Of a DNA stretch of 64,000 nt, positions 1 to 64,000 are shown in pieces. Each line of letters opens with the position of its first letter. Position 1 is the stretch's first letter. Location of the stretch: assembly GCA_002898275.1 (NCBI GenBank), contig BEIQ01000004.1, positions 248,001 through 312,000 of the forward strand, in the 5' to 3' direction. Origin of the DNA: a bacterium HR40. Its GTDB lineage: Bacteria; Pseudomonadota; Alphaproteobacteria; Geminicoccales; Geminicoccaceae. The notes beneath the pieces were generated by a model. The model ran no database searches. It was not told the DNA's origin and saw only the letters and a list, made by a program, of their open reading frames with translations. The translations under genes and the position numbers were made by a program.

Positions 1-1258
1 GCTCGCGAGGGTCGAGGGCGTCGAGCGAGACGCCGCGTTCTTCGGCGAGCCGTACCACCTGCCCGACGATGCGATGGGCGTCGCGGAACGGCACCCCCTT
101 CGCGCGCACGAGCCAGTCGGCGAGGTCGGTGGCGGTGGTGTGGCCGACACCCGCCGCTCGTCGCATGCGCTCCGGAAACACGCTCATGCTGCGCAGCATT
201 TCCCGCGTGGCGGCAAGGCCGAGCTCGAGGGTATCGGCAGCATCGAACACCGCCTCCTTGTCCTCCTGCATGTCCTTGCTGTAGGCGAGGGGCAGACCCT
301 TGAGCACGACGAGCAGCGCCACGAGGTGGCCGATCACCCGCCCGCTCTTGCCGCGCACGAGCTCAGCGGCATCGGGATTCCGCTTCTGCGGCATGATCGA
401 GCTGCCGGAGCTGAAGGTTTCGCTCATGCGCACGAAACCGAACTGCGGTGTCGACCACAGCACCAGCTCCTCGGCCAGACGCGAGAGATGAATGGCGCAG
501 ATCGCCGCTGCCGCCAGATATTCGAGGGCGAAATCGCGATCCGATACGGCATCGATGGAGTTGGCGCAAGGCTGGCGGAAGCCGAGTTCACGAGCCGTCA
601 TGTCGCGGTCGATGGGAAAGCTGGTGCCGGCGAGTGCTGCAGCCCCGAGCGGACATTCCTGGAGTCGCTCCCGGGCGTCGCGCAGGCGGCCACGATCGCG
701 GCCGAACATCTCGACATAGGCCATGAGGTGGTGGCCGAAGGTGACGGGCTGAGCCGCCTGCAGATGGGTGAAGCCGGGCATGATCGTGGCCGCGTGCGCC
801 TCGGCCAGATCAAGCAACACCTCTTGCAGTGCCCTAAGGAGCTCGTCGGCGCGGTCCATCGCCTCCCGCACCCACATGCGGAAGTCGGTTGCCACCTGGT
901 CGTTGCGGGAGCGGGCGGTGTGCAGCTTGCGTCCGGGCTCGCCCACGAGCTCGGTCAGGCGGGCCTCGATGTTGAGATGGATGTCCTCGAGCTCCGGCCG
1001 GAAGGAAAAGGCACCCTGGGCGATCTCCTCGCGGATGCGCTGGAGCCCGGCGAGGATGGCATCCCGCTCCGCCTCGGTGATGATGCCGCAGGCAGCGAGC
1101 ATGCGCGCATGGGCCATGGAGCCCATGATGTCCTGCCGCCACAGCCGGTGGTCGAAGCCGATCGACGCATTGATGCGTTGCATGAGGGGTGCCGCATCGG
1201 CGGCGAAGTGGCCGCCCCACAGCTGGCGGGCAGTGCTGCCGCTTCCATCTTTGCCCAT
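1..1258 (-). CDS. argH: Argininosuccinate lyase ArgH (3' end outside window)
   Basis: Last step of arginine synthesis: cleaves argininosuccinate to arginine and fumarate in the cytosol. About 419 of the usual ~460 residues are visible; the C terminus runs off the left edge. The fumarase/aspartase superfamily signature [12 protein letters not shown], the mobile loop with the catalytic Ser, is read at about 363-410 on the minus strand. The N terminus has [14 protein letters not shown], a typical ArgH substrate-binding segment. The last visible residues ([16 protein letters not shown]) match the family C-terminal region. ATG at 1258 is the first sensible start, only 23 bp from the divergent start of the TlpA-like gene. 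Very sure of identity; the end is not visible. Confidence 0.95.
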
Positions 1259-1281
1259 GGGCCGTTCCGGAGGTTGGGTCG

Positions 1282-1809
1282 ATGGTCCTCGCGCGTGTCG
1301 CGTTCCTGCTCCTCTTGCTCGCCGCACTCCCGCATCCGGCAGTCGCAGCGGCCAGTCTCCAGCCGGCGCAGAGCCGCGAGCTGCTGCCGGATATCGCCTT
1401 CCTCGACATGGACGACAAGCCTGCGCGGCTCTCGGATTTCCGCGGGCGGGTGGTAGTGCTCAACGTCTGGGCTACCTGGTGTGCTCCCTGCCGCGAAGAG
1501 ATGCCCTCTCTCGATCGGTTGCAGCAGATCTTCGCCGACCAACCGGTGACGGTCCTCGCCCTTTCGGTGGATCGCGGAGAGGCCGGGCGCATCCGGGAAT
1601 TCCTCGCCGAGATCGGCGTCCACCGGCTTGCCGTCTACCGCGACCCGAAGATGCGAGCGATCCAGGAGCTACGCGTGCCTGGGCTACCCGCGACCATCCT
1701 CGTCGACCGGGCCGGACGGGAAGCCCTGCGTCAACTCGGGGTTGCCGTGTGGGATGCACCCGAGGTCGTCGCGCTCATCCGCGATCTGCTCGCCGAAGCC
1801 GTCCCGTGA
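1282..1809 (+). CDS. TlpA/ResA-like thiol:disulfide oxidoreductase
   Basis: 175-residue secreted thioredoxin-fold protein. An N-terminal hydrophobic signal ([22 protein letters not shown]) points to export, possibly as a membrane anchor. The redox motif WCAPC lies inside [18 protein letters not shown], which is characteristic of the TlpA/ResA/DsbE group. The cis-Pro loop is [14 protein letters not shown]. The start at 1282 is preceded by GGAGG at 1269-1273 with eight bases between; an in-frame upstream extension would lie inside argH and lacks the signal peptide at its start. Members of the family reduce apocytochrome c or copper-site disulfides, so a link to the respiratory operon about 3 kb away is possible but only inferred. 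Its 3' end is 4 bp from the convergent antiporter gene. Confidence 0.9.
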
Positions 1810-1813
1810 CGGA

Positions 1814-3472
1814 TCACGGTCGTCGGCTGTCGCCCTCCCGCTTGCGGTCGGCGAGGCAGCGTAGGGTGGCCGCGGCGAGATGGCGGCCGGTTTCGATCAC
1901 TTCCGGCACCACCACCGTGGCGTCGAGCCGGCGGTAGGTCTCGGCCTCGGACTCGTCGAGCACGCGCACGAAAAGCGGCAGCTCGGGGAACAAATAGCGC
2001 ACGAGAGCCGCTGCCTGCCGGGCTGCCGCCATATCGTCGATCGCGAGCACGAGCGCTGCCGCCTTCTCGATGTGCAGGCTCTCCAACACTTCGGGATGGA
2101 CGACATTGCCGTAATAGAAAGGCAGGCCGCGCACGCGGGCCCGCTGGACCCGGTTGGCGTCGACATCGATGCCGACCGTCCGGATTCCCGCCTCGCGCAA
2201 CATCTCCGCCACCTGGGTACCGACCCGGCCGGCACCGACGACGATCACGTGTCCGGCCTCCTCCGCCTCGGGCGGTGCCGCGGCTTCGGCATCGGGCAAG
2301 CCCGTCGGCGACGGCGTCTCGCCGAGCTGGATGGCGACTCTCGCCAACAGCGGCGTCACGGCGAGGCCGATCGCGGCGGCGAGCTCGAGCGGGCGAACGA
2401 GCTCGGCGGCGAGCAACCCGCTGTCGCGGGCCATGGGCCAGAGGACGAAGGCATATTCGCCCGCTTGCGCGAGCACGATCGACAGACGCAGCGCGAGCGG
2501 TTTCGGATAGCCGAGCGCGATCGCGACGGGAAAGATGCTCGCGCCCTTGACCAACAACAGCACGAGCGCGCCAGCGAGCACCGCGAGCCAGGTCGGTGGC
2601 GAAAGCGCGAGGTCGAGCTCGAAGGCGACGGTGACGAAGAACAATCCAACGAGCAGCCCGCTGAAAGGTCGAATGGTGGCTGCCACCTGGTGGCGGTAGG
2701 CAGTATCGGCCAGGACCATACCGCACAGCAACCCGCCGAGCGCCAGCGACAGGCCGACGGCGTCGGTCACTGCCGCAGCCCCCATACCGATCGCCAATGT
2801 CGTTGCGACGAACAGCTCGTGCGGCCCCGAGGCCACGATCGCGCGCAGCGCGCGATCGAGTAGGCGAGGCCCGAAGAAAAGGGCGAGCCCGCCGAAGCCG
2901 AGGCCGAGGAGGAGCGTGCGCGCGAGCTCGAAGACCGGCGCTTCCGAGGCGCGACCGAGGGCCAAGGTGAGGATCAACATCGGCCCGAACGCCACGTCCT
3001 GCAGCAGCAGCACGGCGAAGGCGGTGCGCCCGAAGCGGGTTGCCAGTTCGCCGCGCTCGACCAGGAACGGTACCACCACGGCAGTCGAGGAGAGGCTCAA
3101 GCCGAAGCCGATCACCAGCGCCCCCGCAGGCGGCACACCGGCAGCCAGTGCGGCGCCAGTGCCCACCGCCACACCGGCCAGGATCTGGGCGATGGCGAGA
3201 AGGAAGCTGCGCAGGCCGATGGCCCGTAGACGGGCGAGCGGCAACTCGAGCCCGATGGCGAAGAGGAGGAAGACGACGCCGAATTGGGCGAGCAGGCTCA
3301 CGAGCTGGTTGGGCGGCAAAATGCCGAGAAAGCCCGGCCCCACCAAGAGCCCGCAAACCAGATAGCCGATGATGGTCCCGAGCCGCAGGCGCACCGAGAT
3401 GGCAACGCAGACCGTCGCCATCGCGAGCAGCGCCACCACTTGCAGGATCGTGGCGAGGGCGTTCTCGAACAT
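1814..3472 (-). CDS. KefB/CPA2-type monovalent cation:proton antiporter with TrkA-N domain
   Basis: 552 residues. The first ~390 residues form about 12 hydrophobic segments of the Na+/H+ exchanger (CPA2) fold, starting LATILQVVALLAMATVC, with the conserved LLFAIGLEL and LSLSSTAVV segments and LLQDVAFGP of KefB/KefC transporters. After a linker, a Rossmann TrkA-N domain begins at VIVVGAGRVGTQVAEMLREAG and binds nucleotide in relatives. The family exchanges K+ or Na+ for H+ at the inner membrane; substrate here is unknown. Start taken at ATG 3472, where the first membrane segment begins; the reading frame is open further upstream but encodes low-complexity sequence. It is shorter than E. coli KefC and has no sign of a full TrkA-C domain. 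Confidence 0.88.
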   Translation of the reverse strand: MFENALATILQVVALLAMATVCVAISVRLRLGTIIGYLVCGLLVGPGFLGILPPNQLVSLLAQFGVVFLLFAIGLELPLARLRAIGLRSFLLAIAQILAGVAVGTGAALAAGVPPAGALVIGFGLSLSSTAVVVPFLVERGELATRFGRTAFAVLLLQDVAFGPMLILTLALGRASEAPVFELARTLLLGLGFGGLALFFGPRLLDRALRAIVASGPHELFVATTLAIGMGAAAVTDAVGLSLALGGLLCGMVLADTAYRHQVAATIRPFSGLLVGLFFVTVAFELDLALSPPTWLAVLAGALVLLLVKGASIFPVAIALGYPKPLALRLSIVLAQAGEYAFVLWPMARDSGLLAAELVRPLELAAAIGLAVTPLLARVAIQLGETPSPTGLPDAEAAAPPEAEEAGHVIVVGAGRVGTQVAEMLREAGIRTVGIDVDANRVQRARVRGLPFYYGNVVHPEVLESLHIEKAAALVLAIDDMAAARQAAALVRYLFPELPLFVRVLDESEAETYRRLDATVVVPEVIETGRHLAAATLRCLADRKREGDSRRP

Positions 3473-3561
3473 GGCTGACCCCGGTAGCTGGAGCGCAGGA
3501 CGGACTCCCTCGGGTCTCGCACAGGGGCTCGGCGCGGGGCGATGACGACGGGCCGCGGCGC

Positions 3562-4572
3562 CTACTCGTCCGCGGACAGCGATCGCGCTACCGCGGACGG
3601 CCGCGCATGACGCGTGCGCCAGAGCTCGGCGGCCATCGCCTCCGCCTCTTCGATGGCCGCGGCCCGACCGAGGATGCGCAGCGCGAGCGCTGTCGTGCCG
3701 AGCACGGCAGCCCGCGGTCCCGGAAGGTCGAGCTCGCCCTCCCATAGGGCGCGGATGCGCCCGACCTCGAGAGGCTCCTGCCGCCACGGGTGCGGATCGC
3801 CGTAGCGCCACTCCGGCCATTCTTCGGCGAACGACGCCCCGTCCACGTGCACGAGGGTACGGCAGGGCTTGTCCGGATTGCGCTGCGCCTCACCGCCGCC
3901 ACCCTTGAAGGTGATCGCCCGCTGCTGGCCGAGCAGACGCTGGGTCTCGTGATGGAGCTCGAGATAGGTCGGGTGGAAGATGCCCTGGATCTGCGCCTTG
4001 GGCGCGAACGGTGCGAGTTCCCGGGCGAGCGTATGCACGGGCGTGCGCAAACCGAGAAGCGGGCGCAACGCGAACAGTCCAGCAAGCTCGGGAGAGAGAA
4101 GGGAGAGGGGCAGATAGGCGAAGGCGGTCCGTTCCAATTGCTCGCCGGCCTCGGCCAGGGTCCGCGCTGGCGCGATGCCGAGGGCGGCGAGGGCGGCCGG
4201 TGTGGTCGCCGGTCCCTCGCCGGGAATGCCGTGCATCAAAACCCGCACGCCCGCACCGGCGAGCAGCACGGCGGCGAGGGTGAACCACGGGAGCTGCTTG
4301 TGCCGATCGGCGTAACTCGGCCAGTCGAGATCGGGCGAAAGCCCGGGATCGGCGGGCAACCGCGCCCGCACGGCATCGACGAAGCCAGCGATCTCCGCCG
4401 GCGTCTCGCCTCGGTAGCGCAGCACGAGGAGGAAAGCCCCGATCTGGACCGGTGCGGCTTCGCCATCGAGGACGAGCGTCATGGCCTCGCGCGCTTCCTC
4501 GCGCGAGAGCGGCCGCGACAGATGGGCACCGCGACCGACGGTGCGAAGATAGTCGGCAAAGCGCGCAGACAT
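3562..4572 (-). CDS. TrpD2/YbiB-like anthranilate phosphoribosyltransferase-fold protein
   Basis: 336 residues resembling the TrpD paralogues of the YbiB/TrpD2 type, which share the phosphoribosyltransferase fold with TrpD but bind nucleic acid rather than anthranilate in the characterised case. Visible: the N-terminal helical domain (LSREEAREAMTLVLDGEAAPVQIGAFLLVLRYRGETPAEI), the segment HGIPGEGPATTPAALAALGI, and FKGGGGEAQRNPDKP near residue 230, which is typical of this subgroup. ATG at 4572 is chosen because GGGAG sits 8-9 bases upstream; a TTG 15 bases earlier is possible. It lies 76 bp downstream of nnrS on the same strand and may be the last gene of that operon. Its role there is unknown. 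Confidence 0.75.
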   Translation of the reverse strand: MSARFADYLRTVGRGAHLSRPLSREEAREAMTLVLDGEAAPVQIGAFLLVLRYRGETPAEIAGFVDAVRARLPADPGLSPDLDWPSYADRHKQLPWFTLAAVLLAGAGVRVLMHGIPGEGPATTPAALAALGIAPARTLAEAGEQLERTAFAYLPLSLLSPELAGLFALRPLLGLRTPVHTLARELAPFAPKAQIQGIFHPTYLELHHETQRLLGQQRAITFKGGGGEAQRNPDKPCRTLVHVDGASFAEEWPEWRYGDPHPWRQEPLEVGRIRALWEGELDLPGPRAAVLGTTALALRILGRAAAIEEAEAMAAELWRTRHARPSAVARSLSADE

Positions 4573-4648
4573 TCGCGAGTCTCCCAACGTCCCCTCGCGG
4601 TGCGAACGTGCGGCCGTCGACCTGAACGCTCAGCCGCGGGCCACCTCG

Positions 4649-5974
4649 CTAATATGGTTCGTCCCGACGCCCGGAAAGACCCGCGGCGAGGCCGTGGCGG
4701 GCTTCCTCCGCTCCCTTGTGGCGACGCGACCATCCGCGCCGGCGGGGCGCGCCGAGTGCCGCGACACCGGCGCTTTGCCGACGCCTTCCGCGAGCTCGCG
4801 GCCGAGGACCTCGCGTTGCCCGTCCATCTGTCATCCCCGCGCCAGGGAGTGCGGCCGAAGCGGACCGTGTGCGGCCTCGCCGGCCGACCGGGCCCACCAG
4901 AAGCCAGAGAGCGAGACTACCGAAGGCCGCCGACCAACTGGAGGCGGACGCTGCCAGAGCCGGTAGATGCAGAGGCTCGGGCAGGAGATCGGCAGCGATC
5001 CGGAAGCAGGCGGCGAGGGAAAGGAAGGGAAGGAGTCGACAGATCCGGCGCCCGGCCTCGATAGGAAGCCGTTCCCGCTGCAGCGTGGTACGGACGAAAA
5101 CGGCGAAGGCGAGACTGCCGAGACCACCCACGACGGCCGCATGGAGCCCCGTGGACGGGTCGGGCGCGAGGCCGGCTTCGCCCAGGCCGGCGAGGACGAG
5201 CCCGAGGCCCAGCCAGAGACAACCGAGATGGAGCCCTGCGACCTCGGGGGCATGGACGATCGCCCCCGTCCACCAGCGAGCGAGCCGGAGGAGGCCGATC
5301 CCGCCTGCCGCGAGCGAACAGAAGCCGGAGAGAGACGAGGGCCCGCCGCTGAGCGCCAACGCCGCGTGAGCGAGGAGCAGGAGCGCGCTCAGGCTCTCGA
5401 GCCCCCGCCCGAGCGATCCGATGGTCTGCCGGTGGCTGCGGGCGAGACCGGCAGTCGAGGTGCGGGTGATTCGCCCGCCCATGACGACCAGGAGGAGAAG
5501 GACGCCATCCGACGCGAGGAGAAGGGCGCGCCCGTCCGCTTCGACGATGCCGCTTTGCTCCAGACCGAAAGCCAGTTCGGCCACGAGCAGGCCCGCGGGC
5601 ACCAGCACGAAGGGCGCGTTCGACCAAGCCTTTGCCCGGCGCAGGAAGGCGGGAGCGGTGATGGCGGCGAAGAGCAACGCAAAGGGCAGGGCGAGGTAGC
5701 TCCACCAACCGCCGAGAACGCTCGCGGCGCGTGCCGCCAGCCAGGCGCCGAGGAGGGCCGAGAGGAGGGGGCGGCTCGTGTGGGTCACGAGGAAGCCGGC
5801 CATCGCCGCACCGGCGAAGCCGAAAAGCATCTCGTGCCCGTGCCAGACCACGGGTGTGCTGCCGACCGGTGGCAAAAGGCCGGCGCGCATGCCGACCCAC
5901 GCGGGCACGCTCAGGGCGGCAAAACCGGCGCCGAGTGGAAAGAACAGACGATGAGCGGGAAGCGGCGCGCTCAA
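4649..5974 (-). CDS. nnrS: NnrS family heme/copper membrane protein
   Basis: Polytopic membrane protein of the NnrS family; characterised members bind heme and copper and protect cells from nitric oxide stress. About ten to twelve hydrophobic segments are visible, with HRLFFPLGAGFAALSVPAW at the N terminus and VVWHGHEMLFGFAGAAMAGF, the conserved WHGHEM(L/I)FG signature, near residue 45. The ~60-residue C-terminal tail is Arg/Gly-rich and soluble, longer than usual. The start is inferred as TTG 5974, whose TTGA overlaps the stop of the hemerythrin gene; the only farther candidates are TTG/GTG codons inside that gene. Position in a CuA/heme-copper operon supports an NO-related role. 441 residues with this start. 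Confidence 0.88.
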   Translation of the reverse strand: MSAPLPAHRLFFPLGAGFAALSVPAWVGMRAGLLPPVGSTPVVWHGHEMLFGFAGAAMAGFLVTHTSRPLLSALLGAWLAARAASVLGGWWSYLALPFALLFAAITAPAFLRRAKAWSNAPFVLVPAGLLVAELAFGLEQSGIVEADGRALLLASDGVLLLLVVMGGRITRTSTAGLARSHRQTIGSLGRGLESLSALLLLAHAALALSGGPSSLSGFCSLAAGGIGLLRLARWWTGAIVHAPEVAGLHLGCLWLGLGLVLAGLGEAGLAPDPSTGLHAAVVGGLGSLAFAVFVRTTLQRERLPIEAGRRICRLLPFLSLAACFRIAADLLPEPLHLPALAASASSWSAAFGSLALWLLVGPVGRRGRTRSASAALPGAGMTDGRATRGPRPRARGRRRQSAGVAALGAPRRRGWSRRHKGAEEARHGLAAGLSGRRDEPY

Positions 5975-6369
5975 ACGCCCAACAGCCGGTGCAGCCGAGC
6001 GTCCTTGGTCTTGAAGTGGTTCACGAACCAATCCCGCACCCGAGTGGCCAGCCGCTCGGTGGAATCGGCGTACCGACCGGCCGCGTGCTCGTCCATGATG
6101 TCGCGGATCTCGTCGAGCAATGTCTCGTGTTCGGCCTTGTGCTCGGCATACTCGTCGTAGCCGTGCTTGCGCATCACCGTTTCCTCGAGCGCGAAGTGCG
6201 CGGCGATGCGCGCGAACACTTCGCCGAGGAAGGCCTCGACCGTCTCGGGGTCGGCGCGGCCGCCGAGACGGTCGTGTAGCTCGTTGATGAGAGCGACGAG
6301 CTCCCGGTGCTCATGGTCGACGTCCGGGATCCCGGTTTCGAACTCCTGCCGCCACGCGATGAGGGCCAC
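5971..6369 (-). CDS. Bacteriohemerythrin
   Basis: 132-residue non-heme di-iron protein. All ligand motifs of the family are present: DVDHEHRELV (first His), HFALEETVMRKHGYDEYAEH (HxxxE then HxxxH), and NHFKTKDARL (HxxxxD). These bind O2 in characterised hemerythrins, and some members bind or detoxify NO. The GTG start at 6369 is preceded by GGGGAGG with seven bases spacing, much better than an upstream start in the longer open frame. It is a single-domain cytosolic protein without transmembrane or signalling domains. It sits between an unknown membrane-anchored protein and nnrS in the same operon, with a stop-start overlap to nnrS. Delivery or scavenging of O2/NO for the terminal reductase is the likely role, by inference. 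Confidence 0.93.
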   Translation of the reverse strand: MALIAWRQEFETGIPDVDHEHRELVALINELHDRLGGRADPETVEAFLGEVFARIAAHFALEETVMRKHGYDEYAEHKAEHETLLDEIRDIMDEHAAGRYADSTERLATRVRDWFVNHFKTKDARLHRLLGV

Positions 6370-6383
6370 GGCCAGGCCTCCCC

Positions 6384-6890
6384 TCAGCCATAGAACAGGA
6401 AGCCACCGGCATCGGCCTTGAAGTCGACGGCCAAGCGCCGGCCGGCGCCGAGCTCGATCTCCCGCTCGCTCACATAGGCGAAGGCATCGCCGCGTCCACG
6501 GTCCTCGAGCTTGAGCACGAGGTGATGGCGGCCGGGCGGCAGGGCGAACTTCAGATAGGCCCGCGACGGCCCGTCCCCCCAGATACCCGTGGGCTCGAGC
6601 ACTCCATCGAACACTTGGTTGCCGTCGATCGCGAGGACCAGACGGACGGGCAGCCGTTCCCGTTCGCACGTGTTGGGGCGGCGTTGCTGCGGCGGCAGGC
6701 GTGCGATCTCCTGGGGCGTGAGGCGTCGGCAGGCCTCGCGTCGCTCGGCGCCATGGGCGAAGCTCACGACGAGCTGCGCTCGGTCTGGCGGAAAAACGAC
6801 GAGCGTCGGACGTTGCGAGAAAAAGCCGATCACGGTGACGAAACCGGCGAGGATCAGACTCTGCCCGAACCAGCGCCCGACGTCAGGCAT
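6384..6890 (-). CDS. Unknown membrane-anchored protein of the respiratory operon
   Basis: 168 residues, family not recognised. One N-terminal hydrophobic helix (about residues 9-25, QSLILAGFVTVIGFF) is followed by a soluble domain rich in predicted beta strands, probably periplasmic. Two Cys (EACRRLTPQEI and PNTCERERL) lie about 20 residues apart and could form a disulfide. The C-terminal half contains LVLKLEDRGRGDAFAYVSER, resembling an immunoglobulin-like or beta-sandwich assembly. Its start overlaps the 3' end of the cytochrome b-ferredoxin fusion gene by 8 bp, so it is translationally coupled to it, and it precedes the hemerythrin gene. A subunit or assembly factor of the neighbouring complex is the natural guess; nothing in the sequence proves it. 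Confidence 0.75.
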   Translation of the reverse strand: MPDVGRWFGQSLILAGFVTVIGFFSQRPTLVVFPPDRAQLVVSFAHGAERREACRRLTPQEIARLPPQQRRPNTCERERLPVRLVLAIDGNQVFDGVLEPTGIWGDGPSRAYLKFALPPGRHHLVLKLEDRGRGDAFAYVSEREIELGAGRRLAVDFKADAGGFLFYG

Positions 6891-8451
6891 GCCCTGTCTC
6901 CAGCACGCTGGGATTGCGCTTCCCCGGCTGCGGATCGGCGGTCAGGGCGAGTTCGCGGGCGAAGCTGTCGAGGGTCTCGCGAAGACGGCCGTAGCCGAGC
7001 GGACCAGCCCAAAGGATGCGCAGGCGATGGCGCGGCACCCGCTCTCGCAGGTGCGGATCGCGGGCGCGGGCCATGCGGGCTTTCGCCCATTCGTTACCGA
7101 AACGGTTGTGACAGGCATATTCGGCGCAGCCGGTGAGCACCACCCCTTCCGCGAGATCGCGGCTCAGCACATAGTCGACGAAGGAAGGTGGCAGCTGGCC
7201 GCTGCAGACGAGCGGCACCACTCCGACCTGGGGACTTTCGAGTCCCCCGAGGGGCGGGCCGAAGTCGCAGCCGAAGACGAGGATCCGCGGCCGTGCCGTC
7301 AGGCGGGCGGCGGCGGCGTGTACGGCCTCCCTGAGGGCCGCGAGACTGCGTTCCGGCAGATCGATGCCGGGATGGAGGCCGGCGCGGCGGCGGAACGGCG
7401 TCGCGGTGGGGCAGGCGCCAGCGCAGATGCCGCAGGACACGCACAGCGCGGGATCGACCCTGGCCTCGCTCGAGAACGGACGGCCGTCGCTGCGTGCCAC
7501 CATGGTGATGGCATTGTAGGGGCAGTCGGCGAAGCAGCGGCCGCAGCCATTGCAGTTGGCGAGATCGACCGCGGCCGGCTTGGGCCGGCGCATCGGCGGC
7601 AACCAGGGGATGGCCACGAACATGGCGAAGACCGCGAGCGCCGCGCTCCAAGTGAGCGGCCCGGGCAGCCGTTCCAAGACGGGGAAGAGCGGCAGGTAGA
7701 ACCAGTCGAGACCGATTTCGGTCGGCACCGAGAGGAGATCGGCCGGCCCTTGGCTCTTCGCCGGATACACGAGGGCGAGCGCCAGGAACGCGGCGAGGAC
7801 GCCAGCCGCGAGGCCGCGCGGCGGGTTGATGCGCGGCCGCGCGATGCGCTGGAGGTGCACCCAGAGCAGCAACAGCGCGACGAGCGGCACGGCGATATGG
7901 AGGAACACGAGGAGGCTGAAGAAGCGATCGGAGAGATGCTGCGGCGACAGGAAGTTGCGGGCGATGGGCTCGCCGAAGAGGCCGGCGGCATCGAGCCATT
8001 CCGCCGAGACCGTGGCGACATACTGGGCGAGCCGGTCCCACACGAGCCAGTAGCCCGTAATCCCGGCCACATAGACCAGCACCACGACCGGTACCCCGCT
8101 CACCCAACTGAACCAGCGAGCGCCCCGGTAGCGGTCGAGTGCGAACTCCCGCAGGAGGTGCAGCGCCATCACCGAGACGAGCGCATCGGAGGCGTAGCGG
8201 TGGAGGCTGCGCATGACACCGGCTGCGAACCATTGGTCGCGGGTCATGTATTCGACCGAGCTATACGCCTGGCTGACCCCGGTGTCGAAGAAAACATAGA
8301 TATAGATACCGCTAACAGTGACGATCCAATAGAAAAAAAAGCCGAGCGCCCCGAGATTGAGGAGGGGGTTCCACGCCGGAGGGAAAAGACGTCCGAGGCG
8401 GGCTTCGGCGGCGGCGAAAGCGAGCCGCAAGGCCGACTTGATCCGTTCCAT
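6883..8451 (-). CDS. Cytochrome b - 2x[4Fe-4S] ferredoxin - MvhD-like fusion protein
   Basis: 522 residues, three fused modules. Residues 1-235 are a cytochrome b/b6-like membrane domain with two histidine pairs at the classic 14-residue spacing (H84/H98 and H185/H199), enough for two b hemes. Residues 300-350 hold two [4Fe-4S] motifs, C300xxC303xxC306xxxC310P and C337xxC340xxC343xxxC347P. Residues ~388-500 match the MvhD/hydrogenase delta family: LVFGCDFG, VPLVCSGQLPPSFV, VVLTGCAEYACHNRFGNE. MvhD carries electrons between hydrogenase and heterodisulfide reductase in methanogens, but no hydrogenase or Hdr gene is present in this window. Position between sco and hemerythrin suggests quinone-linked electron transfer tied to the CuA/heme-copper enzyme. 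Module identities are secure; function is inferred. Confidence 0.88.
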   Translation of the reverse strand: MERIKSALRLAFAAAEARLGRLFPPAWNPLLNLGALGFFFYWIVTVSGIYIYVFFDTGVSQAYSSVEYMTRDQWFAAGVMRSLHRYASDALVSVMALHLLREFALDRYRGARWFSWVSGVPVVVLVYVAGITGYWLVWDRLAQYVATVSAEWLDAAGLFGEPIARNFLSPQHLSDRFFSLLVFLHIAVPLVALLLLWVHLQRIARPRINPPRGLAAGVLAAFLALALVYPAKSQGPADLLSVPTEIGLDWFYLPLFPVLERLPGPLTWSAALAVFAMFVAIPWLPPMRRPKPAAVDLANCNGCGRCFADCPYNAITMVARSDGRPFSSEARVDPALCVSCGICAGACPTATPFRRRAGLHPGIDLPERSLAALREAVHAAAARLTARPRILVFGCDFGPPLGGLESPQVGVVPLVCSGQLPPSFVDYVLSRDLAEGVVLTGCAEYACHNRFGNEWAKARMARARDPHLRERVPRHRLRILWAGPLGYGRLRETLDSFARELALTADPQPGKRNPSVLETGHA

Positions 8452-8460
8452 GCGGAATCC

Positions 8461-9264
8461 TCAGCGAGACGGTTCGCGGGAGCCGAGCTTGACCGATCGG
8501 CGCCACTCCCGAACGAGGAGCGTTGCCACCAGTGCGAGGGAAAAGGCGCCGCTAGCGATAGCCATGAACAGCGAATAGTCGAAATAGTAACGACCGCTGG
8601 CAGGATCGTAGACGGTGCAAAAGAGACGTACTTTGTCGATCAGCGATTCGACGTCGGCCAGCGGTCGGAAGCGGCCGAACACGACGTCCTTGAGCGGCTC
8701 CACGATTTGCGGTGGCGCGAAGGCGCCGCCATAGATCTGACGGTAGATGCGGCCATTGGCATCGACCACCGTGATTTGCGCCATGTGCTCGAAGCCGCCC
8801 GCCGCGGGATAGAAGGTGAAGCCGACCGCTTCGGCGAGGCGGTCGATGGTCTTTTGGTCGGCGGACAGGAAGTGCCAGTTCGGCAGGCTGACGCCCTGGC
8901 TGCGCATGAAGGCGCGCATGCGATCGGGTGTGTCGTGACGGGCATCGAAGCCGATGGTCAGAACGGCGAAGCGGTCGGCGCCGAAGAGTTCCTGGGCGTT
9001 CTCGACGATCGGATGGAGGTTGCGCACCACGAGCGGGCAGACGTCGCTGCACGCCGTATAGACGAGGGTGAGGAGAAATGGCCGGCCGCTGAAGTCGGCG
9101 AATCGCACCCGCCGCCCGCTGACGTCGGAAAAGGCGAGATCCGGCAGGCTGCGGCCGAGAACGGCCTGGCTTTTCTGCAAGGCCGCCTCGACCCCGAGTG
9201 GCGCGGCTGCGGCTTCGGTCGGCGCGCTCAAGAAGAGCGCCAGGGCATAGAGGAGCCACCTCAC
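8461..9264 (-). CDS. SCO1/SenC-family copper chaperone
   Basis: 267 residues. An N-terminal signal or anchor (LLYALALFLSAPTEAAAA) is followed by a thioredoxin-fold domain with the copper motif CSDVC (in YTACSDVCPLVV) and the distal His in FEHMAQITVVD, the three ligands of SCO proteins. A second hydrophobic helix near the C terminus (LFMAIASGAFSLALVATLLV) with a basic tail RREWRRS-like end anchors the protein again. SCO/SenC proteins load or reduce the CuA site of subunit II. The GTG start at 9264 overlaps the ctaB stop as GTGA. In Nitrosomonas, a senC gene accompanies norSY (from memory of the literature), which fits the proposed NO-reductase reading of this operon. Confidence 0.92.
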   Translation of the reverse strand: MRWLLYALALFLSAPTEAAAAPLGVEAALQKSQAVLGRSLPDLAFSDVSGRRVRFADFSGRPFLLTLVYTACSDVCPLVVRNLHPIVENAQELFGADRFAVLTIGFDARHDTPDRMRAFMRSQGVSLPNWHFLSADQKTIDRLAEAVGFTFYPAAGGFEHMAQITVVDANGRIYRQIYGGAFAPPQIVEPLKDVVFGRFRPLADVESLIDKVRLFCTVYDPASGRYYFDYSLFMAIASGAFSLALVATLLVREWRRSVKLGSREPSR

Positions 9265-10133
9265 GAGGCATCTCCAGCGAGGAAGCGATCGAGAAAGATG
9301 CCGGTGACGAGCAGCAGGAGCTGGCCGAGGGAGGCGAAGAAGTTGAGCAGCGCTGCCCGCCGGTCGGGACGGCGAAGGAGGGCGAGGCTGGTCCAGCTGA
9401 ACCCGAGGCCGCCCGCGAGCGCGCAGGCGCCATAGATCGCGCCCATGCCCCAAGCCAGCGGCAAAAGCGAGAGCAGGCTCAGGGCGAGGGTGTGGGCGAG
9501 GACGATCCGCGCGCAGCGTCGTTCGCCCACGACCACCGGCAGCATCGGCACGCCGGCCGCCTCGTACTGGTCGCGAGCCGCGAGCGCCAGGCTCCAGAAA
9601 TGCGGCGGCGTCCACAAGAACAACACCACCGCCAGGACGATCGCGGCCGGCGCGGGGACGGGATCGACGACTGCCGCTCCAGCGAGCACCGCAAAGGACC
9701 CCGCGGCTCCGCCGATGACGATGTTGAGCGGCGTGCGGCGCTTGAGCCAGACGGTGTAGACGACCCCGTAGGTGAAGGCTCCGGCGAACACGTGGAAGGC
9801 AGCCCAGCCGTTGCCGGCTGTGCCGGCAAGCCCGAGGGCGACGGCCAGCATGGCGGAAACGAGCCCCAGCCAGTGCCACCCGGCCCGCAGCCGCCCGGCG
9901 ACGAAGGGACGGCTGCGGGTGCGCGGCATGCGGGCATCGAGATCGCGCTCGATGTACTGGTTGAAGGCGCCGGCGGCCGAAGACGCGATCAACACGGCGA
10001 GCGCGAGGCCGAAGATCCGGCCCGTTTCGGGGAGCTGCCCCGGCTGAATGGCGAGGCCCGCGAGCGCGGAGAGGGTGATGGCGATCCCGATCCGCAGCTT
10101 GAACACCGAAACCAGATCGCGCACGAGCGTCAC
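9261..10133 (-). CDS. ctaB: Protoheme IX farnesyltransferase (heme O synthase)
   Basis: 290-residue polytopic UbiA-family prenyltransferase that farnesylates heme B to heme O at the inner membrane. Visible signatures: AFNQYIERDLDARMPRTRSR with the Asp-rich prenyl-diphosphate site, YTVWLKRRTPLNIVIGGAAG, and FLWTPPHFWSLAL, all diagnostic of CtaB/CyoE. GTG at 10133 is preferred because GGAGA lies seven bases upstream; GTG 10166 would overlap the subunit I stop as GTGA and is the alternative. Length matches the family (~290-300). Its presence inside the operon suggests the heme-copper enzyme may use heme O or A; most characterised NORs use heme B, so this is a point to weigh. Confidence 0.94.
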   Translation of the reverse strand: MTLVRDLVSVFKLRIGIAITLSALAGLAIQPGQLPETGRIFGLALAVLIASSAAGAFNQYIERDLDARMPRTRSRPFVAGRLRAGWHWLGLVSAMLAVALGLAGTAGNGWAAFHVFAGAFTYGVVYTVWLKRRTPLNIVIGGAAGSFAVLAGAAVVDPVPAPAAIVLAVVLFLWTPPHFWSLALAARDQYEAAGVPMLPVVVGERRCARIVLAHTLALSLLSLLPLAWGMGAIYGACALAGGLGFSWTSLALLRRPDRRAALLNFFASLGQLLLLVTGIFLDRFLAGDAS

Positions 10134-10162
10134 GGCGTGTCTCCGGCCTGCGGCGAGGCCGC

Positions 10163-11911
10163 TCACGAGAGCGGCCACAGCTCGGACAGATATTTCCAGT
10201 TGACGAAGTAATAGAGGGCGAAGGCGACGAAGAACACCGCGACGAGGGTGTAGGTACCCGGCAGATGGCCGAAGCCCTCGCTACCGTGCCGACCCACCTG
10301 AGCCGAGCTGCCGCTCTCGACCACCCGCTGCGGCAAGGGGCCGAGGGCGTGGAGCGCATTGCGCTCGTGGACGGGCCTGCCGAAGAGCACGCTCGCCACG
10401 GTGATCGCGACGTAGAGCGCACCCCCCACCGTCGCCAAGATCGCGAAGATGCCGTTGAGCCCCAACATCAAGAAGGCGGTCGCCGGATAGTCGAAGCTCA
10501 GGATGGCGTCCGCGAAGGTGATGTCCCAATGGCGTCGGGCGACGCCGAGGGTGCCGGCGCCGAGCATGAAGAGCGAAATGCCGCCCGCACCGATGCCGAA
10601 CAGCCATGGCTGCCACTTGGCGAGGCCCGGCCACATCACCTCGCGCCGGAAGATGAGGGGCAGGACGAGATAGGTGAGCGCCATGAAGGCGAGGGTGGTG
10701 CCGGCCACTACCGTGCCGTGGAAATGTCCGGGCACGTAGAGGGTGTTGTGCATCATGATGTTGAGCTGCTCGGTGCCGAGCACGACGCCGGAAATGCCGC
10801 CGATGAAGCCGAACATCACGAGCGACAGGAACATGCCGGAGAAAGCGGGATTGCCCCAGGGCGCCCGTCGCAGCCACTCGAACATGCCGTGCACATAGCC
10901 GTTGCGGCGCTGGGCCGCCTCGATGGCTCCCGGCACTGTCATACCGTGGATCAGCGAGCCGAGCACGGCGAGATAGAGGGCGTAGCTCGTGTTGAAGACC
11001 TTCCACTCGGACGACAGGCCGGGTTCCACCAGCAAGTGGTGAGCGGAAGCGAGCTGGAGGAAAAGAATGTAGAACAAGAACGCGGTGCGGCTCACTTTCT
11101 CCGATAGCGGTTTGGCACCGAGGAGGATGGCCGCGATCGCGTACCATACCGCGACATGGGCCGAGACGTTGATCTGCTGCGAGCTGTGGCCCATGCCCCA
11201 CCAGACGAGCTTGTACATGAGCGTGTCGATGTGGCCGATGTAACCGAGCGACCACAGCCAGGTGGGAATGAGGATGATCGCGCCCGAAGCGATGGTGAAG
11301 ACGGCGATGACCGCCGCCGCGATGGCGCCGAAGGTGACGAGTGGCACCGATCCCTCGTAGGTGCGTTCCTCGCGGGCGACGACGAGCGTGCCGAAGAAGA
11401 CCATGCAGCCGATGAGGGCGCCGACCGCGAACAGGATCAGGCCGAGATAGAAGTTCGGCGACGCTCGCAGCGGCACGTAGGAGGTGAACATCACGCTCGA
11501 ATCGCCTTGCAGAACGGTGAAATCGGTCAGCAGGGCACCCGCCACCATCAGTACGAAGGCGATCCAGGCGAATTGGGGTGCCGCCAGGCGGCAGTTGAGC
11601 AAGACTGCCGAGGCGAAGTATAGAATGGCCATCTCGAAAAAGATGATCCAGAACAAAAGAACATTGAGCCCGTGGGCAGTAAGCACCATGTAGAAGGTAT
11701 CGGAATCGAGCAGATGTACTGCCGGCCACCGGGTCAGGGCGACCAGCAGACCCAAAACGCCACCGATGGCCAGGAAGACCACCGCCGCTACCGCATTGGC
11801 CTTGATCAGCCGCTCGGCAGCGAGATCGATCTTGAGCGCCGTCACCGGGCAAGTGCGGAACTTCGCCGCGATCCCGCCGATGACGCCAATTTCACCGGCT
11901 GCGGTTGCCAT
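10163..11911 (-). CDS. Heme-copper superfamily subunit I, probable sNOR-like nitric oxide reductase
   Basis: 582 residues, about 14 hydrophobic segments. Ligands present: H80 in LTAHG and H398 for the low-spin heme, H396 for the high-spin heme (GHFHG), and H242 plus H291-H292 (SAHHLLVEP) for the binuclear metal. The oxygen-reductase tyrosine that should lie four residues after H242 (HPxxY) is Gln246 here (GHSSQQ), and the stretch SLIHGMTVPG lacks the K-channel lysine of A-type enzymes. cNOR has Glu at that position. Loss of the Tyr is typical of NO reductases in this superfamily. With a CuA subunit, SenC, NnrS and hemerythrin as neighbours, an sNOR-type reductase (2 NO to N2O) is favoured; a divergent ba3-like oxidase remains possible. 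GGGGAGA lies six bases before the ATG. Confidence 0.8.
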   Translation of the reverse strand: MATAAGEIGVIGGIAAKFRTCPVTALKIDLAAERLIKANAVAAVVFLAIGGVLGLLVALTRWPAVHLLDSDTFYMVLTAHGLNVLLFWIIFFEMAILYFASAVLLNCRLAAPQFAWIAFVLMVAGALLTDFTVLQGDSSVMFTSYVPLRASPNFYLGLILFAVGALIGCMVFFGTLVVAREERTYEGSVPLVTFGAIAAAVIAVFTIASGAIILIPTWLWSLGYIGHIDTLMYKLVWWGMGHSSQQINVSAHVAVWYAIAAILLGAKPLSEKVSRTAFLFYILFLQLASAHHLLVEPGLSSEWKVFNTSYALYLAVLGSLIHGMTVPGAIEAAQRRNGYVHGMFEWLRRAPWGNPAFSGMFLSLVMFGFIGGISGVVLGTEQLNIMMHNTLYVPGHFHGTVVAGTTLAFMALTYLVLPLIFRREVMWPGLAKWQPWLFGIGAGGISLFMLGAGTLGVARRHWDITFADAILSFDYPATAFLMLGLNGIFAILATVGGALYVAITVASVLFGRPVHERNALHALGPLPQRVVESGSSAQVGRHGSEGFGHLPGTYTLVAVFFVAFALYYFVNWKYLSELWPLS

Positions 11912-11914
11912 GGT

Positions 11915-12469
11915 TCATCTCCCCTGACCGGGTTCCACCACCCGGATGCGGCCGGTCATCTGGTGATGGCCGGCGCCGCAGAATTCGTTACAGACGACAC
12001 TGAAAACCCCGCTTTCGGTGGGCGTGATCGTCACGATGTGCTCGAGCCCAGGATGGACCTGAATGTTCAAGTTGACGGGCTGGAGCGAGAAGCCATGCTG
12101 CCAGTCGGCAGACGACAAGTGGAGGCGGTAGCTTTGACCCTTCTCGAGCTGGAGGACAGGCCAGAATTCCCACAGTCGAGCCAGCAGATAAACGTCGCTG
12201 CCGGGCGGCGGTGCCACCAGCGGATAGCCGGTATCTCCTTCATCTCCGATACGGTACTGCTCGACGAATGCCTCGACCTTCTTGACGTAGCGGTCAGGCT
12301 TCACTCGGTAGACTTCTGCGGAGAGATTCTGTTTTCCCTCCAGGTGCCAGTAGATCATCATGAAGAACATGAACAGGCCCCAGAGGAAGGCGATCCCGAT
12401 CCACACCAGCTCGCCCGTGGCCACGGGTTCGTTCCACCAGACCCGGCTCTCGGGAGGACGCACGGCCAT
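11915..12469 (-). CDS. CuA-containing subunit II of the heme-copper enzyme (NorS/CoxB-like)
   Basis: 184 residues: one N-terminal transmembrane helix (LVWIGIAFLWGLFMFFMMIYW) and a periplasmic cupredoxin domain. A complete CuA site is visible: H125 in ADWQHGF, then C160, C164, H168 and M171 in CNEFCGAGHHQM. This spacing and wording are nearer to ba3-type than to aa3-type subunits. CuA accepts electrons from cytochrome c or a cupredoxin and passes them to subunit I. A single N-terminal helix, rather than two, also fits the B-type/sNOR group. It ends 3 bp before the subunit I start and follows the 50-residue protein at 12483-12635. No cytochrome c gene is present in the operon, so the donor is encoded elsewhere or is the fusion protein. 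Confidence 0.92.
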   Translation of the reverse strand: MAVRPPESRVWWNEPVATGELVWIGIAFLWGLFMFFMMIYWHLEGKQNLSAEVYRVKPDRYVKKVEAFVEQYRIGDEGDTGYPLVAPPPGSDVYLLARLWEFWPVLQLEKGQSYRLHLSSADWQHGFSLQPVNLNIQVHPGLEHIVTITPTESGVFSVVCNEFCGAGHHQMTGRIRVVEPGQGR

Positions 12470-12482
12470 GGCGCACCTCCCC

Positions 12483-12635
12483 CTATTCCGCCACCGGGAT
12501 CTGGGTGAGTTCGACGAGGCCCCACACCAGATACAGCGTCGCGGGTACGGTCACCCCGAGGAACAGCAACAGGAACGGATTGTCCAACACCCGTTGCATG
12601 AACGGGATCTTCTCGCTCGTACCGGTGTCGCTCAT
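12483..12635 (-). CDS. 50-residue single-helix membrane protein, first gene of the heme-copper operon
   Basis: Small protein starting MSDTGTSEKIPFMQRVLDNP, followed by one hydrophobic helix of about 20 residues (FLLLFLGVTVPATLYLVWGL) and a short C-terminal tail VELTQIPVAE. The ATG at 12635 has a strong GGAGGGGG ribosome-binding site five bases upstream, and the TAG is 13 bp before the subunit II start, so it is a genuine first gene. B-type (ba3) oxidases have a tiny subunit IIa with one helix that complements the single-helix subunit II; this protein has the right size, topology and position to be the equivalent. No sequence family is recognised, so the subunit role is an inference. Confidence 0.8.
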   Translation of the reverse strand: MSDTGTSEKIPFMQRVLDNPFLLLFLGVTVPATLYLVWGLVELTQIPVAE

Positions 12636-12657
12636 GACCCCCTCCGACCGGAACGGA

Positions 12658-12678
12658 GCGCACGGCGCGTCCGTGCGC
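12658..12678 (-). other. Leader stem-loop before the heme-copper operon
   Basis: An 8-bp perfect inverted repeat (GCGCACGG / CCGTGCGC) with a 5-base loop lies 23-43 bases upstream of the first start codon. If transcription begins about 41 bases from the centre of the FNR-type box, this hairpin would lie in the 5' untranslated leader. No U tract follows, so it is not an obvious terminator; mRNA stability or a regulator site are possible roles. Confidence 0.4.
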
Positions 12679-12721
12679 CGGCATCCACGGGCGATGCTGG
12701 ACCGAGGCGCGGCAAGGGAAA

Positions 12722-12735
12722 TTGATCGAGGTCAA
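12722..12735. promoter_or_regulatory. FNR/Anr/Dnr-type binding box
   Basis: TTGATCGAGGTCAA matches the FNR-family consensus TTGAT-N4-ATCAA at nine of ten defined bases. It lies in the 155-bp divergent gap: its centre is about 93 bp from the first ATG of the heme-copper operon and about 62 bp from the apbE-like ATG. FNR, Anr and the NO-responsive Dnr/NnrR proteins share this site, so induction under low oxygen or NO is likely. Which direction it serves is not decided; the -10 regions on both sides are weak (GATATC or TATCGT around 12764-12771 on the plus strand). Confidence 0.7.
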
Positions 12736-12790
12736 GTCGCCATTTTCGCAACGGCGCCATGCTGATATCGTAAAACGGAAGCGACACGGC

Positions 12791-13750
12791 ATGCACAGGC
12801 GGCGGGTCTTGCAACTGCTGCTTTCAGCCATCGGCAGCGGGCTCGTGGCTGGGCGCGGAAGCCGGCTTCCGCCGCTCTTCGTGCATCGCGCCGAGGCCTT
12901 GGGGACCACCGCGGTCTTCACGGTCGCCGCGAGCGACAGCGGCGAGGCGGAAGCCATGGTCGCGCCGCTCCTGGCGGAGCTGCGTCGACTGGAGAAGATC
13001 TTCAGCCTGTACGATCCCGATTCCGCCCTCTCGCGCCTCAACCGCGACGGCGTGCTCGCCGCCCCACCCTTCGAACTGATCGAGCTGCTGCAGCTCTGCG
13101 CGCGTCTCCACACCGCGAGCCAAGGGGCCTTCGATCCCACGGTGCAGCCCCTCTACGCGGCGCTGGCCGAGCATTTCGCGCGTTCGCCGCGACCTCCCTC
13201 GGCGGAAACCCTCGACAGGGCGCGGGCCAGCATCGGCTTTTATCGGGTGGCCCTCGCCCCGGATCGCATCCAGTTGCCGCCCGGTATGGCCCTCACCCTC
13301 AATGGCATCGCCCAGGGCCATGCCGCAGACCGGCTCGTCACTCTCGCTCGCAGCCTGGGAGCGGAGGCGGTCTTGATCGATACTGGCGAGCTCGCCGCCT
13401 CGGCGCCGCCACCCGGCAAACGCTTCTGGGAGGTGATGGGTCGTGTCGGTCCCGGACCGGGCATGCGGGTCAGTCTCGCCACAGGGGCGCTCGCCGTGTC
13501 CCATGCCGGCGCCACGCGCTTCGAGCCCACGGGTCACTTCAACCATCTGTTGGATCCGCGCAGCGGCCGCTCGCCCGGACCGCTTTGCGGCGCGATGGTG
13601 GTGGCCGAGACGGCAGCGCTGGCCGACGGGCTGTCGACGGCGCTCTGTCTGCTCGCTCCGGGCCAGGCGGTGGACCTGCTGAGGGCTTTTCCGGTGGAGC
13701 GGGCGCTGCTCGTCGACGGCGACGGCCGGCGGCACCGCTTCCCCGTCTGA
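12791..13750 (+). CDS. ApbE/NosX-like FAD:protein FMN transferase
   Basis: 319 residues. ApbE-family enzymes attach FMN covalently to Thr of periplasmic or membrane flavoproteins such as NqrB/C, RnfG and NosR. The N terminus has an RRR followed by a hydrophobic stretch (VLQLLLSAIGSGLVAG), a Tat-like or Sec signal. Conserved segments: FSLYDPDSALSRLN, GAFDPTVQPLY, LNGIAQGHAADRL (typical of the NosX branch) and HLLDPRSGRSPG with the metal/FAD-binding Asp. ATG 12791 is chosen because it begins the signal sequence; upstream frame is open but covers the FNR-type box. Divergent from the heme-copper operon. No obvious flavinylation target is visible nearby. ApbE assignment is firm, the NosX-type partner is inferred. 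Confidence 0.9.
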   Translation: MHRRRVLQLLLSAIGSGLVAGRGSRLPPLFVHRAEALGTTAVFTVAASDSGEAEAMVAPLLAELRRLEKIFSLYDPDSALSRLNRDGVLAAPPFELIELLQLCARLHTASQGAFDPTVQPLYAALAEHFARSPRPPSAETLDRARASIGFYRVALAPDRIQLPPGMALTLNGIAQGHAADRLVTLARSLGAEAVLIDTGELAASAPPPGKRFWEVMGRVGPGPGMRVSLATGALAVSHAGATRFEPTGHFNHLLDPRSGRSPGPLCGAMVVAETAALADGLSTALCLLAPGQAVDLLRAFPVERALLVDGDGRRHRFPV

Positions 13751-13774
13751 CGGCCGGCGGCACCGGTTCGTCGC

Positions 13775-13803
13775 TTGTCGCATCGGCCGCCGCCGACTAT
13801 CGT
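13775..13803 (+). promoter_or_regulatory. Sigma-70 promoter of tRNA-Val
   Basis: TTGTCG at 13775-13780 and TATCGT at 13798-13803 with a 17-base spacer, each matching consensus at four of six positions. The -10 ends 11 bases before the tRNA 5' end, the expected spacing for a short leader. Confidence 0.55.
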
Positions 13804-13814
13804 CGCCGCCACCT

Positions 13815-13886
13815 GCGGGCGTAGCTCAGGGGTAGAGCACGGCGCTTACACCGCCGGTGGCGGAGGTTCGAATCCTCCCGCCCGCA
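13815..13886 (+). tRNA. tRNA-Val (anticodon UAC)
   Basis: Full cloverleaf by eye: acceptor GCGGGCG pairs with CGCCCGC; D arm GCTC-AGGGGTA-GAGC; anticodon stem CGGCG/CGCCG around loop CTTACAC with anticodon TAC; variable region GTGGC; T arm GGAGG-TTCGAAT-CCTCC. Discriminator A at 13886. The genome continues CCG, so the 3' CCA is not encoded completely and would be added by CCA-adding enzyme. 72 bases. Confidence 0.97.
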
Positions 13887-13980
13887 CCGGCTTCATCGCG
13901 GGTGCCGGCACAGCGGTGACGGCAGGAGCGGGGCGACGCACGCCTTTACAGGCTAGCTGCGGCGTGAAAGATAGCGCGCC

Positions 13981-14934
13981 ATGCGAGTGTACAGGGGTCC
14001 GGGCGACTTGCCCGCCGAGGCGCGCGGCGCGGCCGTTGCCATCGGCAATTTCGACGGTGTGCATCGCGGTCACCGCGCGGTGATCGCGCGCACCCGCGCG
14101 CTCGCCGAGGAACTCGGCGTCGCCTCCGGCGTCGTCACCTTCGAGCCGCATCCCCGCGAGCTGCTCGACCCCGAGCGGGCACCGCCGCGGCTCACCTCCT
14201 TTGCCCGCAAGGCCGAGCTGCTGCGCGCGCTGGGGATCGATCAGCTCCACGTCCTCAGGGTGCGACCGCAGCTCCTCCAGCTGTCGCCCGAGGCCTTCGT
14301 CGAGCGGATCCTGGTCGGCATCCTCGGGGTACGCGCGGTGGTCACCGGAGCGGATTTCCGCTTCGGCCATCGCCGCACCGGCGACGTCGCGATCCTCGTC
14401 GCTCTCGGGCAGCGTTTCGGCTTCGCCGTCGAGGCGATGGAGAAGATCGCCATCGAGGGGATCGTCTGTTCCTCCACCCGCATCCGTCAGGCGATCGCCG
14501 CGGGCGCCGTCCGCGAGGCGGCGAATCTGCTCGGCTATGCCTACGAACTCAGTGGCGGAGTGGTGGCCGGCGACAGGCTCGGCCGCAGCCTCGGCTATCC
14601 CACCGCCAATCTCCGGCTCGCTGGCCGCCGACCCTTGCTGCCCGCCGATGGCATCTACGCCGTGCGTGCGGGGATCCGTCGCAGCGGCGGTTGGAGCTGG
14701 CATCCGGCGGTGGCCAGCCTCGGCGTGCGCCCTACCTTCGGGGGTGGCGAGCGGCGCCTCGAAGTCCATCTCCTGGACGGCCGGCACGAGCTCTACGGTC
14801 TTCGCATGCGCGTCGCCTTCCTCGAGCGGTTGCGCGAGGAGCGCCGCTTCGACACCCTCGAGGCACTGGTCGCCGAGATGGCGCGCGATTGCGCCCGCGC
14901 CCGCGAGGTGCACGGCCTCGAGCCCGCCCCATGA
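13981..14934 (+). CDS. ribF: Bifunctional riboflavin kinase / FAD synthetase RibF
   Basis: 317 residues, the normal RibF length. The N-terminal nucleotidyltransferase domain has AIGNFDGVHRGHRAVI with the HxGH-type motif, FEPHPRELL, and the ISSTxIR-type motif as CSSTRIRQAI. The C-terminal flavokinase domain has GDRLGRSLGYPTANL, the conserved GRxLGxPTAN loop, then GVRPTFGG and the acidic LEVHLLD. It converts riboflavin to FMN and FAD. First gene of a plus-strand series through mutL; ileS begins 18 bp later. Flavin supply to FMN/FAD enzymes in this window (metF, ApbE substrate, GcvT dehydrogenase) depends on it only in the general sense. Confidence 0.97.
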   Translation: MRVYRGPGDLPAEARGAAVAIGNFDGVHRGHRAVIARTRALAEELGVASGVVTFEPHPRELLDPERAPPRLTSFARKAELLRALGIDQLHVLRVRPQLLQLSPEAFVERILVGILGVRAVVTGADFRFGHRRTGDVAILVALGQRFGFAVEAMEKIAIEGIVCSSTRIRQAIAAGAVREAANLLGYAYELSGGVVAGDRLGRSLGYPTANLRLAGRRPLLPADGIYAVRAGIRRSGGWSWHPAVASLGVRPTFGGGERRLEVHLLDGRHELYGLRMRVAFLERLREERRFDTLEALVAEMARDCARAREVHGLEPAP

Positions 14935-14952
14935 ACCGAAAGCGGTCGAGCC

Positions 14953-17769
14953 ATGGCCAAGGACTATCGAGCTACCGTCTTCCTGCCGCGGACCGAGTTC
15001 GCCATGCGCGCCAATCTGCCGGGGCGCGAGCCGGGGTTCGTCGAGCGGTGGAAGCGGATCCGTCTCTACCAGCGGTTGCGTGAACGGTCGGCGGGCCGCC
15101 CGAAGTTCGTCCTCCACGACGGCCCGCCTTACGCCAATGGCCACCTGCATATGGGTACGGCCCTCAACAAGATCCTCAAGGACATCGTCAACCGCTGTCG
15201 CCAGATGCGGGGCGAGGACGCTGTCTATGTGCCCGGGTGGGATTGCCATGGTCTGCCGATCGAGTGGCAGATCGAAAAGGAGTACCGGGCGCAGGGGCGC
15301 GACAAGGACAGGGTGCCGATCATCGAGTTCCGCGCCGAGTGCCGCGCCTATGCCCAGCACTGGATCGAGGTCCAGCGGCAGGAGTTCGAGCGTCTCGGCG
15401 TGCTCGGCGACTGGGAGAACCCCTATACCACCATGGCCTTCGAGGCGGAGGCGGTGATCTTCCGCGAGCTCGGCAAGTTCCTGCTCTCGGGGTCGCTCTA
15501 CCGCGGCCGCAAGGCGGTGCTCTGGTCGGTGGTCGAGAAGACGGCTCTCGCCGAGGCCGAGGTCGAATACCGCGACGTCGTCTCGCCCACGGTCTGGGTG
15601 CGTTTTCCCGTCACCCGGCCGTCGCGGCCGGAGCTCGCCGACGCGGCGGTGGTGATCTGGACCACCACTCCCTGGACGCTGCCGGCCAATCGCGCCGTCG
15701 CCTATGGCGAAGGCATCGACTACGCGGTGATCGAGGTCGAGAGGGTGGCCGAGGGCAGCTTGGCCCGACCGGGCGAGCGGCTGGTGCTCGCCATCGCGCG
15801 CGTTGCCGATACGGCAGAACAGGCGGGCATCCTCGTCTGGCACGAGCGGGCGCGGCTTTCCGGACGGGAGCTGGCCGGGACGGTGCTCGCCCATCCGTTG
15901 CGTGGCCATGCCGGCGGCTACGACTTCGCGGTGCCGATGCTGCCGGCGGATTTCGTCGCGGCCGAGGAGGGCACGGGCCTCGTCCATGTCGCCCCGTCGC
16001 ATGGTGCGGAAGATTTCGAGCTCGGCCAGAGGTACGGGCTCGAGGTCCCCGACACGGTGGCCGAGGACGGCCTCTATACCGAGGCCGTCCCGGGTTTTGC
16101 CGGCATCCATGTGTTCGAGGCCGAAGGCCCCGTGGTCGAAGCGCTGATCGCTCACGGCGCGTTGCTCGCCCGCGGTCGGCTGCGGCACGCCTATCCGCAC
16201 AGCTGGCGGTCCAAGGCGCCCCTCATCTTCCGTGCGACCGCCCAGTGGTTCATCCCCATGGACGGGCCCGACGGGCTGCGCGCCCGGGCCCTCGCGGCCA
16301 TCGATGCCACCCGCTGGATTCCGGAGAGCAGCCGGGCGCGCATCCGCGCCATGGTGGAGACCCGCCCCGATTGGTGCATTTCCCGTCAGCGCGCCTGGGG
16401 CGTCCCGATCGCCGTGTTCGTGCACCGCCAGACGGGAGAGGTGCTGCGCGACCCCGAGGTGGTCGAACGCATCGCCCGCGCCTTCGAGGAGGAGGGAGCG
16501 GACGCTTGGTGGACGCGCGACCCGCAGGAGTTCCTGGGGGAGCGTTACCGCGCCGAGGACTATGAGAAGGTGAACGACATCCTCGACGTGTGGTTCGATT
16601 CGGGTTCGACTCACGCCTTCGTGCTGGAACGCCGGCCCGAGCTCCAATGGCCGGCCTCGCTCTATCTGGAAGGCTCGGATCAGCACCGCGGCTGGTTCCA
16701 GAGCTCGCTGCTGGAGTCCTGTGGCACGCGCGGTCGAGCCCCCTACGAGGCGGTACTCACCCACGGCTTCGTCGTCGATGCCGAAGGTCGAAAGATGTCG
16801 AAGTCCCTCGGCAATGTGATCTCGCCCCTCGATCTCATGAAGACGCACGGTGCCGATATCCTGCGGCTGTGGGTGGCGAGCTCGGATTATGCCGAGGACA
16901 TGCGCATCGGCGACGCCATCCTCGAAGGTCAGGCCGATGCCTACCGGCGGCTTCGGAACACCCTGCGCTACCTGCTCGGCAGCCTCGCCGGCTTCGACCC
17001 GAGCGAACGGCTCGCCGTCGAGGCGATGCCGGAGCTCGAGCGCTGGGTGCTGCATCGGCTGTGGGAGCTGGACGAGCTGCGGGCGCGGGCGATCGAGGCC
17101 TACGACTTCCAGCGGTTCTACAGCGCCCTGCACAATTTCTGCGCCACCGACCTCTCCGCTTTCTATTTCGACATCCGCAAGGACTCGCTCTACTGCGATC
17201 GGCCGGACAGTCCGCGCCGGCGCGCCGCCCGCACCGTCTTCGACATCCTCTTCGAGACTTTGGTGCGGTGGCTCGCTCCGGTCCTGGTCTTCACCGCCGA
17301 GGAGGCTTTCCTGACCCGCCACCCGTCGGCGGACGGCAGTGTCCATCTCGAACAGTTCCCCGAGATCCCTGCCGTCTGGCGGGACGAAGCGCTCGCCCGC
17401 CGCTGGGAACGCATCCGGCGGGTACGGCGGGTGATCACCGGGGCGCTCGAGCGGGAACGCAAGGAGAAGCGGATCGGCGCGAGCCTCCTCGCGGCCCCGC
17501 TCGTGTGGCTGACGGCCGAGGACGCCGAGGCCCTCGGTGGCGTCGATCTCGCCGAACTCGCCATCACGAGCGGGATCGAGCTTCGGGTGGGAGAGCCGCC
17601 GGCGGAAGCGTTTCGGCTGGAGGAGGTGCCCGGGGTCGGGGTCGTCGTGCGCCTCGCCCAGGGCCGCAAGTGCGCGCGCTGCTGGCAGGTACGCCGCGAT
17701 GTCGATGCCGCGAGCGAGCTGTGCCCGCGTTGTGCCGACGCGGTGGCCGCCTTCGAGCCGGCGAGCTGA
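14953..17769 (+). CDS. ileS: Isoleucyl-tRNA synthetase
   Basis: 938 residues, class I synthetase charging tRNA-Ile. The HIGH motif reads GHLHMG in YANGHLHMGTALNKILKD, the KMSKS loop is present as GRKMSKSLGNV, and the CP1 editing domain has the TTPWTLPANRA segment. The tryptophan-rich catalytic core LYLEGSDQHRGWFQSSLL is standard. The C-terminal zinc module has paired cysteines CARCW and CPRC. Length and architecture correspond to the bacterial IleS1 type. It lies between ribF and lspA, the usual alphaproteobacterial order, with 6 bp to lspA. Confidence 0.98.
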   Translation: MAKDYRATVFLPRTEFAMRANLPGREPGFVERWKRIRLYQRLRERSAGRPKFVLHDGPPYANGHLHMGTALNKILKDIVNRCRQMRGEDAVYVPGWDCHGLPIEWQIEKEYRAQGRDKDRVPIIEFRAECRAYAQHWIEVQRQEFERLGVLGDWENPYTTMAFEAEAVIFRELGKFLLSGSLYRGRKAVLWSVVEKTALAEAEVEYRDVVSPTVWVRFPVTRPSRPELADAAVVIWTTTPWTLPANRAVAYGEGIDYAVIEVERVAEGSLARPGERLVLAIARVADTAEQAGILVWHERARLSGRELAGTVLAHPLRGHAGGYDFAVPMLPADFVAAEEGTGLVHVAPSHGAEDFELGQRYGLEVPDTVAEDGLYTEAVPGFAGIHVFEAEGPVVEALIAHGALLARGRLRHAYPHSWRSKAPLIFRATAQWFIPMDGPDGLRARALAAIDATRWIPESSRARIRAMVETRPDWCISRQRAWGVPIAVFVHRQTGEVLRDPEVVERIARAFEEEGADAWWTRDPQEFLGERYRAEDYEKVNDILDVWFDSGSTHAFVLERRPELQWPASLYLEGSDQHRGWFQSSLLESCGTRGRAPYEAVLTHGFVVDAEGRKMSKSLGNVISPLDLMKTHGADILRLWVASSDYAEDMRIGDAILEGQADAYRRLRNTLRYLLGSLAGFDPSERLAVEAMPELERWVLHRLWELDELRARAIEAYDFQRFYSALHNFCATDLSAFYFDIRKDSLYCDRPDSPRRRAARTVFDILFETLVRWLAPVLVFTAEEAFLTRHPSADGSVHLEQFPEIPAVWRDEALARRWERIRRVRRVITGALERERKEKRIGASLLAAPLVWLTAEDAEALGGVDLAELAITSGIELRVGEPPAEAFRLEEVPGVGVVVRLAQGRKCARCWQVRRDVDAASELCPRCADAVAAFEPAS

Positions 17770-17775
17770 CGCACG

Positions 17776-18273
17776 ATGCGGATCAAAGCCGCTCAGGCCA
17801 CGACGATCGCGGCGGGGGTGCTGGTCCTCGACCAGGCGAGCAAAGGGCTCGTGCTGGCGAATCTGGAACCGGGACAGGTGATCGAGGTGCTGCCGTTCTT
17901 CAACTTGGTCCTGGTGTGGAATCGCGGTGTGAGCTTCGGCCTCTTCTCCCAGCTCGGGGCGGCACTCCCCTGGGTGCTGGTGGCCATAGCGCTCCTCGTC
18001 ATCGGCCTGCTCCTCCTGTGGTTCCGGCGAGAACAGGCGCTGTGGCCGCGCCTCGCCATTGCCCTCGTGCTCGGCGGCGCTGGCGGCAATGTCCTCGACC
18101 GGATCCGGTTCGGGGCGGTCGTCGACTTTCTCGACTTCCACCTTGGCGATTGGCATTGGCCGGCGTTCAATCTGGCCGATACCGCGGTGGTGTGCGGGGC
18201 CGCTGTGCTGCTGCTCGAAAATCTGCTGCCGCGCACCCATCTGGTGCGATCGACCGGGAGGAACGGTTCGTGA
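17776..18273 (+). CDS. lspA: Lipoprotein signal peptidase (signal peptidase II)
   Basis: 165 residues, four transmembrane helices, aspartyl protease that removes signal peptides from prolipoproteins at the inner membrane. Conserved regions: VLDQASKGLV, NLVLVWNRGVSFGLF, GGNVLDRIRFGAVVDFLDF with the first catalytic Asp, and FNLADTAVVCGA with the second. The next gene encodes a lipoprotein that would be its substrate, and the two overlap as GTGA, so they are co-translated. Confidence 0.97.
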   Translation: MRIKAAQATTIAAGVLVLDQASKGLVLANLEPGQVIEVLPFFNLVLVWNRGVSFGLFSQLGAALPWVLVAIALLVIGLLLLWFRREQALWPRLAIALVLGGAGGNVLDRIRFGAVVDFLDFHLGDWHWPAFNLADTAVVCGAAVLLLENLLPRTHLVRSTGRNGS

Positions 18274-18803
18274 CCGGACGCACGACGGCACTGGCCACGG
18301 TGGCGATGGCGGCGATCCTGCTCGCGGGCTGCGGCGGCAGCCTGCAGCGCAGTCTGGGGTTGGAGCGGCCGGTTCCCGATGAATTCGCGGTGGTGCGACG
18401 GGCGCCGCTCACGATGCCGCCGTCTCTGACCCTTCCCGAGCCGGGATCGCGGCCCGCTCCGCGTCAGGATGTGGCGGTGGCGGCGCGCGAGGCCCTGGTG
18501 GGCAAAACCCCGGAACAGCCGGCGACCCTGAGCCCGGGCGAACGGGCGTTGGTCGCGGCGGTGCGGGCCGAGGCCGACCCGGACATTCGTCGCCGACTGC
18601 TCGAGGAGAGCAGCGAATTCGTCGATCTCGACCGCAATAGCTTCCTCTTCGTCTTGGGATTCCAAAAGCCGATGTTCGAACCCAAGGGCGAGCCGCTCGA
18701 CCCGGTGGCCGAGGCCGAGAGGCTGCAGCGGGAGGGACGCGCGCGCAGAGTGGTGACCATTCGCAGCGGCAGCGAACCCTTACCGGGTGGCAACGGGTCG
18801 TGA
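18270..18803 (+). CDS. DUF3035-like lipoprotein
   Basis: 177 residues. The signal peptide ends in a lipobox LLAGC (GCGGSLQRSLGLE follows), so the protein is lipidated on Cys. DEFAVVRRAPLTMPPSLTLP and the downstream Pro-rich segment match the DUF3035 group found after lspA in alphaproteobacteria. The rest is soluble with a helical acidic region (RRLLEESSEFVDLDRNSFL). Function of the family is unknown. GTG at 18270 overlaps the lspA stop and GTG 18800 of the next gene overlaps its own stop, so it is embedded in a coupled operon with two M16 peptidases. An outer- or inner-membrane partner of those peptidases is possible. Confidence 0.82.
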   Translation: MTGRTTALATVAMAAILLAGCGGSLQRSLGLERPVPDEFAVVRRAPLTMPPSLTLPEPGSRPAPRQDVAVAAREALVGKTPEQPATLSPGERALVAAVRAEADPDIRRRLLEESSEFVDLDRNSFLFVLGFQKPMFEPKGEPLDPVAEAERLQREGRARRVVTIRSGSEPLPGGNGS

Positions 18804-20143
18804 GAAGGGGGGCGATCGTGGTGGCGAGCACGCTGCTCCTCGCGGCACCTGCCGAAGGTGCGGCGGGTCTGTTCCATCCCACCAGCTTTACCCTCGACAA
18901 TGGCATGCAGGTGGTGGTGGTGGAAAACCATCGGGCTCCGGTCGTTGCCCACTGGGTGTGGTACCGGGTGGGGACGGCGGATAGCCCACCCGGCAAATCC
19001 GGCCTGCCGCACTATCTCGAACATCTGATGTTCAAGGGGACGGAGAAGATCCCACCGGGAGAATTCTCGAAGATCGTCGCTCGTCACGGCGGCAACGACA
19101 ATGCCATGACGAGCTATGACTTCACCGCCTACTTCCAAATGATTGCCAAGGATCGGCTGGGCATGGTCATGGAGATGGAGGCGGACCGTATGGTCAATCT
19201 CCGTCTGACCGAACAGGACGCCCGGACCGAGCGCGACGTGATCCTCGAGGAACGACGCATGCGGGTCGACAACGAGCCAGCCGCCGTGCTCGGTGAACAG
19301 GTCGCCGCGGTCCAGTATCTGAACCATCCCTATCGGCTGCCGGTGATCGGCTGGTTCCACGAGATCGAGAGCTATACCCGCGAAGATGCCTATGCCTTCT
19401 ATCGGGATTGGTACGCGCCCAACAATGCCATTCTCGTGGTGGTGGGGGATGTGACGGCCGACGAGGTGAGGGAACTCGCCGAAAAGACCTACGGCCGCAA
19501 CCCGCCGCGGCCGGTCCCGGAGCGCCGGCGCCTGGCCGAGCCACCGCAGCGGGCGGAACGGCTGGTCGAGGTGCGCGACGCGCGCGTCCGTCAGCCGAGC
19601 GTGGTCGTTTCCTATCTCGCTCCGAGCTACGTGAGCGAGGGCCGCGAGCATGCCTATGCGCTCGAGGTGCTCTCGGAGCTTTTGGGCTCCGGCACCACGA
19701 GCCGGCTCTATCGTGCCCTCGTCGTCGATCGTGGCATCGCTGCGGGTGCGAGCACGTTCTATCGCGGTGCCAGCCTCGACCCTACCACCTTCCGCATCGA
19801 TGCCAGCCCGCGACCGGGGGTCGAGCTCGCCGAGGTGGAGAAGGCGCTCGACGAGGAGATCGCGAAGCTCCTCTCGGAAGGGGTGAGCGAAGAAGAGGTG
19901 GAACGGGTGAAGCGACGGATGCTCGCCGAGGCCGTCTACGCCCGCGACTCCCTCTCGGGAGTGGCGAGGATCTTCGGCGTGGCGCTCACCACCGGCCAGA
20001 CGGTCGAGGATGTCGAGGCCTGGCCCGAGCGCATCCGGGCCGTCACCCGCGAGCAGGTCGAGGCTGCAGCGCGGGCGGTGCTGGTGCGCGAGCGGGCGGT
20101 GCGGGGCAGGCTCCTTCCGGTTGCCGACGAGGTCAGAAGGTGA
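18800..20143 (+). CDS. M16 zinc peptidase, catalytic subunit type
   Basis: 447 residues with an N-terminal signal sequence (VVASTLLLAAPAEGAAG), so likely periplasmic. The inverted zinc motif HxxEH is intact in LPHYLEHLMFKGT, and the distal Glu lies in the ARTERDVILEERRMR segment. The second half has the M16 C-terminal fold (SELLGSGTTSRLYRALVVDRGIAAGAS). Such proteins degrade small peptides, and in alphaproteobacteria they come as an active/inactive pair like the mitochondrial processing peptidase. GTG start overlaps the lipoprotein stop; the 3' end overlaps the inactive partner as GTGA. Substrate unknown. Confidence 0.93.
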   Translation: MRRGAIVVASTLLLAAPAEGAAGLFHPTSFTLDNGMQVVVVENHRAPVVAHWVWYRVGTADSPPGKSGLPHYLEHLMFKGTEKIPPGEFSKIVARHGGNDNAMTSYDFTAYFQMIAKDRLGMVMEMEADRMVNLRLTEQDARTERDVILEERRMRVDNEPAAVLGEQVAAVQYLNHPYRLPVIGWFHEIESYTREDAYAFYRDWYAPNNAILVVVGDVTADEVRELAEKTYGRNPPRPVPERRRLAEPPQRAERLVEVRDARVRQPSVVVSYLAPSYVSEGREHAYALEVLSELLGSGTTSRLYRALVVDRGIAAGASTFYRGASLDPTTFRIDASPRPGVELAEVEKALDEEIAKLLSEGVSEEEVERVKRRMLAEAVYARDSLSGVARIFGVALTTGQTVEDVEAWPERIRAVTREQVEAAARAVLVRERAVRGRLLPVADEVRR

Positions 20144-21486
20144 GCCTCCGCCTCGACCGACGCCGCTTCCTCTCTTCCTGCCTCATGGGAGCTAGCCTGT
20201 TGCTTGCCGGAACCCGAACGGGCCAACCCGCTGCGCCGGTCGAGGAGGTGGTCGGCGCCACCGGAGTGCGGGCGTGGCTTCTGCGCGAGCCCTCCATTCC
20301 CTTCGTCTCCGTCGCCTTCCGCTTCGAAGGGGGTGGCGCCCACGACCCCGAGGGGCTCGACGGTCTCACCTATCTCGCCTCCGGACTGTTGGACGAGGGC
20401 GCTGGTCCCTACGACAGCAAGGCCTTTCGCTCGGCCCTCGAGGACAATGCCATCCGGCTCTCCTTCGATGCCGACCGCGACGCTCTGACGGGCGGTCTCA
20501 AGACCCTCAACGACACCCGCGAGCTCGCCTTCGAGCTCCTCCGGCTCGCCCTCACCGAGCCGCGCTTCGACGAGGAGCCGGTCGAGCGCATTCGCCAGCA
20601 AGTGATGGCCGAGCTCCGTCGGCGCGAAACCGATCCCGACTACCGTTCCGGCCGCGCGTGGTTCGCCCGCGCCTTCGCCGGCCATCCCTACGCCCGCCCA
20701 ACCCGAGGTACGCCGGACACCATCGCCCGCATCGGGATCCCCCACTTGCGCCAGTTCGCCGCCACGCGCCTGTCCCGCGACAATCTCGTCATCGGAGTGG
20801 CCGGCGACATCACGCCCCGAGAGCTCGCGCCGCTGCTCGATCGCACCTTCGGCGCGCTGCCCCCGGCCGCCCAGCTGCCCATGGTGCCCCCCGCCCGACC
20901 GGCGACGGGCGGAGTCGTCGTCGAGCGCATGGCCATTCCGCAGAGTGTCGTCACCTTCGGCCACGCCGGCATCGACCGTCACGATCCCGATTACTATGCC
21001 GCCTACGTCGCCAACTATATCCTCGGCGGAGGAGGCTTTAGCTCGCGCCTCACGAACGAGATCCGCGAGAAGCGCGGTCTCGCCTATTCCGTGTACTCCT
21101 ATCTCTACGACAGCCGCTACGCTCCCTTGTGGCTCGGCGGGGTCGCCACCCGCAACGACCAGGTGGCCACCTCGATCGAGCTCGTCGAGCGCGAGGCAGC
21201 GCGGATGGCAGCAGGCGAACTGGCGGAACAGGAGCTCGTCGACGCCAAGACCTATCTCACCGGCTCCTTCCCCCTCCGGCTCACCTCCAACGACCGCATC
21301 GCCGAGATGCTGGTCGCCATGCAGGCCCAGGAGCTCGGCATCGATTATCTCGACAAGCGCAACGGCTACATCGAGGCGGTCACCCTCGCCGATACGCGTC
21401 GCGCCGCGGCGCGGCTCTTCGCCGGCCCCATCCTGTTCAGCGTCGTCGGTGACCCGGTGGGTCTCGAGGATCGGCTGACGCCATGA
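20140..21486 (+). CDS. M16 peptidase-like protein without zinc motif (inactive partner)
   Basis: 448 residues. The N terminus LRLDRRRFLSSCLMGASLLL has a twin-arginine-like motif. The M16 fold is clear (NYILGGGGFSSRLTNEIREKRGLAYSVYS), but the position of HxxEH reads GLTYLASGLLDEG, with no zinc ligands. Pairs of one active and one inactive M16 subunit are known from mitochondrial MPP and from bacterial YmxG/PqqL-like pairs. The GTG start overlaps the stop of the active partner and its own stop overlaps mutL as ATGA, so equal expression is likely. A structural or substrate-binding role in a heterodimer is inferred. Confidence 0.9.
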   Translation: MSLRLDRRRFLSSCLMGASLLLAGTRTGQPAAPVEEVVGATGVRAWLLREPSIPFVSVAFRFEGGGAHDPEGLDGLTYLASGLLDEGAGPYDSKAFRSALEDNAIRLSFDADRDALTGGLKTLNDTRELAFELLRLALTEPRFDEEPVERIRQQVMAELRRRETDPDYRSGRAWFARAFAGHPYARPTRGTPDTIARIGIPHLRQFAATRLSRDNLVIGVAGDITPRELAPLLDRTFGALPPAAQLPMVPPARPATGGVVVERMAIPQSVVTFGHAGIDRHDPDYYAAYVANYILGGGGFSSRLTNEIREKRGLAYSVYSYLYDSRYAPLWLGGVATRNDQVATSIELVEREAARMAAGELAEQELVDAKTYLTGSFPLRLTSNDRIAEMLVAMQAQELGIDYLDKRNGYIEAVTLADTRRAAARLFAGPILFSVVGDPVGLEDRLTP

Positions 21487-23279
21487 GCCCGATCCGCCGG
21501 CTGCCGGATCGCATCGTCAATCGCATCGCGGCGGGCGAGGTGGTCGAACGGCCGGCGTCGGTGGTCAAGGAACTGGTGGAGAACGCCATCGACGCCGGCG
21601 CGCGGCGCATCGCGGTGGCGCTCGAAGAGGGCGGTCGACGGCTCGTGCTGGTGGAGGACGACGGGTGCGGGATCCCCGAGGCCGAGCTGCCGCTCGCCCT
21701 CGAGCGCCACGCCACGTCGAAGCTCGACGACGAGCAGCTCCTGCGCATCACCACTCTGGGTTTCCGCGGCGAGGCGCTGCCGTCCATTGCCGCCGTGTCC
21801 CGCTTCACCCTGACCAGTCGCACCCGCGGTGCGCCCCATGCCGCGCGCATCCGCGCCGAAGCCGGACGCCTGTCGGGGGTGGAGCCGGCAGCCGGCCCGC
21901 TGGGGACCCGGGTCGAGGTGCGGGACCTTTTCTTCGCCACTCCCGCCCGGCTCGCCTTCCTCAAGGGAGAGCGGAGCGAGACACGCATGGCGCGGGCCGT
22001 CGTCGAACGGCTCGCCCTCGCCCGCCCCGACATCGCCTTCCGTCTCTCGGCCGACGGGCGATCGCTGCTCGATCTGCCCGCCGAGCCGCTGGCCGCAGCC
22101 ACTCCGTCGCTCGACCGCGCGGCGCGCATCATCGGCCGCGACTTCGTCGAGGCGGCGATCATCGTCGAGGCGGAAGCGAAGGGTTTGCGTCTCTCCGGCG
22201 TGCTGTCGCTGCCGACGCTTTCCCGCAACCACCTCCAGGATCAGCATCTGTTCGTCAATGGCCGGCCGGTGCGCGATCCGCTGTTGGGCAGCTGCCTGCG
22301 GGCCGCCTACGGCGACCTCTTGCCCCATGACCGTCAGCCGGTCGGGGTATTGTTCCTCTGCCTGCCGCCGGAGCGGGTCGATGTCAACGTTCACCCGCAG
22401 AAGAGCGAGGTCCGCTTCCGCGAGCCCGATGTGGTGCGGGGCCTCGTCATCGGAGCCGTGCGCCGGGCGCTCGCCGAGCATGGCCACCGCAGTGCCGCCC
22501 GCCTGCCCCTCGGGGCGGGACGGCGGGGCTTCCAGTCCGCGGCGATGCGATCTCCCTCGCGCTCGTCGATGTCACCTGCGCGGGCAGCCAGTCCCGCTGG
22601 TCTTGCCGAGGCGTCCGCGCCTTTCGACGGCGCGCCGCCGCCGAGCCTCGAACCGGCGAGCACCAGCGCGGCTCCAGCGCTCGCCGGCGAGGACCCAGGG
22701 CCGCTCGGCCGGGCGCTCGGCTGCCTGCACGACACCTGGATCGTGGCCCAGAGTGCGGACGGGCTGGTGCTCGTCGACCAGCACGCGGCGCACGAGCGGA
22801 TCGTCTACGAACGGCTCAAACAGCAACTGCGAGCGGGTGGGGTGGCCCGCCAGCTCCTCCTCGTGCCCCAGGTGGTGGAACTGCCAGCGGCGGTGCGCGA
22901 GGTGCTGCTCGCCCGAGCGGCCGAGCTCGCGGAACTGGGGCTGGCCATCGACGGGTTCGGGCCGGAGGCGGTGGTGGTGCGCGAGGTCCCGGCGTTGCTC
23001 GGGGAAGCCCCGGACATCGCCGCGCTCCTGCACGATCTCGCCCACGAACTGGCCGAGCTCGGCGAGGCGCTGTCCCTGCGCGCGCGGCTCGAGCAGGTGC
23101 TCGCCACCATCGCCTGTCACGGCAGCGTACGGGCTGGCCGCCGGCTTTCGCTCGCCGAGATGGACGCGCTCTTGCGGGCCATGGAGCGGACGCCATATTC
23201 GGCGCAGTGCAATCATGGCCGCCCGACCTGGGTGCGCCTGTCTCGGGCGGACCTCGAGAAACTGTTCGAGCGCCGCTGA
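21483..23279 (+). CDS. mutL: DNA mismatch repair protein MutL
   Basis: 598 residues. The N-terminal GHKL ATPase has NAIDAGARRI, DDGCGIP, ATSKL and TLGFRGEALPSI. A Pro/Ala/Ser-rich linker (about residues 340-400) precedes the C-terminal dimerisation domain, which carries the endonuclease metal site DQHAAHERIVYE plus ACHGSVRAG and CNHGRPTW. This makes it a nicking MutL of the non-MutH type. The ATG overlaps the preceding peptidase stop. The gene ends 51 bp before fdxA. Confidence 0.97.
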   Translation: MSPIRRLPDRIVNRIAAGEVVERPASVVKELVENAIDAGARRIAVALEEGGRRLVLVEDDGCGIPEAELPLALERHATSKLDDEQLLRITTLGFRGEALPSIAAVSRFTLTSRTRGAPHAARIRAEAGRLSGVEPAAGPLGTRVEVRDLFFATPARLAFLKGERSETRMARAVVERLALARPDIAFRLSADGRSLLDLPAEPLAAATPSLDRAARIIGRDFVEAAIIVEAEAKGLRLSGVLSLPTLSRNHLQDQHLFVNGRPVRDPLLGSCLRAAYGDLLPHDRQPVGVLFLCLPPERVDVNVHPQKSEVRFREPDVVRGLVIGAVRRALAEHGHRSAARLPLGAGRRGFQSAAMRSPSRSSMSPARAASPAGLAEASAPFDGAPPPSLEPASTSAAPALAGEDPGPLGRALGCLHDTWIVAQSADGLVLVDQHAAHERIVYERLKQQLRAGGVARQLLLVPQVVELPAAVREVLLARAAELAELGLAIDGFGPEAVVVREVPALLGEAPDIAALLHDLAHELAELGEALSLRARLEQVLATIACHGSVRAGRRLSLAEMDALLRAMERTPYSAQCNHGRPTWVRLSRADLEKLFERR

Positions 23280-23330
23280 ACGGATCGCGGCCGCGGCGGT
23301 CGCTCCCAACCCCAGCCGTGGAGATCCCAC

Positions 23331-23669
23331 ATGACCTATGTGGTCACCGAGGCGTGCATTCGCTGCAAGTACATGGACTGCGTGGAAGTGTGCCCGGTCG
23401 ACTGTTTCTACGAGGGCGAGGTCATGCTGGTGATCAATCCGGACGAATGCATCGATTGCGGCGTGTGCGAACCCGAGTGTCCAGCCGAGGCCATTTTGCC
23501 GGACACCGAACCCGAAGCCGAAAAATGGCTCGAGCTCAACCGCAAGTACAGCGCGATCTGGCCGAACATCACGCGCAAGGGCACGCCCCCGGCGGATGCC
23601 GACGAGTGGAAGGGCGTGCCCAACAAGTTCGAACGATACTTCTCGGACGCTCCCGGGAAGGGCAGCTGA
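23331..23669 (+). CDS. fdxA: 7Fe ferredoxin FdxA
   Basis: 112-residue ferredoxin with one [3Fe-4S] and one [4Fe-4S] cluster. Cys positions fit: C9, C17 and C50 for 3Fe-4S; C21, C40, C43 and C46 for 4Fe-4S; extra C12 and C25. The C-terminal extension ([20 protein letters not shown]) is standard for the Azotobacter FdI/FdxA group. An essential low-potential electron carrier in alphaproteobacteria. It lies 51 bp after mutL with a GGAGA site and faces the glutathione S-transferase gene tail to tail with 24 bp between. Confidence 0.96.
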
Positions 23670-23693
23670 CGAAGGCGGTCGCCTGCCGCCTCC

Positions 23694-24320
23694 TCAGGTG
23701 ACCGGCAACATGACGTGGGTGCGGTAGGCGGGGCGCTGCTGCAGCTCGCCGAACCAGCGCCCCACATGCGGCAGATCCGGTTTCTCCACCCGGAGATTCT
23801 GGTAGCGCCAGACCGCACAGCCGAGCGGGATATCGCCCATCGTGAGCTGGTCGCCGGCGACGAACCGGCGTTCTGCCAAGTGCCGGTCGAGGATCTGCCA
23901 CAGCGAGCCGATGCGGGCGGCGGCTCGGTGCACCGCGTCCATGTCGCGGCGCTCTGGCGGGGTGCGCACCAGGTTCCAGAAGATCGGATGGAGGAGGGGT
24001 TGGAGTTCCGCGAGCTGCCAGTCCATCCAGCGATCGGCGAGGGACCGCTCGCCGGGATCCTCCGGCCACAGGCTGCCCCTGCCGTATTTCGCGGCGAGAT
24101 AGCGCACGCACGCGTTCGATTCCCACACGACCGTCTCGCCGTCGACGATCGTCGGGATCTTGCGATTGGGATTGAGGCGAGCGTATTCGGCTGTGTCGAG
24201 GTGGCCGAAGGGGCCGCCGGCGTCGATGCGCTGGTGGGGAAGCGCGAGTTCTCCCACCGTCCACATCACCTTCTGCACATTGATGGAATTGGGCCGTCCC
24301 CAGATCGCGAGCTCCGTCAT
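23694..24320 (-). CDS. Glutathione S-transferase family protein
   Basis: 208 residues. The N-terminal thioredoxin-like domain (LAIWGRPNSINVQKVMWTVGEL) has the Ser/Asn entry loop of beta- or theta-like GSTs, KIPTIVDGETVVWESNACVRYL is the glutathione-binding cis-Pro and ES motif, and the C-terminal all-helical domain follows. GGAGGAAG lies about six bases before the ATG at 24320, which sets the start; the open frame runs further upstream with no family similarity. Substrate not predictable. Sits between fdxA (convergent) and an RcdA-like gene. Confidence 0.92.
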   Translation of the reverse strand: MTELAIWGRPNSINVQKVMWTVGELALPHQRIDAGGPFGHLDTAEYARLNPNRKIPTIVDGETVVWESNACVRYLAAKYGRGSLWPEDPGERSLADRWMDWQLAELQPLLHPIFWNLVRTPPERRDMDAVHRAAARIGSLWQILDRHLAERRFVAGDQLTMGDIPLGCAVWRYQNLRVEKPDLPHVGRWFGELQQRPAYRTHVMLPVT

Positions 24321-24376
24321 CGCACTTCCTCCCCCGCTCGGCCAGCCCTCCATCGGGCGGACCGGAACACGGCCGA

Positions 24377-24793
24377 TCAATGGCTCGGCTCGTCCGCCCG
24401 GTCGAGAGCGGCGTCGAGCCGATCGAGACGCCGGTAAAAACGCTCGGATTCCCGCAGAAGCCGGAGGACCTCGGGATCGACCGCGCCGCCGAGCGCCTCC
24501 GGCAACCGCTCCGGCGGCAGCAGGCGCCAAGCTGGCCGTCGCGCCTCTTCCGCGTCGAGTTCCCCGCGCAACACCGCGAAACGGGCGAGCAGCCAGGCGA
24601 CGCCAGCCGTCACCCGGGCGGTGACGACCCCGAGGGCCGCGCTGCGCTCGAGGTTCTCCAGCAGCGCCTGGGGCGAAGCGGGCACGGAGGACGGCGAGGC
24701 GAGAAGGGCGGCACGCGTCCGCTCGGCGAGTGCCAGTCCTTCGGCGAGCAGGGCTTCGAGCGTGCCGGCGGCGGTCGGCGGCGATGGGCTCAC
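24377..24793 (-). CDS. DUF1465 / RcdA-like protein
   Basis: 138 residues, mostly helical. The segment LGVVTARVTAGVAWLLARFAVLRGE aligns with the AWLLxQRAVxxGE core of the DUF1465 family, and LLRESERFYRRLDRLDAAL matches the conserved C-terminal helix. RcdA of Caulobacter, the characterised member, is an adaptor for regulated ClpXP proteolysis of CtrA. Similarity is judged by eye from short motifs and the family is diverse, so the RcdA function itself is not assured. No signal peptide. Confidence 0.7.
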   Translation of the reverse strand: MSPSPPTAAGTLEALLAEGLALAERTRAALLASPSSVPASPQALLENLERSAALGVVTARVTAGVAWLLARFAVLRGELDAEEARRPAWRLLPPERLPEALGGAVDPEVLRLLRESERFYRRLDRLDAALDRADEPSH

Positions 24794-24844
24794 GGACGTG
24801 CCTTTCGCGAACGTCGCGAGGCTGCCGCGGCAGCCGGCGCTCGG

Positions 24845-25777
24845 TCAATCCGCAGCGATGCGCCGGCCGTCGGCTGGCGACGAAAGGGCGACCTCCGGTG
24901 CCGCGGTCGCCGGCCGCAGTCGGAGGGCGGCCTCGGCGACGGCGCGGCTCACCGCGTGCATGACCGCGGCGAGCCGTTCACCGCCGGCATGCGGCTCGTG
25001 GCTGCGCTCGTCGAGGAACAGGCCGCGACGGATCTCGATCTGCAGGGCGTGGATGCCGGCCGCGGGTCGGCCATAGGTTTCGGTGATGTGGCCGCCGGCG
25101 AAGGGGCGGTTGCGTTCGCACACGAGACCGCTGTCGCGCAGCCGGGCCAGGGCCGCCTCGACCAGGGTGGGTGCGGCGCTCTGCCCGAAGCGGTCGCCGA
25201 TGGCGACATCCACCACCGGGCCGAGGTCGGCGGCGGCCGAGGTCGGCATGGAGTGGACATCGAGCAGGACCGCCACGCCAAAGCGTGCCCGCAGGCTGTC
25301 GAGGATGCGGGCGAGTTCGCGGTGATAGGGGTAATAGACGGTGTGCAGACGGCGGGCGACCTCCGCCGAACCGAGGGGCCGGCGCCAGAGCGGGCGAGTG
25401 CCGAGGCGCGAGGGTACCACGCCGAGACCTGCGCGCACCCGAAGCGACAGACGCGGCCGTAGGGAGGGGGCGAGGTCGGGGACGAGAGCGGGATCGATCT
25501 CGAGGGGATCGCGGTTGAGATCGACGAACACCCGTCGCAGGCGGGCGACCAGCATGGTCGCGCCGTCCGCCACGGCGGCGGCGAACAGCCGGTGCACCGG
25601 ACCATCGTCCAGCTCGCGCAGCTCCTCGGGGGAAAGCGCGAGACCCGCCGCCGCCTCGGGCGGCAGCAGCATGCCGCTGTGCGGTGCGGAGATCAAAAGC
25701 GGCAGCGAGACCTGCGCCGGTTCGTGGCGATCGAAGGGGGCAGAGAAGGTGTGCAGCGTGTCGGGTCCGTCCACCAT
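24845..25777 (-). CDS. N-formylglutamate amidohydrolase family protein
   Basis: 310 residues of the HutG-type N-formylglutamate amidohydrolase (FGase) family. Visible: LPLLISAPHSGMLLPP, VFVDLNRDPLEIDP, LLDVHSMPT with the metal-binding His, GHITETYGRP and HALQIEIRRGLFLDE, the core motifs of the family. Members deformylate N-formylglutamate in histidine degradation, but many alphaproteobacterial copies are outside hut operons, as here, and their substrates are untested. ATG 25777 is taken because family similarity begins a few residues after it. No other hut genes are in the window. It is divergent from the ArsR-methyltransferase gene, sharing a 122-bp gap with a strong promoter. Confidence 0.85.
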   Translation of the reverse strand: MVDGPDTLHTFSAPFDRHEPAQVSLPLLISAPHSGMLLPPEAAAGLALSPEELRELDDGPVHRLFAAAVADGATMLVARLRRVFVDLNRDPLEIDPALVPDLAPSLRPRLSLRVRAGLGVVPSRLGTRPLWRRPLGSAEVARRLHTVYYPYHRELARILDSLRARFGVAVLLDVHSMPTSAAADLGPVVDVAIGDRFGQSAAPTLVEAALARLRDSGLVCERNRPFAGGHITETYGRPAAGIHALQIEIRRGLFLDERSHEPHAGGERLAAVMHAVSRAVAEAALRLRPATAAPEVALSSPADGRRIAAD

Positions 25778-25841
25778 GGCCCTCGCAGATGACCACAGGG
25801 GCGGAGGATCGGCAAGCGGCGCTGCTGGGGCGGTGCAGGGA

Positions 25842-25873
25842 TTGACATGCCGATATAGAGAGCTCTTTATATC
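25842..25873 (+). promoter_or_regulatory. Promoter with palindromic operator of the ArsR-metF unit
   Basis: TTGACA at 25842-25847 is a perfect -35 box. TTTATA or TTATAT at 25866-25872 serves as -10. A 22-base palindrome (25852-25873) covers the spacer and -10: half-site GATATA, centre AGAGCTCT, half-site TATATC, with only one mismatched pair. An ArsR-family dimer bound here would block transcription. The following gene is an ArsR-type regulator, so autoregulation is likely. The site resembles what I recall of SahR operators; this was not verified. Confidence 0.75.
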
Positions 25874-25899
25874 TTTGTCTGCCTCGCCGAGGCTCTCCC

Positions 25900-26892
25900 G
25901 TGTCGCCACAAGGGTTCGACGCTTTCCTCCGGGGACTGCGCGCTGCCGCCGATCCGAGCCGACTGCGTCTGCTCGCCATCTGCGCCCAGGGCGAATGGAC
26001 GGTGAGCGAGCTCGTCGACATCCTCGGCCAGAGCCAGCCCCGCATCTCGCGCCATCTGCGCATCCTCGCCGATGCCGGTCTGCTCGATCGCTTCCGCGAG
26101 GGCAGTTGGGTGTTCTACCGGCGCGCACAGAGCGGCGAGGGAGCGCGCATCGCTCGCACCATCTGCCGGCTTTTGCCGGCCGGCGAGCCACAGTTGGTGC
26201 GCGACCGCGAGCGGCTCGAGGCGGTGCGCGCCGCCCGCCGGGCCGAGGCGGAACGGTATTTCGATAGCCGTGCCGCGGGCTGGGATAGCGAACGCGACCT
26301 CGGTGTCGACGGGGCGCGCGTCGAGGCCTTGCTCGTCGAGCGGTTCGCCCGCGAGCGGCCGCGCGCTCTGCTCGATATCGGCACCGGTACCGGGCGGCTG
26401 CTCGAGGTCCTCGCTTCCCATGTGGGGACAGCGACCGGCATCGACATCTCTCACGACATGCTCAAGATCGCTCGCGCCCGCCTCGATCGGCTCGAGCTCC
26501 GCAACTGCGAGGTGCGGCACGCCGACATGTACCGGCTGCCGTTCGCCGACGGCAGTTTCGATGCGGTGACCATCCACCAGGTGTTGCATTTCGCCGACGA
26601 TCCCGAAGCGGTGCTGCGGGAAGCGGTGCGGGTGCTGGAGCCGGGCGGTCGGCTCGTGGTGGTCGATCTGCTGCGCCACGATCGCGAGGAGATGCGGCGC
26701 GAGCGCCGACACCGTCGGCTCGGCTTCGAGCCGGAAGAGATGTCGGCCTGGTTTGCCGCTCTCGGGCTCGACGAGGAGGAACCGATTCGCTTCGACGGCG
26801 AGCAGCTGTCGGTAGCGGTATGGTGGGCCCGTCGGGACAGGCTGGCGGAGGTGGGGTCGGAACGCCTGGCGAGGGGGAGACGGGCCGCATGA
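25900..26892 (+). CDS. ArsR-family regulator fused to SAM-dependent methyltransferase
   Basis: 330 residues. Residues 1-100 form a winged-helix ArsR domain: LRAAADPSRLRLLAICAQGEWTVSELVDILGQSQPRISRHLRIL. From about residue 125 a class I methyltransferase follows, with motif I LLDIGTGTGRLLEVL, IDISHDMLKIARARL, and LEPGGRLVVVDLL. No metal-sensing CxC of the classic arsenic or zinc regulators is seen, so a metabolite is the likelier signal. Fusions like this commonly sit upstream of metF in alphaproteobacteria and are linked to methionine/SAH control (SahR-like, by inference). GTG start 25900 follows GAGG by seven bases; the ATGA overlap couples it to metF. Confidence 0.9.
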   Translation: MSPQGFDAFLRGLRAAADPSRLRLLAICAQGEWTVSELVDILGQSQPRISRHLRILADAGLLDRFREGSWVFYRRAQSGEGARIARTICRLLPAGEPQLVRDRERLEAVRAARRAEAERYFDSRAAGWDSERDLGVDGARVEALLVERFARERPRALLDIGTGTGRLLEVLASHVGTATGIDISHDMLKIARARLDRLELRNCEVRHADMYRLPFADGSFDAVTIHQVLHFADDPEAVLREAVRVLEPGGRLVVVDLLRHDREEMRRERRHRRLGFEPEEMSAWFAALGLDEEEPIRFDGEQLSVAVWWARRDRLAEVGSERLARGRRAA

Positions 26893-27815
26893 ATCGCGAC
26901 CTCATCGAGCTCTACGAGCCGATCTTGCGAGCGCGCAGCCCGGAATTGCCGCTGCCGCCTTTCACCCTGTCGGTGGAGGTCTTCCCGCCCCGCACGCCGG
27001 AGGCGACGGTTGCTTTCTGGCAGGAACTCGGGGAGATGCGGGAGGTGGCTCCGGCCTTCGTCTCCATCACCTGCGGTGCCGGTGGCACCGGACGGGACGG
27101 CACGTTCCCGCTCGCCCTCGAGGTCCGCCGTCGTCTCGGCCTCGAAGTGGCGGCGCATCTCACCTGCGCTGGCCACTCGCGAGCCGAGGTGGATGCGCTC
27201 GCCGAGGCCTACTGGCAAAACGGCATCCGACGGCTGGTGGCGTTGCGGGGCGATCCTCCCCGCGGCAGTGGCCCCTATCGGCCGCGGCCAGATGGCTATG
27301 CCTACGCCGTCGATCTCGTCCGCGGGCTCAAGGCGATCGCACCCTTCGACATCAGCGTTGCCGGCTACCCCGAAACCCACCCCGAGGCGCCCGACCCCGA
27401 GTTCGATCTCGACAATGTCCGACGCAAGGTCGAGGCAGGAGCGAGCCGTGTCATCGGCCAATATTGCTTCGACACGGACCGCATCCTCCGCTATCGCGAT
27501 GCCCTGATCGCGCGCGGCGTCTCGGTGCCCTTCGTCCCGGGGATCATGCCGATCCACAGCTTCGCCCAGATCGCCCGCTTCAGCGCCCGCTGCGGTGCCG
27601 CCATCCCGGACTGGCTCGCCCGCATGTTCGAGGGTGTGCCCGAAGGCTCCACGCTCCACACCATGCTGGCCGCCAGCGTCGTCGCCGAGCAGGTCCGCCG
27701 GCTCGTGCGCGAGGGTTTTCGGCACTTCCATGTCTATGCCTTGAACCGGGCTGCTCCGACCCGTGCCATCTGCCGGCTGCTCGATCTGCCGGCGGTGCGC
27801 GAGGCGGCTGCCTGA
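26889..27815 (+). CDS. metF: 5,10-Methylenetetrahydrofolate reductase
   Basis: 308-residue flavin enzyme reducing 5,10-methylene-THF to 5-methyl-THF, the methyl donor for methionine synthesis. TIM-barrel signatures: LSVEVFPPRTPEA near the N terminus, FVSITCGAGGTGRDGT, AAHLTCAGHSRAEVD, LRGDPPRGSG, ISVAGYPETHPEAP, and GASRVIGQYCFDTDRIL. The ATG overlaps the stop of the ArsR-methyltransferase gene, and the palindromic operator upstream would control both. Converges with the FAD/GcvT dehydrogenase gene 13 bp away. Confidence 0.96.
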   Translation: MNRDLIELYEPILRARSPELPLPPFTLSVEVFPPRTPEATVAFWQELGEMREVAPAFVSITCGAGGTGRDGTFPLALEVRRRLGLEVAAHLTCAGHSRAEVDALAEAYWQNGIRRLVALRGDPPRGSGPYRPRPDGYAYAVDLVRGLKAIAPFDISVAGYPETHPEAPDPEFDLDNVRRKVEAGASRVIGQYCFDTDRILRYRDALIARGVSVPFVPGIMPIHSFAQIARFSARCGAAIPDWLARMFEGVPEGSTLHTMLAASVVAEQVRRLVREGFRHFHVYALNRAAPTRAICRLLDLPAVREAAA

Positions 27816-27828
27816 AGATCGGGCAGGC

Positions 27829-30279
27829 TCAGCCGCGCATCCTCTGACCCGTCGGATCGTAGAACGGGCGGAGTTGCAGGGTCGCGGCCACCGGCTCGCA
27901 GGCCACTTCCACTTCGAAGCCGCCGGTGGCGAGCCATTCCGCCGACACGCCAGCCGGGTGCTCGACCCAGCCGAGGCCGAAGGAGCCGCCGAGACGAAAG
28001 CCGAAGCTGCCGGAGCTCACCGCGCCGACGATCCGGCCGTCTTTGCGGATGGGCTCGTCGTGGTAGAGTAGCTTGGTCGGATCGGCGAGGCGCAGGCAGA
28101 CGAGCCGCCGCCGCGGCGGCTTCGCTTCGCGCAGCGCCAAAAGCGCGTCGCGGCCGATGAAACCGCCGGGCTTGTCCCAGGCGACGGTGAAGCCGAGCCC
28201 AGCCTCGAGCGGTGTGTCTTCGGGACCGAGGTCGTGTCCGTAGTGACGAAATCCCTTTTCCACTCGGCAGGCGTTCAGCGCGTGCATGCCGGCGAAGGCG
28301 AGATCGAAGCGGGCGCCGGCCTCCACGATGCGCTCGAAGACATGCAGGGCGAACTCGCTCGGCACGTAGAGTTCGTAGCCCAGCTCGCCGACGTAGGAAA
28401 TGCGATGGGCCCGGACCTCGGCGTAGCCGATCTCGAGCAGGCGCGAGGTGGCGAAGGGAAAGGCGGTGTCCGAGACATCCTCGCCGCAGAGCTCGGCCAA
28501 GAGGGCGCGCGCCCCCGGTCCCATGAGGCCGAGTACGGCGAGGCCCGAGGTCACGTCGGTGACGGCGACCCGCGCATCTGCTGGAAGGTGACGGCGCAGC
28601 CAGGTGAGGTCGCGCAGCTGGGAGGCGGCGGAGGTGACGATCAAGAACTCGCTTTCGGCCAGACGCGTCACCGTGAGGTCGGCTTCCATGCCGCCCGCCT
28701 CGTTGAGCCATGGAGTGTAGACGATGCGGCCCAGCGGCACGTCCACGTCGTTGGCGCAGATGCGGTCGAGCGCGCGGCAAGCATCCGGGCCTTGGACGAG
28801 GAACTTGGCGAAGCTCGACAGATCGAAGAGGGCCACCCGATCGCGCACCGCGGCGCACTCGCGGGCCGCGGCGACATACCAGTTCTGGCGACCGTAGCTA
28901 TAGCGGTATTCCCTTTCCATTCCGGGAAGCGCGAACCAGTTCGGCCGCTCGAAGCCGGCGACCTCGCCCATGACCGCCCCAGCCGCCAGCAGTCGGTCGT
29001 GGAACGGCGACCGGCGGGCTCCGCGGGCGGTCGCATATTGGCGGTGAGGCCAGTGCATGGCGTAGAGGAGGCCGAGGCTCTCCTTTGTGCGATCGAAGAG
29101 ATATCGGCGGGTCGCTTGGAACGGCTGCAGGCGCCGGACGTCGACATCGAGCAGGTCGACCGGCATCCGTCGCTTTTGGATCCATTCCGCCACCACCTTG
29201 CCGACCCCGCCCGACGACTGGATGCCGATCGAATTCATGCCGCAGGCGACGAAGAGACCGCGCACCTCGGCCGTCTCGCCGACGAGATAGCGGTTGTCCG
29301 GGGTAAAGCTCTCGGGGCCGTTGAAGAAGGTGGCGATGCCTACCCGGCCGAGGAGCGGCAGGCGGCGGCTGGCCGCCTCGAGGATGGGGGCGAAATGGTC
29401 GAGATCCGCGGGCAGGGTGTCGAAGGCGAAGTCTCGCGGAATGCCGTCCATGCCCCACGGGCGCGCCTCGGGTTCGAAGCAGCCGAAGAGCAGCCGGCCG
29501 GCATCCTCCTTGTAGTAGGTACACTCGTCGGGCACCCGCAAGACCGGCAGATCGCGCGGCAGATCGGCAATCGGCTCGGTCACCGCATAGAAGTGCTCGG
29601 CGGCATGGAGCGGCAGGTGCACGCCGACGGCGCGAGCGAGGGCATGCGACCACATGCCGGCGGCGAGTACCACCACCTCCGCCCGCACCTCGCCCAAGGG
29701 GGTGCGCACGCCGACCGCCCGGCCATTCGCCACGAGGATCCGATCGACCTCGACACCCTCGACGATGCGGGCTCCGCGCATGCGGGCACCCTTGGCGAGG
29801 GCGAGGGTGGTGCCGACGGGATCCGTCTGACCGTCCTTGGGCAGGAAGATCCCGCCCACCACCCCGGTGAGATCGAGGATGGGATAGCGGGAGCGGATGT
29901 CGGCCGGCCCCACCACCTCGACCTCGAGACCGAAGTTGCGCGCCATCGAGGCGCCGCGCTTCAGTTCCTCGAAGCGCTCGTCGTGGAGCGCGAGGGCGAG
30001 CGAGCCGTTCTGGCGAAAGCCGGTGGCCTGACCGGTTTCGGCCTCGAGACCGGCGAACAGTTCGGAGGTGTATTTCGCGAGCTCCGTGAGGTTGCGGGTG
30101 GCGCGCAGCTGGCCAACGAGACCTGCGGCATGCCAGGTGGTGCCACAGGTGAGCTGTCGCCGCTCGAGCAACAGGACGTCGGTGATTCCTGCTCTCGTCA
30201 GGTGATAGGCGATCGAGCAGCCGACCGCACCGCCGCCGATGACCACCACCTCGGCCCGTTCGGGAAGTTCGATCCTCAT
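27829..30279 (-). CDS. FAD-dependent dehydrogenase with GcvT domain (sarcosine/dimethylglycine dehydrogenase-like)
   Basis: 816 residues. The N-terminal DAO-type FAD domain has the dinucleotide motif VVVIGGGAVGCSIAYHL and CGTTWHAAGLVGQL, where His50 is the residue covalently linked to FAD in dimethylglycine dehydrogenases. The C-terminal half is a GcvT-like folate domain (LFDLSSFAKFLVQGPDA, ISYVGELGYELYVP, HALNACRVEKGFRHYGHDL). Such enzymes demethylate sarcosine or dimethylglycine and pass the one-carbon unit to tetrahydrofolate, producing the substrate of MetF encoded next door. ATG 30279 is chosen because the FAD motif begins nine residues later. Exact substrate unknown. Convergent with metF; no other choline/betaine genes are seen. 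Confidence 0.88.
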   Translation of the reverse strand: MRIELPERAEVVVIGGGAVGCSIAYHLTRAGITDVLLLERRQLTCGTTWHAAGLVGQLRATRNLTELAKYTSELFAGLEAETGQATGFRQNGSLALALHDERFEELKRGASMARNFGLEVEVVGPADIRSRYPILDLTGVVGGIFLPKDGQTDPVGTTLALAKGARMRGARIVEGVEVDRILVANGRAVGVRTPLGEVRAEVVVLAAGMWSHALARAVGVHLPLHAAEHFYAVTEPIADLPRDLPVLRVPDECTYYKEDAGRLLFGCFEPEARPWGMDGIPRDFAFDTLPADLDHFAPILEAASRRLPLLGRVGIATFFNGPESFTPDNRYLVGETAEVRGLFVACGMNSIGIQSSGGVGKVVAEWIQKRRMPVDLLDVDVRRLQPFQATRRYLFDRTKESLGLLYAMHWPHRQYATARGARRSPFHDRLLAAGAVMGEVAGFERPNWFALPGMEREYRYSYGRQNWYVAAARECAAVRDRVALFDLSSFAKFLVQGPDACRALDRICANDVDVPLGRIVYTPWLNEAGGMEADLTVTRLAESEFLIVTSAASQLRDLTWLRRHLPADARVAVTDVTSGLAVLGLMGPGARALLAELCGEDVSDTAFPFATSRLLEIGYAEVRAHRISYVGELGYELYVPSEFALHVFERIVEAGARFDLAFAGMHALNACRVEKGFRHYGHDLGPEDTPLEAGLGFTVAWDKPGGFIGRDALLALREAKPPRRRLVCLRLADPTKLLYHDEPIRKDGRIVGAVSSGSFGFRLGGSFGLGWVEHPAGVSAEWLATGGFEVEVACEPVAATLQLRPFYDPTGQRMRG

Positions 30280-30401
30280 CTGCGGGCTCTCCCAGCCTCC
30301 CGCCCAGGCTATGGAGCGCGCGCGGCGACATCTGCTTGTCTCGAGGCGACATCGGCTCCCGCCGAGGCGGCTTGAAGCCACCGCATCGTCGGCCCAGATG
30401 G

Positions 30402-30947
30402 ATGACGGGTCCGATCCAGAGCGGAATGCCGCGAGCCGTGTCCGCCGACGTCACACCCGCCGCCCTGCGCGCCCTGGTCCACGACACGGTCCATCGCGCC
30501 CTTTGCGGGCTCGATGGGCGCACGGGATGCGCACTCCTCATCGATGCGCTCGCTGCCGTGCGGTCGGAACTGCTGACGACCGACGGTTATCGAGCGATGC
30601 GGCAGTTCGACGACTGGCTGCTCGACAATCTCGCCCGCCGGCGCGTGCGGCGGGTGAGCCTGGGCGGGCCGGCGGTGGTGCCTCTGCCATCGGGGGTGGA
30701 ACGGGCGGTGATCCCCGAGCGGAACCGGCTTTTGCTGCGCAACGTGCTCGAGGTGGTGGCGGTGCACGCGCGCAGCCGTGGCGTGCCGGCGCTGCACATG
30801 CTGGCCGTGGAGGTGCTGGTCGACGCTCTGACCGATCTCGTCGCCGGCGTCCCGGCGTGGGAGGTCGTCATCCAGCTGCTCGACCATCACATGCCGAGCG
30901 ACAGCGAGAGCGCTGGGGTTCCCGGCACCGAAGTGCGCCTGCAATAG
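30402..30947 (+). CDS. Hypothetical protein
   Basis: Up to 181 residues, no family recognised. Cytosolic, helical at both ends, with a conspicuously regular central segment (VHARSRGVPALHMLAVEVLVDALTDLVAGVPAWEVVIQLLDHH). Codon use resembles the neighbours, which supports it being real, and it ends 11 bp before the ELM1 gene. The start is uncertain: ATG 30402 or ATG 30426; neither has a strong ribosome-binding site. Divergent from the FAD/GcvT gene. Confidence 0.6.
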   Translation: MTGPIQSGMPRAVSADVTPAALRALVHDTVHRALCGLDGRTGCALLIDALAAVRSELLTTDGYRAMRQFDDWLLDNLARRRVRRVSLGGPAVVPLPSGVERAVIPERNRLLLRNVLEVVAVHARSRGVPALHMLAVEVLVDALTDLVAGVPAWEVVIQLLDHHMPSDSESAGVPGTEVRLQ

Positions 30948-30957
30948 GGCCCAGGGG

Positions 30958-32160
30958 GTGGTTGCTGCCGCGCGACCGCACCCTCGCCCCGGGCATGTCG
31001 CCGAGGCCTCGGGCAGCCGGGAAACATCCCGGCCACGGGTGTGGCTGTTGCTTGCCGACAAGCTCGGCGACAACGCCCAGGCGCTAGCCCTCGCCGACGC
31101 CACCGGTCTGCCGTTCGAGATCCGGCGCCTGGTCATGAAGCCCGAATGGGTGGTGGGCAAGCCGCCATTCGCCGCGAGCCTCGAGCATCTCGACCTCGCC
31201 CGCTCCGACTCCCTCGCGCCACCGTGGCCCGATCTCGTGCTCACCATCGGCCGACGCTGTGCCATGGCCGGCCTTTGGGTGCGGCGCCAGTCGGGTGGCC
31301 GCAGTCGGCTCGTCGTCATCGGCCGACCGCGCGGCAGCCTCGAGGAGATCGACCTCGTGGTGGCGCCGCCACAGTTCCTCGTTCCCGATCATCCCAAGGT
31401 GGTGCGCCTGGAGCTGCCTCTCGTGCGCGCCGACCCAGGGCGCGTGGCAGCGGCCGGGGCGCGCTTTCGCGATCGCCTGGCGCGTCTGCCGCGGCCGCTC
31501 ACGGCGGTATGTGTGGGCGGCGAGACCAAGCCCTTTCGTTTCGATGCCGAAGTCGCCCGGCATCTCGCCCGCGAGCTCGAACGGCTCCTCCTGCGCGACG
31601 GCGGCACGCTCTACGTGACCACGAGCCGCCGCAGCCGGCCCGAGGCCGTCGAGGCCCTGGCGAGTGCCCTGCCGTCCGCTGCCATCCTCTACCTGTTCCG
31701 GCCCGACGACCCGGACAACCCCTATCCCGGCCTCCTCGCCCATGCCGATCGCTTCGTGGTCACCGGGGATTCCGTCTCGATGATGGTGGAAGTGGCGCGC
31801 CTCGGACGACCGCTCGCGATCTTCGATTTGCCCCTCGTGCGCGATCCGCGCGAGCGCCTCAAGCTCGCCCTGGCCGCGCCTTTGCAACCGCAAGCACCCC
31901 TGGGCTGGCTCGGCGATCGTCTGCGGCAGGCTGGCCTCCTCGGCGTGTCGCGCGATCTGCGAGCCTTTCACCGCAAGCTCTATGCGCTCGGGCTCGCGGT
32001 TCCGTTCGGTGCACCTTTCCATCCGCCGCGTCCGGCAGCGGATGACGATCTCGTTCGCGCTGCGGCGCGGGTCCGGGCACTCGTCCTTTCGACGCCCGAG
32101 CGTACCCCGACCGATGTCGGCCCAGACGAACCTGGGAGAGGGGCACCGGGCGCGCCATAA
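30958..32160 (+). CDS. Mitochondrial fission ELM1 family protein (DUF1022)
   Basis: 400 residues of the ELM1/DUF1022 family. The N-terminal segment WLLLADKLGDNAQALALADATGLPFE carries the conserved K-GDN-Q, VLTIGRRCAMAGLWVRR is the next block, and the C-terminal part resembles a GT-B glycosyltransferase fold (YVTTSRRSRPEAVEAL, FVVTGDSVSMMVEVA). Plant ELM1 acts in mitochondrial fission; bacterial members are untested and frequently sit near lipid A/LPS genes. Here a sulfotransferase and a glycosyltransferase-like gene follow, which would suit a surface-glycan role. GTG start. Confidence 0.85.
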   Translation: MVAAARPHPRPGHVAEASGSRETSRPRVWLLLADKLGDNAQALALADATGLPFEIRRLVMKPEWVVGKPPFAASLEHLDLARSDSLAPPWPDLVLTIGRRCAMAGLWVRRQSGGRSRLVVIGRPRGSLEEIDLVVAPPQFLVPDHPKVVRLELPLVRADPGRVAAAGARFRDRLARLPRPLTAVCVGGETKPFRFDAEVARHLARELERLLLRDGGTLYVTTSRRSRPEAVEALASALPSAAILYLFRPDDPDNPYPGLLAHADRFVVTGDSVSMMVEVARLGRPLAIFDLPLVRDPRERLKLALAAPLQPQAPLGWLGDRLRQAGLLGVSRDLRAFHRKLYALGLAVPFGAPFHPPRPAADDDLVRAAARVRALVLSTPERTPTDVGPDEPGRGAPGAP

Positions 32161-32198
32161 TCTGGGTTCGGCCAAGCGAGCGAGCGGGATACCGGCGG

Positions 32199-33146
32199 AT
32201 GTGGCACATCGTCTGGAAACGGATCGAGCGCGAACTGTTGCTCACCCCCCTGCGGCTCGCGCCGGCAGCCCGACGGATTCGGGCGGAGCGTTGGCTGCGC
32301 GGGCGCGAGGAGGCATGGAAACTGGCGCGGGCCGATGGCGTGATCGTCTCCTATGGGAAGAGCGGCCGGACCTGGCTGCGAGTGTTGCTGTCGCGGTACT
32401 GGCAGCTGCGCTGCGGCCTGCCCGACTCGCTGATGCTCGGCTTCGACAATTTCCACCGGCGCGACCCGAGGGCGCCGAAGTTATTTTTCACCCACGACAA
32501 CTACCTGCGAGACTATACAGGGCACCGCGACGACAAACGCGACTTCTACAACAGTAGAGTTGTGCTCTTGGTCCGCGACCCACGGGATGTAGCCGTATCG
32601 CAATTTTTCCAGTGGAAGTACAGAATGCGTCCCGGCAAGAAGGATCTCAACGAGTATCCGCCGCACGGCGCCGAGGTATCGATGTTCGACTTCGTGACCG
32701 GATCGGCAGGCATTCCCAAGATCGTTTCCTGGATGAACGGATGGGCGAGGGAGCTGCCGCGCATTCGCGAACTCCACCTGCTGCGCTACGAGGACCTGCG
32801 CGCCGATACCGCGGGCGAGTTGGCGCGGCTTCTGCGGTTTCTCGGGGAGGAGCCGACAGAGGACGAGCTCGCCGACTGCGTCGCCTTTGCCAGCGTCGAG
32901 AACATGCGCAAGCTCGAGGAGCGGCGGGTGTTCTGGCTATCGGGTTCGCGCCTGGTGCCGAAGGACCGGAGCAATCCCGATTCCTACAAGGTGCGGCGGG
33001 CGAAAGTCGGCGGCTGGCGGGACTATTTCGAGGATCCCGAGATTCGGGTGATCGATGGCATGGTGCGCGATCTCGACCCGGTCTTCGGCTACCGGCCGCT
33101 CGGAGTGCCGGGCGGGGTCGCAGCCTCGCTCGCACACGGGGATTGA
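32199..33146 (+). CDS. Sulfotransferase domain protein
   Basis: 315 residues. The PAPS 5'-phosphosulfate loop is SYGKSGRTWLRVLLSRY, the 3'-phosphate motif is VVLLVRDPRDVAVSQFF, and the C-terminal RRAKVGGWRDYF corresponds to the RKGxxGDW motif of cytosolic sulfotransferases (here with Ala for the Lys-Gly start). It would transfer sulfate from PAPS to a hydroxyl, probably of a glycan or lipid, given the glycosyltransferase-like gene next to it. The stretch 32480-32720 is noticeably less GC-rich with rare codons (for example ATA, ACA, AGA, GTA), which hints at recent transfer. The acceptor is unknown. Confidence 0.88.
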   Translation: MWHIVWKRIERELLLTPLRLAPAARRIRAERWLRGREEAWKLARADGVIVSYGKSGRTWLRVLLSRYWQLRCGLPDSLMLGFDNFHRRDPRAPKLFFTHDNYLRDYTGHRDDKRDFYNSRVVLLVRDPRDVAVSQFFQWKYRMRPGKKDLNEYPPHGAEVSMFDFVTGSAGIPKIVSWMNGWARELPRIRELHLLRYEDLRADTAGELARLLRFLGEEPTEDELADCVAFASVENMRKLEERRVFWLSGSRLVPKDRSNPDSYKVRRAKVGGWRDYFEDPEIRVIDGMVRDLDPVFGYRPLGVPGGVAASLAHGD

Positions 33147-33222
33147 GGGCCGGCGGTCGCGGGTCTAGATGGATCGGGGTGGCGGTGACGCGGAAGGTCA
33201 GCAGGACGAGAGGATCGCAGGC

Positions 33223-34125
33223 ATGAAGCCCAAGGTGTTCATCCACACCAACCACAAGCAGATCATCGGCGCGCTCGTCTCGGCGCACTCGATGAGGCGC
33301 AACAGCCGCCATCCCGATGCGTTCGACGTCGAGCTGATCGAACACCGCACCTACAAGGACTTCTTCGACCGCTACGAGGGTCGCGAGTATCTGCGCGACG
33401 GCGTGATGCGGCCGTGGTACAACGACGACCTCCAGTCCTTCACCCCGCTGCGCTTTGCCCCGCCGCAGCTCATGGGCTACCGCGGTCGGGCGGTGGTGGT
33501 CGATCCGGACGTGTTCGCGGTGGGGGACGTCTATCAGCTCCTCTCGCGCGACATGGAGGGCAAGGCCATCTGGTGTTGCATGCGGGGCAAGGGGCCGCGC
33601 GCCCATCCCGCGAGCTCGGTGATGCTGCTCGACTGCGCGAAGCTCACCCACTGGAACTGGCAGGAGGATTTCGATCGCCTGTTCCGCAAGGAGCGCGAGT
33701 ACAAGACGTGGATGAATCTGGGCTACGAGAACCCGCAGACGATCGGCATTCTCGAGCCGGAGTGGAATCACTTCGACACGCTCACCGAGAAGACCATGCT
33801 CATCCACAACACCCGTCGGCGCACGCAACCGTGGAAGACGGGCCTTCCGGTCGACTTCGTGCCGAGCGAGAACAATCCCTATTCTCCGTTCGCCTGGCTC
33901 ATGTACGTGCGGCGCAAGCTGTTCGGCACCTATGGCCTGCTCGGACACTACAAGCCGCATCCCGACAAGCGCCAGGAGGAGCTGTTCTTCGGGCTGCTGC
34001 GGGAGTGCGTCGAGAACGGCACAGTGTCGGAGGAACTCCTGCGCGAGGCGATGCGCAACAACTGGGTCCGTCACGACGCCTTCGAGGTGATGGAGCGGGT
34101 GCGGCCGCTGCCACGGGCGGCCTGA
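33223..34125 (+). CDS. Glycosyltransferase-like protein (GT8-type)
   Basis: 300 residues beginning MKPKVFIHTNHKQIIGALVSAHSM, the layout of nucleotide-sugar glycosyltransferases. A DxD-like metal site is in RAVVVDPDVFAVGDVY. Further conserved-looking parts are SSVMLLDCAKLTHW and NHFDTLTEKTMLIHNT. The fold assignment is a judgement by motif; no donor or acceptor can be named. ATG 33223 is used because GAGAGGA precedes it by eight bases. It follows the sulfotransferase gene by 76 bp and converges with the DUF488 gene (4 bp). Confidence 0.7.
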   Translation: MKPKVFIHTNHKQIIGALVSAHSMRRNSRHPDAFDVELIEHRTYKDFFDRYEGREYLRDGVMRPWYNDDLQSFTPLRFAPPQLMGYRGRAVVVDPDVFAVGDVYQLLSRDMEGKAIWCCMRGKGPRAHPASSVMLLDCAKLTHWNWQEDFDRLFRKEREYKTWMNLGYENPQTIGILEPEWNHFDTLTEKTMLIHNTRRRTQPWKTGLPVDFVPSENNPYSPFAWLMYVRRKLFGTYGLLGHYKPHPDKRQEELFFGLLRECVENGTVSEELLREAMRNNWVRHDAFEVMERVRPLPRAA

Positions 34126-34129
34126 GCCC

Positions 34130-34714
34130 TCAGTCCCAGAGCGGCAGCTGCGGGAGCGGATAGACGACGCGGCCGTCCGGCAACACGCGGGCGGTGGCCG
34201 GCAGCGCGTGGGCGCTCAGGTTGCCGTCGGCGAGGATGTGGCGGACTTCCACGCCGCGGGCGACGAGCTGGTCGGCGAGCAACGCGCGGTGGCAGCGGGC
34301 GGGGTCCGCCTCGGCGCACAGCACGGCGGTCGGCTGCCGGCTGGCGAGGGCGCAGAGCGCGACGAGCCCTGCCTGAAACTCCGCGCTGCCGGTCCAGTCG
34401 GCATAACCGCGAAGCGCGGGGTCGGCGATCGCGGCATTGGTCGACAGGCCGGGGATCGGCTCGCGCCGGCCGCCCAGGGCCGGAAAGTGCTCGTAGACCA
34501 TGCCGGCAGCAGCGAGCGCTCGCGACAGCGCCGGCTTCGAGACATGCGGATGGCGGCGCGAGAAGGGATACCGGCGGATGTCGGCAATGGCGGCGACACC
34601 GTGCGCCCGGAGTAGGGCGACCAGCTGCGCGAGGCTGTGGCGGGAATGGCCGATGGTCCAGATCCGCAGCATGGGGCGCTCGGCGAGCTCTCGGCGGCGG
34701 AACGGATGCGACAT
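34130..34714 (-). CDS. DUF488 family protein
   Basis: 194 residues of the DUF488 family. Core features: IWTIGHSRHSLAQLVALL at the start, VAAIADIRRYPFSRRHPH, and LCAEADPARCHRALLADQL with the CxExxxxxCHR motif typical of the family. The family function is unknown; a nucleic-acid-related role has been suggested because of the CxE-CHR site. Start could be ATG 34714 or ATG 34672 (nearer the conserved core); neither is decided by a strong ribosome-binding site. Confidence 0.85.
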   Translation of the reverse strand: MSHPFRRRELAERPMLRIWTIGHSRHSLAQLVALLRAHGVAAIADIRRYPFSRRHPHVSKPALSRALAAAGMVYEHFPALGGRREPIPGLSTNAAIADPALRGYADWTGSAEFQAGLVALCALASRQPTAVLCAEADPARCHRALLADQLVARGVEVRHILADGNLSAHALPATARVLPDGRVVYPLPQLPLWD

Positions 34715-35028
34715 GGCAGGCTCGAGGCGTCAGGCGAGAGGGGGCGCCACTGGGCCGGCGAGGAACGCTCCCGCCGCTGGTCTCGAGCGGCGGTGACGAG
34801 CGAGGCAACAGCGCCTCGGCCGCGATAAAGAAAGCGGAGGATCGCCGCGCGGAGGGTCGATCCCAGTCGGACCCCCGGCAAGGGGCGGAATCGCTGCGAG
34901 GGGGCGAGGGAAGGGGCGGGCACCGCGAGCGCGGCGCGCGCTCGCGCCCGCGGCCGGGGTTGGCTTCGCCACCATCCGGTTCGCGATCCCCGTCGCCGGT
35001 TCGCTCGACCCTTCGGCCTCGCTTGCCA
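34715..35028. other. 314-bp intergenic region
   Basis: No coding sequence with support on either strand. It holds the perfect stem-loop at 34925-34945 and otherwise only GC-rich sequence. It lies upstream of the DUF488 gene and downstream of phnX, both on the minus strand, so it should contain the DUF488 promoter; I cannot pick -35/-10 boxes with confidence. Confidence 0.5.
34925..34945 (-). terminator. Possible terminator stem-loop after phnX
   Basis: Perfect 9-bp inverted repeat GCGAGCGCG / CGCGCTCGC with a 3-base loop, 84-104 bases past the phnX stop. There is no T tract on either strand, so intrinsic termination would be atypical; the stem is strong enough to act as an mRNA 3' end or processing barrier. 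Confidence 0.35.
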
Positions 35029-35871
35029 TCACGGCTTGTCGCCGCGACGCAGACGCCCTTCGATGTCCTCGATACAGGACAGGAGATCCGCGATGCTGTC
35101 GACCACATAGTGGGCGCCCGCCTGCAGCAGCCGGCGGAAGGCGCGGGCGCGACGTTCGTGTCGCTCGGCTTCGGACAGCGCCTGCCAGTCGGGGAGCGAC
35201 AACCCCACCTCGTTGCCGGAAACCGCGACGCCCACGGTCCACATGCCGGCATTGAGGCCTTCCTCGATGCCCGGTACGGTATCGTCGACCTTCACGCAGG
35301 CTTGGACGCACTCCACTCCGAGGCGGATCGCTGCCAGCAGCGCCATGTGCGGCAGCGGCCGACCCGCGGGCACCTCGTCCGCCGAGATGGCGACATCGGG
35401 TCGGTAACCCTGGGCCTCGGCCTCGCGGAGGTTGATCTCCGTCATGGCCGACGAATAGCCGGTGGTGGCGCCGATGCGGACGCCGCGGGCACGCAATGCG
35501 GCGACCGTCTCCGCCGTCCCCGGGACCAGCCGCGAATGGCGTGCGAGACAGTCGAGCTGGAGCGGCACGAAATCGGCGTACATGGCCTCGACGTCGGTCT
35601 CCTGGGGCAGACGGCCATGCCGTTCCTGCCAGCGGCGGGCGATCGCGGGCTCGCGGGTGAGCTCCCGGATGTGGTCCTTCTTCGGGAGGCCCATGGGGCC
35701 GCGGGCCTCTTCGAGGGAAATCGCGACACCCCGTCGGGCGAAGACCTCGACGAAGACCGCGGCCGGGGCGAGCGAGCCGAAATCGACGGTGGTGCCGGCC
35801 CAGTCCAGGATCACGGCCTGCACCGGGCCACGGTAGCTGCGGCTCCAGGCGAACCGGGCGGGTGTGGTCAT
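35029..35871 (-). CDS. phnX: Phosphonoacetaldehyde hydrolase
   Basis: 280 residues, HAD superfamily. It splits phosphonoacetaldehyde into acetaldehyde and phosphate. The nucleophile Asp is in AVILDWAGTTVDFGS, the Schiff-base Lys in MGLPKKDHI, and the downstream acidic site in VKVDDTVPGIEEGL. Start at ATG 35871 is set by GGAGGATCC directly upstream; the ATG nine codons earlier would include that site. It follows phnW by 23 bp on the minus strand and completes the two-step 2-aminoethylphosphonate pathway. Confidence 0.96.
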   Translation of the reverse strand: MTTPARFAWSRSYRGPVQAVILDWAGTTVDFGSLAPAAVFVEVFARRGVAISLEEARGPMGLPKKDHIRELTREPAIARRWQERHGRLPQETDVEAMYADFVPLQLDCLARHSRLVPGTAETVAALRARGVRIGATTGYSSAMTEINLREAEAQGYRPDVAISADEVPAGRPLPHMALLAAIRLGVECVQACVKVDDTVPGIEEGLNAGMWTVGVAVSGNEVGLSLPDWQALSEAERHERRARAFRRLLQAGAHYVVDSIADLLSCIEDIEGRLRRGDKP

Positions 35872-35894
35872 GGATCCTCCACAGAGATCGTGTT

Positions 35895-37016
35895 TCATGC
35901 CGGGCGTCCGCTCGCCACCCCCATCTCCGCGAGCACTTCCCGGATCGCTGCCAAGGCGGCCCGCATCTCGGCCGCGCCGATGTGGCCGATGCAGCCGATG
36001 CGGAAGCTCGGAGCGACGGTGAGCTTACCCGGATAGATGGCGAAGCCGCGCGCCCGCAGGCGGTCGTAGAACTCCTCGAAAACGAAGCGCGGATCGGCGG
36101 GCATGCGGAAGGTGACGATGATCGGCGCTTGCAGCTCGTCGGGCAGCAGCGGCACGAAGCCCATCTCCCGCATGCCGTCGACGAGCAGACGGCAATTGGC
36201 GCGGTAGCGCGCTCCCCGGCCGCTCACGCCTCCCTCCCTTTCGTGTTCCCGTAGCGCCTGGGACAAGGCGGCGATGACGTGGGTGGGCGGGGTGAAGCGC
36301 CACTGGCCAGTCTTCTCCATTGCCGCGTATTGGTCGAAGAGATCGAGACAAAGGGAAGGGGCGTTGCCTTCTGCCGCGAGGAGGCCGTCGCGGCGCACGA
36401 TCACGAAGGCGACCCCGGGCACGCCCTCCAGGCATTTGTTGGCCGAGGCCGCGAGGGCCTCGAACGGCGTCGCGCGGGCGTCGAGGGGTAGAGCCCCGAA
36501 GCTGCTCATGGCGTCGACGAGAAGCCGCCTTCGATGACGGGCCACCACTTCGGCGATGCGCTCGATGGGGTTCAGGAGTCCCGAGGTGGTCTCGCAGTGC
36601 ACCGCCGCCACGTGGGTGATCTCGGGATCGCGTTCGAGGGTCTGCGCGAGCGCCACGACATCGTTGGGGACGTCTTCGGGCGTGCGCAGGACGAAACAGC
36701 GACGGCGATGGATGGCGGCAATCCGCACCATCCGCTCGCCGTAGGCACCGTTGGCGAGCACGAGCAGCTTGCCGTCCGGGGGCACCAGGGTGCCGAGCAT
36801 CGCCTCGACGGCAAACGTGCCGCTGCCTTGGATCGGCACGCAGACATGGCTATCCTCGCCACCCACGAGCGCGACGAGCCGTCGCCGCACCTCGGCGTCG
36901 AGCGCGAGGAAGGCGCGATCGCGCGATCCCATGTCGCGCAGCATCGCCTCCTTGACCGTGCGCGAGGTGGTGAGCGGACCGGGGGTGAGGAGGATGGGCT
37001 CGTCGGCCGAAGGCAT
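35895..37016 (-). CDS. phnW: 2-Aminoethylphosphonate:pyruvate transaminase
   Basis: 373-residue class V aminotransferase. It moves the amino group of 2-aminoethylphosphonate to pyruvate, giving phosphonoacetaldehyde and alanine. Typical parts: ILLTPGPLTTSRTVKEAML, QGSGTFAVEAML, VHCETTSGLLNPIERI, MSSFGALPLD, and SANKCLEGVPGVAF with the PLP-binding Lys. AGAGGAG precedes ATG 37016 by five bases. First gene of phnW-phnX. A TATTAT -10 at 37077-37082 (minus strand) with no good -35 suggests an activator-dependent promoter. Confidence 0.96.
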   Translation of the reverse strand: MPSADEPILLTPGPLTTSRTVKEAMLRDMGSRDRAFLALDAEVRRRLVALVGGEDSHVCVPIQGSGTFAVEAMLGTLVPPDGKLLVLANGAYGERMVRIAAIHRRRCFVLRTPEDVPNDVVALAQTLERDPEITHVAAVHCETTSGLLNPIERIAEVVARHRRRLLVDAMSSFGALPLDARATPFEALAASANKCLEGVPGVAFVIVRRDGLLAAEGNAPSLCLDLFDQYAAMEKTGQWRFTPPTHVIAALSQALREHEREGGVSGRGARYRANCRLLVDGMREMGFVPLLPDELQAPIIVTFRMPADPRFVFEEFYDRLRARGFAIYPGKLTVAPSFRIGCIGHIGAAEMRAALAAIREVLAEMGVASGRPA

Positions 37017-37072
37017 GCGCGCTCCTCTGGGCGGACGCTCGTGGCTGTGGACCGCTTCTCTTCGCGCGTCAA

Positions 37073-37095
37073 ATCGATAATAAAGGTCTTTCGAT
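37073..37095. promoter_or_regulatory. Inverted repeat in the phnW / LysR divergent promoter
   Basis: ATCGA and TCGAT at 13-base spacing (37073-37077 and 37091-37095), with an inner AAAGGTCTTT. It overlaps the candidate phnW -10 (ATAATA on the plus strand, 37077-37082) and lies 12-34 bases before the LysR start. Position suits binding by the adjacent LysR-type regulator, either activating phnWX or repressing its own gene. Confidence 0.45.
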
Positions 37096-37106
37096 AAGGG
37101 GGCCTT

Positions 37107-38015
37107 ATGGACTTGCGTGCCCTCGAGGCCTTCGTCCTCGTCCTGCGCGAAGGCGGCGTGACCCGCGCCGCGGCACGGCTCGGCGTCACCCAGCCCGCCA
37201 TCTCGGCGCGGCTGCGGACCCTCGAGCAGCTCGTGGGGCAACCGCTGCTCGTGCGGCGCCGCGGCCGCCTGCAGCTGACGGCAGCGGGCCGCGAACTCCT
37301 CGCCCGTGCCGAGCCGCTCGTGGCGCTCGCGGAAGACGTGCAGTCTTGGATCCGGGATGCCGGGCGGCTTGGGGCAGGACGTCTCTGTCTCGGCGCCGAT
37401 GGGCCGTTTGGGGTCATGCCGCTGCTCGCGGCGTTCCGCCGTTGCCATCCGCGCATCGCGGTCGAGCTCCGGATCGGCAACACGGCGCACGTCATGGGTG
37501 AACTGCGCGCCGGAGTGACCGATGCCGCGGTGGTGATGCTCGACGATCCGGTCCCGGACCTCGAGACCGCCCTGCTGTCGCGAGATCGGCTCTACGCCCT
37601 CCTGCCGGCCGGCCATCGGTTGGCGCGCGACGCCGCGCTGCCGCTCGCGCGGCTGGTCGCGGAGCCCCTCGTGTTGCGCGAGCGGGGGTCGGCGACGCGG
37701 GCGCTGTTCGAGGCGGCGGCGGCGCGCGCGGGGCTTCGTCTGCAACCCGTGCTCGAGCTCGGCTCGCGCGAGGCGGTGCGGGAAGCGGTGGCTGCCGGAC
37801 TCGGGGCGGCAGTGGTCTTCGGCGAGGAGCAGCCGCCTGACCCGCGTCTCGTGGTCATTCCCGTGCCCGAGCTCGAGCGGCCGATACCCCGGGTCCTCGC
37901 TTGCCTTCCCGGCCGACGCCGTCTCAGGGTGAACGAGGCTCTGTACCGGCTGGCGGAAGCGCTTTCGACCGCGGGGCCGGCACGCCTTCCGGCGGGAATT
38001 CGAGGCGCACCTTGA
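37107..38015 (+). CDS. LysR-family regulator, probably of phnWX
   Basis: 302 residues. The N-terminal winged helix-turn-helix is standard (LEAFVLVLREGGVTRAAARLGVTQPAISARLRTLEQLVG), followed by the two-lobed effector domain. It is divergent from phnW, the arrangement of LysR regulators controlling aminoethylphosphonate degradation (PhnR-like), so 2-aminoethylphosphonate or an intermediate is the likely effector. AAGGGGG precedes ATG 37107 by four bases. The last 92 bases overlap the convergent histidine kinase gene, which is unusual. Confidence 0.88.
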   Translation: MDLRALEAFVLVLREGGVTRAAARLGVTQPAISARLRTLEQLVGQPLLVRRRGRLQLTAAGRELLARAEPLVALAEDVQSWIRDAGRLGAGRLCLGADGPFGVMPLLAAFRRCHPRIAVELRIGNTAHVMGELRAGVTDAAVVMLDDPVPDLETALLSRDRLYALLPAGHRLARDAALPLARLVAEPLVLRERGSATRALFEAAAARAGLRLQPVLELGSREAVREAVAAGLGAAVVFGEEQPPDPRLVVIPVPELERPIPRVLACLPGRRRLRVNEALYRLAEALSTAGPARLPAGIRGAP

Positions 38016-39387
38016 GCCCCGGTCGGTTGTCGTCGAGGGTGAGGCGTGCGCGGTGCAGCCGTGCCACCGCATCGACGAGGGAGAGACCGAGACCGTTGCC
38101 CGGGGCGGAGCGTTCCGGGGCGAGGCGTACGAAGCGTTCGAGGGCGCGGGCGCGTTGATCTTCCGGAATGCCCGGACCGTTATCGGCGACCTCGATCGCT
38201 GGCGGTGGGCCGGTCTCGGTGAGGATCCACACGCGGCCCCCGGGCTCGGTATATTTGACCGCATTGTCGACGAGATTGGCCACCGCCTGGGCGAGGAGAT
38301 GCCGCTGGCCACGAACGGCGACCGGCCCGCCGGTGCGCAGCTCGAGGGCGATCTGCCGTTCCTCGGCGAAGGGTTCGTAGAGGTCGAACACATCGGCGGC
38401 GATCTCGGAGAGATCCACCGGATCCCGGTCCGCCTCGAGCGTGCCGCTCTCCGCCCGAGCGATGGCGAGAAGGGCGTTGAAGGTCGCGATCAGATGATCG
38501 GCCTCCCGCATCGTCTCTTCCAAAAGATCGCGCGCCTCTGCGGCATCCAAGGGGCGCATGAGGGCGAGCTCGAGGCGGGAGCGCATGCGAGTGAGCGGGG
38601 TGCGCAGATCGTGGGCGATGTTGTCGGTCACCTCGCGCATCGCCCGCACCAGTTCCTCGATACGCTCGAGCATGCGATTGAGATTGGCGGCGAGTTCGTC
38701 GAACTCGTCGCCGCTGCCATCGAGCGCGATGCGCCGCGAGAGATCCCCCGACATGATGAGACGGGTGGCGCGGTTGATGCCCTCGAGCCGACCCAGGGTC
38801 CAGCGCGAGAGGGCGAATCCGCCGAGGACGCCGATCACCAGGATGAGACCGGCTCCGGTCACCACGGCGTGGAGCAAAAGCCGCTGGAGGTTGATGCGAT
38901 CCTCCACGTCGCGTCCGACCAGCAGCTGGTAACGCTCGGCGACGACGAAGGCGCGGGCGAGGGCATGACGCGTCTCGTTACCCTCGCCGTCGGGGCGGCG
39001 GCGTTCGAAGGTGAAGAGCAGCGTACCATCTTCGCTAGCCATCGCCTCGGGCCAGCGGTCGATGTTGCCGGCGATCCAGTCGCCGTCCCGGGTCACGAGC
39101 AGATAGATGGAGGCGCGATTGCGCTCGGCCTCGGCTCGACGGTCGATGGCCCGTTTGAGGGCGGGCAAGGCGCCGAGCAGATATTGTTCGCGCAGGCCCT
39201 GGATCTCGGCTTCGATGGTGTCGCGGGTCTGCTGCTCCATGAAGCCGACACTCGCCTCGTAGACGAAGGCGAGAAGGGCGATCGCCGAGAGGCCGAAGAC
39301 GCCGAGATAGGCGAGCGTCAGCCGGAAGGTGGCGGAGCGAAGCGAGCTAAGAAGGATCGCGAGGCGCACGCAGCGTGTATCCCGCAC
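37924..39387 (-). CDS. Sensor histidine kinase
   Basis: 487-residue membrane kinase. Two transmembrane helices (LTLAYLGVFGLSAIALLAFVY and AVVTGAGLILVIGVLGGFAL) flank a periplasmic sensor domain of about 120 residues. A HAMP segment follows, then the H box NIAHDLRTPLTRMRS with His259, N box LVDNAVKYTEPGG, and ATP-lid motifs DNGPGIPEDQR and GNGLGLSLV. It partners with the response regulator whose gene overlaps its 5' end by about 41 bp. The C-terminal ~30 codons overlap the LysR gene in antisense. Signal unknown; envelope stress is suggested by the protease gene beyond. Confidence 0.94.
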   Translation of the reverse strand: MRDTRCVRLAILLSSLRSATFRLTLAYLGVFGLSAIALLAFVYEASVGFMEQQTRDTIEAEIQGLREQYLLGALPALKRAIDRRAEAERNRASIYLLVTRDGDWIAGNIDRWPEAMASEDGTLLFTFERRRPDGEGNETRHALARAFVVAERYQLLVGRDVEDRINLQRLLLHAVVTGAGLILVIGVLGGFALSRWTLGRLEGINRATRLIMSGDLSRRIALDGSGDEFDELAANLNRMLERIEELVRAMREVTDNIAHDLRTPLTRMRSRLELALMRPLDAAEARDLLEETMREADHLIATFNALLAIARAESGTLEADRDPVDLSEIAADVFDLYEPFAEERQIALELRTGGPVAVRGQRHLLAQAVANLVDNAVKYTEPGGRVWILTETGPPPAIEVADNGPGIPEDQRARALERFVRLAPERSAPGNGLGLSLVDAVARLHRARLTLDDNRPGLKVRLEFPPEGVPAPRSKALPPAGTEPRSP

Positions 39388-40042
39388 CGCGGACGGTGTG
39401 GATGAGCGGCGGATCGAAGTCGCGGTCGATCTTCTGCCGCAGACGGCTGATGTGCACGTCGATGACGTTGGTCTGGGGATCGAAGCGGTAGTCCCAGACC
39501 TTCTCGAGCAGCATGGTCCGCGTCATCACCTGCTCGGCGTGGCGCATCAGCACCTCGAGCAGCTTGAACTCGCGCGGCTGCAGATCGATGGGCCGCCCGG
39601 CGCGCTCCACCCTTCGGGTGAGCAGATCCATGGTGAGGTCGCGATAGCGCAGGACGGTCTCCCGCGCCTCCGTCGGGGCGGCGACGTGACGCCGCCCGAG
39701 TGCCTCGATGCGGGCGAGCAGTTCGGTGAACGCGTAGGGCTTGACGAGATAGTCGTCGCCACCGGCGCGCAGGCCCTTGACCCGATCGTCCACTTCGCCG
39801 AGAGCGGAGAGGAACAGCACCGGGGTATGATTGCCGGTGGCGCGCAGGGTGCGCACGAGCGCCAGTCCATCGAGGCCCGGCAGCATACGGTCGACCACCA
39901 GCACGTCGTAATCGCCGGTCTGCGCCGCCACCAAGCCTTCCCGGCCGTCGGCGGCGACATCCACGACATGCCCGCTCTCCCGCAGGCCCTTGGCCATGAA
40001 GGATGCTGCCTCGCGGTCGTCTTCGATGACCAAAATCCGCAT
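39347..40042 (-). CDS. OmpR/PhoB-type response regulator
   Basis: 231 residues. The receiver domain has the acidic pair E7-D8, phospho-acceptor Asp51 in VLVVDRMLPG, and Lys in DDYLVKPYAF. The C-terminal winged helix has EFKLLEVLMRHAEQVMTR and NVIDVHISRLRQKI. It should control transcription with the neighbouring kinase. Start taken as ATG 40042, at the beginning of the receiver; GTG 40054 is possible. The Do-type protease gene lies 71 bp upstream on the same strand, so the three genes may be one unit. Confidence 0.94.
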   Translation of the reverse strand: MRILVIEDDREAASFMAKGLRESGHVVDVAADGREGLVAAQTGDYDVLVVDRMLPGLDGLALVRTLRATGNHTPVLFLSALGEVDDRVKGLRAGGDDYLVKPYAFTELLARIEALGRRHVAAPTEARETVLRYRDLTMDLLTRRVERAGRPIDLQPREFKLLEVLMRHAEQVMTRTMLLEKVWDYRFDPQTNVIDVHISRLRQKIDRDFDPPLIHTVRGAGYTLRAPRDPS

Positions 40043-40113
40043 GGCCGTCGTCACATGGCCGGATTGGCCGGGCGGGAACCGGGGCCGTGCCCCGGTTCCC
40101 GCTCGCCACCTCG

Positions 40114-41649
40114 TCAGCCTTGCTTTCCCGCGCGTTCGACCGGTACCGCCACGAAGCGCGGTTGATCCTCGCGCACGACCCGCAACAGCACCACCTTCTT
40201 GCCGGCGGCGATCGCGGCATCGATCGCCTTGCGCAGATCCTCGGCGGCGCGCACGTCGCGGCCGTCGACCGCGGCGATCACGTCGCCGGGCCGGATACCC
40301 TTCGCTGCCGCTGGCGAATCCTCCTCGACCGAGACCACGAGCACGCCGGTGGTCTCCGGTGACAGACCGAGCTGCTCACGGTCCTCCGGCAGCAATGGCC
40401 GCACCGCGAGCCCGAGCCGTCCCGCCGCCGGAGTCGGGGCGACGGGTTTGCCTTCCGCGGTGGTCGCCGGCATGGTGCCGAGCTCGATCTCGAAGGTCTG
40501 TTCCTTGCCGTCGCGCACCACCGCGAGCTGGGCGCGGTGGCCGGGTCCGGCCGCCGCTACCTTGCGGGCGAGGTCGCGAGGATCGTTGACCGGCTGGCCA
40601 TCGAGAGCCACGACCACGTCGCCCGGGCGCAGACCGGCTTTTTCCGCCGGGCTTCCCGGCTGCACCGAATTGACGAGCGCGCCCCGCGCTGCCGGCAGCT
40701 CGAGGGCGCGCGCGATGTCCTCGTCGACGGGTTGGATGACAATACCGAGCCAACCACGCTCGACGGCGCCCTTTTCGATGAGATCGGCCACCACCTGCTT
40801 GGCGAGATTGGCGGCGATGGCGAAGCCGATGCCGACATTGCCCCCGGAGGGCGAGAAAATCAGCGTGTTGACGCCGATCACGTTGCCGTCGAGATCGAAG
40901 GTCGGACCACCCGAGTTGCCGCGATTGATCGGCGCGTCGATCTGCAGGAAGTCGTCATAAGGGCCGACCCCCACCTCGCGCCGCGTCGCCGAGACAATGC
41001 CGGCGGTGACCGTGCCACCCAATCCGAACGGATTGCCGACAGCGATCACCTTGTCGCCGACCCGCACCTTGTCGCTGTCGCCGAACTCGACGTAGGGATA
41101 GGGCCCGTCGTCCGGAAGCTTGAGGACGGCGAGATCGGTCTTGTCGTCGATGCCCACGGTCTGGGCCTGCAGCTCGCGGCCGTCTTGCAACTTCACGACG
41201 ATGCGTTCGGCGCCGCGGGCGACGTGCGCATTGGTGACCACATGCCCTTGCGCCGAGACGATGAACCCCGAGCCCACGGCCTCGGTTCGCGGTCCACCAG
41301 GGCCACGCGGTCCGGGCGGGGCCGGCGGCTCCTCCGGGAACGGCACATCGGGACCGAAGAAGCGGCGGAAGAAGCGCCGCATCTCGGGCGGCATCTCGGG
41401 CGCTTCCGCCATGGCGGGGGTGCTGCGCTGGACCTCGACGAAGACCACCGCTGGCACCACCGCCTCCACCAGATCCGCATAGGAACGCTCGAACTTTGCC
41501 GATTGCCGGACTTGGGCGAGCTTGTCCTGGACCGGCCCGGCGATCGCCGGCGGCAGACCGGCGAGGACGAGCGACAGGACCAGCGCCGAGGCGGCAGCGA
41601 ACTTCGGCCTGCGGTGCCAATCGGTAGCGGACGACGGCAGAACGGACAT
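40114..41649 (-). CDS. Do/DegP-type periplasmic serine protease
   Basis: 511 residues. An N-terminal signal (AAASALVLSLVLAGLPPAIA) leads to a trypsin-like domain with catalytic His142 (TNAHV), Asp172 (KTDLAVL) and Ser246 (NRGNSGGP). Two PDZ domains follow (starting about GWLGIVIQPV and GRLGLAVRPL). Such enzymes degrade or refold misfolded envelope proteins. A Pro/Gly-rich loop (FFRRFFGPDVPFPEEPPAPP) is the LA loop region. GAGGAGG lies four bases before ATG 41649. The two-component genes downstream could regulate it, as in CpxAR or similar systems. Confidence 0.95.
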   Translation of the reverse strand: MSVLPSSATDWHRRPKFAAASALVLSLVLAGLPPAIAGPVQDKLAQVRQSAKFERSYADLVEAVVPAVVFVEVQRSTPAMAEAPEMPPEMRRFFRRFFGPDVPFPEEPPAPPGPRGPGGPRTEAVGSGFIVSAQGHVVTNAHVARGAERIVVKLQDGRELQAQTVGIDDKTDLAVLKLPDDGPYPYVEFGDSDKVRVGDKVIAVGNPFGLGGTVTAGIVSATRREVGVGPYDDFLQIDAPINRGNSGGPTFDLDGNVIGVNTLIFSPSGGNVGIGFAIAANLAKQVVADLIEKGAVERGWLGIVIQPVDEDIARALELPAARGALVNSVQPGSPAEKAGLRPGDVVVALDGQPVNDPRDLARKVAAAGPGHRAQLAVVRDGKEQTFEIELGTMPATTAEGKPVAPTPAAGRLGLAVRPLLPEDREQLGLSPETTGVLVVSVEEDSPAAAKGIRPGDVIAAVDGRDVRAAEDLRKAIDAAIAAGKKVVLLRVVREDQPRFVAVPVERAGKQG

Positions 41650-41791
41650 CGATCCTCCTCGTTTCCGACGGAATGGGGCGCCCGGGCGCCGCTCTCGGAC
41701 CTCGCTAATTAGATAGGACGTTGACGGCGATTTTGCCCGCGGGTGAAGAAACCGAAAGAAAGAAAATGCCGGACGTCGGCAGGAGGTGCGG

Positions 41792-42571
41792 GTGCGGATC
41801 GCCATCTGGCAGCCGCTGGCCGGGAGGCGCGATCCGGCCGCGGCGATGCAGGAACTCGAAGCTGCGGTGAAACGCGCCGCACGAGCGGGCGGCGCATGGC
41901 TGTTGGCGCCGGAATTCCTGCTGCCTGGAACGGCGGATCCAGGCCTGTTCGCGCGTTTCGCCCAGCCCTCCGACGGCCCCTTCCCGGCAGCCGTCGCCGC
42001 CCTGGCACGGCGCTACCGGATCGGGATCGCCGCCGGCTACGTCGAGGCCGCCTTCGGTCAGCTCTTTAGCGCCGCTGCTGTGGTGGACATGCGCGGGATC
42101 GCCCTCGGCCATTATCGCCGAGTGCATCTCGCCGATCCGGAACGGCAGGTGCTGTCGCCCGGTCAGTGGACGACCTTGCTGCCGGACGGCACGATCCGCA
42201 TCGGTATCCTGCTCGGTGCCGACCTCCTCGTCCCGGAAGCGGCGCGGGTCCTCGCTCTCGCCGGGGCCGGATTGCTGTTCGCGTGCGGCGCGCCTGCGGC
42301 TGTCGACGGCGAGATCCGCCGCGCCCTTGCCTGCGCACGCGCGGTGGAGAACGGCTTGCCGGTGGTGCTCGCCGCCTTCAGCGATGGACGCGGGTGGGCC
42401 GGGGGTGCTGTCGACTCCGACGGCCGCCCGATCGAGACGGTGGCCCTCGACCAGCACCTGGTTTTGGCGTCGCTGACCTTCGGCCAGCGACCGGCGCTTC
42501 CGGTTCGTCGGCCGGACCTCTACCGTCTCCTGTGCAGCGACGGCGGGCACGGGTCGAACATTTTGCCCTGA
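41792..42571 (+). CDS. Nitrilase-superfamily protein lacking catalytic Cys
   Basis: 259 residues of the carbon-nitrogen hydrolase fold. Catalytic Glu41 is present (APEFLLPG), but the Lys of YRKxHL is Arg110 (YRRVHL) and the Cys of ICYDxxFPE is Gly142 (LLGADLLVPE). The active-site triad is therefore broken at two of three positions, so classical amidase or nitrilase chemistry is unlikely. A binding or regulatory role is possible. GTG 41792 is favoured because AGGAGG lies five bases upstream; GTG 41786 overlaps that site. It is followed after 75 bp by lutABC on the same strand. Confidence 0.8.
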   Translation: MRIAIWQPLAGRRDPAAAMQELEAAVKRAARAGGAWLLAPEFLLPGTADPGLFARFAQPSDGPFPAAVAALARRYRIGIAAGYVEAAFGQLFSAAAVVDMRGIALGHYRRVHLADPERQVLSPGQWTTLLPDGTIRIGILLGADLLVPEAARVLALAGAGLLFACGAPAAVDGEIRRALACARAVENGLPVVLAAFSDGRGWAGGAVDSDGRPIETVALDQHLVLASLTFGQRPALPVRRPDLYRLLCSDGGHGSNILP

Positions 42572-42646
42572 GGACGAGCCCCGCGCAACGCATTGCCGCC
42601 GCCTGCGCCAGCCGCTAGTTAAGCCGGCAACCGTGCGGGGAAAGCG

Positions 42647-43414
42647 ATGTCCGCGCCCAAAGTCGCGCTCTTTGTGACCTGCCTGGTCGATCTCTTCCGT
42701 CCGACGGTGGGCTTTGCCGCGCTCGCGCTGCTCGAGCGCGCTGGCTACGCCGTCGAGGTGCCGCTCGCCCAAACCTGCTGCGGCCAGCCGGCCTACAATA
42801 GCGGCGACCGCGCGACGGCAAAGCGTATCGCCCGCCAGGTGATCGATCTCCTCGCTGCCTACGACTATGTGGTGGTGCCCTCGGGCTCCTGCGCCGGCAT
42901 GATCGTCCGCCACTATCCCGATCTCTTTGCCGACGAGCCGGCGACCCGGGTGCGCGCCGAGGCGCTCGCGGCGCGCACCTTCGAGCTGGTTTCGTTCCTC
43001 GTCGACGTCGCTGGAATGGAGGAGACGGGCGCGCGACTTTCCGCCCGGGTTACCTATCACGACAGCTGCTCGGGACTGCGCGAGCTCGGCATCCGTCGTC
43101 AGCCCCGCGCGCTGCTCGCACGGATCGACGGCCTCACCCTCGTCGAGATGCGGGAGCCTGACGTCTGCTGTGGCTTCGGCGGGACCTTTTGCGTCAAATA
43201 TCCGGAGATCTCTGCCCGCATGGCGGACGACAAGGCGGCGGACATCGAGTCCACGGGTGCCGATCTCGTCCTCGCAGGCGATCTCGGTTGTCTGCTCAAT
43301 ATCGCCGGCAGGCTAGCCCGGCGCGGCAGCCGAGTGGCGGTGCGGCACGTGGCCGAAGTGCTCGCCGGACGACTGGACGCGCCGCCCATCGGCCAGCCGA
43401 GAGAGGCCGGGTGA
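42647..43414 (+). CDS. lutA: LutA-like Fe-S protein of lactate oxidation
   Basis: 255-residue (Fe-S)-binding protein with two cysteine-rich CCG domains: QTCCGQPAYNSG and VCCGFGGTFCVKYPE, with further Cys in CLVDLFRP and HDSCSGLREL. LutABC oxidises L-lactate to pyruvate in many bacteria in place of LldD. It is the first of three lut genes, and LutB starts within its stop codon. Glycolate or malate-related complexes also use such domains, but the three-gene order makes lut most probable. Confidence 0.9.
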   Translation: MSAPKVALFVTCLVDLFRPTVGFAALALLERAGYAVEVPLAQTCCGQPAYNSGDRATAKRIARQVIDLLAAYDYVVVPSGSCAGMIVRHYPDLFADEPATRVRAEALAARTFELVSFLVDVAGMEETGARLSARVTYHDSCSGLRELGIRRQPRALLARIDGLTLVEMREPDVCCGFGGTFCVKYPEISARMADDKAADIESTGADLVLAGDLGCLLNIAGRLARRGSRVAVRHVAEVLAGRLDAPPIGQPREAG

Positions 43415-44817
43415 TGCAACCCACGAGCGTCCGTTTCGACCACCAGGCCCGTCGGGCCCTCGCCGATGCCGAGCTGCAGCGAGCCCTCTCGGCGATCCGC
43501 ACGGGCTGGCAGCCGGCGCGGGCACGGGCGGCCGCGGCCCTTCCCGAATTCGATGCGCTCCGCGATCTCGCCCGCGATCTCAAGGACCATGTGCTCGCCC
43601 ATCTCGATCTCTATCTCGAGGCCTTCGAGGCGGCGGCGACGGCCGTCGGGGCGCGCGTGCATTGGGCCCGCGATGCGGCCGAGGCCCGTGAGATCGTCCT
43701 CGGTCTGTGCGAGGCCTACGGTGCGAGGTCGGTGACCAAGAGCAAGAGCATGGTGGCCGAGGAGATCGGGCTCGCCGAGGCGCTCGAGGGGCGGGGCATA
43801 TCGCGGGTCGAGACCGATCTCGGTGAATACATCATCCAGCTCGCCCACGAGCCGCCCAGCCACTTGATCGGGCCCGCCGTCCACTTCACCAAAGAGCGGA
43901 TCGCGAAACTCTTCGCCGAGCACCACGGCGGTCCGGAGCTGACCCAAGCCGAAGCTCTCGTCGCCGAGGCGCGGCGGGTGTTGCGCCAGAAATATTTCGA
44001 GGCGGAGGTCGGGATAACCGGCGCCAACTTCCTGGTAGCCGAGACCGGCTCGGTGATCACCGTCACCAACGAAGGGAACGCCGAGCTCACCCAGGGTTTG
44101 CCCCGCCATCACATCGTCGTCACCGGCATCGAAAAGCTGGTGCCGACGATGGAGGACGCCTTCACCTTCCTGCGCATCCTGGCGCGCTCTGCCACGGGTC
44201 AGGAATTCTCCGCCTACACGACGGTGATCACCGGGCCGAAACGGGCGGAGGATCTCGATGGGCCGGAGACTCTCGACATCGTGCTCGTCGACAACGGCCG
44301 AAGCGCGCTTCACGCCGGCCGTTTTCGCGAGATCCTGCGCTGCATTCGTTGCGGTGCCTGCATGAACCACTGCCCGGTCTATCTCGCGATCGGCGGCCAT
44401 GCCTACGGCTGGACCTATGTCGGGCCCATGGGAGCGGTGCTCACCCCGCAATTCGTGGGTCTCGAGCAGGCCTGGAAGCTTCCCGAGGCCTCGACCTTCT
44501 GTGGCCGGTGCGAGGAGGTCTGTCCGGTTCGCATCCCGCTGCCGAGACTCATGCGCTTCTGGCGCGAAGAGGCGTGGCGCCGCCGCCTGCCGCCCGCGGT
44601 GCAGCGAAGCGGCCTTCGGATCTGGGCGTTTCTCGCCACCCGTCCGCGCCTCTATCGGCTCGCGGCGAGGCTCGGCAGCGGGATCCTCGCGATCCTGTCC
44701 CGGGGGCGTGGTCGGTTGCGCTGGCTGCCGGGAGCTTCCGGCTGGACGGCGGCGCGCGACTTTCCGGCGCCCGAGGGCGGCACGTTCTTCTCTCGCTACC
44801 AGCGAGGTCGGCGGTGA
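43414..44817 (+). CDS. lutB: LutB-like lactate utilisation Fe-S protein
   Basis: 467 residues. The N-terminal LUD domain (VTKSKSMVAEEIGLAEALEGRG, ETDLGEYIIQLAHEPPSHLIGPAVH) is fused to a ferredoxin-like region with two [4Fe-4S] motifs (CIRCGACMNHCP and CGRCEEVCP) and a C-terminal extension. This is the LutB arrangement. The start is ATG 43414, overlapping the lutA stop; GTG 43411 is equally close. GTGA couples it to lutC. Confidence 0.93.
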   Translation: MQPTSVRFDHQARRALADAELQRALSAIRTGWQPARARAAAALPEFDALRDLARDLKDHVLAHLDLYLEAFEAAATAVGARVHWARDAAEAREIVLGLCEAYGARSVTKSKSMVAEEIGLAEALEGRGISRVETDLGEYIIQLAHEPPSHLIGPAVHFTKERIAKLFAEHHGGPELTQAEALVAEARRVLRQKYFEAEVGITGANFLVAETGSVITVTNEGNAELTQGLPRHHIVVTGIEKLVPTMEDAFTFLRILARSATGQEFSAYTTVITGPKRAEDLDGPETLDIVLVDNGRSALHAGRFREILRCIRCGACMNHCPVYLAIGGHAYGWTYVGPMGAVLTPQFVGLEQAWKLPEASTFCGRCEEVCPVRIPLPRLMRFWREEAWRRRLPPAVQRSGLRIWAFLATRPRLYRLAARLGSGILAILSRGRGRLRWLPGASGWTAARDFPAPEGGTFFSRYQRGRR

Positions 44818-45500
44818 GCGAGGCTGCCCGCACCACCATCCTGGCCCGGCTGGCCGCCGCTCTCGGCCGCGACCCGGCCAGCGAACGCCGGCGCAAGGAG
44901 GAGATCGCAGCCCGGCTCGCCGTGCCGACACCGAACCTGATCCCCGCCCGGGCTCAGGTTTCGGGGGAGGAGCGCATCGAGCTCTTCCTGCGGATGGCCA
45001 GAGCGGTCCAGACGGATGTCGAGAGGCTTGCGCATCTCTCCGATGTGGCGACTGCCACCACCCGCTTTCTGCGCTTTCACAATCTCCCGCAGCGGCTCGT
45101 GGCAGTGCCCGATCCGCTGCTCGATCGTGCCGGCTTCGATCGCCAGCCGCTCATGCGGCTGCGTCGCGGCACCGCCAATGTCGAGGATGCCGTCGGGCTC
45201 ACGATAGCCGAGGCCGGCGTGGCCGAGACCGGCACTCTCGTCCTCATGTCGTCGCCGTTGCGGCCCACGCTCGTCGCCTTCCTGCCCGAGACCCTGATCG
45301 TGGTGCTGCCGATCGAGGATGTGGTCGGCGCCTACGAGGAAGCCTGGCAGCGCATCCGCGCCCGCGGGGGACCGTCGCGCTCGGTCAACTTCATCACCGG
45401 GCCGTCGCGCACCGGCGACATCGGTCAGCAGATCACCCTCGGAGCGCATGGTCCCAAGCGGCTGCTGGTGCTGCTCGTCGAGCGATTGGATCGGACATGA
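44814..45500 (+). CDS. lutC: LutC-like lactate utilisation protein
   Basis: 228 residues, the LUD domain of LutC (AEAGVAETGTLVLMSSPLRP, FITGPSRTGDIGQQITLGAHGP). It completes the lutABC set needed for lactate oxidation. The GTG start overlaps lutB's stop, and its own stop overlaps the Smr gene as ATGA. No LldR-type regulator or lactate permease is visible beside it. Confidence 0.92.
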   Translation: MSEAARTTILARLAAALGRDPASERRRKEEIAARLAVPTPNLIPARAQVSGEERIELFLRMARAVQTDVERLAHLSDVATATTRFLRFHNLPQRLVAVPDPLLDRAGFDRQPLMRLRRGTANVEDAVGLTIAEAGVAETGTLVLMSSPLRPTLVAFLPETLIVVLPIEDVVGAYEEAWQRIRARGGPSRSVNFITGPSRTGDIGQQITLGAHGPKRLLVLLVERLDRT

Positions 45501-46069
45501 AGGGCGGCGATCCGGCTCGTCGACCGCGGCCGCCGACGGCCGAGGAACTGGCCCTGTGGCGGCTCGCGATGCGGGACACGAGGCCACTGCGCGACCCGCC
45601 GGCGGAGCCAGAGCCGGAACCGGATGTGCCGAGAGGGACGTCCGAAGAAGCCCCGGCGCCTCGCCCGAAGGTCGTTTCGGGTCCGTCCCGGCCCCTGCGT
45701 CTTCCCGGCCGGCTCGACCCCGGACGGCCCGTCGATCTCGACCGGCGCACCTGGCAGCGCCTGCGGCGCGGCCAGATGCGGATCGAAGGCCGCATCGACT
45801 TGCATGGCTTGACCCAGGAGGAAGCCTTTCGCGCACTTGCCGATTTCCTCGCGCGCAAGGGCGCGCAAGGCGCCCGCTGCGTGCTCGTCATCACCGGCCG
45901 CGGCCTGCGTTCCGGCGGCATCCTGCGTCGGATGGTGCCCCACTGGCTCGAGACCCCGGGGGTGCGGGAACGGGTGATCACCTTCGCGCCGGCGCGGATG
46001 GAACATGGCGGCGAAGGAGCTCTCTATGTCCTCCTGCGCCGCCGTGCCGCCGGATCAACCGGAGATTGA
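45497..46069 (+). CDS. Smr-domain protein
   Basis: 190 residues. A Pro/Glu-rich disordered first half is followed by a Smr (small MutS-related) domain: IEGRIDLHGLTQEEAFRAL with the DLHG motif and VLVITGRGLRSGGILRRMV with the TGRG motif. Smr domains are nucleases acting on RNA or DNA. ATGA overlap with lutC makes it the fourth coupled gene, although a functional connection to lactate is not apparent. dprA follows after 56 bp. Confidence 0.9.
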   Translation: MKGGDPARRPRPPTAEELALWRLAMRDTRPLRDPPAEPEPEPDVPRGTSEEAPAPRPKVVSGPSRPLRLPGRLDPGRPVDLDRRTWQRLRRGQMRIEGRIDLHGLTQEEAFRALADFLARKGAQGARCVLVITGRGLRSGGILRRMVPHWLETPGVRERVITFAPARMEHGGEGALYVLLRRRAAGSTGD

Positions 46070-46125
46070 ACGCCGATCCTGCAACCCTTATGCTCGTGCT
46101 CGGACCGTCGGTGGCCGCGCCTGGG

Positions 46126-47313
46126 ATGACCGACGACGCGGAACGTCTGGCCCGGCTCGCACTCGCCCGCTCGGTGGGATGCGGCCCCGTGCTCCATCGC
46201 CGCTTGCTCGCCCGCTTCGGGAGTGCGCGCGAGGCGCTCGCTGCCCTGTCGCGGCTCGTCGCTCTCGGGCGGCTGCCACGGGTCCGGCCGGCCTCTCTGG
46301 CCTCGGCGGAGGCGGAATGGGAAGCGGCGCTGCGGGCCGGAGCGCACATCCTGTTCTGGGACGATCCCGACTATCCCCGGGCGTTGGCCGTGCTCGACGA
46401 TCCGCCACCCGTGCTGATCGCCCGCGGGCGTCTCGATCTGTCGCGCCGGCCCGCCGTCGCCATCGTCGGCGCCCGCAACGCGAGCGGCCACGGGCGCAGT
46501 TTCGCGCGGCACCTCGCACGGGGTGTGGCGGAGGGCGGGCTCACGGTCATCTCCGGTCTCGCCCGAGGAATCGATGCCGCGGCTCACGAGGGAGCGCTCG
46601 GCAGCGAGGCTTCCACCATCGCCGTCACCGCCTGCGGCATCGACGTCGCCTATCCGCCGGAGAACGAAGGTCTGCTGCGGCGGATCGCGGAAGAGGGGCT
46701 GGTGCTCAGCGAGCGACCGATGGGAGCGGAGCCGCGAGCCCAACACTTCCCGCGCCGCAATCGAACGATCGCCGGCCTCGCCTGCGGGGTCGTCGTGGTG
46801 GAGGCGGCCGAACATTCGGGCTCGCTGATGACGGCGCGACTTGCCGCCGAGTTCGGGCGCGAGGTGATGGCGGTGCCCGGAACGCCTCTCGATCCGCGTC
46901 ATCGCGGCACCAACCGGCTGCTGCGCGAGGGGGCGAGCCTGGTGGAGAGCGCCGAGGACGTCCTCGCCGCGCTGGCTCCAGCGCTGTCGCAAGGCCACGT
47001 GCCGCCGCCGACGCGATCGCCGCGAGCGGGCCCCCTTCGGTCTCTGGTCGAGGTCGGTGGGGCCCGGGAAGCGGGCATCCCGACGCCACCGCGAGGGGCT
47101 GACGCGCCGGTCGAAGATGGCGAGACGGCCCATCTCTCCCCGCTCGCCCGCCGCGTCCATGCCTTTCTCTCCCCAGAGCCCCTTGCCGTCGACGAGCTCG
47201 TGCGGCAGTGCCACGCCCCCGCCGCGGAGGTCCGTCAGGCCCTCTTCGAACTCGAGCTCGAAGGGCGCATCGCTTGGCATCCCGGCAACCGGGTGGCGCG
47301 CGCCGACGGTTGA
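46126..47313 (+). CDS. dprA: DNA processing protein DprA
   Basis: 395 residues. The Rossmann core shows AVAIVGARNASGHGRSFARHLA, VISGLARGIDAAAHEGAL, ENEGLLRRIAEEGLVLSE, FPRRNRTIAGL and VPGTPLDPRHRGTNRLLREGA, the DprA/Smf signature regions. A C-terminal winged helix (VDELVRQCHAPAAEVRQALFELELEGRI) follows. DprA loads RecA on incoming single-stranded DNA in transformation. No com genes are in the window. ATG 46126 is preferred at the family start; ATG 46090 is possible. It precedes topA, as in many alphaproteobacteria. Confidence 0.94.
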   Translation: MTDDAERLARLALARSVGCGPVLHRRLLARFGSAREALAALSRLVALGRLPRVRPASLASAEAEWEAALRAGAHILFWDDPDYPRALAVLDDPPPVLIARGRLDLSRRPAVAIVGARNASGHGRSFARHLARGVAEGGLTVISGLARGIDAAAHEGALGSEASTIAVTACGIDVAYPPENEGLLRRIAEEGLVLSERPMGAEPRAQHFPRRNRTIAGLACGVVVVEAAEHSGSLMTARLAAEFGREVMAVPGTPLDPRHRGTNRLLREGASLVESAEDVLAALAPALSQGHVPPPTRSPRAGPLRSLVEVGGAREAGIPTPPRGADAPVEDGETAHLSPLARRVHAFLSPEPLAVDELVRQCHAPAAEVRQALFELELEGRIAWHPGNRVARADG

Positions 47314-47394
47314 CGAGTTCCCGCACCGCACCCCATCTCGGCGGTGGCCAGCCGGACGCGGCCTCAAACTCTCGCGAAGGCATGATCGAACCCC

Positions 47395-50007
47395 ATGGAT
47401 GTCGTCGTTGTCGAATCCCCGACCAAGGCCCGCTCGATCGCCAAATATCTCGGCGACGGCTTCGAGGTGTTGCCGTCGTTCGGGCATGTGCGCGACCTTC
47501 CCGAGAAGAACGGGTCGGTGAAGCCGGAGCGCGATTTCGAGATCGTCTACGAGCTGTTGCCGGAGAAGCGCAAACGCATCGAGGAGATCGCCCGCTCGCT
47601 GCGCAACGCCGAGCGGCTATGGCTCGCGACCGACCCCGACCGCGAGGGCGAGGCGATCGCTTGGCATGTGGTGGCCGCATTGGCCGAAAAGGGAGTCCTC
47701 GAAGGGAAGGACATCCGCCGGGTCGTCTTTCACGAGATCACGCCGCGGGCGGTGCAGGAGGCGATGCGCCACCCGAGGGCCATCGATCGGCAGCTGGTCG
47801 ATGCCTATCAGGCCCGGCGCGCCCTCGACTATCTCGTGGGCTTCACCCTCTCCCCCGTGCTGTGGCGGAAGCTCAAGGGTTCGCGTTCGGCCGGTCGTGT
47901 GCAGTCGGTGGCGCTGCGGCTCATCTGCGAGCGCGAGAGCGAGATCGAGCGCTTCGTGCCGCGCGAGTATTGGACCATCGAGGCATGGCTCGAAACCGCG
48001 CGCGGAGAACCGTTTCGCGCGCGACTTTACGCGCTCGACGGCCGCAAGCTCGACAAATTCGCCCTCCCCGACGAGAAGAGGGCGCAGGCGGCACGCATCC
48101 GGGTCGAGAATGCCCAGCTGGCGATCCAGCGAATCGCGCGACGCCGGGCCAACCGCCATCCGGCGCCGCCCTTTACCACAGCCACGCTGCAGCAAGAGGC
48201 CGCCCGCAAGCTCGGTTTCTCCGCCGAACGCACCATGCGGGTGGCCCAGCGGCTGTTCGAGGGGGTCGATCTCGGCGGCGAGACGGTCGGTCTCATCACC
48301 TATATGCGTACCGACAGCGTCCACCTGGCACCGGAAGCGGTGCGGGCCACCCGCGAACTCATCGGCGAGCGGTTCGGGCGATCCTATCTGCCGGAACGGC
48401 CGCGGCATTTCCGGACCCGCGCCAAGAACGCCCAGGAGGCGCACGAGGCGATTCGCCCGACCGACCCGTGGCGCCTACCGGACCGCGTCGCCCCCTTTCT
48501 CGACGACGACCAGCGGCGGCTCTACGAGCTCATCTGGCGGCGCACGGTCGCGTCCCAGATGGCCTCCGCCGAGCTCGAGCGGGTGAGTGTCGCCATCGGC
48601 GACGAAGGGCAAAAGGTGGTGCTGCGGGCCACTGGCCAGACCGTCGTCTTCGACGGGTTCCTGCGCCTCTACCAAGAAGACCGCGACGATCCCGCTCCCG
48701 AGGACGAGGTCGAGGACGAGACGTCCTTGCCGGCGCTCGTCGAGGGCGAGGTGGTGCGACACCGGCAGGTGGAAGCCAAACAGCATTTCACCGAACCGCC
48801 GCCCCGCTATACCGAGGCGAGCCTCGTGCGCACCCTGGAGGAGCTGGGTATCGGCCGTCCCAGCACTTACGCCAGTATCATTTCCGTGCTACAGGAGCGC
48901 AAATACGTGCGGCTCGAGAACCGACGCTTCGTGCCGGAAGACCTCGGGCGCCTCGTCAACGCCTTCCTCACCAACTTCTTCGAGCACTGGGTGCGGCCGG
49001 ACTTCACGGCCGAGCTCGAGGCCCAGCTCGATGCCATTGCCGCCGGCGAGATCGACTGGCGTCGGGTGCTCCGCAACTTTTGGGAGCCGTTTTACGAGCG
49101 CGTCGCCGAGGTCAGCGAACAGCGGGTCGCGGGAATCATCGACGCCCTCAACGAGGCTCTCGCGCCGAAGCTCTTCCCTCCTCGCGCCGATGGCTCCGAC
49201 CCGCGCGCCTGTCCCGCCTGCGGCGAGGGCCGGCTGAGCCTGAAGTTCGGCCGCTTTGGCGCCTTCGTCGGCTGTTCGCGCTATCCGGACTGCCGCTACA
49301 CGCGCAAGTTCGGCGAGAGTCCAGAGGGAGCCGGAGCCGCCCGGCGCGAGCGGCTGCTCGGGGTCGATCCGGCGACCTGTGAAGAGGTGTGGCTGCGCTT
49401 CGGCCGTTTTGGCGCCTATGTGCAGCGCGGTTCGGGCGACGCGGCGGTGCGATGCTCTCTGCCGCCAGGGGTCGATCCCGAGTCGTTGGATCTGGCGCGC
49501 GCCCTGCAGTTGCTCGCCCTGCCGCGCCGGCTCGGCACGGATCCCGAGACCGGCGAGCCGGTCGAGGCGGGGATCAACCGTTTCGGGCCCTTCGTGCGGC
49601 GCGGCACCACCTTCGTGCGGCTGCCGCCCGAGGAGGACGTGCTCGCCATCGGCATCAACCGAGCCCTCGTGCTGCTTGCCGGCGCCGAGGGGAGCGGCAG
49701 CGGGCGGCGCAAGCGCGGGATCGCAAGAAGGCTCGGTGCCCACCCGAACACCGGCAAACCCGTGGAGGTGGTCGAGGGACGCTTCGGTCTCTACCTGCGG
49801 CACGGGCGCGAGCGCGCGCGTCTGGGCAAGGACGAGGACCCGGCGACCCTCACCTTGGATCGGGCGGTAGAGCGCCTTGCGGCGGAGGCAGGAGCAGCCG
49901 GCCATGGCGGCAGACAGAGGAACGCGGGGCGCGGGCGCAAGCGGACCGGTACGACGCGAACGTCGCCGACGGCGGAGTCCCGTCGCGCCCGGCGCAGCCG
50001 TGGCTGA
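47395..50007 (+). CDS. topA: DNA topoisomerase I (type IA)
   Basis: 870 residues. The TOPRIM domain begins VVVVESPTKARSIAKYL and carries ATDPDREGEAIAWH; the catalytic Tyr303 is in LITYMRTDS. RPTDPWRLP and GIGRPSTYASI are further core motifs. A C-terminal zinc ribbon (CPACGEGRLSLKFGRFGAFVGCSRYPDC) is followed by three degenerate toprim-C repeats with FGRFGAYV, FGPFVRRG and FGLYLRHG, and a basic tail. It relaxes negative supercoils. The last 8 bases overlap rnr. Confidence 0.97.
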   Translation: MDVVVVESPTKARSIAKYLGDGFEVLPSFGHVRDLPEKNGSVKPERDFEIVYELLPEKRKRIEEIARSLRNAERLWLATDPDREGEAIAWHVVAALAEKGVLEGKDIRRVVFHEITPRAVQEAMRHPRAIDRQLVDAYQARRALDYLVGFTLSPVLWRKLKGSRSAGRVQSVALRLICERESEIERFVPREYWTIEAWLETARGEPFRARLYALDGRKLDKFALPDEKRAQAARIRVENAQLAIQRIARRRANRHPAPPFTTATLQQEAARKLGFSAERTMRVAQRLFEGVDLGGETVGLITYMRTDSVHLAPEAVRATRELIGERFGRSYLPERPRHFRTRAKNAQEAHEAIRPTDPWRLPDRVAPFLDDDQRRLYELIWRRTVASQMASAELERVSVAIGDEGQKVVLRATGQTVVFDGFLRLYQEDRDDPAPEDEVEDETSLPALVEGEVVRHRQVEAKQHFTEPPPRYTEASLVRTLEELGIGRPSTYASIISVLQERKYVRLENRRFVPEDLGRLVNAFLTNFFEHWVRPDFTAELEAQLDAIAAGEIDWRRVLRNFWEPFYERVAEVSEQRVAGIIDALNEALAPKLFPPRADGSDPRACPACGEGRLSLKFGRFGAFVGCSRYPDCRYTRKFGESPEGAGAARRERLLGVDPATCEEVWLRFGRFGAYVQRGSGDAAVRCSLPPGVDPESLDLARALQLLALPRRLGTDPETGEPVEAGINRFGPFVRRGTTFVRLPPEEDVLAIGINRALVLLAGAEGSGSGRRKRGIARRLGAHPNTGKPVEVVEGRFGLYLRHGRERARLGKDEDPATLTLDRAVERLAAEAGAAGHGGRQRNAGRGRKRTGTTRTSPTAESRRARRSRG

Positions 50008-52240
50008 GGCTACGCCACCGACGGCCGCTCGACGGCACTCGCGACTGCCGGAGGTGGACGCGATCCTGGCATTCGTCGCCGAGCGCGGGGGCCGCGCGTC
50101 GACGAAGGAGATCGCCCGCGCCTTTGGCGTGCGGGGCGCCGACCGGGCGGAGCTGCGACGTCTCGTCCAGCAGCTCCGCAAACAGGGCCGCATCGCGGGT
50201 GGCAAGAGGCGGGCGGCGGCTGAGCTTCCCCGCACCGCGGTGGTCGAGATCATCGGTACCGACCGCGACGGCGAGCTCCTCGGCGAGACGCCGGCCGTTC
50301 CGGGCGCGACGGTGCGAATCCTCGTGGAATATCTCGCGGGTGCCGCGCCGGGCGAGGGGGACCGCCTCCTATGCCGGCTCGAGCGGGGCCCGGAGAACGA
50401 TATCCTCGCCCTGCCGGTGCGGGTGTTGCCGAAGCTGCCGCGACAGGTGGTGGGGGTGGTGGAGCAAGCCCCGTTCGGGTTGGTGTTGCGACCTGCCGGT
50501 CGGCGCGACGAGCGCGAGTATCGCATCGTTGCCGGCGAGATCGAGGTGGCGCCGGGTGATATGGTGCAAGCTCGCCTGGTCCACCTGCGGCCTCTCGCCT
50601 CGCCGCAAGCGCGCGTCGTCCGACGCTTCGGAAAGGCGTCCGATCCGGCGACCGTGACCCCGGCAGTGGCGGCGCAATTCGGTTTCGATCTCGCGTTCCC
50701 GCCTGCCGTGCTCACCCGCGCCGACGAGCTGGGCATGCCCACCCGCCGGGATCGCGAGGACCTGCGGGATCTGCCCCTCGTCACCATCGACGGGGAGGAT
50801 GCGCGCGACTTCGACGATGCGGTGTGGGCGGAGCGCGACGAGGGGGCTCGCCCCGGCGCCTACCATCTGGTGGTCGCCATCGCCGATGTCGCGTTCTACG
50901 TGCGTCCCGGCGACCCGCTCGATGCGGAGGCGCAACGGCGAGGCAATTCGGTCTATTTCCCCGACCGCGCCATCCCCATGCTGCCCGAGGCGCTCTCCAA
51001 CGGGCTGTGCTCTCTCGAGCCCGGCGTCGACCGCGCCTGCCTCGCCGTCGACATGCGCATCGACCGTTTCGGCCGCATCCGCGACGTACGCTTTCGTCGC
51101 GCCCTGATGCGCTCGCACGCCCGGCTGACCTACGCCCAGGTGCAGGCCGCCCGCGAGGGCAGGCCCGACGAGGTCACCGCCAGAGTGTGGGAGGGCACCC
51201 TCGCCCCGCTCTTCGAGGTCTACGAGGTCTTGGCGCGGGCACGCGAGAAGCGCGGGGCCATCGACATCGATCTGCCCGAGAGAAAGGTGGTGTTCGACGG
51301 GGAGGGCCGTCCGCTGGGCGTGCGGCCGCAACCGCAACAGGAGAGCAACCGGCTCATCGAGGAATGCATGATCGCGGCCAATGTGGCGGTGGCGAAGGCG
51401 TTGGCCGACGCCCGTGCGCCCATTCTCTATCGCGTCCACGACAAGCCGGACCCGCTCAAGCTCGAGGCGCTCGCCGACTATCTCGAGCGGCTCGGCATTC
51501 CCTGGTCGCGCACGGCCAAGAAGCCTGGGGACTTCACGCGGCTCTTGCGGGCGGTGCGAGGCGAGGGTCTCCACGACACCCTCGCAGGCTTCGTGCTGCG
51601 CTGCCAGGCACAAGCCGTCTACAGTCCCCACAACATCGGCCACTTCGGCCTCAACCTGAGAACCTACACCCATTTCACTTCGCCCATTCGGCGCTATAGC
51701 GACCTCACGGTGCACCGCGCCCTCATCCGGGTCTTCGACCTCGGCCCGGGCGGCGAGCGCAGGCCCTCCGATATCGCCGAGCTCGAGCGTCTGGGCCGCC
51801 ACCTCTCGGAGCGCGAGCGCACCGCCATGGAGGCCGAGCGCGAGGCACTGCAGCGCTTCGTCGCCCTTCTCATGAGCGAACGGGTGGGAGCGCGGTTCCG
51901 CGGGCGGGTGACTGGTGTCCAATATTTCGGCTTGTTCGTCACCCTCGAGGACTCGGGTGCCGAGGGTCTGGTGCCGGTAGCGAGCCTGGGCGACGATATT
52001 TACAATTTCGACGAGCAGCATCATGCGCTCGTCGGACGTCGCTACGGCGAAAGCTTCGGTCTCGGCGATCTGGTCGAAGTCGAGCTGGTCGAGGCCGACC
52101 CGGTGCGCGGCACGCTGCTCTTCCGGCTCGAGGCGCACGAGCGAGCCCATGGCGCTCGGCTCGCGCGCGCGGAATGGGAAAAGGGAAGACGCATCCTCCG
52201 GCCGCGCAGCGGGGAACGGCGCTCCGGACGACGCCGCTGA
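50000..52240 (+). CDS. rnr: Ribonuclease R
   Basis: 746 residues with GTG 50000. 3'-5' exoribonuclease with an N-terminal winged-helix segment (LAFVAERGGRASTKEIARAFGV), cold-shock domains, the RNB catalytic region with DGEDARDFDDAV, and a C-terminal S1 domain (GARFRGRVTGVQYFGLFVTL). DDAxxAE and the YTHFTSPIRRYSDL block are diagnostic. GTG 50000 overlaps topA's last codons; earlier ATGs lie farther inside topA and add only a low-complexity extension. Shares the topA transcript by overlap; an MFS gene follows 3 bp later. Confidence 0.96.
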   Translation: MAEATPPTAARRHSRLPEVDAILAFVAERGGRASTKEIARAFGVRGADRAELRRLVQQLRKQGRIAGGKRRAAAELPRTAVVEIIGTDRDGELLGETPAVPGATVRILVEYLAGAAPGEGDRLLCRLERGPENDILALPVRVLPKLPRQVVGVVEQAPFGLVLRPAGRRDEREYRIVAGEIEVAPGDMVQARLVHLRPLASPQARVVRRFGKASDPATVTPAVAAQFGFDLAFPPAVLTRADELGMPTRRDREDLRDLPLVTIDGEDARDFDDAVWAERDEGARPGAYHLVVAIADVAFYVRPGDPLDAEAQRRGNSVYFPDRAIPMLPEALSNGLCSLEPGVDRACLAVDMRIDRFGRIRDVRFRRALMRSHARLTYAQVQAAREGRPDEVTARVWEGTLAPLFEVYEVLARAREKRGAIDIDLPERKVVFDGEGRPLGVRPQPQQESNRLIEECMIAANVAVAKALADARAPILYRVHDKPDPLKLEALADYLERLGIPWSRTAKKPGDFTRLLRAVRGEGLHDTLAGFVLRCQAQAVYSPHNIGHFGLNLRTYTHFTSPIRRYSDLTVHRALIRVFDLGPGGERRPSDIAELERLGRHLSERERTAMEAEREALQRFVALLMSERVGARFRGRVTGVQYFGLFVTLEDSGAEGLVPVASLGDDIYNFDEQHHALVGRRYGESFGLGDLVEVELVEADPVRGTLLFRLEAHERAHGARLARAEWEKGRRILRPRSGERRSGRRR

Positions 52241-52243
52241 ACC

Positions 52244-53446
52244 ATGAGCGGAAGGATGGAACTGGCGCTCGTGATCGCCACCGCGAGTCTCGTGGGCTCG
52301 ACGCTTTCCCTCAATTTCCCGCTCCTCTCGCTGGTCCTCGAGCGCGAGGGCTTGGATCCGGCGGCAATCGGCCTCAACGCCACAGCGAGCGGGCTCGGTG
52401 TCTTCGTCGTAGCGCCGATGCTCGCCCGCATCCTGCGTCGCATCGGCGCGCGCGGAGCGATGATGGCGGGCATCCTGCTCTCGGCCGCCGGCATGATGCT
52501 CCTGCCGGTATGGGTCCACTTCGGCTTCTGGTACGCGATCCGACTGCTCGTGAGCTGCGGCACGGCCCTCGTCTTCATCGTGAGCGAAGCGGCGATCAAC
52601 GCCCTGGCTCCCGAAAGCCACCGCGGTCGCATTCTCGGCCTCTACGCCACCGTCTTCAGCATCGGCTACACCGCAGGCCCTCTCGTCATCGCTGCCGCCG
52701 GCAGCACCGGCATGCTCCCTTTTCTCATAAGCGCCGCCTTCTATTTGGCCGGGCTCGTGCCCACCCTGCTCGCCCGCGGTCTCGACCGGGCGCTGGCCGC
52801 CGGCGGCAGTGCGCACGGCCTGCGCCATTTCGCCGGGCTGCTCGGCCGCGCGCCGCTCGCCTTTCTGGCGATCTTCGTCTTCGGGGTCGTCGAGACAGCC
52901 CAGTTCGCGCTGCTGCCCATCTGGGGTCTGGCACTCGGCCGCGCCGAGGGGACGACCGCCCTCATGCTGTCGGTATGGGTCGCCGGCAACATCCTCGTGC
53001 AATATCCGGTGGGTGTCCTCGCCGACCGGTTGCCGCGCCGGCTCGTGCTCGCGGGTTGTGCCCTCGTCACCACCATCCTGCTCTCGGCTCTGCCGCTCCT
53101 CGCCCAGGTCGAGCCGCTGCTATGGCTGCTTTTGCTGCTTCTCGGCGGGGTCACGGGAGCGATCTACACCCTCGCGCTGGTGCTGATCGGCGAGACCTTT
53201 CGCGGCATCGACCTCGCCCTCGCCAACACCGCCTTCGTCATCATGATCCAGCTCGGTGCCGCCCTGGGCCCTGGCTACGCCGGGGTGGGCATGTCCCTCT
53301 TCGGGCCGCACGGGCTTCCGCTTGCGCTGGCGTGCGCGAGCGGCATTCTCACCGCCGCGGCGGCGCGAAGGGGAACGGGCCTGCCGGTGGCGGCAGCTGC
53401 GCTCGTCGATCCGGCCGATCCGCCCGGACCCCGGAGGAGGACGTGA
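52244..53446 (+). CDS. MFS transporter (YcaD-like)
   Basis: 400 residues with twelve hydrophobic segments. The N-terminal half has SEAAINALAPESHRGRILGLYATVFSIGYTAGP, similar to the YcaD/YfkF group of major facilitator proteins, with the loop LADRLPRRLVL between helices 8 and 9. Substrate not predictable. It follows rnr by 3 bp in the same direction, so is probably co-transcribed. Confidence 0.85.
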   Translation: MSGRMELALVIATASLVGSTLSLNFPLLSLVLEREGLDPAAIGLNATASGLGVFVVAPMLARILRRIGARGAMMAGILLSAAGMMLLPVWVHFGFWYAIRLLVSCGTALVFIVSEAAINALAPESHRGRILGLYATVFSIGYTAGPLVIAAAGSTGMLPFLISAAFYLAGLVPTLLARGLDRALAAGGSAHGLRHFAGLLGRAPLAFLAIFVFGVVETAQFALLPIWGLALGRAEGTTALMLSVWVAGNILVQYPVGVLADRLPRRLVLAGCALVTTILLSALPLLAQVEPLLWLLLLLLGGVTGAIYTLALVLIGETFRGIDLALANTAFVIMIQLGAALGPGYAGVGMSLFGPHGLPLALACASGILTAAAARRGTGLPVAAAALVDPADPPGPRRRT

Positions 53447-53552
53447 GGACGGTGGGGCGGTCCCGGCTGGGTCGCGGCGCCGCGAGCGGTGGGACAGGCG
53501 AGTCGACGCCGTCCTGTCGCCGAGCTCGGCGGATGTGGAGAGACCAGCGGCG

Positions 53553-54284
53553 ATGATTCCGATCGAGGCCCGCAGCGAACCCGACGGTCGCGCCGTCCTC
53601 TACGGCGAGAGCCTGGGCGCCCGGCGCGATCCCGAGCGTTCCCGTCGCGCCATTCTCGAAGCGGCGGTGCGGGAATTCGCGTCCCATGGCATTGGCGGAG
53701 CGCGAGTCTCGCGCATCGCCCGCGCCGCCGGTGTCAACAAGCGCATGCTCTACCATTACTTCGGCAACAAGGAGGCACTCTACCTGGCAGCGCTCGAGAG
53801 CGTCTACGAGCGTATTCGGGCGCGCGAGCTCGCGCTGGAAGTCGACCGGCTCGGTCCGCGGGAGGCGATGCGGGCGCTGGTGGCCACCGTGTGGTCGCAC
53901 TTCGTCGAGCATCCCGAGTTCGTGAGTCTGCTCAACAGCGAAAATCTCTACCGGGCCCGACACCTCCGCCAGTCCGCGCGCATCCGGGGCCTGCAATCGC
54001 CGCTCGTCGCCATGCTCGAGCGACTGCTGGCACGGGGCGTGGCGGCGGGGCAGTTCCGCGACGGCGTCGATCCCGTCCAGCTCTATCTGTCGATCGCCGG
54101 GCTGTGTTATTTCTACGTCTCGAACCGCTTCACCCTGTCGGCCGCTTTCGGCCGCGACCTCATGGAGCCGCGCGCCCTCGAGGAGAGGCTCGCCCACGTC
54201 ACCGAGATGGTGATGGCTTACCTCGAGCGGCGGCAGCCGTGCGCGGCCGCGGCGCCGCGCCCCGCGCCTAGTCCTTTGGCCTGA
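53553..54284 (+). CDS. TetR-family regulator
   Basis: 243 residues. The N-terminal helix-turn-helix is canonical (RRAILEAAVREFASHGIGGARVSRIARAAGVNKRMLYHYFGNKEALY), followed by a TetR C-terminal ligand-binding helical domain. The convergent neighbour is paaK, overlapping it by 17 bp, and TetR-type PaaR regulators are known for phenylacetate genes, so paaK control is possible but only by position. ATG 53553 is preceded by GGAGAG at about ten bases. Confidence 0.85.
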   Translation: MIPIEARSEPDGRAVLYGESLGARRDPERSRRAILEAAVREFASHGIGGARVSRIARAAGVNKRMLYHYFGNKEALYLAALESVYERIRARELALEVDRLGPREAMRALVATVWSHFVEHPEFVSLLNSENLYRARHLRQSARIRGLQSPLVAMLERLLARGVAAGQFRDGVDPVQLYLSIAGLCYFYVSNRFTLSAAFGRDLMEPRALEERLAHVTEMVMAYLERRQPCAAAAPRPAPSPLA

Positions 54285-55581
54285 GGTCGACGATTCGCTT
54301 GGCCTTGCCGAGGGAGCGCTCGATGCGGCCAGGCTCCACCACCTGCACGTTCGCCGTCAGACCGATGCGGCCCTTGATATGGTGCGCCAGCTCGCGCGCT
54401 GCCGCCGCTCGGCTCGCCTCGTCGGCCGCATCCGGTCGTGCCTCGACCAGGACCGTGAGGTCGTCGAGGTGGTTCTTCCGCCGCACTTCGAGGAGATAGT
54501 GCATCGACAGCCGCGGATCCTCGCTGAGCAATTCCTCGATCTGGGAAGGGAAGAGATTGACGCCGCGGATGATCAGCATGTCGTCGGTGCGGCCGGTGAT
54601 CTTTTGCATGCGGCGCATCGAGCGAGCGGTGCCAGGCAGCAGCCGGGTGAGATCGCGGGTGCGGTAGCGGATCACCGGGAAGGCTTCTTTGGTGAGCGAA
54701 GTGAAGACCAGCTCGCCGAGCTCGCCTTCGGGCAGGACCTCGCCCGTGGCAGGGTCGATGATTTCGGGATAGAAATGGTCTTCCCAGACGTGCAGACCGT
54801 CCTTCGTTTCGATGCATTCCTGGGCGACCCCGGGCCCGATCACCTCCGACAGGCCGTAGATATCGAGCGCCTGCATGTCGAAGCGCTCCTCGATCTCGCG
54901 GCGCATGGCCTCGGTCCAGGGTTCGGCGCCGAAGATGCCGATCTCGAGCGACGAAGTGCGCGGGTCGATCCCCTGGCGCTCGAACTCGTCGCCGATGGCC
55001 AGCATGTAAGAGGGGGTGACGGCGATCACCTGCGGGCAGAAGTCGCGGATGAGCTGGACCTGGCGCTCGGTCATGCCGCCCGACATGGGCACCACCGTCA
55101 TGCCGAGGCGTTCGGCGCCGTAGTGGAGCCCGAGGCCACCGGTGAAGAGGCCGTAGCCGTAGCAGACATGGATGATATCGCCGGGTCGGCCGCCGGCAGC
55201 ACGGATGGATCGCGCCACCACCTCCGCCCAAGTGTCGAGGTCGTTGCGGGTGTAGCCCACGACCGTCGGCTTGCCGGTGGTGCCGGAAGAGGCGTGGATG
55301 CGGACCACCTGCTCGCGCGGCACGGCGAACATGCCGAAGGGATAGTTGCGCCTCAGATCCTCTTTGGTGGTGAAGGGGAACTGGGCGAGATCGGAAAGCG
55401 AGCGCAGGTCCTCCGGATGGACCCCGCGCTCGTCGAACAGTTGCCGGTAGTGGGGCACATTCTCGTAGGCATGGCTGAGGGACCATTTGAGGCGCGCGAG
55501 CTGCAGCGCCTCGATCTCGTCGCGGCTCGCGATCTCGATCGGATCCAGTTCGCTGCGCTCCGGCGCTCGCGGATGTCGCAT
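54268..55581 (-). CDS. paaK: Phenylacetate-CoA ligase
   Basis: 437 residues, an adenylate-forming enzyme that activates phenylacetate to phenylacetyl-CoA. The ATP loop is HASSGTTGKPTVVGYTRND, the A5 motif region YGLSEVIGPGVAQECIE, and DLTRLLPGTARSMRRMQKITGRTDDMLIIRGVNLFPSQIEELL is the standard PaaK C-terminal hinge. Family-length and no paa operon around it (no paaABCDE in this window), so it may be a lone activating enzyme for aromatic acids. ATG 55581 begins the conserved N terminus. Confidence 0.93.
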   Translation of the reverse strand: MRHPRAPERSELDPIEIASRDEIEALQLARLKWSLSHAYENVPHYRQLFDERGVHPEDLRSLSDLAQFPFTTKEDLRRNYPFGMFAVPREQVVRIHASSGTTGKPTVVGYTRNDLDTWAEVVARSIRAAGGRPGDIIHVCYGYGLFTGGLGLHYGAERLGMTVVPMSGGMTERQVQLIRDFCPQVIAVTPSYMLAIGDEFERQGIDPRTSSLEIGIFGAEPWTEAMRREIEERFDMQALDIYGLSEVIGPGVAQECIETKDGLHVWEDHFYPEIIDPATGEVLPEGELGELVFTSLTKEAFPVIRYRTRDLTRLLPGTARSMRRMQKITGRTDDMLIIRGVNLFPSQIEELLSEDPRLSMHYLLEVRRKNHLDDLTVLVEARPDAADEASRAAAARELAHHIKGRIGLTANVQVVEPGRIERSLGKAKRIVDLRPKD

Positions 55582-55655
55582 GGGCAAATCCTCCGCTCGC
55601 CTGGCCGGGCCCATGGACTCGCACCGCGCGCGGGCAAAGGCAAGAGTGTCGGCGG

Positions 55656-56858
55656 TCAGCAGGATTCGCCGAGCCAGCGCAGGATGCGGCGGCAGGCCTC
55701 GTCCAGCCGCTCCTCGGCTGCCGATAGCGACAAGCGGACGAGGTGGCGCGCGCTCGCTCCGAAGCTCTCGCCAGGAAGCGTCGCGACTCCCGCTTCGTCG
55801 AGCAGGGCACGGGCGAAAGCGGTCCCGTCGCCGCCAAAGCCGAGCGGCTCGAGGATCACGAACATGCCGGCCCGTGGCCGGTGGACCCTGAGCCGTGGCG
55901 AGCGCGAAAGCCACTCGCACACCCGCTCGGCACGCGCCCGGTAGCGTTCGGCGATCGTCCCCTCGAGCGTCTCGATGCGCCGCAATGCCTCGATCGCCGC
56001 ATCCTGCACGAACGGCGGCAGGCCGTAGGTGACGACGTTCATGAGGTTCTCGAGGTGGGGTACGAGGTCGGGTGGGCTCACCGTCCAGCCAATGCGCCAG
56101 CCGGTCATGGCGCAGCCTTTGGAGAGGCTCTCGACCACGCAGATGCGATCCCAGCGCGCAAGACCGGAAAGCGCGCTCGCATGACCACCGCCATAGACCA
56201 TTCCGGCGTAGACCTCGTCCGAGATCAGCCACAAGCCATGGTCCTGGCAGAGCGCGATGAGGCGGTCGATGGTCGCTCGGGTCAGCACGGTCCCGGTCGG
56301 ATTGTGCGGGGTATTGATGAGCAGCGCCCGGGTCGCCGGCGTGATCCGGGCCGCCACCGCCTGGGGGTCGAGGACAAAGCCGTGGGCGGCATCGAGGGGA
56401 ACCGGCACTACCGAGGCTCCGGTCGCGGCGACCGTCTCGGGATAGGTCACGTACATGGGCTCCGGCACCAGCACCTCGTCGCCGGGCTGCACGAGACATT
56501 GCAGAAGCAAGAACAGCCCGCCCTGAGCGCCGGGAACGACGACGATCCGGTCGGGGCCGATGGAGAGCTGCTGCGAGCGCCGGTAGAAATCGGCAATCGC
56601 CGTTCGCAGCTCGGGGATGCCGCCGGCCGGCGTATAGTGGTGGCGCCCGGCGCGAAGTGCCGAAATCGCCGCCTCGACGATGGGCTCCGGCGTCGGGAAT
56701 TCGTGGTCGCCGACACTCAACAGGATGATGTCGGCGCCGCGCGCCGCCCGCTCCACCGCCTCGAAATGGATGGCCCAGCCGGCACCCGGCCGCGCCGAGA
56801 TGCGGCCGACGCGATCGGCGAATCGGCGCTCCGCGCGCCGCACATCCGCCTCCTTCAC
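55656..56858 (-). CDS. Class I/II PLP-dependent aminotransferase
   Basis: 400 residues, fold type I aminotransferase. Key sites: LSVGDHEFPTPEPI, YTPAGGIPELRTAIADFY, INTPHNPTGTVLTR, ISDEVYAGMVYGGG with the PLP Asp/Tyr region, and SLSKGCAMTGWRIGW with the PLP Lys. GTG 56858 is chosen because GGGAGG lies four bases upstream. Substrate not determinable; aspartate or aromatic amino acids are usual for this branch. It follows paaK in the same direction with 74 bp between. Confidence 0.9.
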   Translation of the reverse strand: MKEADVRRAERRFADRVGRISARPGAGWAIHFEAVERAARGADIILLSVGDHEFPTPEPIVEAAISALRAGRHHYTPAGGIPELRTAIADFYRRSQQLSIGPDRIVVVPGAQGGLFLLLQCLVQPGDEVLVPEPMYVTYPETVAATGASVVPVPLDAAHGFVLDPQAVAARITPATRALLINTPHNPTGTVLTRATIDRLIALCQDHGLWLISDEVYAGMVYGGGHASALSGLARWDRICVVESLSKGCAMTGWRIGWTVSPPDLVPHLENLMNVVTYGLPPFVQDAAIEALRRIETLEGTIAERYRARAERVCEWLSRSPRLRVHRPRAGMFVILEPLGFGGDGTAFARALLDEAGVATLPGESFGASARHLVRLSLSAAEERLDEACRRILRWLGESC

Positions 56859-56913
56859 GCTCCCTCCCGATGCGCTTTTCCGCCGACCGCTGGTCCCACC
56901 GATGGCCGGCAGC

Positions 56914-57681
56914 CTAGTCCGTGCGCCGGCGGAAACGAAAGTACACCGGCCGCCGACCGGCCGCGAGGGCTTTCTGTTCGTAGCGGGTGGGCGGCCAGTC
57001 GGCCGGCCGCTCGCGCCAGTCGGCGGCTCGCTCGGCGAGCCACTCGAGCCGGGGCTCGGCGAGACAGGCGGCGAGGATCCAGCGAGCGTAGCCGACGTCG
57101 TCGGTGGCGATCCGGAGTTCGCCACCGGGCCGCAGAAGACGGGCGAACTCGGCTACGGTCTCGGGGTTGACGATGCGCCGCTTGTGGTGACGCTTCTTCG
57201 GCCAGGGATCGGGGAAGAGAACGAAAATGCGGCCGAGGCTGCCATCGGGCAGCGCCGGCAGCAACAGCCGGGCATCGTCCGGGAAGATTCGGATATTGCC
57301 GAGACCGCCGGCGGTCATCTCGGCGAGCAGGCGTGCCACGCCGGTCACGAACGGCTCGACTCCGACGAACCCCACGTCGGGATGGGCGCGCGCTTGGCTT
57401 GCGAGATGCTCGCCGCCGCCGAAGCCGATCTCGAGCCACACCTCGCGCGCCGCTGGGAACAGCTGGGCAGGGTCGAGCCGCCCGTCCTCGGGCAACAGGA
57501 GTTCGACCTCCGGCAGCCGCGTTTCGAGAAGCCGCCGGCGGCCAGGCCGCAGACGCGGTCCCTTGCGGCGGCCGTAGAGCAGTCGCCGAGGTCGAGCGGC
57601 TGCTTTCTGCCGCCGAGCCTCAGGCGAAGCGCCGGCGGAGTTCGTCGACGAGATCGGTGCGCTCCCAAGAGAAGCCGCCAT
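56914..57681 (-). CDS. trmB: tRNA (guanine-N7)-methyltransferase TrmB
   Basis: Methylates G46 of tRNAs. Signature parts are [42 protein letters not shown] (SAM motif I), [16 protein letters not shown] and [13 protein letters not shown]. The conserved region starts about 12 residues after the metK stop, but no ATG, GTG or TTG lies there. The nearest start in frame is ATG 57681, inside metK, giving 255 residues with about 62 bases overlap; TrmB is usually 220-240 residues. Either this overlapping start or a rare start codon nearer the metK end is used. Confidence 0.88.
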
Positions 57682-58786
57682 CGGGTTCGGGATCGCGGCC
57701 GAAGTGCCCGTAGGCAGCTGTGCGGGCGTAGATCGGTCGATTGAGCCCGAGCCGCTCGCGGATAGCGCGCGGGCTGAGATCGATTTCGTGGAAAAAGCGG
57801 GCCAGCCGCTTCGGATCGACTTCCCCGGTGTCCATGAGATCGACATAGATGGAAAGCGGCTTCGACACCCCGATGGCATAGGCCAGCTGGATCAGACACT
57901 TGCGGGCGAGCCCTGCCGCCACCACGTTCTTCGCCAGGTATCGAGCGGCATAGGCGGCGGAACGGTCGACCTTGGTCGGATCCTTGCCCGAAAAGGCGCC
58001 GCCGCCGTGCGGTGCAGCCCCGCCGTAGGTGTCGACGATGATCTTCCGGCCAGTGAGCCCGGCATCGCCCTCCGGTCCCCCGATCACGAAACGGCCGGTC
58101 GGATTGACGTAGAAATCGTTTTCGGACGGCATCCACCCCTCGGGCAGCACCCGGCGGACATGCTCGCGAACGATCTCGCGCACTTGCGCCTGGCAAACGT
58201 CGGCGCGATGCTGGGTGGAGACGACCACGCAGGTGGCCTCCACCGGCCGCCCGTCGACATAGCGGAGGCTCACCTGGCTCTTGGCATCGGGGCCGAGTTG
58301 GGGGAGCTCGCCCGAGTGTCGCGCCCGCGACAGGCTCTGGAGGATGCGGTGGGCGTACCAGATCGGCGCCGGCATGAGGGCGGGTGTCTCGTCGCAGGCA
58401 TAGCCGAACATGATGCCCTGGTCGCCGGCGCCCTCGTCCTTGTCCTCGCGGGCGTCGACGCCGAGCGCGATGTCGGCCGATTGCTCGTGCAGCAGCACGT
58501 CGATCTGCACCGTCCGCCAGTCGAAGCCAGGCTGGGTGTAGCCGATGTGACGGATAGCCTCCCGGGCGATGCAGCGGATGTGATCGGCGGTGATGATCTC
58601 GGGCCCGCGCACTTCGCCGGCGATCACCACCCGGTTGGTGGTGACGAGGGTCTCGCAGGCGACGCGCGAATAAGGATAGGCCCGCAGATAGGCGTCTACC
58701 ACCTCGTCCGAGATGCGATCGCAGACCTTGTCCGGATGCCCTTCGGACACCGACTCGCTGGTGAAGACGTAATCGGAAAGCGGCAT
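57620..58786 (-). CDS. metK: S-adenosylmethionine synthase MetK
   Basis: 388 residues. Makes SAM from methionine and ATP. Conserved: [36 protein letters not shown] and [23 protein letters not shown]. It overlaps the trmB gene at its 3' end, so SAM synthesis and a SAM-using tRNA methylase are coupled. Promoter candidate at 58841-58869. No match to a SAM riboswitch is recognised in the 48-base leader. Confidence 0.97.
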
Positions 58787-58840
58787 GGGACGAGGCGCTC
58801 CGGCGCGGGAACCACGGTTGCGAGAACAGCTGCGCGCGGC

Positions 58841-58869
58841 CTTATCGTGCGCCTGGCGGCGAGGGTCAA
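58841..58869 (-). promoter_or_regulatory. Candidate sigma-70 promoter of metK-trmB
   Basis: On the minus strand, TTGACC (58864-58869) and GATAAG (58841-58846) are separated by 17 bases. The -35 matches five of six consensus bases, the -10 four of six. Transcription would start near 58834, leaving a leader of about 48 bases. Confidence 0.5.
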
Positions 58870-58892
58870 GAGCCGGGCCGCCACCATGACCC

Positions 58893-60554
58893 CTAGGCGT
58901 CGCGCGGTTTTCCCTTCTCGTCTTCGGCGAGGCGCTTGGCTCGCTCGCGCAACTCGAATTTCTGGATCTTGCCGGTCGAGGTCTTGGGCAGCGGGCCGAA
59001 GACCACGGTGCGCGGCACCTTGAAGCGGGCGAGTCGTTCGCGACAGAAGGCCACGATGTCCTCGGCCGTAGCCCGAGCGCCGGGCTTCAGGGTGACGAAG
59101 GCGCAGGGCGTCTCGCCCCACTTGGGGTCGGGCTTGGCCACCACCGCTGCCTCCATCACCGCCGGATGGCGGTAGAGCACCTCCTCCACTTCGAGGCTGG
59201 AGATGTTCTCGCCGCCCGAGATGATGATGTCCTTCGCCCGATCGCGAACCTCGACATAGCCGTCCGGGTGCAGCACCGCGAGATCGCCGGTGTGATACCA
59301 GCCGCCGCGGAAGGCCTCCTCGGTCGCCTTCCGATTCTTGACATAGCCCTTCATCACCGTGTGGCCGCGCACCAGGATCTCGCCCATGGTGGTGGCATCT
59401 GCAGGCACCGGGGCGAGGGTCTGCGGGTCGGCGACCCGGATCTCGCCCAGAGTCGGATAGCGCACCCCCTGCCGGGCCACCTTCGCCGCCCGCTCGGGAA
59501 GCGGCAGCGCTCCCCAGTCCGACTGTTCGACGCACACCGTGGCGGGGCCATAGGTCTCGGTGAGACCATAGAGATGGACGACGTGGAAGCCCATCGCTTC
59601 CATCGCCTCGATCACCGCACTCGGCGGTGCCGCGCCGCCGGTCGCCACATGCACGATGTGGGCGAAACGCCGTTTGACCTCTGCCGGGGCGTGAATCAGC
59701 ATGTTGAGCACCACCGGCGCGCCGCACATGTGGGTGACCCCTTCGCGCCAGATGAGCTCGAAGATCTTGGCCGGTTCCACCTTGCGCAAGCAGACATGGG
59801 TGGCACCCACCGCCGTCACCGCCCAAGTGTAGGTCCAGCCGTTGCAATGGAACATGGGCAGCGTCCACAGATAGACGCTCTCGGGGCGCAGACCGAACAC
59901 CAGGGCATTGCCGAGGGCGTTCAGGAAGGCGCCGCGATGGTGGTAGACGACTCCCTTGGGATTGCCGGTGGTGCCCGAGGTGTAGCAGAGGGAGAGCGCC
60001 TGCCACTCGTCCTCGGGCAGTCGCATCGGCATGGCGGGATCGCCTTCGGCGAGGAACTCCTCGTAGGTGAGCCGGCCGATGCGCTCGCCAGGCTCGGCGG
60101 GATCGACGATGTCGATCACCTCGGGCGGCGAGGCGAGCTGGGCGAGCGCCTCCCGCACCAGCGGCGCGAAAGCGGTATCGGCGAACAGCAGCTTGGCTTC
60201 GCCGTGCTCGAGGATGAAGGCGATGGAGGCGGGATCGAGGCGGATGTTGAGGGCGTTGAGCACCCCTCCCGCCATGGGGATGCCGTAGTGGGCCTCGAGC
60301 ATCGGCGGGATGTTGGGGCAGAGGATCGCGACCGTGTCGCCGCGCCCGATCCCGCGTCTCGAAAGGGCGCTGGCGAGCTGCCGACAGCGCGCCCCGAAGG
60401 CGCGATAGCTCGAGCGCTGTTCCCCATAGACCACAGCCGTTCGGTCGCGGAACACGTCTTCGGCCCAGCTCAGGAAGTCGAGCGGCGTGAGGGGGCGGAA
60501 GTTGGCCTCGCGTTTCTCCAGATCCTGCTCGAAGATGTCGCGTTGCCGCGCCAT
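58893..60554 (-). CDS. Acyl-CoA synthetase (AlkK/DmdB-type AMP-forming)
   Basis: 553 residues. The AMP-binding P loop is [18 protein letters not shown], the A5 motif [14 protein letters not shown], and [21 protein letters not shown] with [16 protein letters not shown] near the C terminus, where the last Lys is the catalytic one. Overall sequence fits the medium-chain acyl-CoA / methylmercaptopropionate-CoA ligase group; the exact substrate cannot be assigned. GGGAGG sits seven bases before ATG 60554. It is on the same strand as metK but with its own 106-bp gap, and the O-antigen ligase-like gene is 33 bp upstream of it. Confidence 0.9.
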
Positions 60555-60586
60555 GTCCGGGCCTCCCGTTTCACCACGGCTCCGTT

Positions 60587-61843
60587 CTAGGCGCTCGGGC
60601 CACCCTCCGCCAAGGTGGCTCGGGCGTCGGGCCGATTCGGTTCCGGGCGCGCGAGTGCCGCGGACGCCGGTGGCGACCGGACGGTCAGGACGGCGAGGAC
60701 AGCCACCAGGGTCGTGGCGTGATAGATGTCGTTGAAGTAGTTCTGCAGGAGACTGCGCCCCAGGAGGTCGGCCGCGAGCGCGAGCGCGAGCAGGCGCTGT
60801 TGCGGATCGCGAGTGCGCCGGGCGAAGCCGAGGCCGCGGGCGACGAGACCGCCGATGAAGAGGACGGCGAAGGCGAGGCCGAGAAGGCCACCTTCGACCC
60901 AAAAGCGGACGAATTCGTTGTGCGGCCATTCGAGCAGGCGGCCGCCCCCGATCGCCGGCCGGCCGTCGGCGAGGATTTGGCGAACGGCGCCCATACCGAG
61001 ACCGAGGGGATGGGTCTGCGCCTGAGCGAGCCAGAAGGCCAGGCTGTGGGCGCGTCCCGAGGTCGGATCCTCGCCATCGCCGACGAGACGCAACCACAAG
61101 GCATCGCTCACGAACAGCGTGAAGAGCGCGAAGACGACGGCAAAAGCGGCGCCAGCGGCCAAAGCCGCGCGCACGCTTCCCGGCGTGCGAGCGGTGAGCA
61201 GGTGAAAGAGCAACAGGAAAAGGAACACGAGCAGAGTCGTGCGAGTGGCGGCGAGGAAGAGCATGACCAAGGCCATCGCCGCCGTGCCTGCCCACCAGGC
61301 CCGGCGGGCGGGACGAGGCTCGGCGAGGAGGCGTTCGCCAGCGAGCAGCAGATAGAGGAGACACAGGCTCGCATGGCCGACGAGGGAACCCGTGACGTCG
61401 AGCCGCAGCACGCGGCCATCGCCGCGCAGGAGCACGGTCGGATCGACGACGAGCGCCCACAGTGCGGTCGCCACGACATAAAAGGACAGGAGCCGGCGGA
61501 ACAGGACGACGAGCTCCGCCGGCTGGATCAGCTGCCGGATGTCCGGGGCAGCGGCCAGCACCACGAGCACGAGGAGGATCTTCCAATCGAGCGGGTCGAA
61601 GGGCCGATCGATCTGCAGAGGCAACGAGGGGAGGAGCAGGGCGGCGCAGGCGATGGCGAGGTCGCGACCGTGCCGGGAAAGGGCCGGTACGCCGAGCCCG
61701 GCCACGGTGACGAGGGCGCCCGCGAGCGAGGTGAAGGCCAAGACCCGCGCACCGGAAAGGCCGAGTCCCTCAGCCGTGGCCGCGGAGAGGAAGAGAAAGC
61801 CGAAGAGGGCCGCGAAGAGCAGGCGGATGGTGGCCTGCAGCAT
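60587..61843 (-). CDS. O-antigen ligase / polymerase family membrane protein
   Basis: 418 residues with about ten transmembrane segments. The conserved periplasmic loop region is LAQAQTHPLGLGMGAVRQILADG and LLEWPHNEFVRFWVEGGLLGLAFAVL, with the H-N motif of WaaL/Wzy_C proteins. These ligate or polymerise O-antigen and related glycans at the periplasmic side of the inner membrane. ATG 61843 is used because hydrophobic segments begin right after; no clear ribosome-binding site. The opposite-strand glycan genes begin 88 bp away, so a surface polysaccharide locus is likely. Confidence 0.82.
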   Translation of the reverse strand: MLQATIRLLFAALFGFLFLSAATAEGLGLSGARVLAFTSLAGALVTVAGLGVPALSRHGRDLAIACAALLLPSLPLQIDRPFDPLDWKILLVLVVLAAAPDIRQLIQPAELVVLFRRLLSFYVVATALWALVVDPTVLLRGDGRVLRLDVTGSLVGHASLCLLYLLLAGERLLAEPRPARRAWWAGTAAMALVMLFLAATRTTLLVFLFLLLFHLLTARTPGSVRAALAAGAAFAVVFALFTLFVSDALWLRLVGDGEDPTSGRAHSLAFWLAQAQTHPLGLGMGAVRQILADGRPAIGGGRLLEWPHNEFVRFWVEGGLLGLAFAVLFIGGLVARGLGFARRTRDPQQRLLALALAADLLGRSLLQNYFNDIYHATTLVAVLAVLTVRSPPASAALARPEPNRPDARATLAEGGPSA

Positions 61844-61876
61844 GAGCTGGTGGCCCGAACTCGTTGCGCGACGGAC

Positions 61877-61925
61877 TTGACGGAAATGATCGTAATGGTT
61901 GAAAATCCCGGCTGCAAGCCGGGAT
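61877..61925 (+). promoter_or_regulatory. Promoter and perfect palindrome before the glycan genes
   Basis: TTGACG (61877-61882) and GAAAAT (61901-61906), 18 bases apart, form a plausible promoter. A perfect 9-bp inverted repeat ATCCCGGCT / AGCCGGGAT with loop GCA follows at 61905-61925, ending six bases before the ATG at 61932. It would cover the transcription start and the ribosome-binding region, acting as repressor operator or as a leader hairpin. Confidence 0.5.
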
Positions 61926-61931
61926 GCGCCG

Positions 61932-62612
61932 ATGCTCGTCAAAGTGAAGCCGTTTCCGCTGCTGCCGCCAGCCGTCGGTCGCTCGCCGCTCGTGCAGAAT
62001 CTCGGTTTCGTCCTCCTTGCCAACTGGCTTTGCCAAGGCATGCGCGGCATGGGGCGGCGGGAGCTCGCGGGTCGGCTTGTCCTCGAGCTGCTGCTTGCGG
62101 GGCTGGGCGCGAGCGTTGCGGCGGCTTTGGGGGCCCAGGGGTCGACGGCGCTCCTCGCCGGGCTCCTCGCTGCGCACACGCTGCAATTTCTGGCGAACGG
62201 CCAGCTCTGGGTGTGCTTGCGTTACGCTCGCTGGCTTCGACTGGATCCGGCGCGCTGTCGCCTGTTCCTCGACGGGCTCGTGCAGGAGCTGCGCGCTCTT
62301 CCCTGGCTTCGGGAGGCGGCGTGTATCGGCTCGCTCGCCGCTTCGCCCCATCGTTTCGGACCGCATTCCGACATCGATGTGCGAGTCGTCTTCGCTCCCG
62401 GCCTTGCCGGTTTCCTGCGCACCCATCGGCTGCTCTTGCGCTTGCGCTGGCGGGCGCTCGTGCGGCGAGTGCCGCTCGATCTCGGCGCTCTCGACCAGCC
62501 GCGGGATTTCCGCGCTTTTCGCGCGGACGAACCGGTTGCGGTGATCCTCGACCGGGACGGGCGGCTTCGCGGCGAGCTCGCCGGCGTCCGAGCTCTCGTC
62601 GCCTGGCCATGA
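61932..62612 (+). CDS. Membrane-anchored nucleotidyltransferase-like protein
   Basis: 226 residues. The first ~100 residues have hydrophobic helices (LVLELLLAGLGASVAAALGA, ALLAGLLAAHTLQFLANGQL). The second half has a nucleotidyltransferase-type motif IGSLAASPHRFGPHSDIDVRVVF: GS followed by DxD, as in the polymerase-beta fold. Its start is chosen as ATG 61932. The stop overlaps the PssD-like start as ATGA, so it belongs to the glycan unit, where it may transfer a nucleotide or nucleotide-linked group to a lipid or glycan; this is inferred. Family not named with certainty. Confidence 0.7.
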   Translation: MLVKVKPFPLLPPAVGRSPLVQNLGFVLLANWLCQGMRGMGRRELAGRLVLELLLAGLGASVAAALGAQGSTALLAGLLAAHTLQFLANGQLWVCLRYARWLRLDPARCRLFLDGLVQELRALPWLREAACIGSLAASPHRFGPHSDIDVRVVFAPGLAGFLRTHRLLLRLRWRALVRRVPLDLGALDQPRDFRAFRADEPVAVILDRDGRLRGELAGVRALVAWP

Positions 62613-63073
62613 CGGCGCTCTGGTGCGAGAAGCGGAAAGTGGCTCTCGTCGCCTCGGCGGGGGGGCACCGAGCCGAACTCGATCGGGCGCTCGCGGGCAT
62701 TCGCTTCCTTCGGGCTTTTCGGGTCACCTACCGTCACCCGCACGCCGAGCCTGACGACCTGCCGACGTTCTTCCTGCCGCATCCGCGCCGTCGCCTCCTC
62801 GCCACCCTGGCCAATGCCATCCTCGCGCTCGTCCTGGTCTTGCGCGAGCGGCCCGAGGTGGTGATCTCGACCGGCGCGGACGTCGCCGTTCCCTTCCTGT
62901 TCTGGGCCAAACTCGCGGGCGCCCGGATCGTTTTCATCGAGACCTGCGGCTCGCTCGCCCCGTCCTTGAGCGGCCGACTCGTCTATCCCATCGCCGATCT
63001 CTTCATCGTGCAATGGCCGGACCAACGTCTCCGCTTTCCCCGCGCGTTCGTGGCCTCGGCGCCTCTCCTTTGA
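62609..63073 (+). CDS. PssD/Alg14-like glycosyltransferase subunit
   Basis: 154 residues. Begins VALVASAGGHRAELDRALAG, then VVISTGADVAVPFLFWAKLAGARIVFIETCGSLAP, the Alg14/PssD pattern of the membrane-associated half of a split glycosyltransferase. It should recruit the PssE/Alg13-like protein encoded next, whose start overlaps its stop as TTGA. Together they make one GT-B enzyme that adds a sugar to a lipid-linked acceptor, as in exopolysaccharide assembly. Confidence 0.87.
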   Translation: MTALWCEKRKVALVASAGGHRAELDRALAGIRFLRAFRVTYRHPHAEPDDLPTFFLPHPRRRLLATLANAILALVLVLRERPEVVISTGADVAVPFLFWAKLAGARIVFIETCGSLAPSLSGRLVYPIADLFIVQWPDQRLRFPRAFVASAPLL

Positions 63074-63570
63074 GCCTGTTCGTGTCGGTGGGGACGGCAG
63101 CGGGTGGCTTCGACGCGCTGGTCGAGGCGGCCGATGGCGCGGCTCGAAGACTGGGGATTCCTGGCTTCGCCCAGATCGGTTACGGCCGGTTTCGGCCGCG
63201 GGCGCTGGAATGGGCGGCGTTTTTGCCGCACCCCGAGCTGCTCGCCCGGCTCGCCCAGCGGCCGCTCGTGGTCTGTCACGGCGGCGCCGGCATCGTCGGC
63301 GAGGCCCTGCGTGCCGGCTGTCGAGTGGTGTGCGTGCCCCGCCGGCAGGGCACGAGCCGCCATCACCCCTCGAACGACCAGCGGGCCTTCGTGGCTGCCC
63401 TGGCGGCGCGGTTCCCGGTGAGGGTCTGCGAGGATCCAGCGGATCTCGAAAGCATCTTGCGGTGCGCCTGGAGCGAGTCGGCCGAGGATCCGCCGCCTCT
63501 GCCGCGCAGCGACGTGCCGGAGATCGTCGCCGCCTTCCTCCGGCGCACCGCCGCACCTCCCGACCAGTGA
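63070..63570 (+). CDS. PssE/Alg13-like glycosyltransferase subunit
   Basis: 166 residues with TTG 63070; the family start LFVSVGTAAGGFDALVEA follows immediately. VVCHGGAGIVGEALRAGCRVVCVPRR is the sugar-nucleotide binding signature of Alg13/PssE/MurG-type C-terminal halves, and HPSNDQRAFVAALA follows. It pairs with the preceding PssD-like protein. TTG start inferred from the overlap and the family N terminus; GTG at 63079 is an alternative. Confidence 0.85.
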   Translation: MSLFVSVGTAAGGFDALVEAADGAARRLGIPGFAQIGYGRFRPRALEWAAFLPHPELLARLAQRPLVVCHGGAGIVGEALRAGCRVVCVPRRQGTSRHHPSNDQRAFVAALAARFPVRVCEDPADLESILRCAWSESAEDPPPLPRSDVPEIVAAFLRRTAAPPDQ

Positions 63571-63595
63571 GAGACTTCTCCCGCCGGTGGCAGGC

Positions 63596-64000
63596 TCAGG
63601 CCGGGAAGGGGTCGAGCCGGCGGTCCCCGTCGACCGAGAGCGCCTGCGTCTCGGCGAGCTTGCGGCGGCAGCTGCCCTCGAAACTCGCGCCCTCCTCGAT
63701 GCGCAGATGGTCGTGGACGATATCGGCGACCACGCGCGAGCCGCCCATGAGGAACACGCGGGCGGCCTCGGCGCGGCCGTTGAGGATGCCGAAGACCACG
63801 AGCTCCTCGCAGTGGATCCCACCCTCGACCCGGCCGTTGACACCGATGGTGACCACGCGCGCGCGGATCTCGCCGTCCACACGGCCGTCCACGTGGACGA
63901 CCCCTTCGCTCAGCACATCGCCCCGCACATAGAGGTCGGACGAGACGATGGAGGGCGGAAGGGGTTGGCGGCGAGGCCGCTCGCCTCCGCTCGCGACTAC
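63596..64000 (-). CDS. Bactofilin family protein (N terminus outside window)
   Basis: Bactofilin-type cytoskeletal polymer protein. The visible part reads through the right edge without a stop (PSIVSSDLYVRGDVLSEGVVHVDGRVDGEIRA) and has the repeated beta-helix rungs (VTIGVNGRVEGGIHCEELVVFGILNGRAEAARVFL), ending in a short Arg/Lys-containing tail. Bactofilins organise cell shape and envelope assembly, and often stand near polysaccharide or peptidoglycan hydrolase genes. The start lies beyond 64000. Converges with the PssE-like gene 26 bp away. Confidence 0.9.
   Translation of the reverse strand, partial: VVASGGERPRRQPLPPSIVSSDLYVRGDVLSEGVVHVDGRVDGEIRARVVTIGVNGRVEGGIHCEELVVFGILNGRAEAARVFLMGGSRVVADIVHDHLRIEEGASFEGSCRRKLAETQALSVDGDRRLDPFPA

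Follow-up and report, generated by a model that had tools for sequence, protein, structure and literature searches.

The locus described here lies in a 64,000-nucleotide stretch of the genome of a Geminicoccaceae bacterium, hereafter called the window, and comprises a gene for an ArsR-type regulator fused to a class I SAM-dependent methyltransferase, the metF gene behind it, and a palindromic element in front of both (Table 1). The fusion, first proposed in an earlier note made from the sequence alone, is borne out by the Pfam domains. The NCBIfam model for metalloregulators of the ArsR/SmtB type scores 75.8 bits against a cut-off of 55, and the AlphaFold2 model of the protein (pLDDT 94) has a confident two-domain architecture. 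Its methyltransferase half superposes on SAH-bound enzymes, for example 8ys9_B (Z 23.3, rmsd 2.1, 190 residues), among the structure matches listed, none of which could be recognised by name as a solved SahR structure. In a tree of alpha- and some gamma-proteobacterial loci, the protein falls within a 24-row family group (support 100/100), itself inside a 31-row group, and the rows closest to it, which are L003 and L004, have weak support (88/57).

Table 1. Features of the sahR-metF locus, its surroundings in the window, and the methionine-synthase genes elsewhere in the genome (window positions unless a locus is named)
Feature	Position	Strand	Basis or remark
-35 element, TTGACA	25842-25847	+	read from sequence
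Operator (predicted), near-palindrome GATATAGAGAGCTCTTTATATC, 22 bp	25852-25873	none	10/11 pairs; starts four bases after TTGACA
Presumed -10, CTTTAT (17 nt spacing) or TTTATA (18 nt), within operator	25865-25871	+	placed by spacing; not among the results of the consensus scan
sahR-type gene, ArsR HTH + class I SAM methyltransferase, GTG start, 330 aa	25900-26892	+	Pfam, NCBIfam, AlphaFold2
HTH_5 (ArsR) domain, aa 18-63	25951-26088	+	Pfam
Methyltransf_11 domain, aa 158-254	26371-26661	+	Pfam
metF, 5,10-methylenetetrahydrofolate reductase, 308 aa	26889-27815	+	MTHFR, E 3.6e-77; ATGA overlap with sahR end
FAD oxidoreductase/GcvT fusion gene	27829-30381	-	DAO, FAO_M, GCV_T; convergent with metF
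metK	57620-58786	-	
RACo/RamA-type activator, pterin-binding, DUF1638 and B12-binding genes, together	L085 480-5129	-	own genome
Homocysteine-methyltransferase gene, on another contig	L087 2671-3675	+	own genome

Upstream of the fusion gene, the earlier note had read a near-perfect 22-base palindrome seated on the -10 of a strong promoter. The palindrome is present, and the spacing puts the presumed -10 inside it; the strong promoter is half supported, with a perfect -35 element but 0 promoters from a sigma-70 consensus scan of positions 25600-28000. An operator that covers the promoter spacer and the -10 would fit repression. Symmetry alone proves nothing here, because the window holds four 22-bp palindromes in which 10 or more of the 11 positions pair, and 20 random sequences of first order hold one to eight apiece; since equal symmetry arises by chance, it was dropped as evidence in its own right. 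Scored with a matrix built from 33 sites of relatives, its own site left out, the operator reaches 29.2 bits, slightly under the lowest of the 33 training sites (29.7), with 4.8 bits for the next non-overlapping position in the window and maxima of 2.0-11.9 for eight random 64-kb sequences. Of the 25 family loci L002-L026, among them the present one, 12 have TTGAC ahead of the site, and in 11 of these the distance is again 4 bases.

A protein search of 60 related genomes returned some match (E <= 0.001) in 58 and a strong one (E <= 1.4e-71) in 44, the present genome included; two draft genomes of the family, G022 and G024, had no strong match. Forty-three of the 44 strong-match loci were read, all but that of G006, whose match stops at residue 218, and so were 80 named loci from species genomes. 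The coupling of the fusion gene to metF, which the earlier note had stated, is conserved: metF lies downstream and in the same direction in all of the 43 loci except L099, and downstream in 78 of the 80, the exceptions being L141, which runs off its contig, and L148, which has a methionine synthase next.

The motif SATATAAAGANNTNTNNATATS, derived from the first 30 loci and searched within about 200 bp upstream of the homologues, occurs at <=2 mismatches before 32 of the 43 and 53 of the 80, and at <=3 mismatches before 37 and 67, respectively; the 43-locus set is partly circular for this test, and the two sets are not independent, because at least four contigs, judged by length, are common to both. 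When every upstream stretch was shuffled ten times (first order), the means were 0.0 at <=2 mismatches and 0.0-0.1 at <=3. Conservation of the operator before homologues, unlike its symmetry, exceeds chance. A site at <=2 mismatches is missing in 11 of the 43, where upstream DNA is absent from a single locus, and in 27 of the 80. Within the family, 22 of the 25 loci carry the site at <=2 mismatches, the other three being L017 with four, L025 with five, and L022, which has no upstream DNA. Most family sites have a nearly fixed left half (ATATAAAGA) and, on the right, TACATAT or TAGATAT. Several other alpha-proteobacteria have a site that forms a full inverted repeat, for example CATATAAAGATATCTTTATATG, and the window operator belongs to this symmetric type. 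The palindrome is thus not absent from relatives with the same gene pair, the outcome that the earlier note had named as telling against its reading, and conservation together with the gene pair supports the palindrome as a predicted operator and metF as its predicted target.

The divergent N-formylglutamate amidohydrolase gene (start 25777) was considered as a further target and rejected, since no other locus in the set examined (L003-L031 with flanks of about 1.5 kb, L101-L180 with flanks of up to 3 kb) has it next to sahR. On the far side of metF, the FAD oxidoreductase/GcvT fusion resembles dimethylglycine or sarcosine dehydrogenases and, judged by this resemblance, would feed one-carbon units to the substrate of MetF; none of the other loci examined shows it next to metF.

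An ArsR-type HTH fused to a SAM-methyltransferase domain is a trait of SahR, characterised from Desulfovibrio, for which the founding study is said to be that of Novichkov et al. in 2014. Beyond the operon, the same motif recurs in relatives at genes of the SAM cycle. Genomes that have a sahR-type gene hold 18 distinct extra sites at <=2 mismatches, and 17 of these, all but G031:C75, were examined; the count is confined to genomes with a full-length homologue, which excludes, for example, G032, G036, G038, and G043. SAM-cycle genes lie behind 11 of the 17, namely ahcY behind seven, metK behind two, and a homocysteine methyltransferase and metE behind one each, the metE assignment being read from its translation; six (L069, L075, L080, L082, L083 and L084) matched none of the seven query genes. 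Three loci (L069, L075 and L072) were inspected as ORF lists, and at L069 2407-2428 (G039:C1:2227406) a zero-mismatch SahR-type site lies between genes whose ORF translations are methyl-accepting chemotaxis-like and class I methyltransferase-like, the latter being a possible SAM-using target. Across six named genomes (Pelagibius, Azospirillum, Roseospira, Sneathiella, Tistrella and Bosea), the 11 sites divide into six at sahR, four at ahcY, and one other.

These features correspond closely to what is described for SahR by Leyn et al. 2014 (PMC4239095): an ArsR-family regulator with a palindromic operator before its own gene, metF as a core target, and a motif that recurs upstream of ahcY, metK, and methionine-synthase genes, here in the relatives, whose sites reproduce the published core regulon. 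Operator conservation, metF linkage, and the motif at SAM-cycle genes of relatives all favor SahR as the closest known system, which the earlier note had named. In Ensifer aridi, deletion of sahR is reported to have increased the activity of sahR's own promoter (PMC8877191). SamR of the Xanthomonadales, described as a distant SahR homologue controlling methionine genes, is a poorer match: its 24-bp motif shares ATC-N10-GAT and lies beside metH1 and metH2 (PMC4239095), a pattern not found in the present operator, which reads GAT-N16-ATC and lies beside metF.

The present genome differs from this picture in that sahR-metF alone bears the site. A search at its ahcY, metK, and methionine-synthase genes, of the kind that the earlier note had suggested, found no SahR-type site, although relatives do have such sites; the best matrix scores were -1.6 at ahcY, -4.6 upstream of metK, which lies about 30 kb from sahR-metF, and -5.1 and -3.8 at the methionine-synthase loci. 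Genome-wide at <=3 mismatches, the motif gave the operator and one dissimilar 3-mismatch match, and the reversed control pattern also gave one. A riboswitch for metF, metK, ahcY, or methionine synthase was rejected, as there was no such Rfam match at gathering scores in the window or in L085, L086, L087, and L002; the only Rfam match in the window is a tRNA.

The canonical metH of the operon gave no match over the cut-off in this genome, and MetE is ruled out by the lack of any metE match. What the genome does have are separate homocysteine-methyltransferase, pterin-binding, and B12-binding genes with a RACo-type activator and DUF1638 (Table 1), a set that has been described as a split methionine synthase (PMC5764234, PMC12478193) and that here carries no motif. 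Among 19 family genomes, metH is over the cut-off in 14 and in pieces at contig ends in two more, and in all 16 it, or its beginning, adjoins sahR-metF; it is missing from the present genome, G008 (a draft), and G018. The single good site and the absence of metH lead to a local reading of a regulon that has apparently shrunk to sahR-metF, along with a loss of canonical metH. Of the two relatives that likewise have no metH, G008 has the sahR site only, among the sites listed, and G018 has the motif at L074 2945-2966 (G018:C5:2797944), about 0.4 kb upstream of the homocysteine-methyltransferase gene of its split synthase. The extent of the regulon is not a defining trait of SahR, because it varies by genome in the study of Leyn et al. 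2014, where the core is taken as over 70% of genomes (PMC4239095).

We consider it highly probable that the locus is a genuine and conserved operon of the SahR type, known in kind, for which we infer repression and SAH as the effector from published work on the SahR family. Counting against this reading are the lack of a site at this genome's ahcY, metK, and methionine-synthase genes, the score of the operator below those of all 33 training sites, the missing consensus promoter, the homologues that have no site at <=2 mismatches, and the six extra sites with no SAM-cycle gene behind them. By analogy with the published work, the ArsR-methyltransferase protein, presumably as a dimer, would repress sahR-metF by binding the operator, which covers the presumed -10 ahead of its own gene. 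The methyltransferase fold would act as the sensor: S-adenosylhomocysteine (SAH), when accumulated, would fill the SAM pocket, and its occupancy would weaken DNA binding and so raise MetF, the extra MetF then supplying methyl-tetrahydrofolate for the remethylation of homocysteine.

The methyltransferase half is complete by motifs, as the earlier note had claimed, but the kept SAM-binding motifs do not separate a catalytic from a sensor role. Likewise, three histidines (H226, H260 and H271) are invariant in all 43 homologues and H230 is kept in 42 of them, a pattern equally compatible with a ligand pocket and with an active site. These residues would be put to use if SahR were a trigger enzyme, in which the methyltransferase half uses SAM to methylate an acceptor held by the four histidines and the SAH made or bound releases the operator; DNA binding would then reflect methylation turnover in addition to the SAH level, and in this lineage the protein would be a dedicated MetF controller after the loss of canonical MetH. 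We regard such a scheme as unlikely.

Arsenic enters the argument through a protein of very similar description. In Brevundimonas sp. M20, an ArsR/methyltransferase fusion called ArsR^M, which is the product of the first gene of an arsR^M-metF-HMT-metH operon and contains, like the protein here, an H-Q-x-x-H motif, is reported to shift a probe of its own promoter, to methylate arsenite with SAM at 0.87 U/mg, and to confer greater arsenite resistance on E. coli (PMC10190100). Its promoter palindrome has CTTTATAT/ATATAAAG arms, which are shared with the operator here, and from the operon, the motif arms, and the domain plan we infer that it belongs to the same family as the present protein. The latter could by this token be a regulator and an enzyme in one, with a methyltransferase half that is catalytic, for example on arsenite, in a protein that also regulates the met operon, and the kept SAM motifs and histidines are compatible with this. 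No cysteine is invariant in the 43 proteins (the best column has 35 of 43, and three proteins have one cysteine only), and conserved As(III)-binding cysteines such as those of ArsM were not found among them. Of the Gln and Tyr proposed from docking as As(III) contacts of the Brevundimonas protein, placed here by motif position, the former would correspond to Q227 (38 of 43) and the latter to F231 (Phe in 34 of 43). Operon and motif, moreover, point to the SAM cycle, and SahR goes unmentioned in the available portion of the Brevundimonas paper. We regard a combined regulator and enzyme of this type as quite improbable here. A conventional ArsR repressor that responds to metals or arsenic, its methyltransferase tail passive and its place beside metF due to chance, would account for the ArsR-family HTH and the ArsR/SmtB score and is very improbable indeed given the conserved metF linkage, the recurrence of the motif at SAM-cycle genes, and the want of an invariant cysteine.

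There are thus two lines of papers on what is seemingly one gene family, the first describing SahR as an SAH-responsive repressor and the second describing ArsR^M as an arsenite methyltransferase, and the two claims can be tested against each other. As a SahR-type operon, the locus adds a Geminicoccaceae case to the SahR picture. It also points to a way in which a small regulon may shrink: canonical metH no longer stands next to metF, the split B12-dependent synthase has no operator, and sahR-metF alone keeps one, in contrast to G018, where the homocysteine subunit of the split synthase bears the motif.
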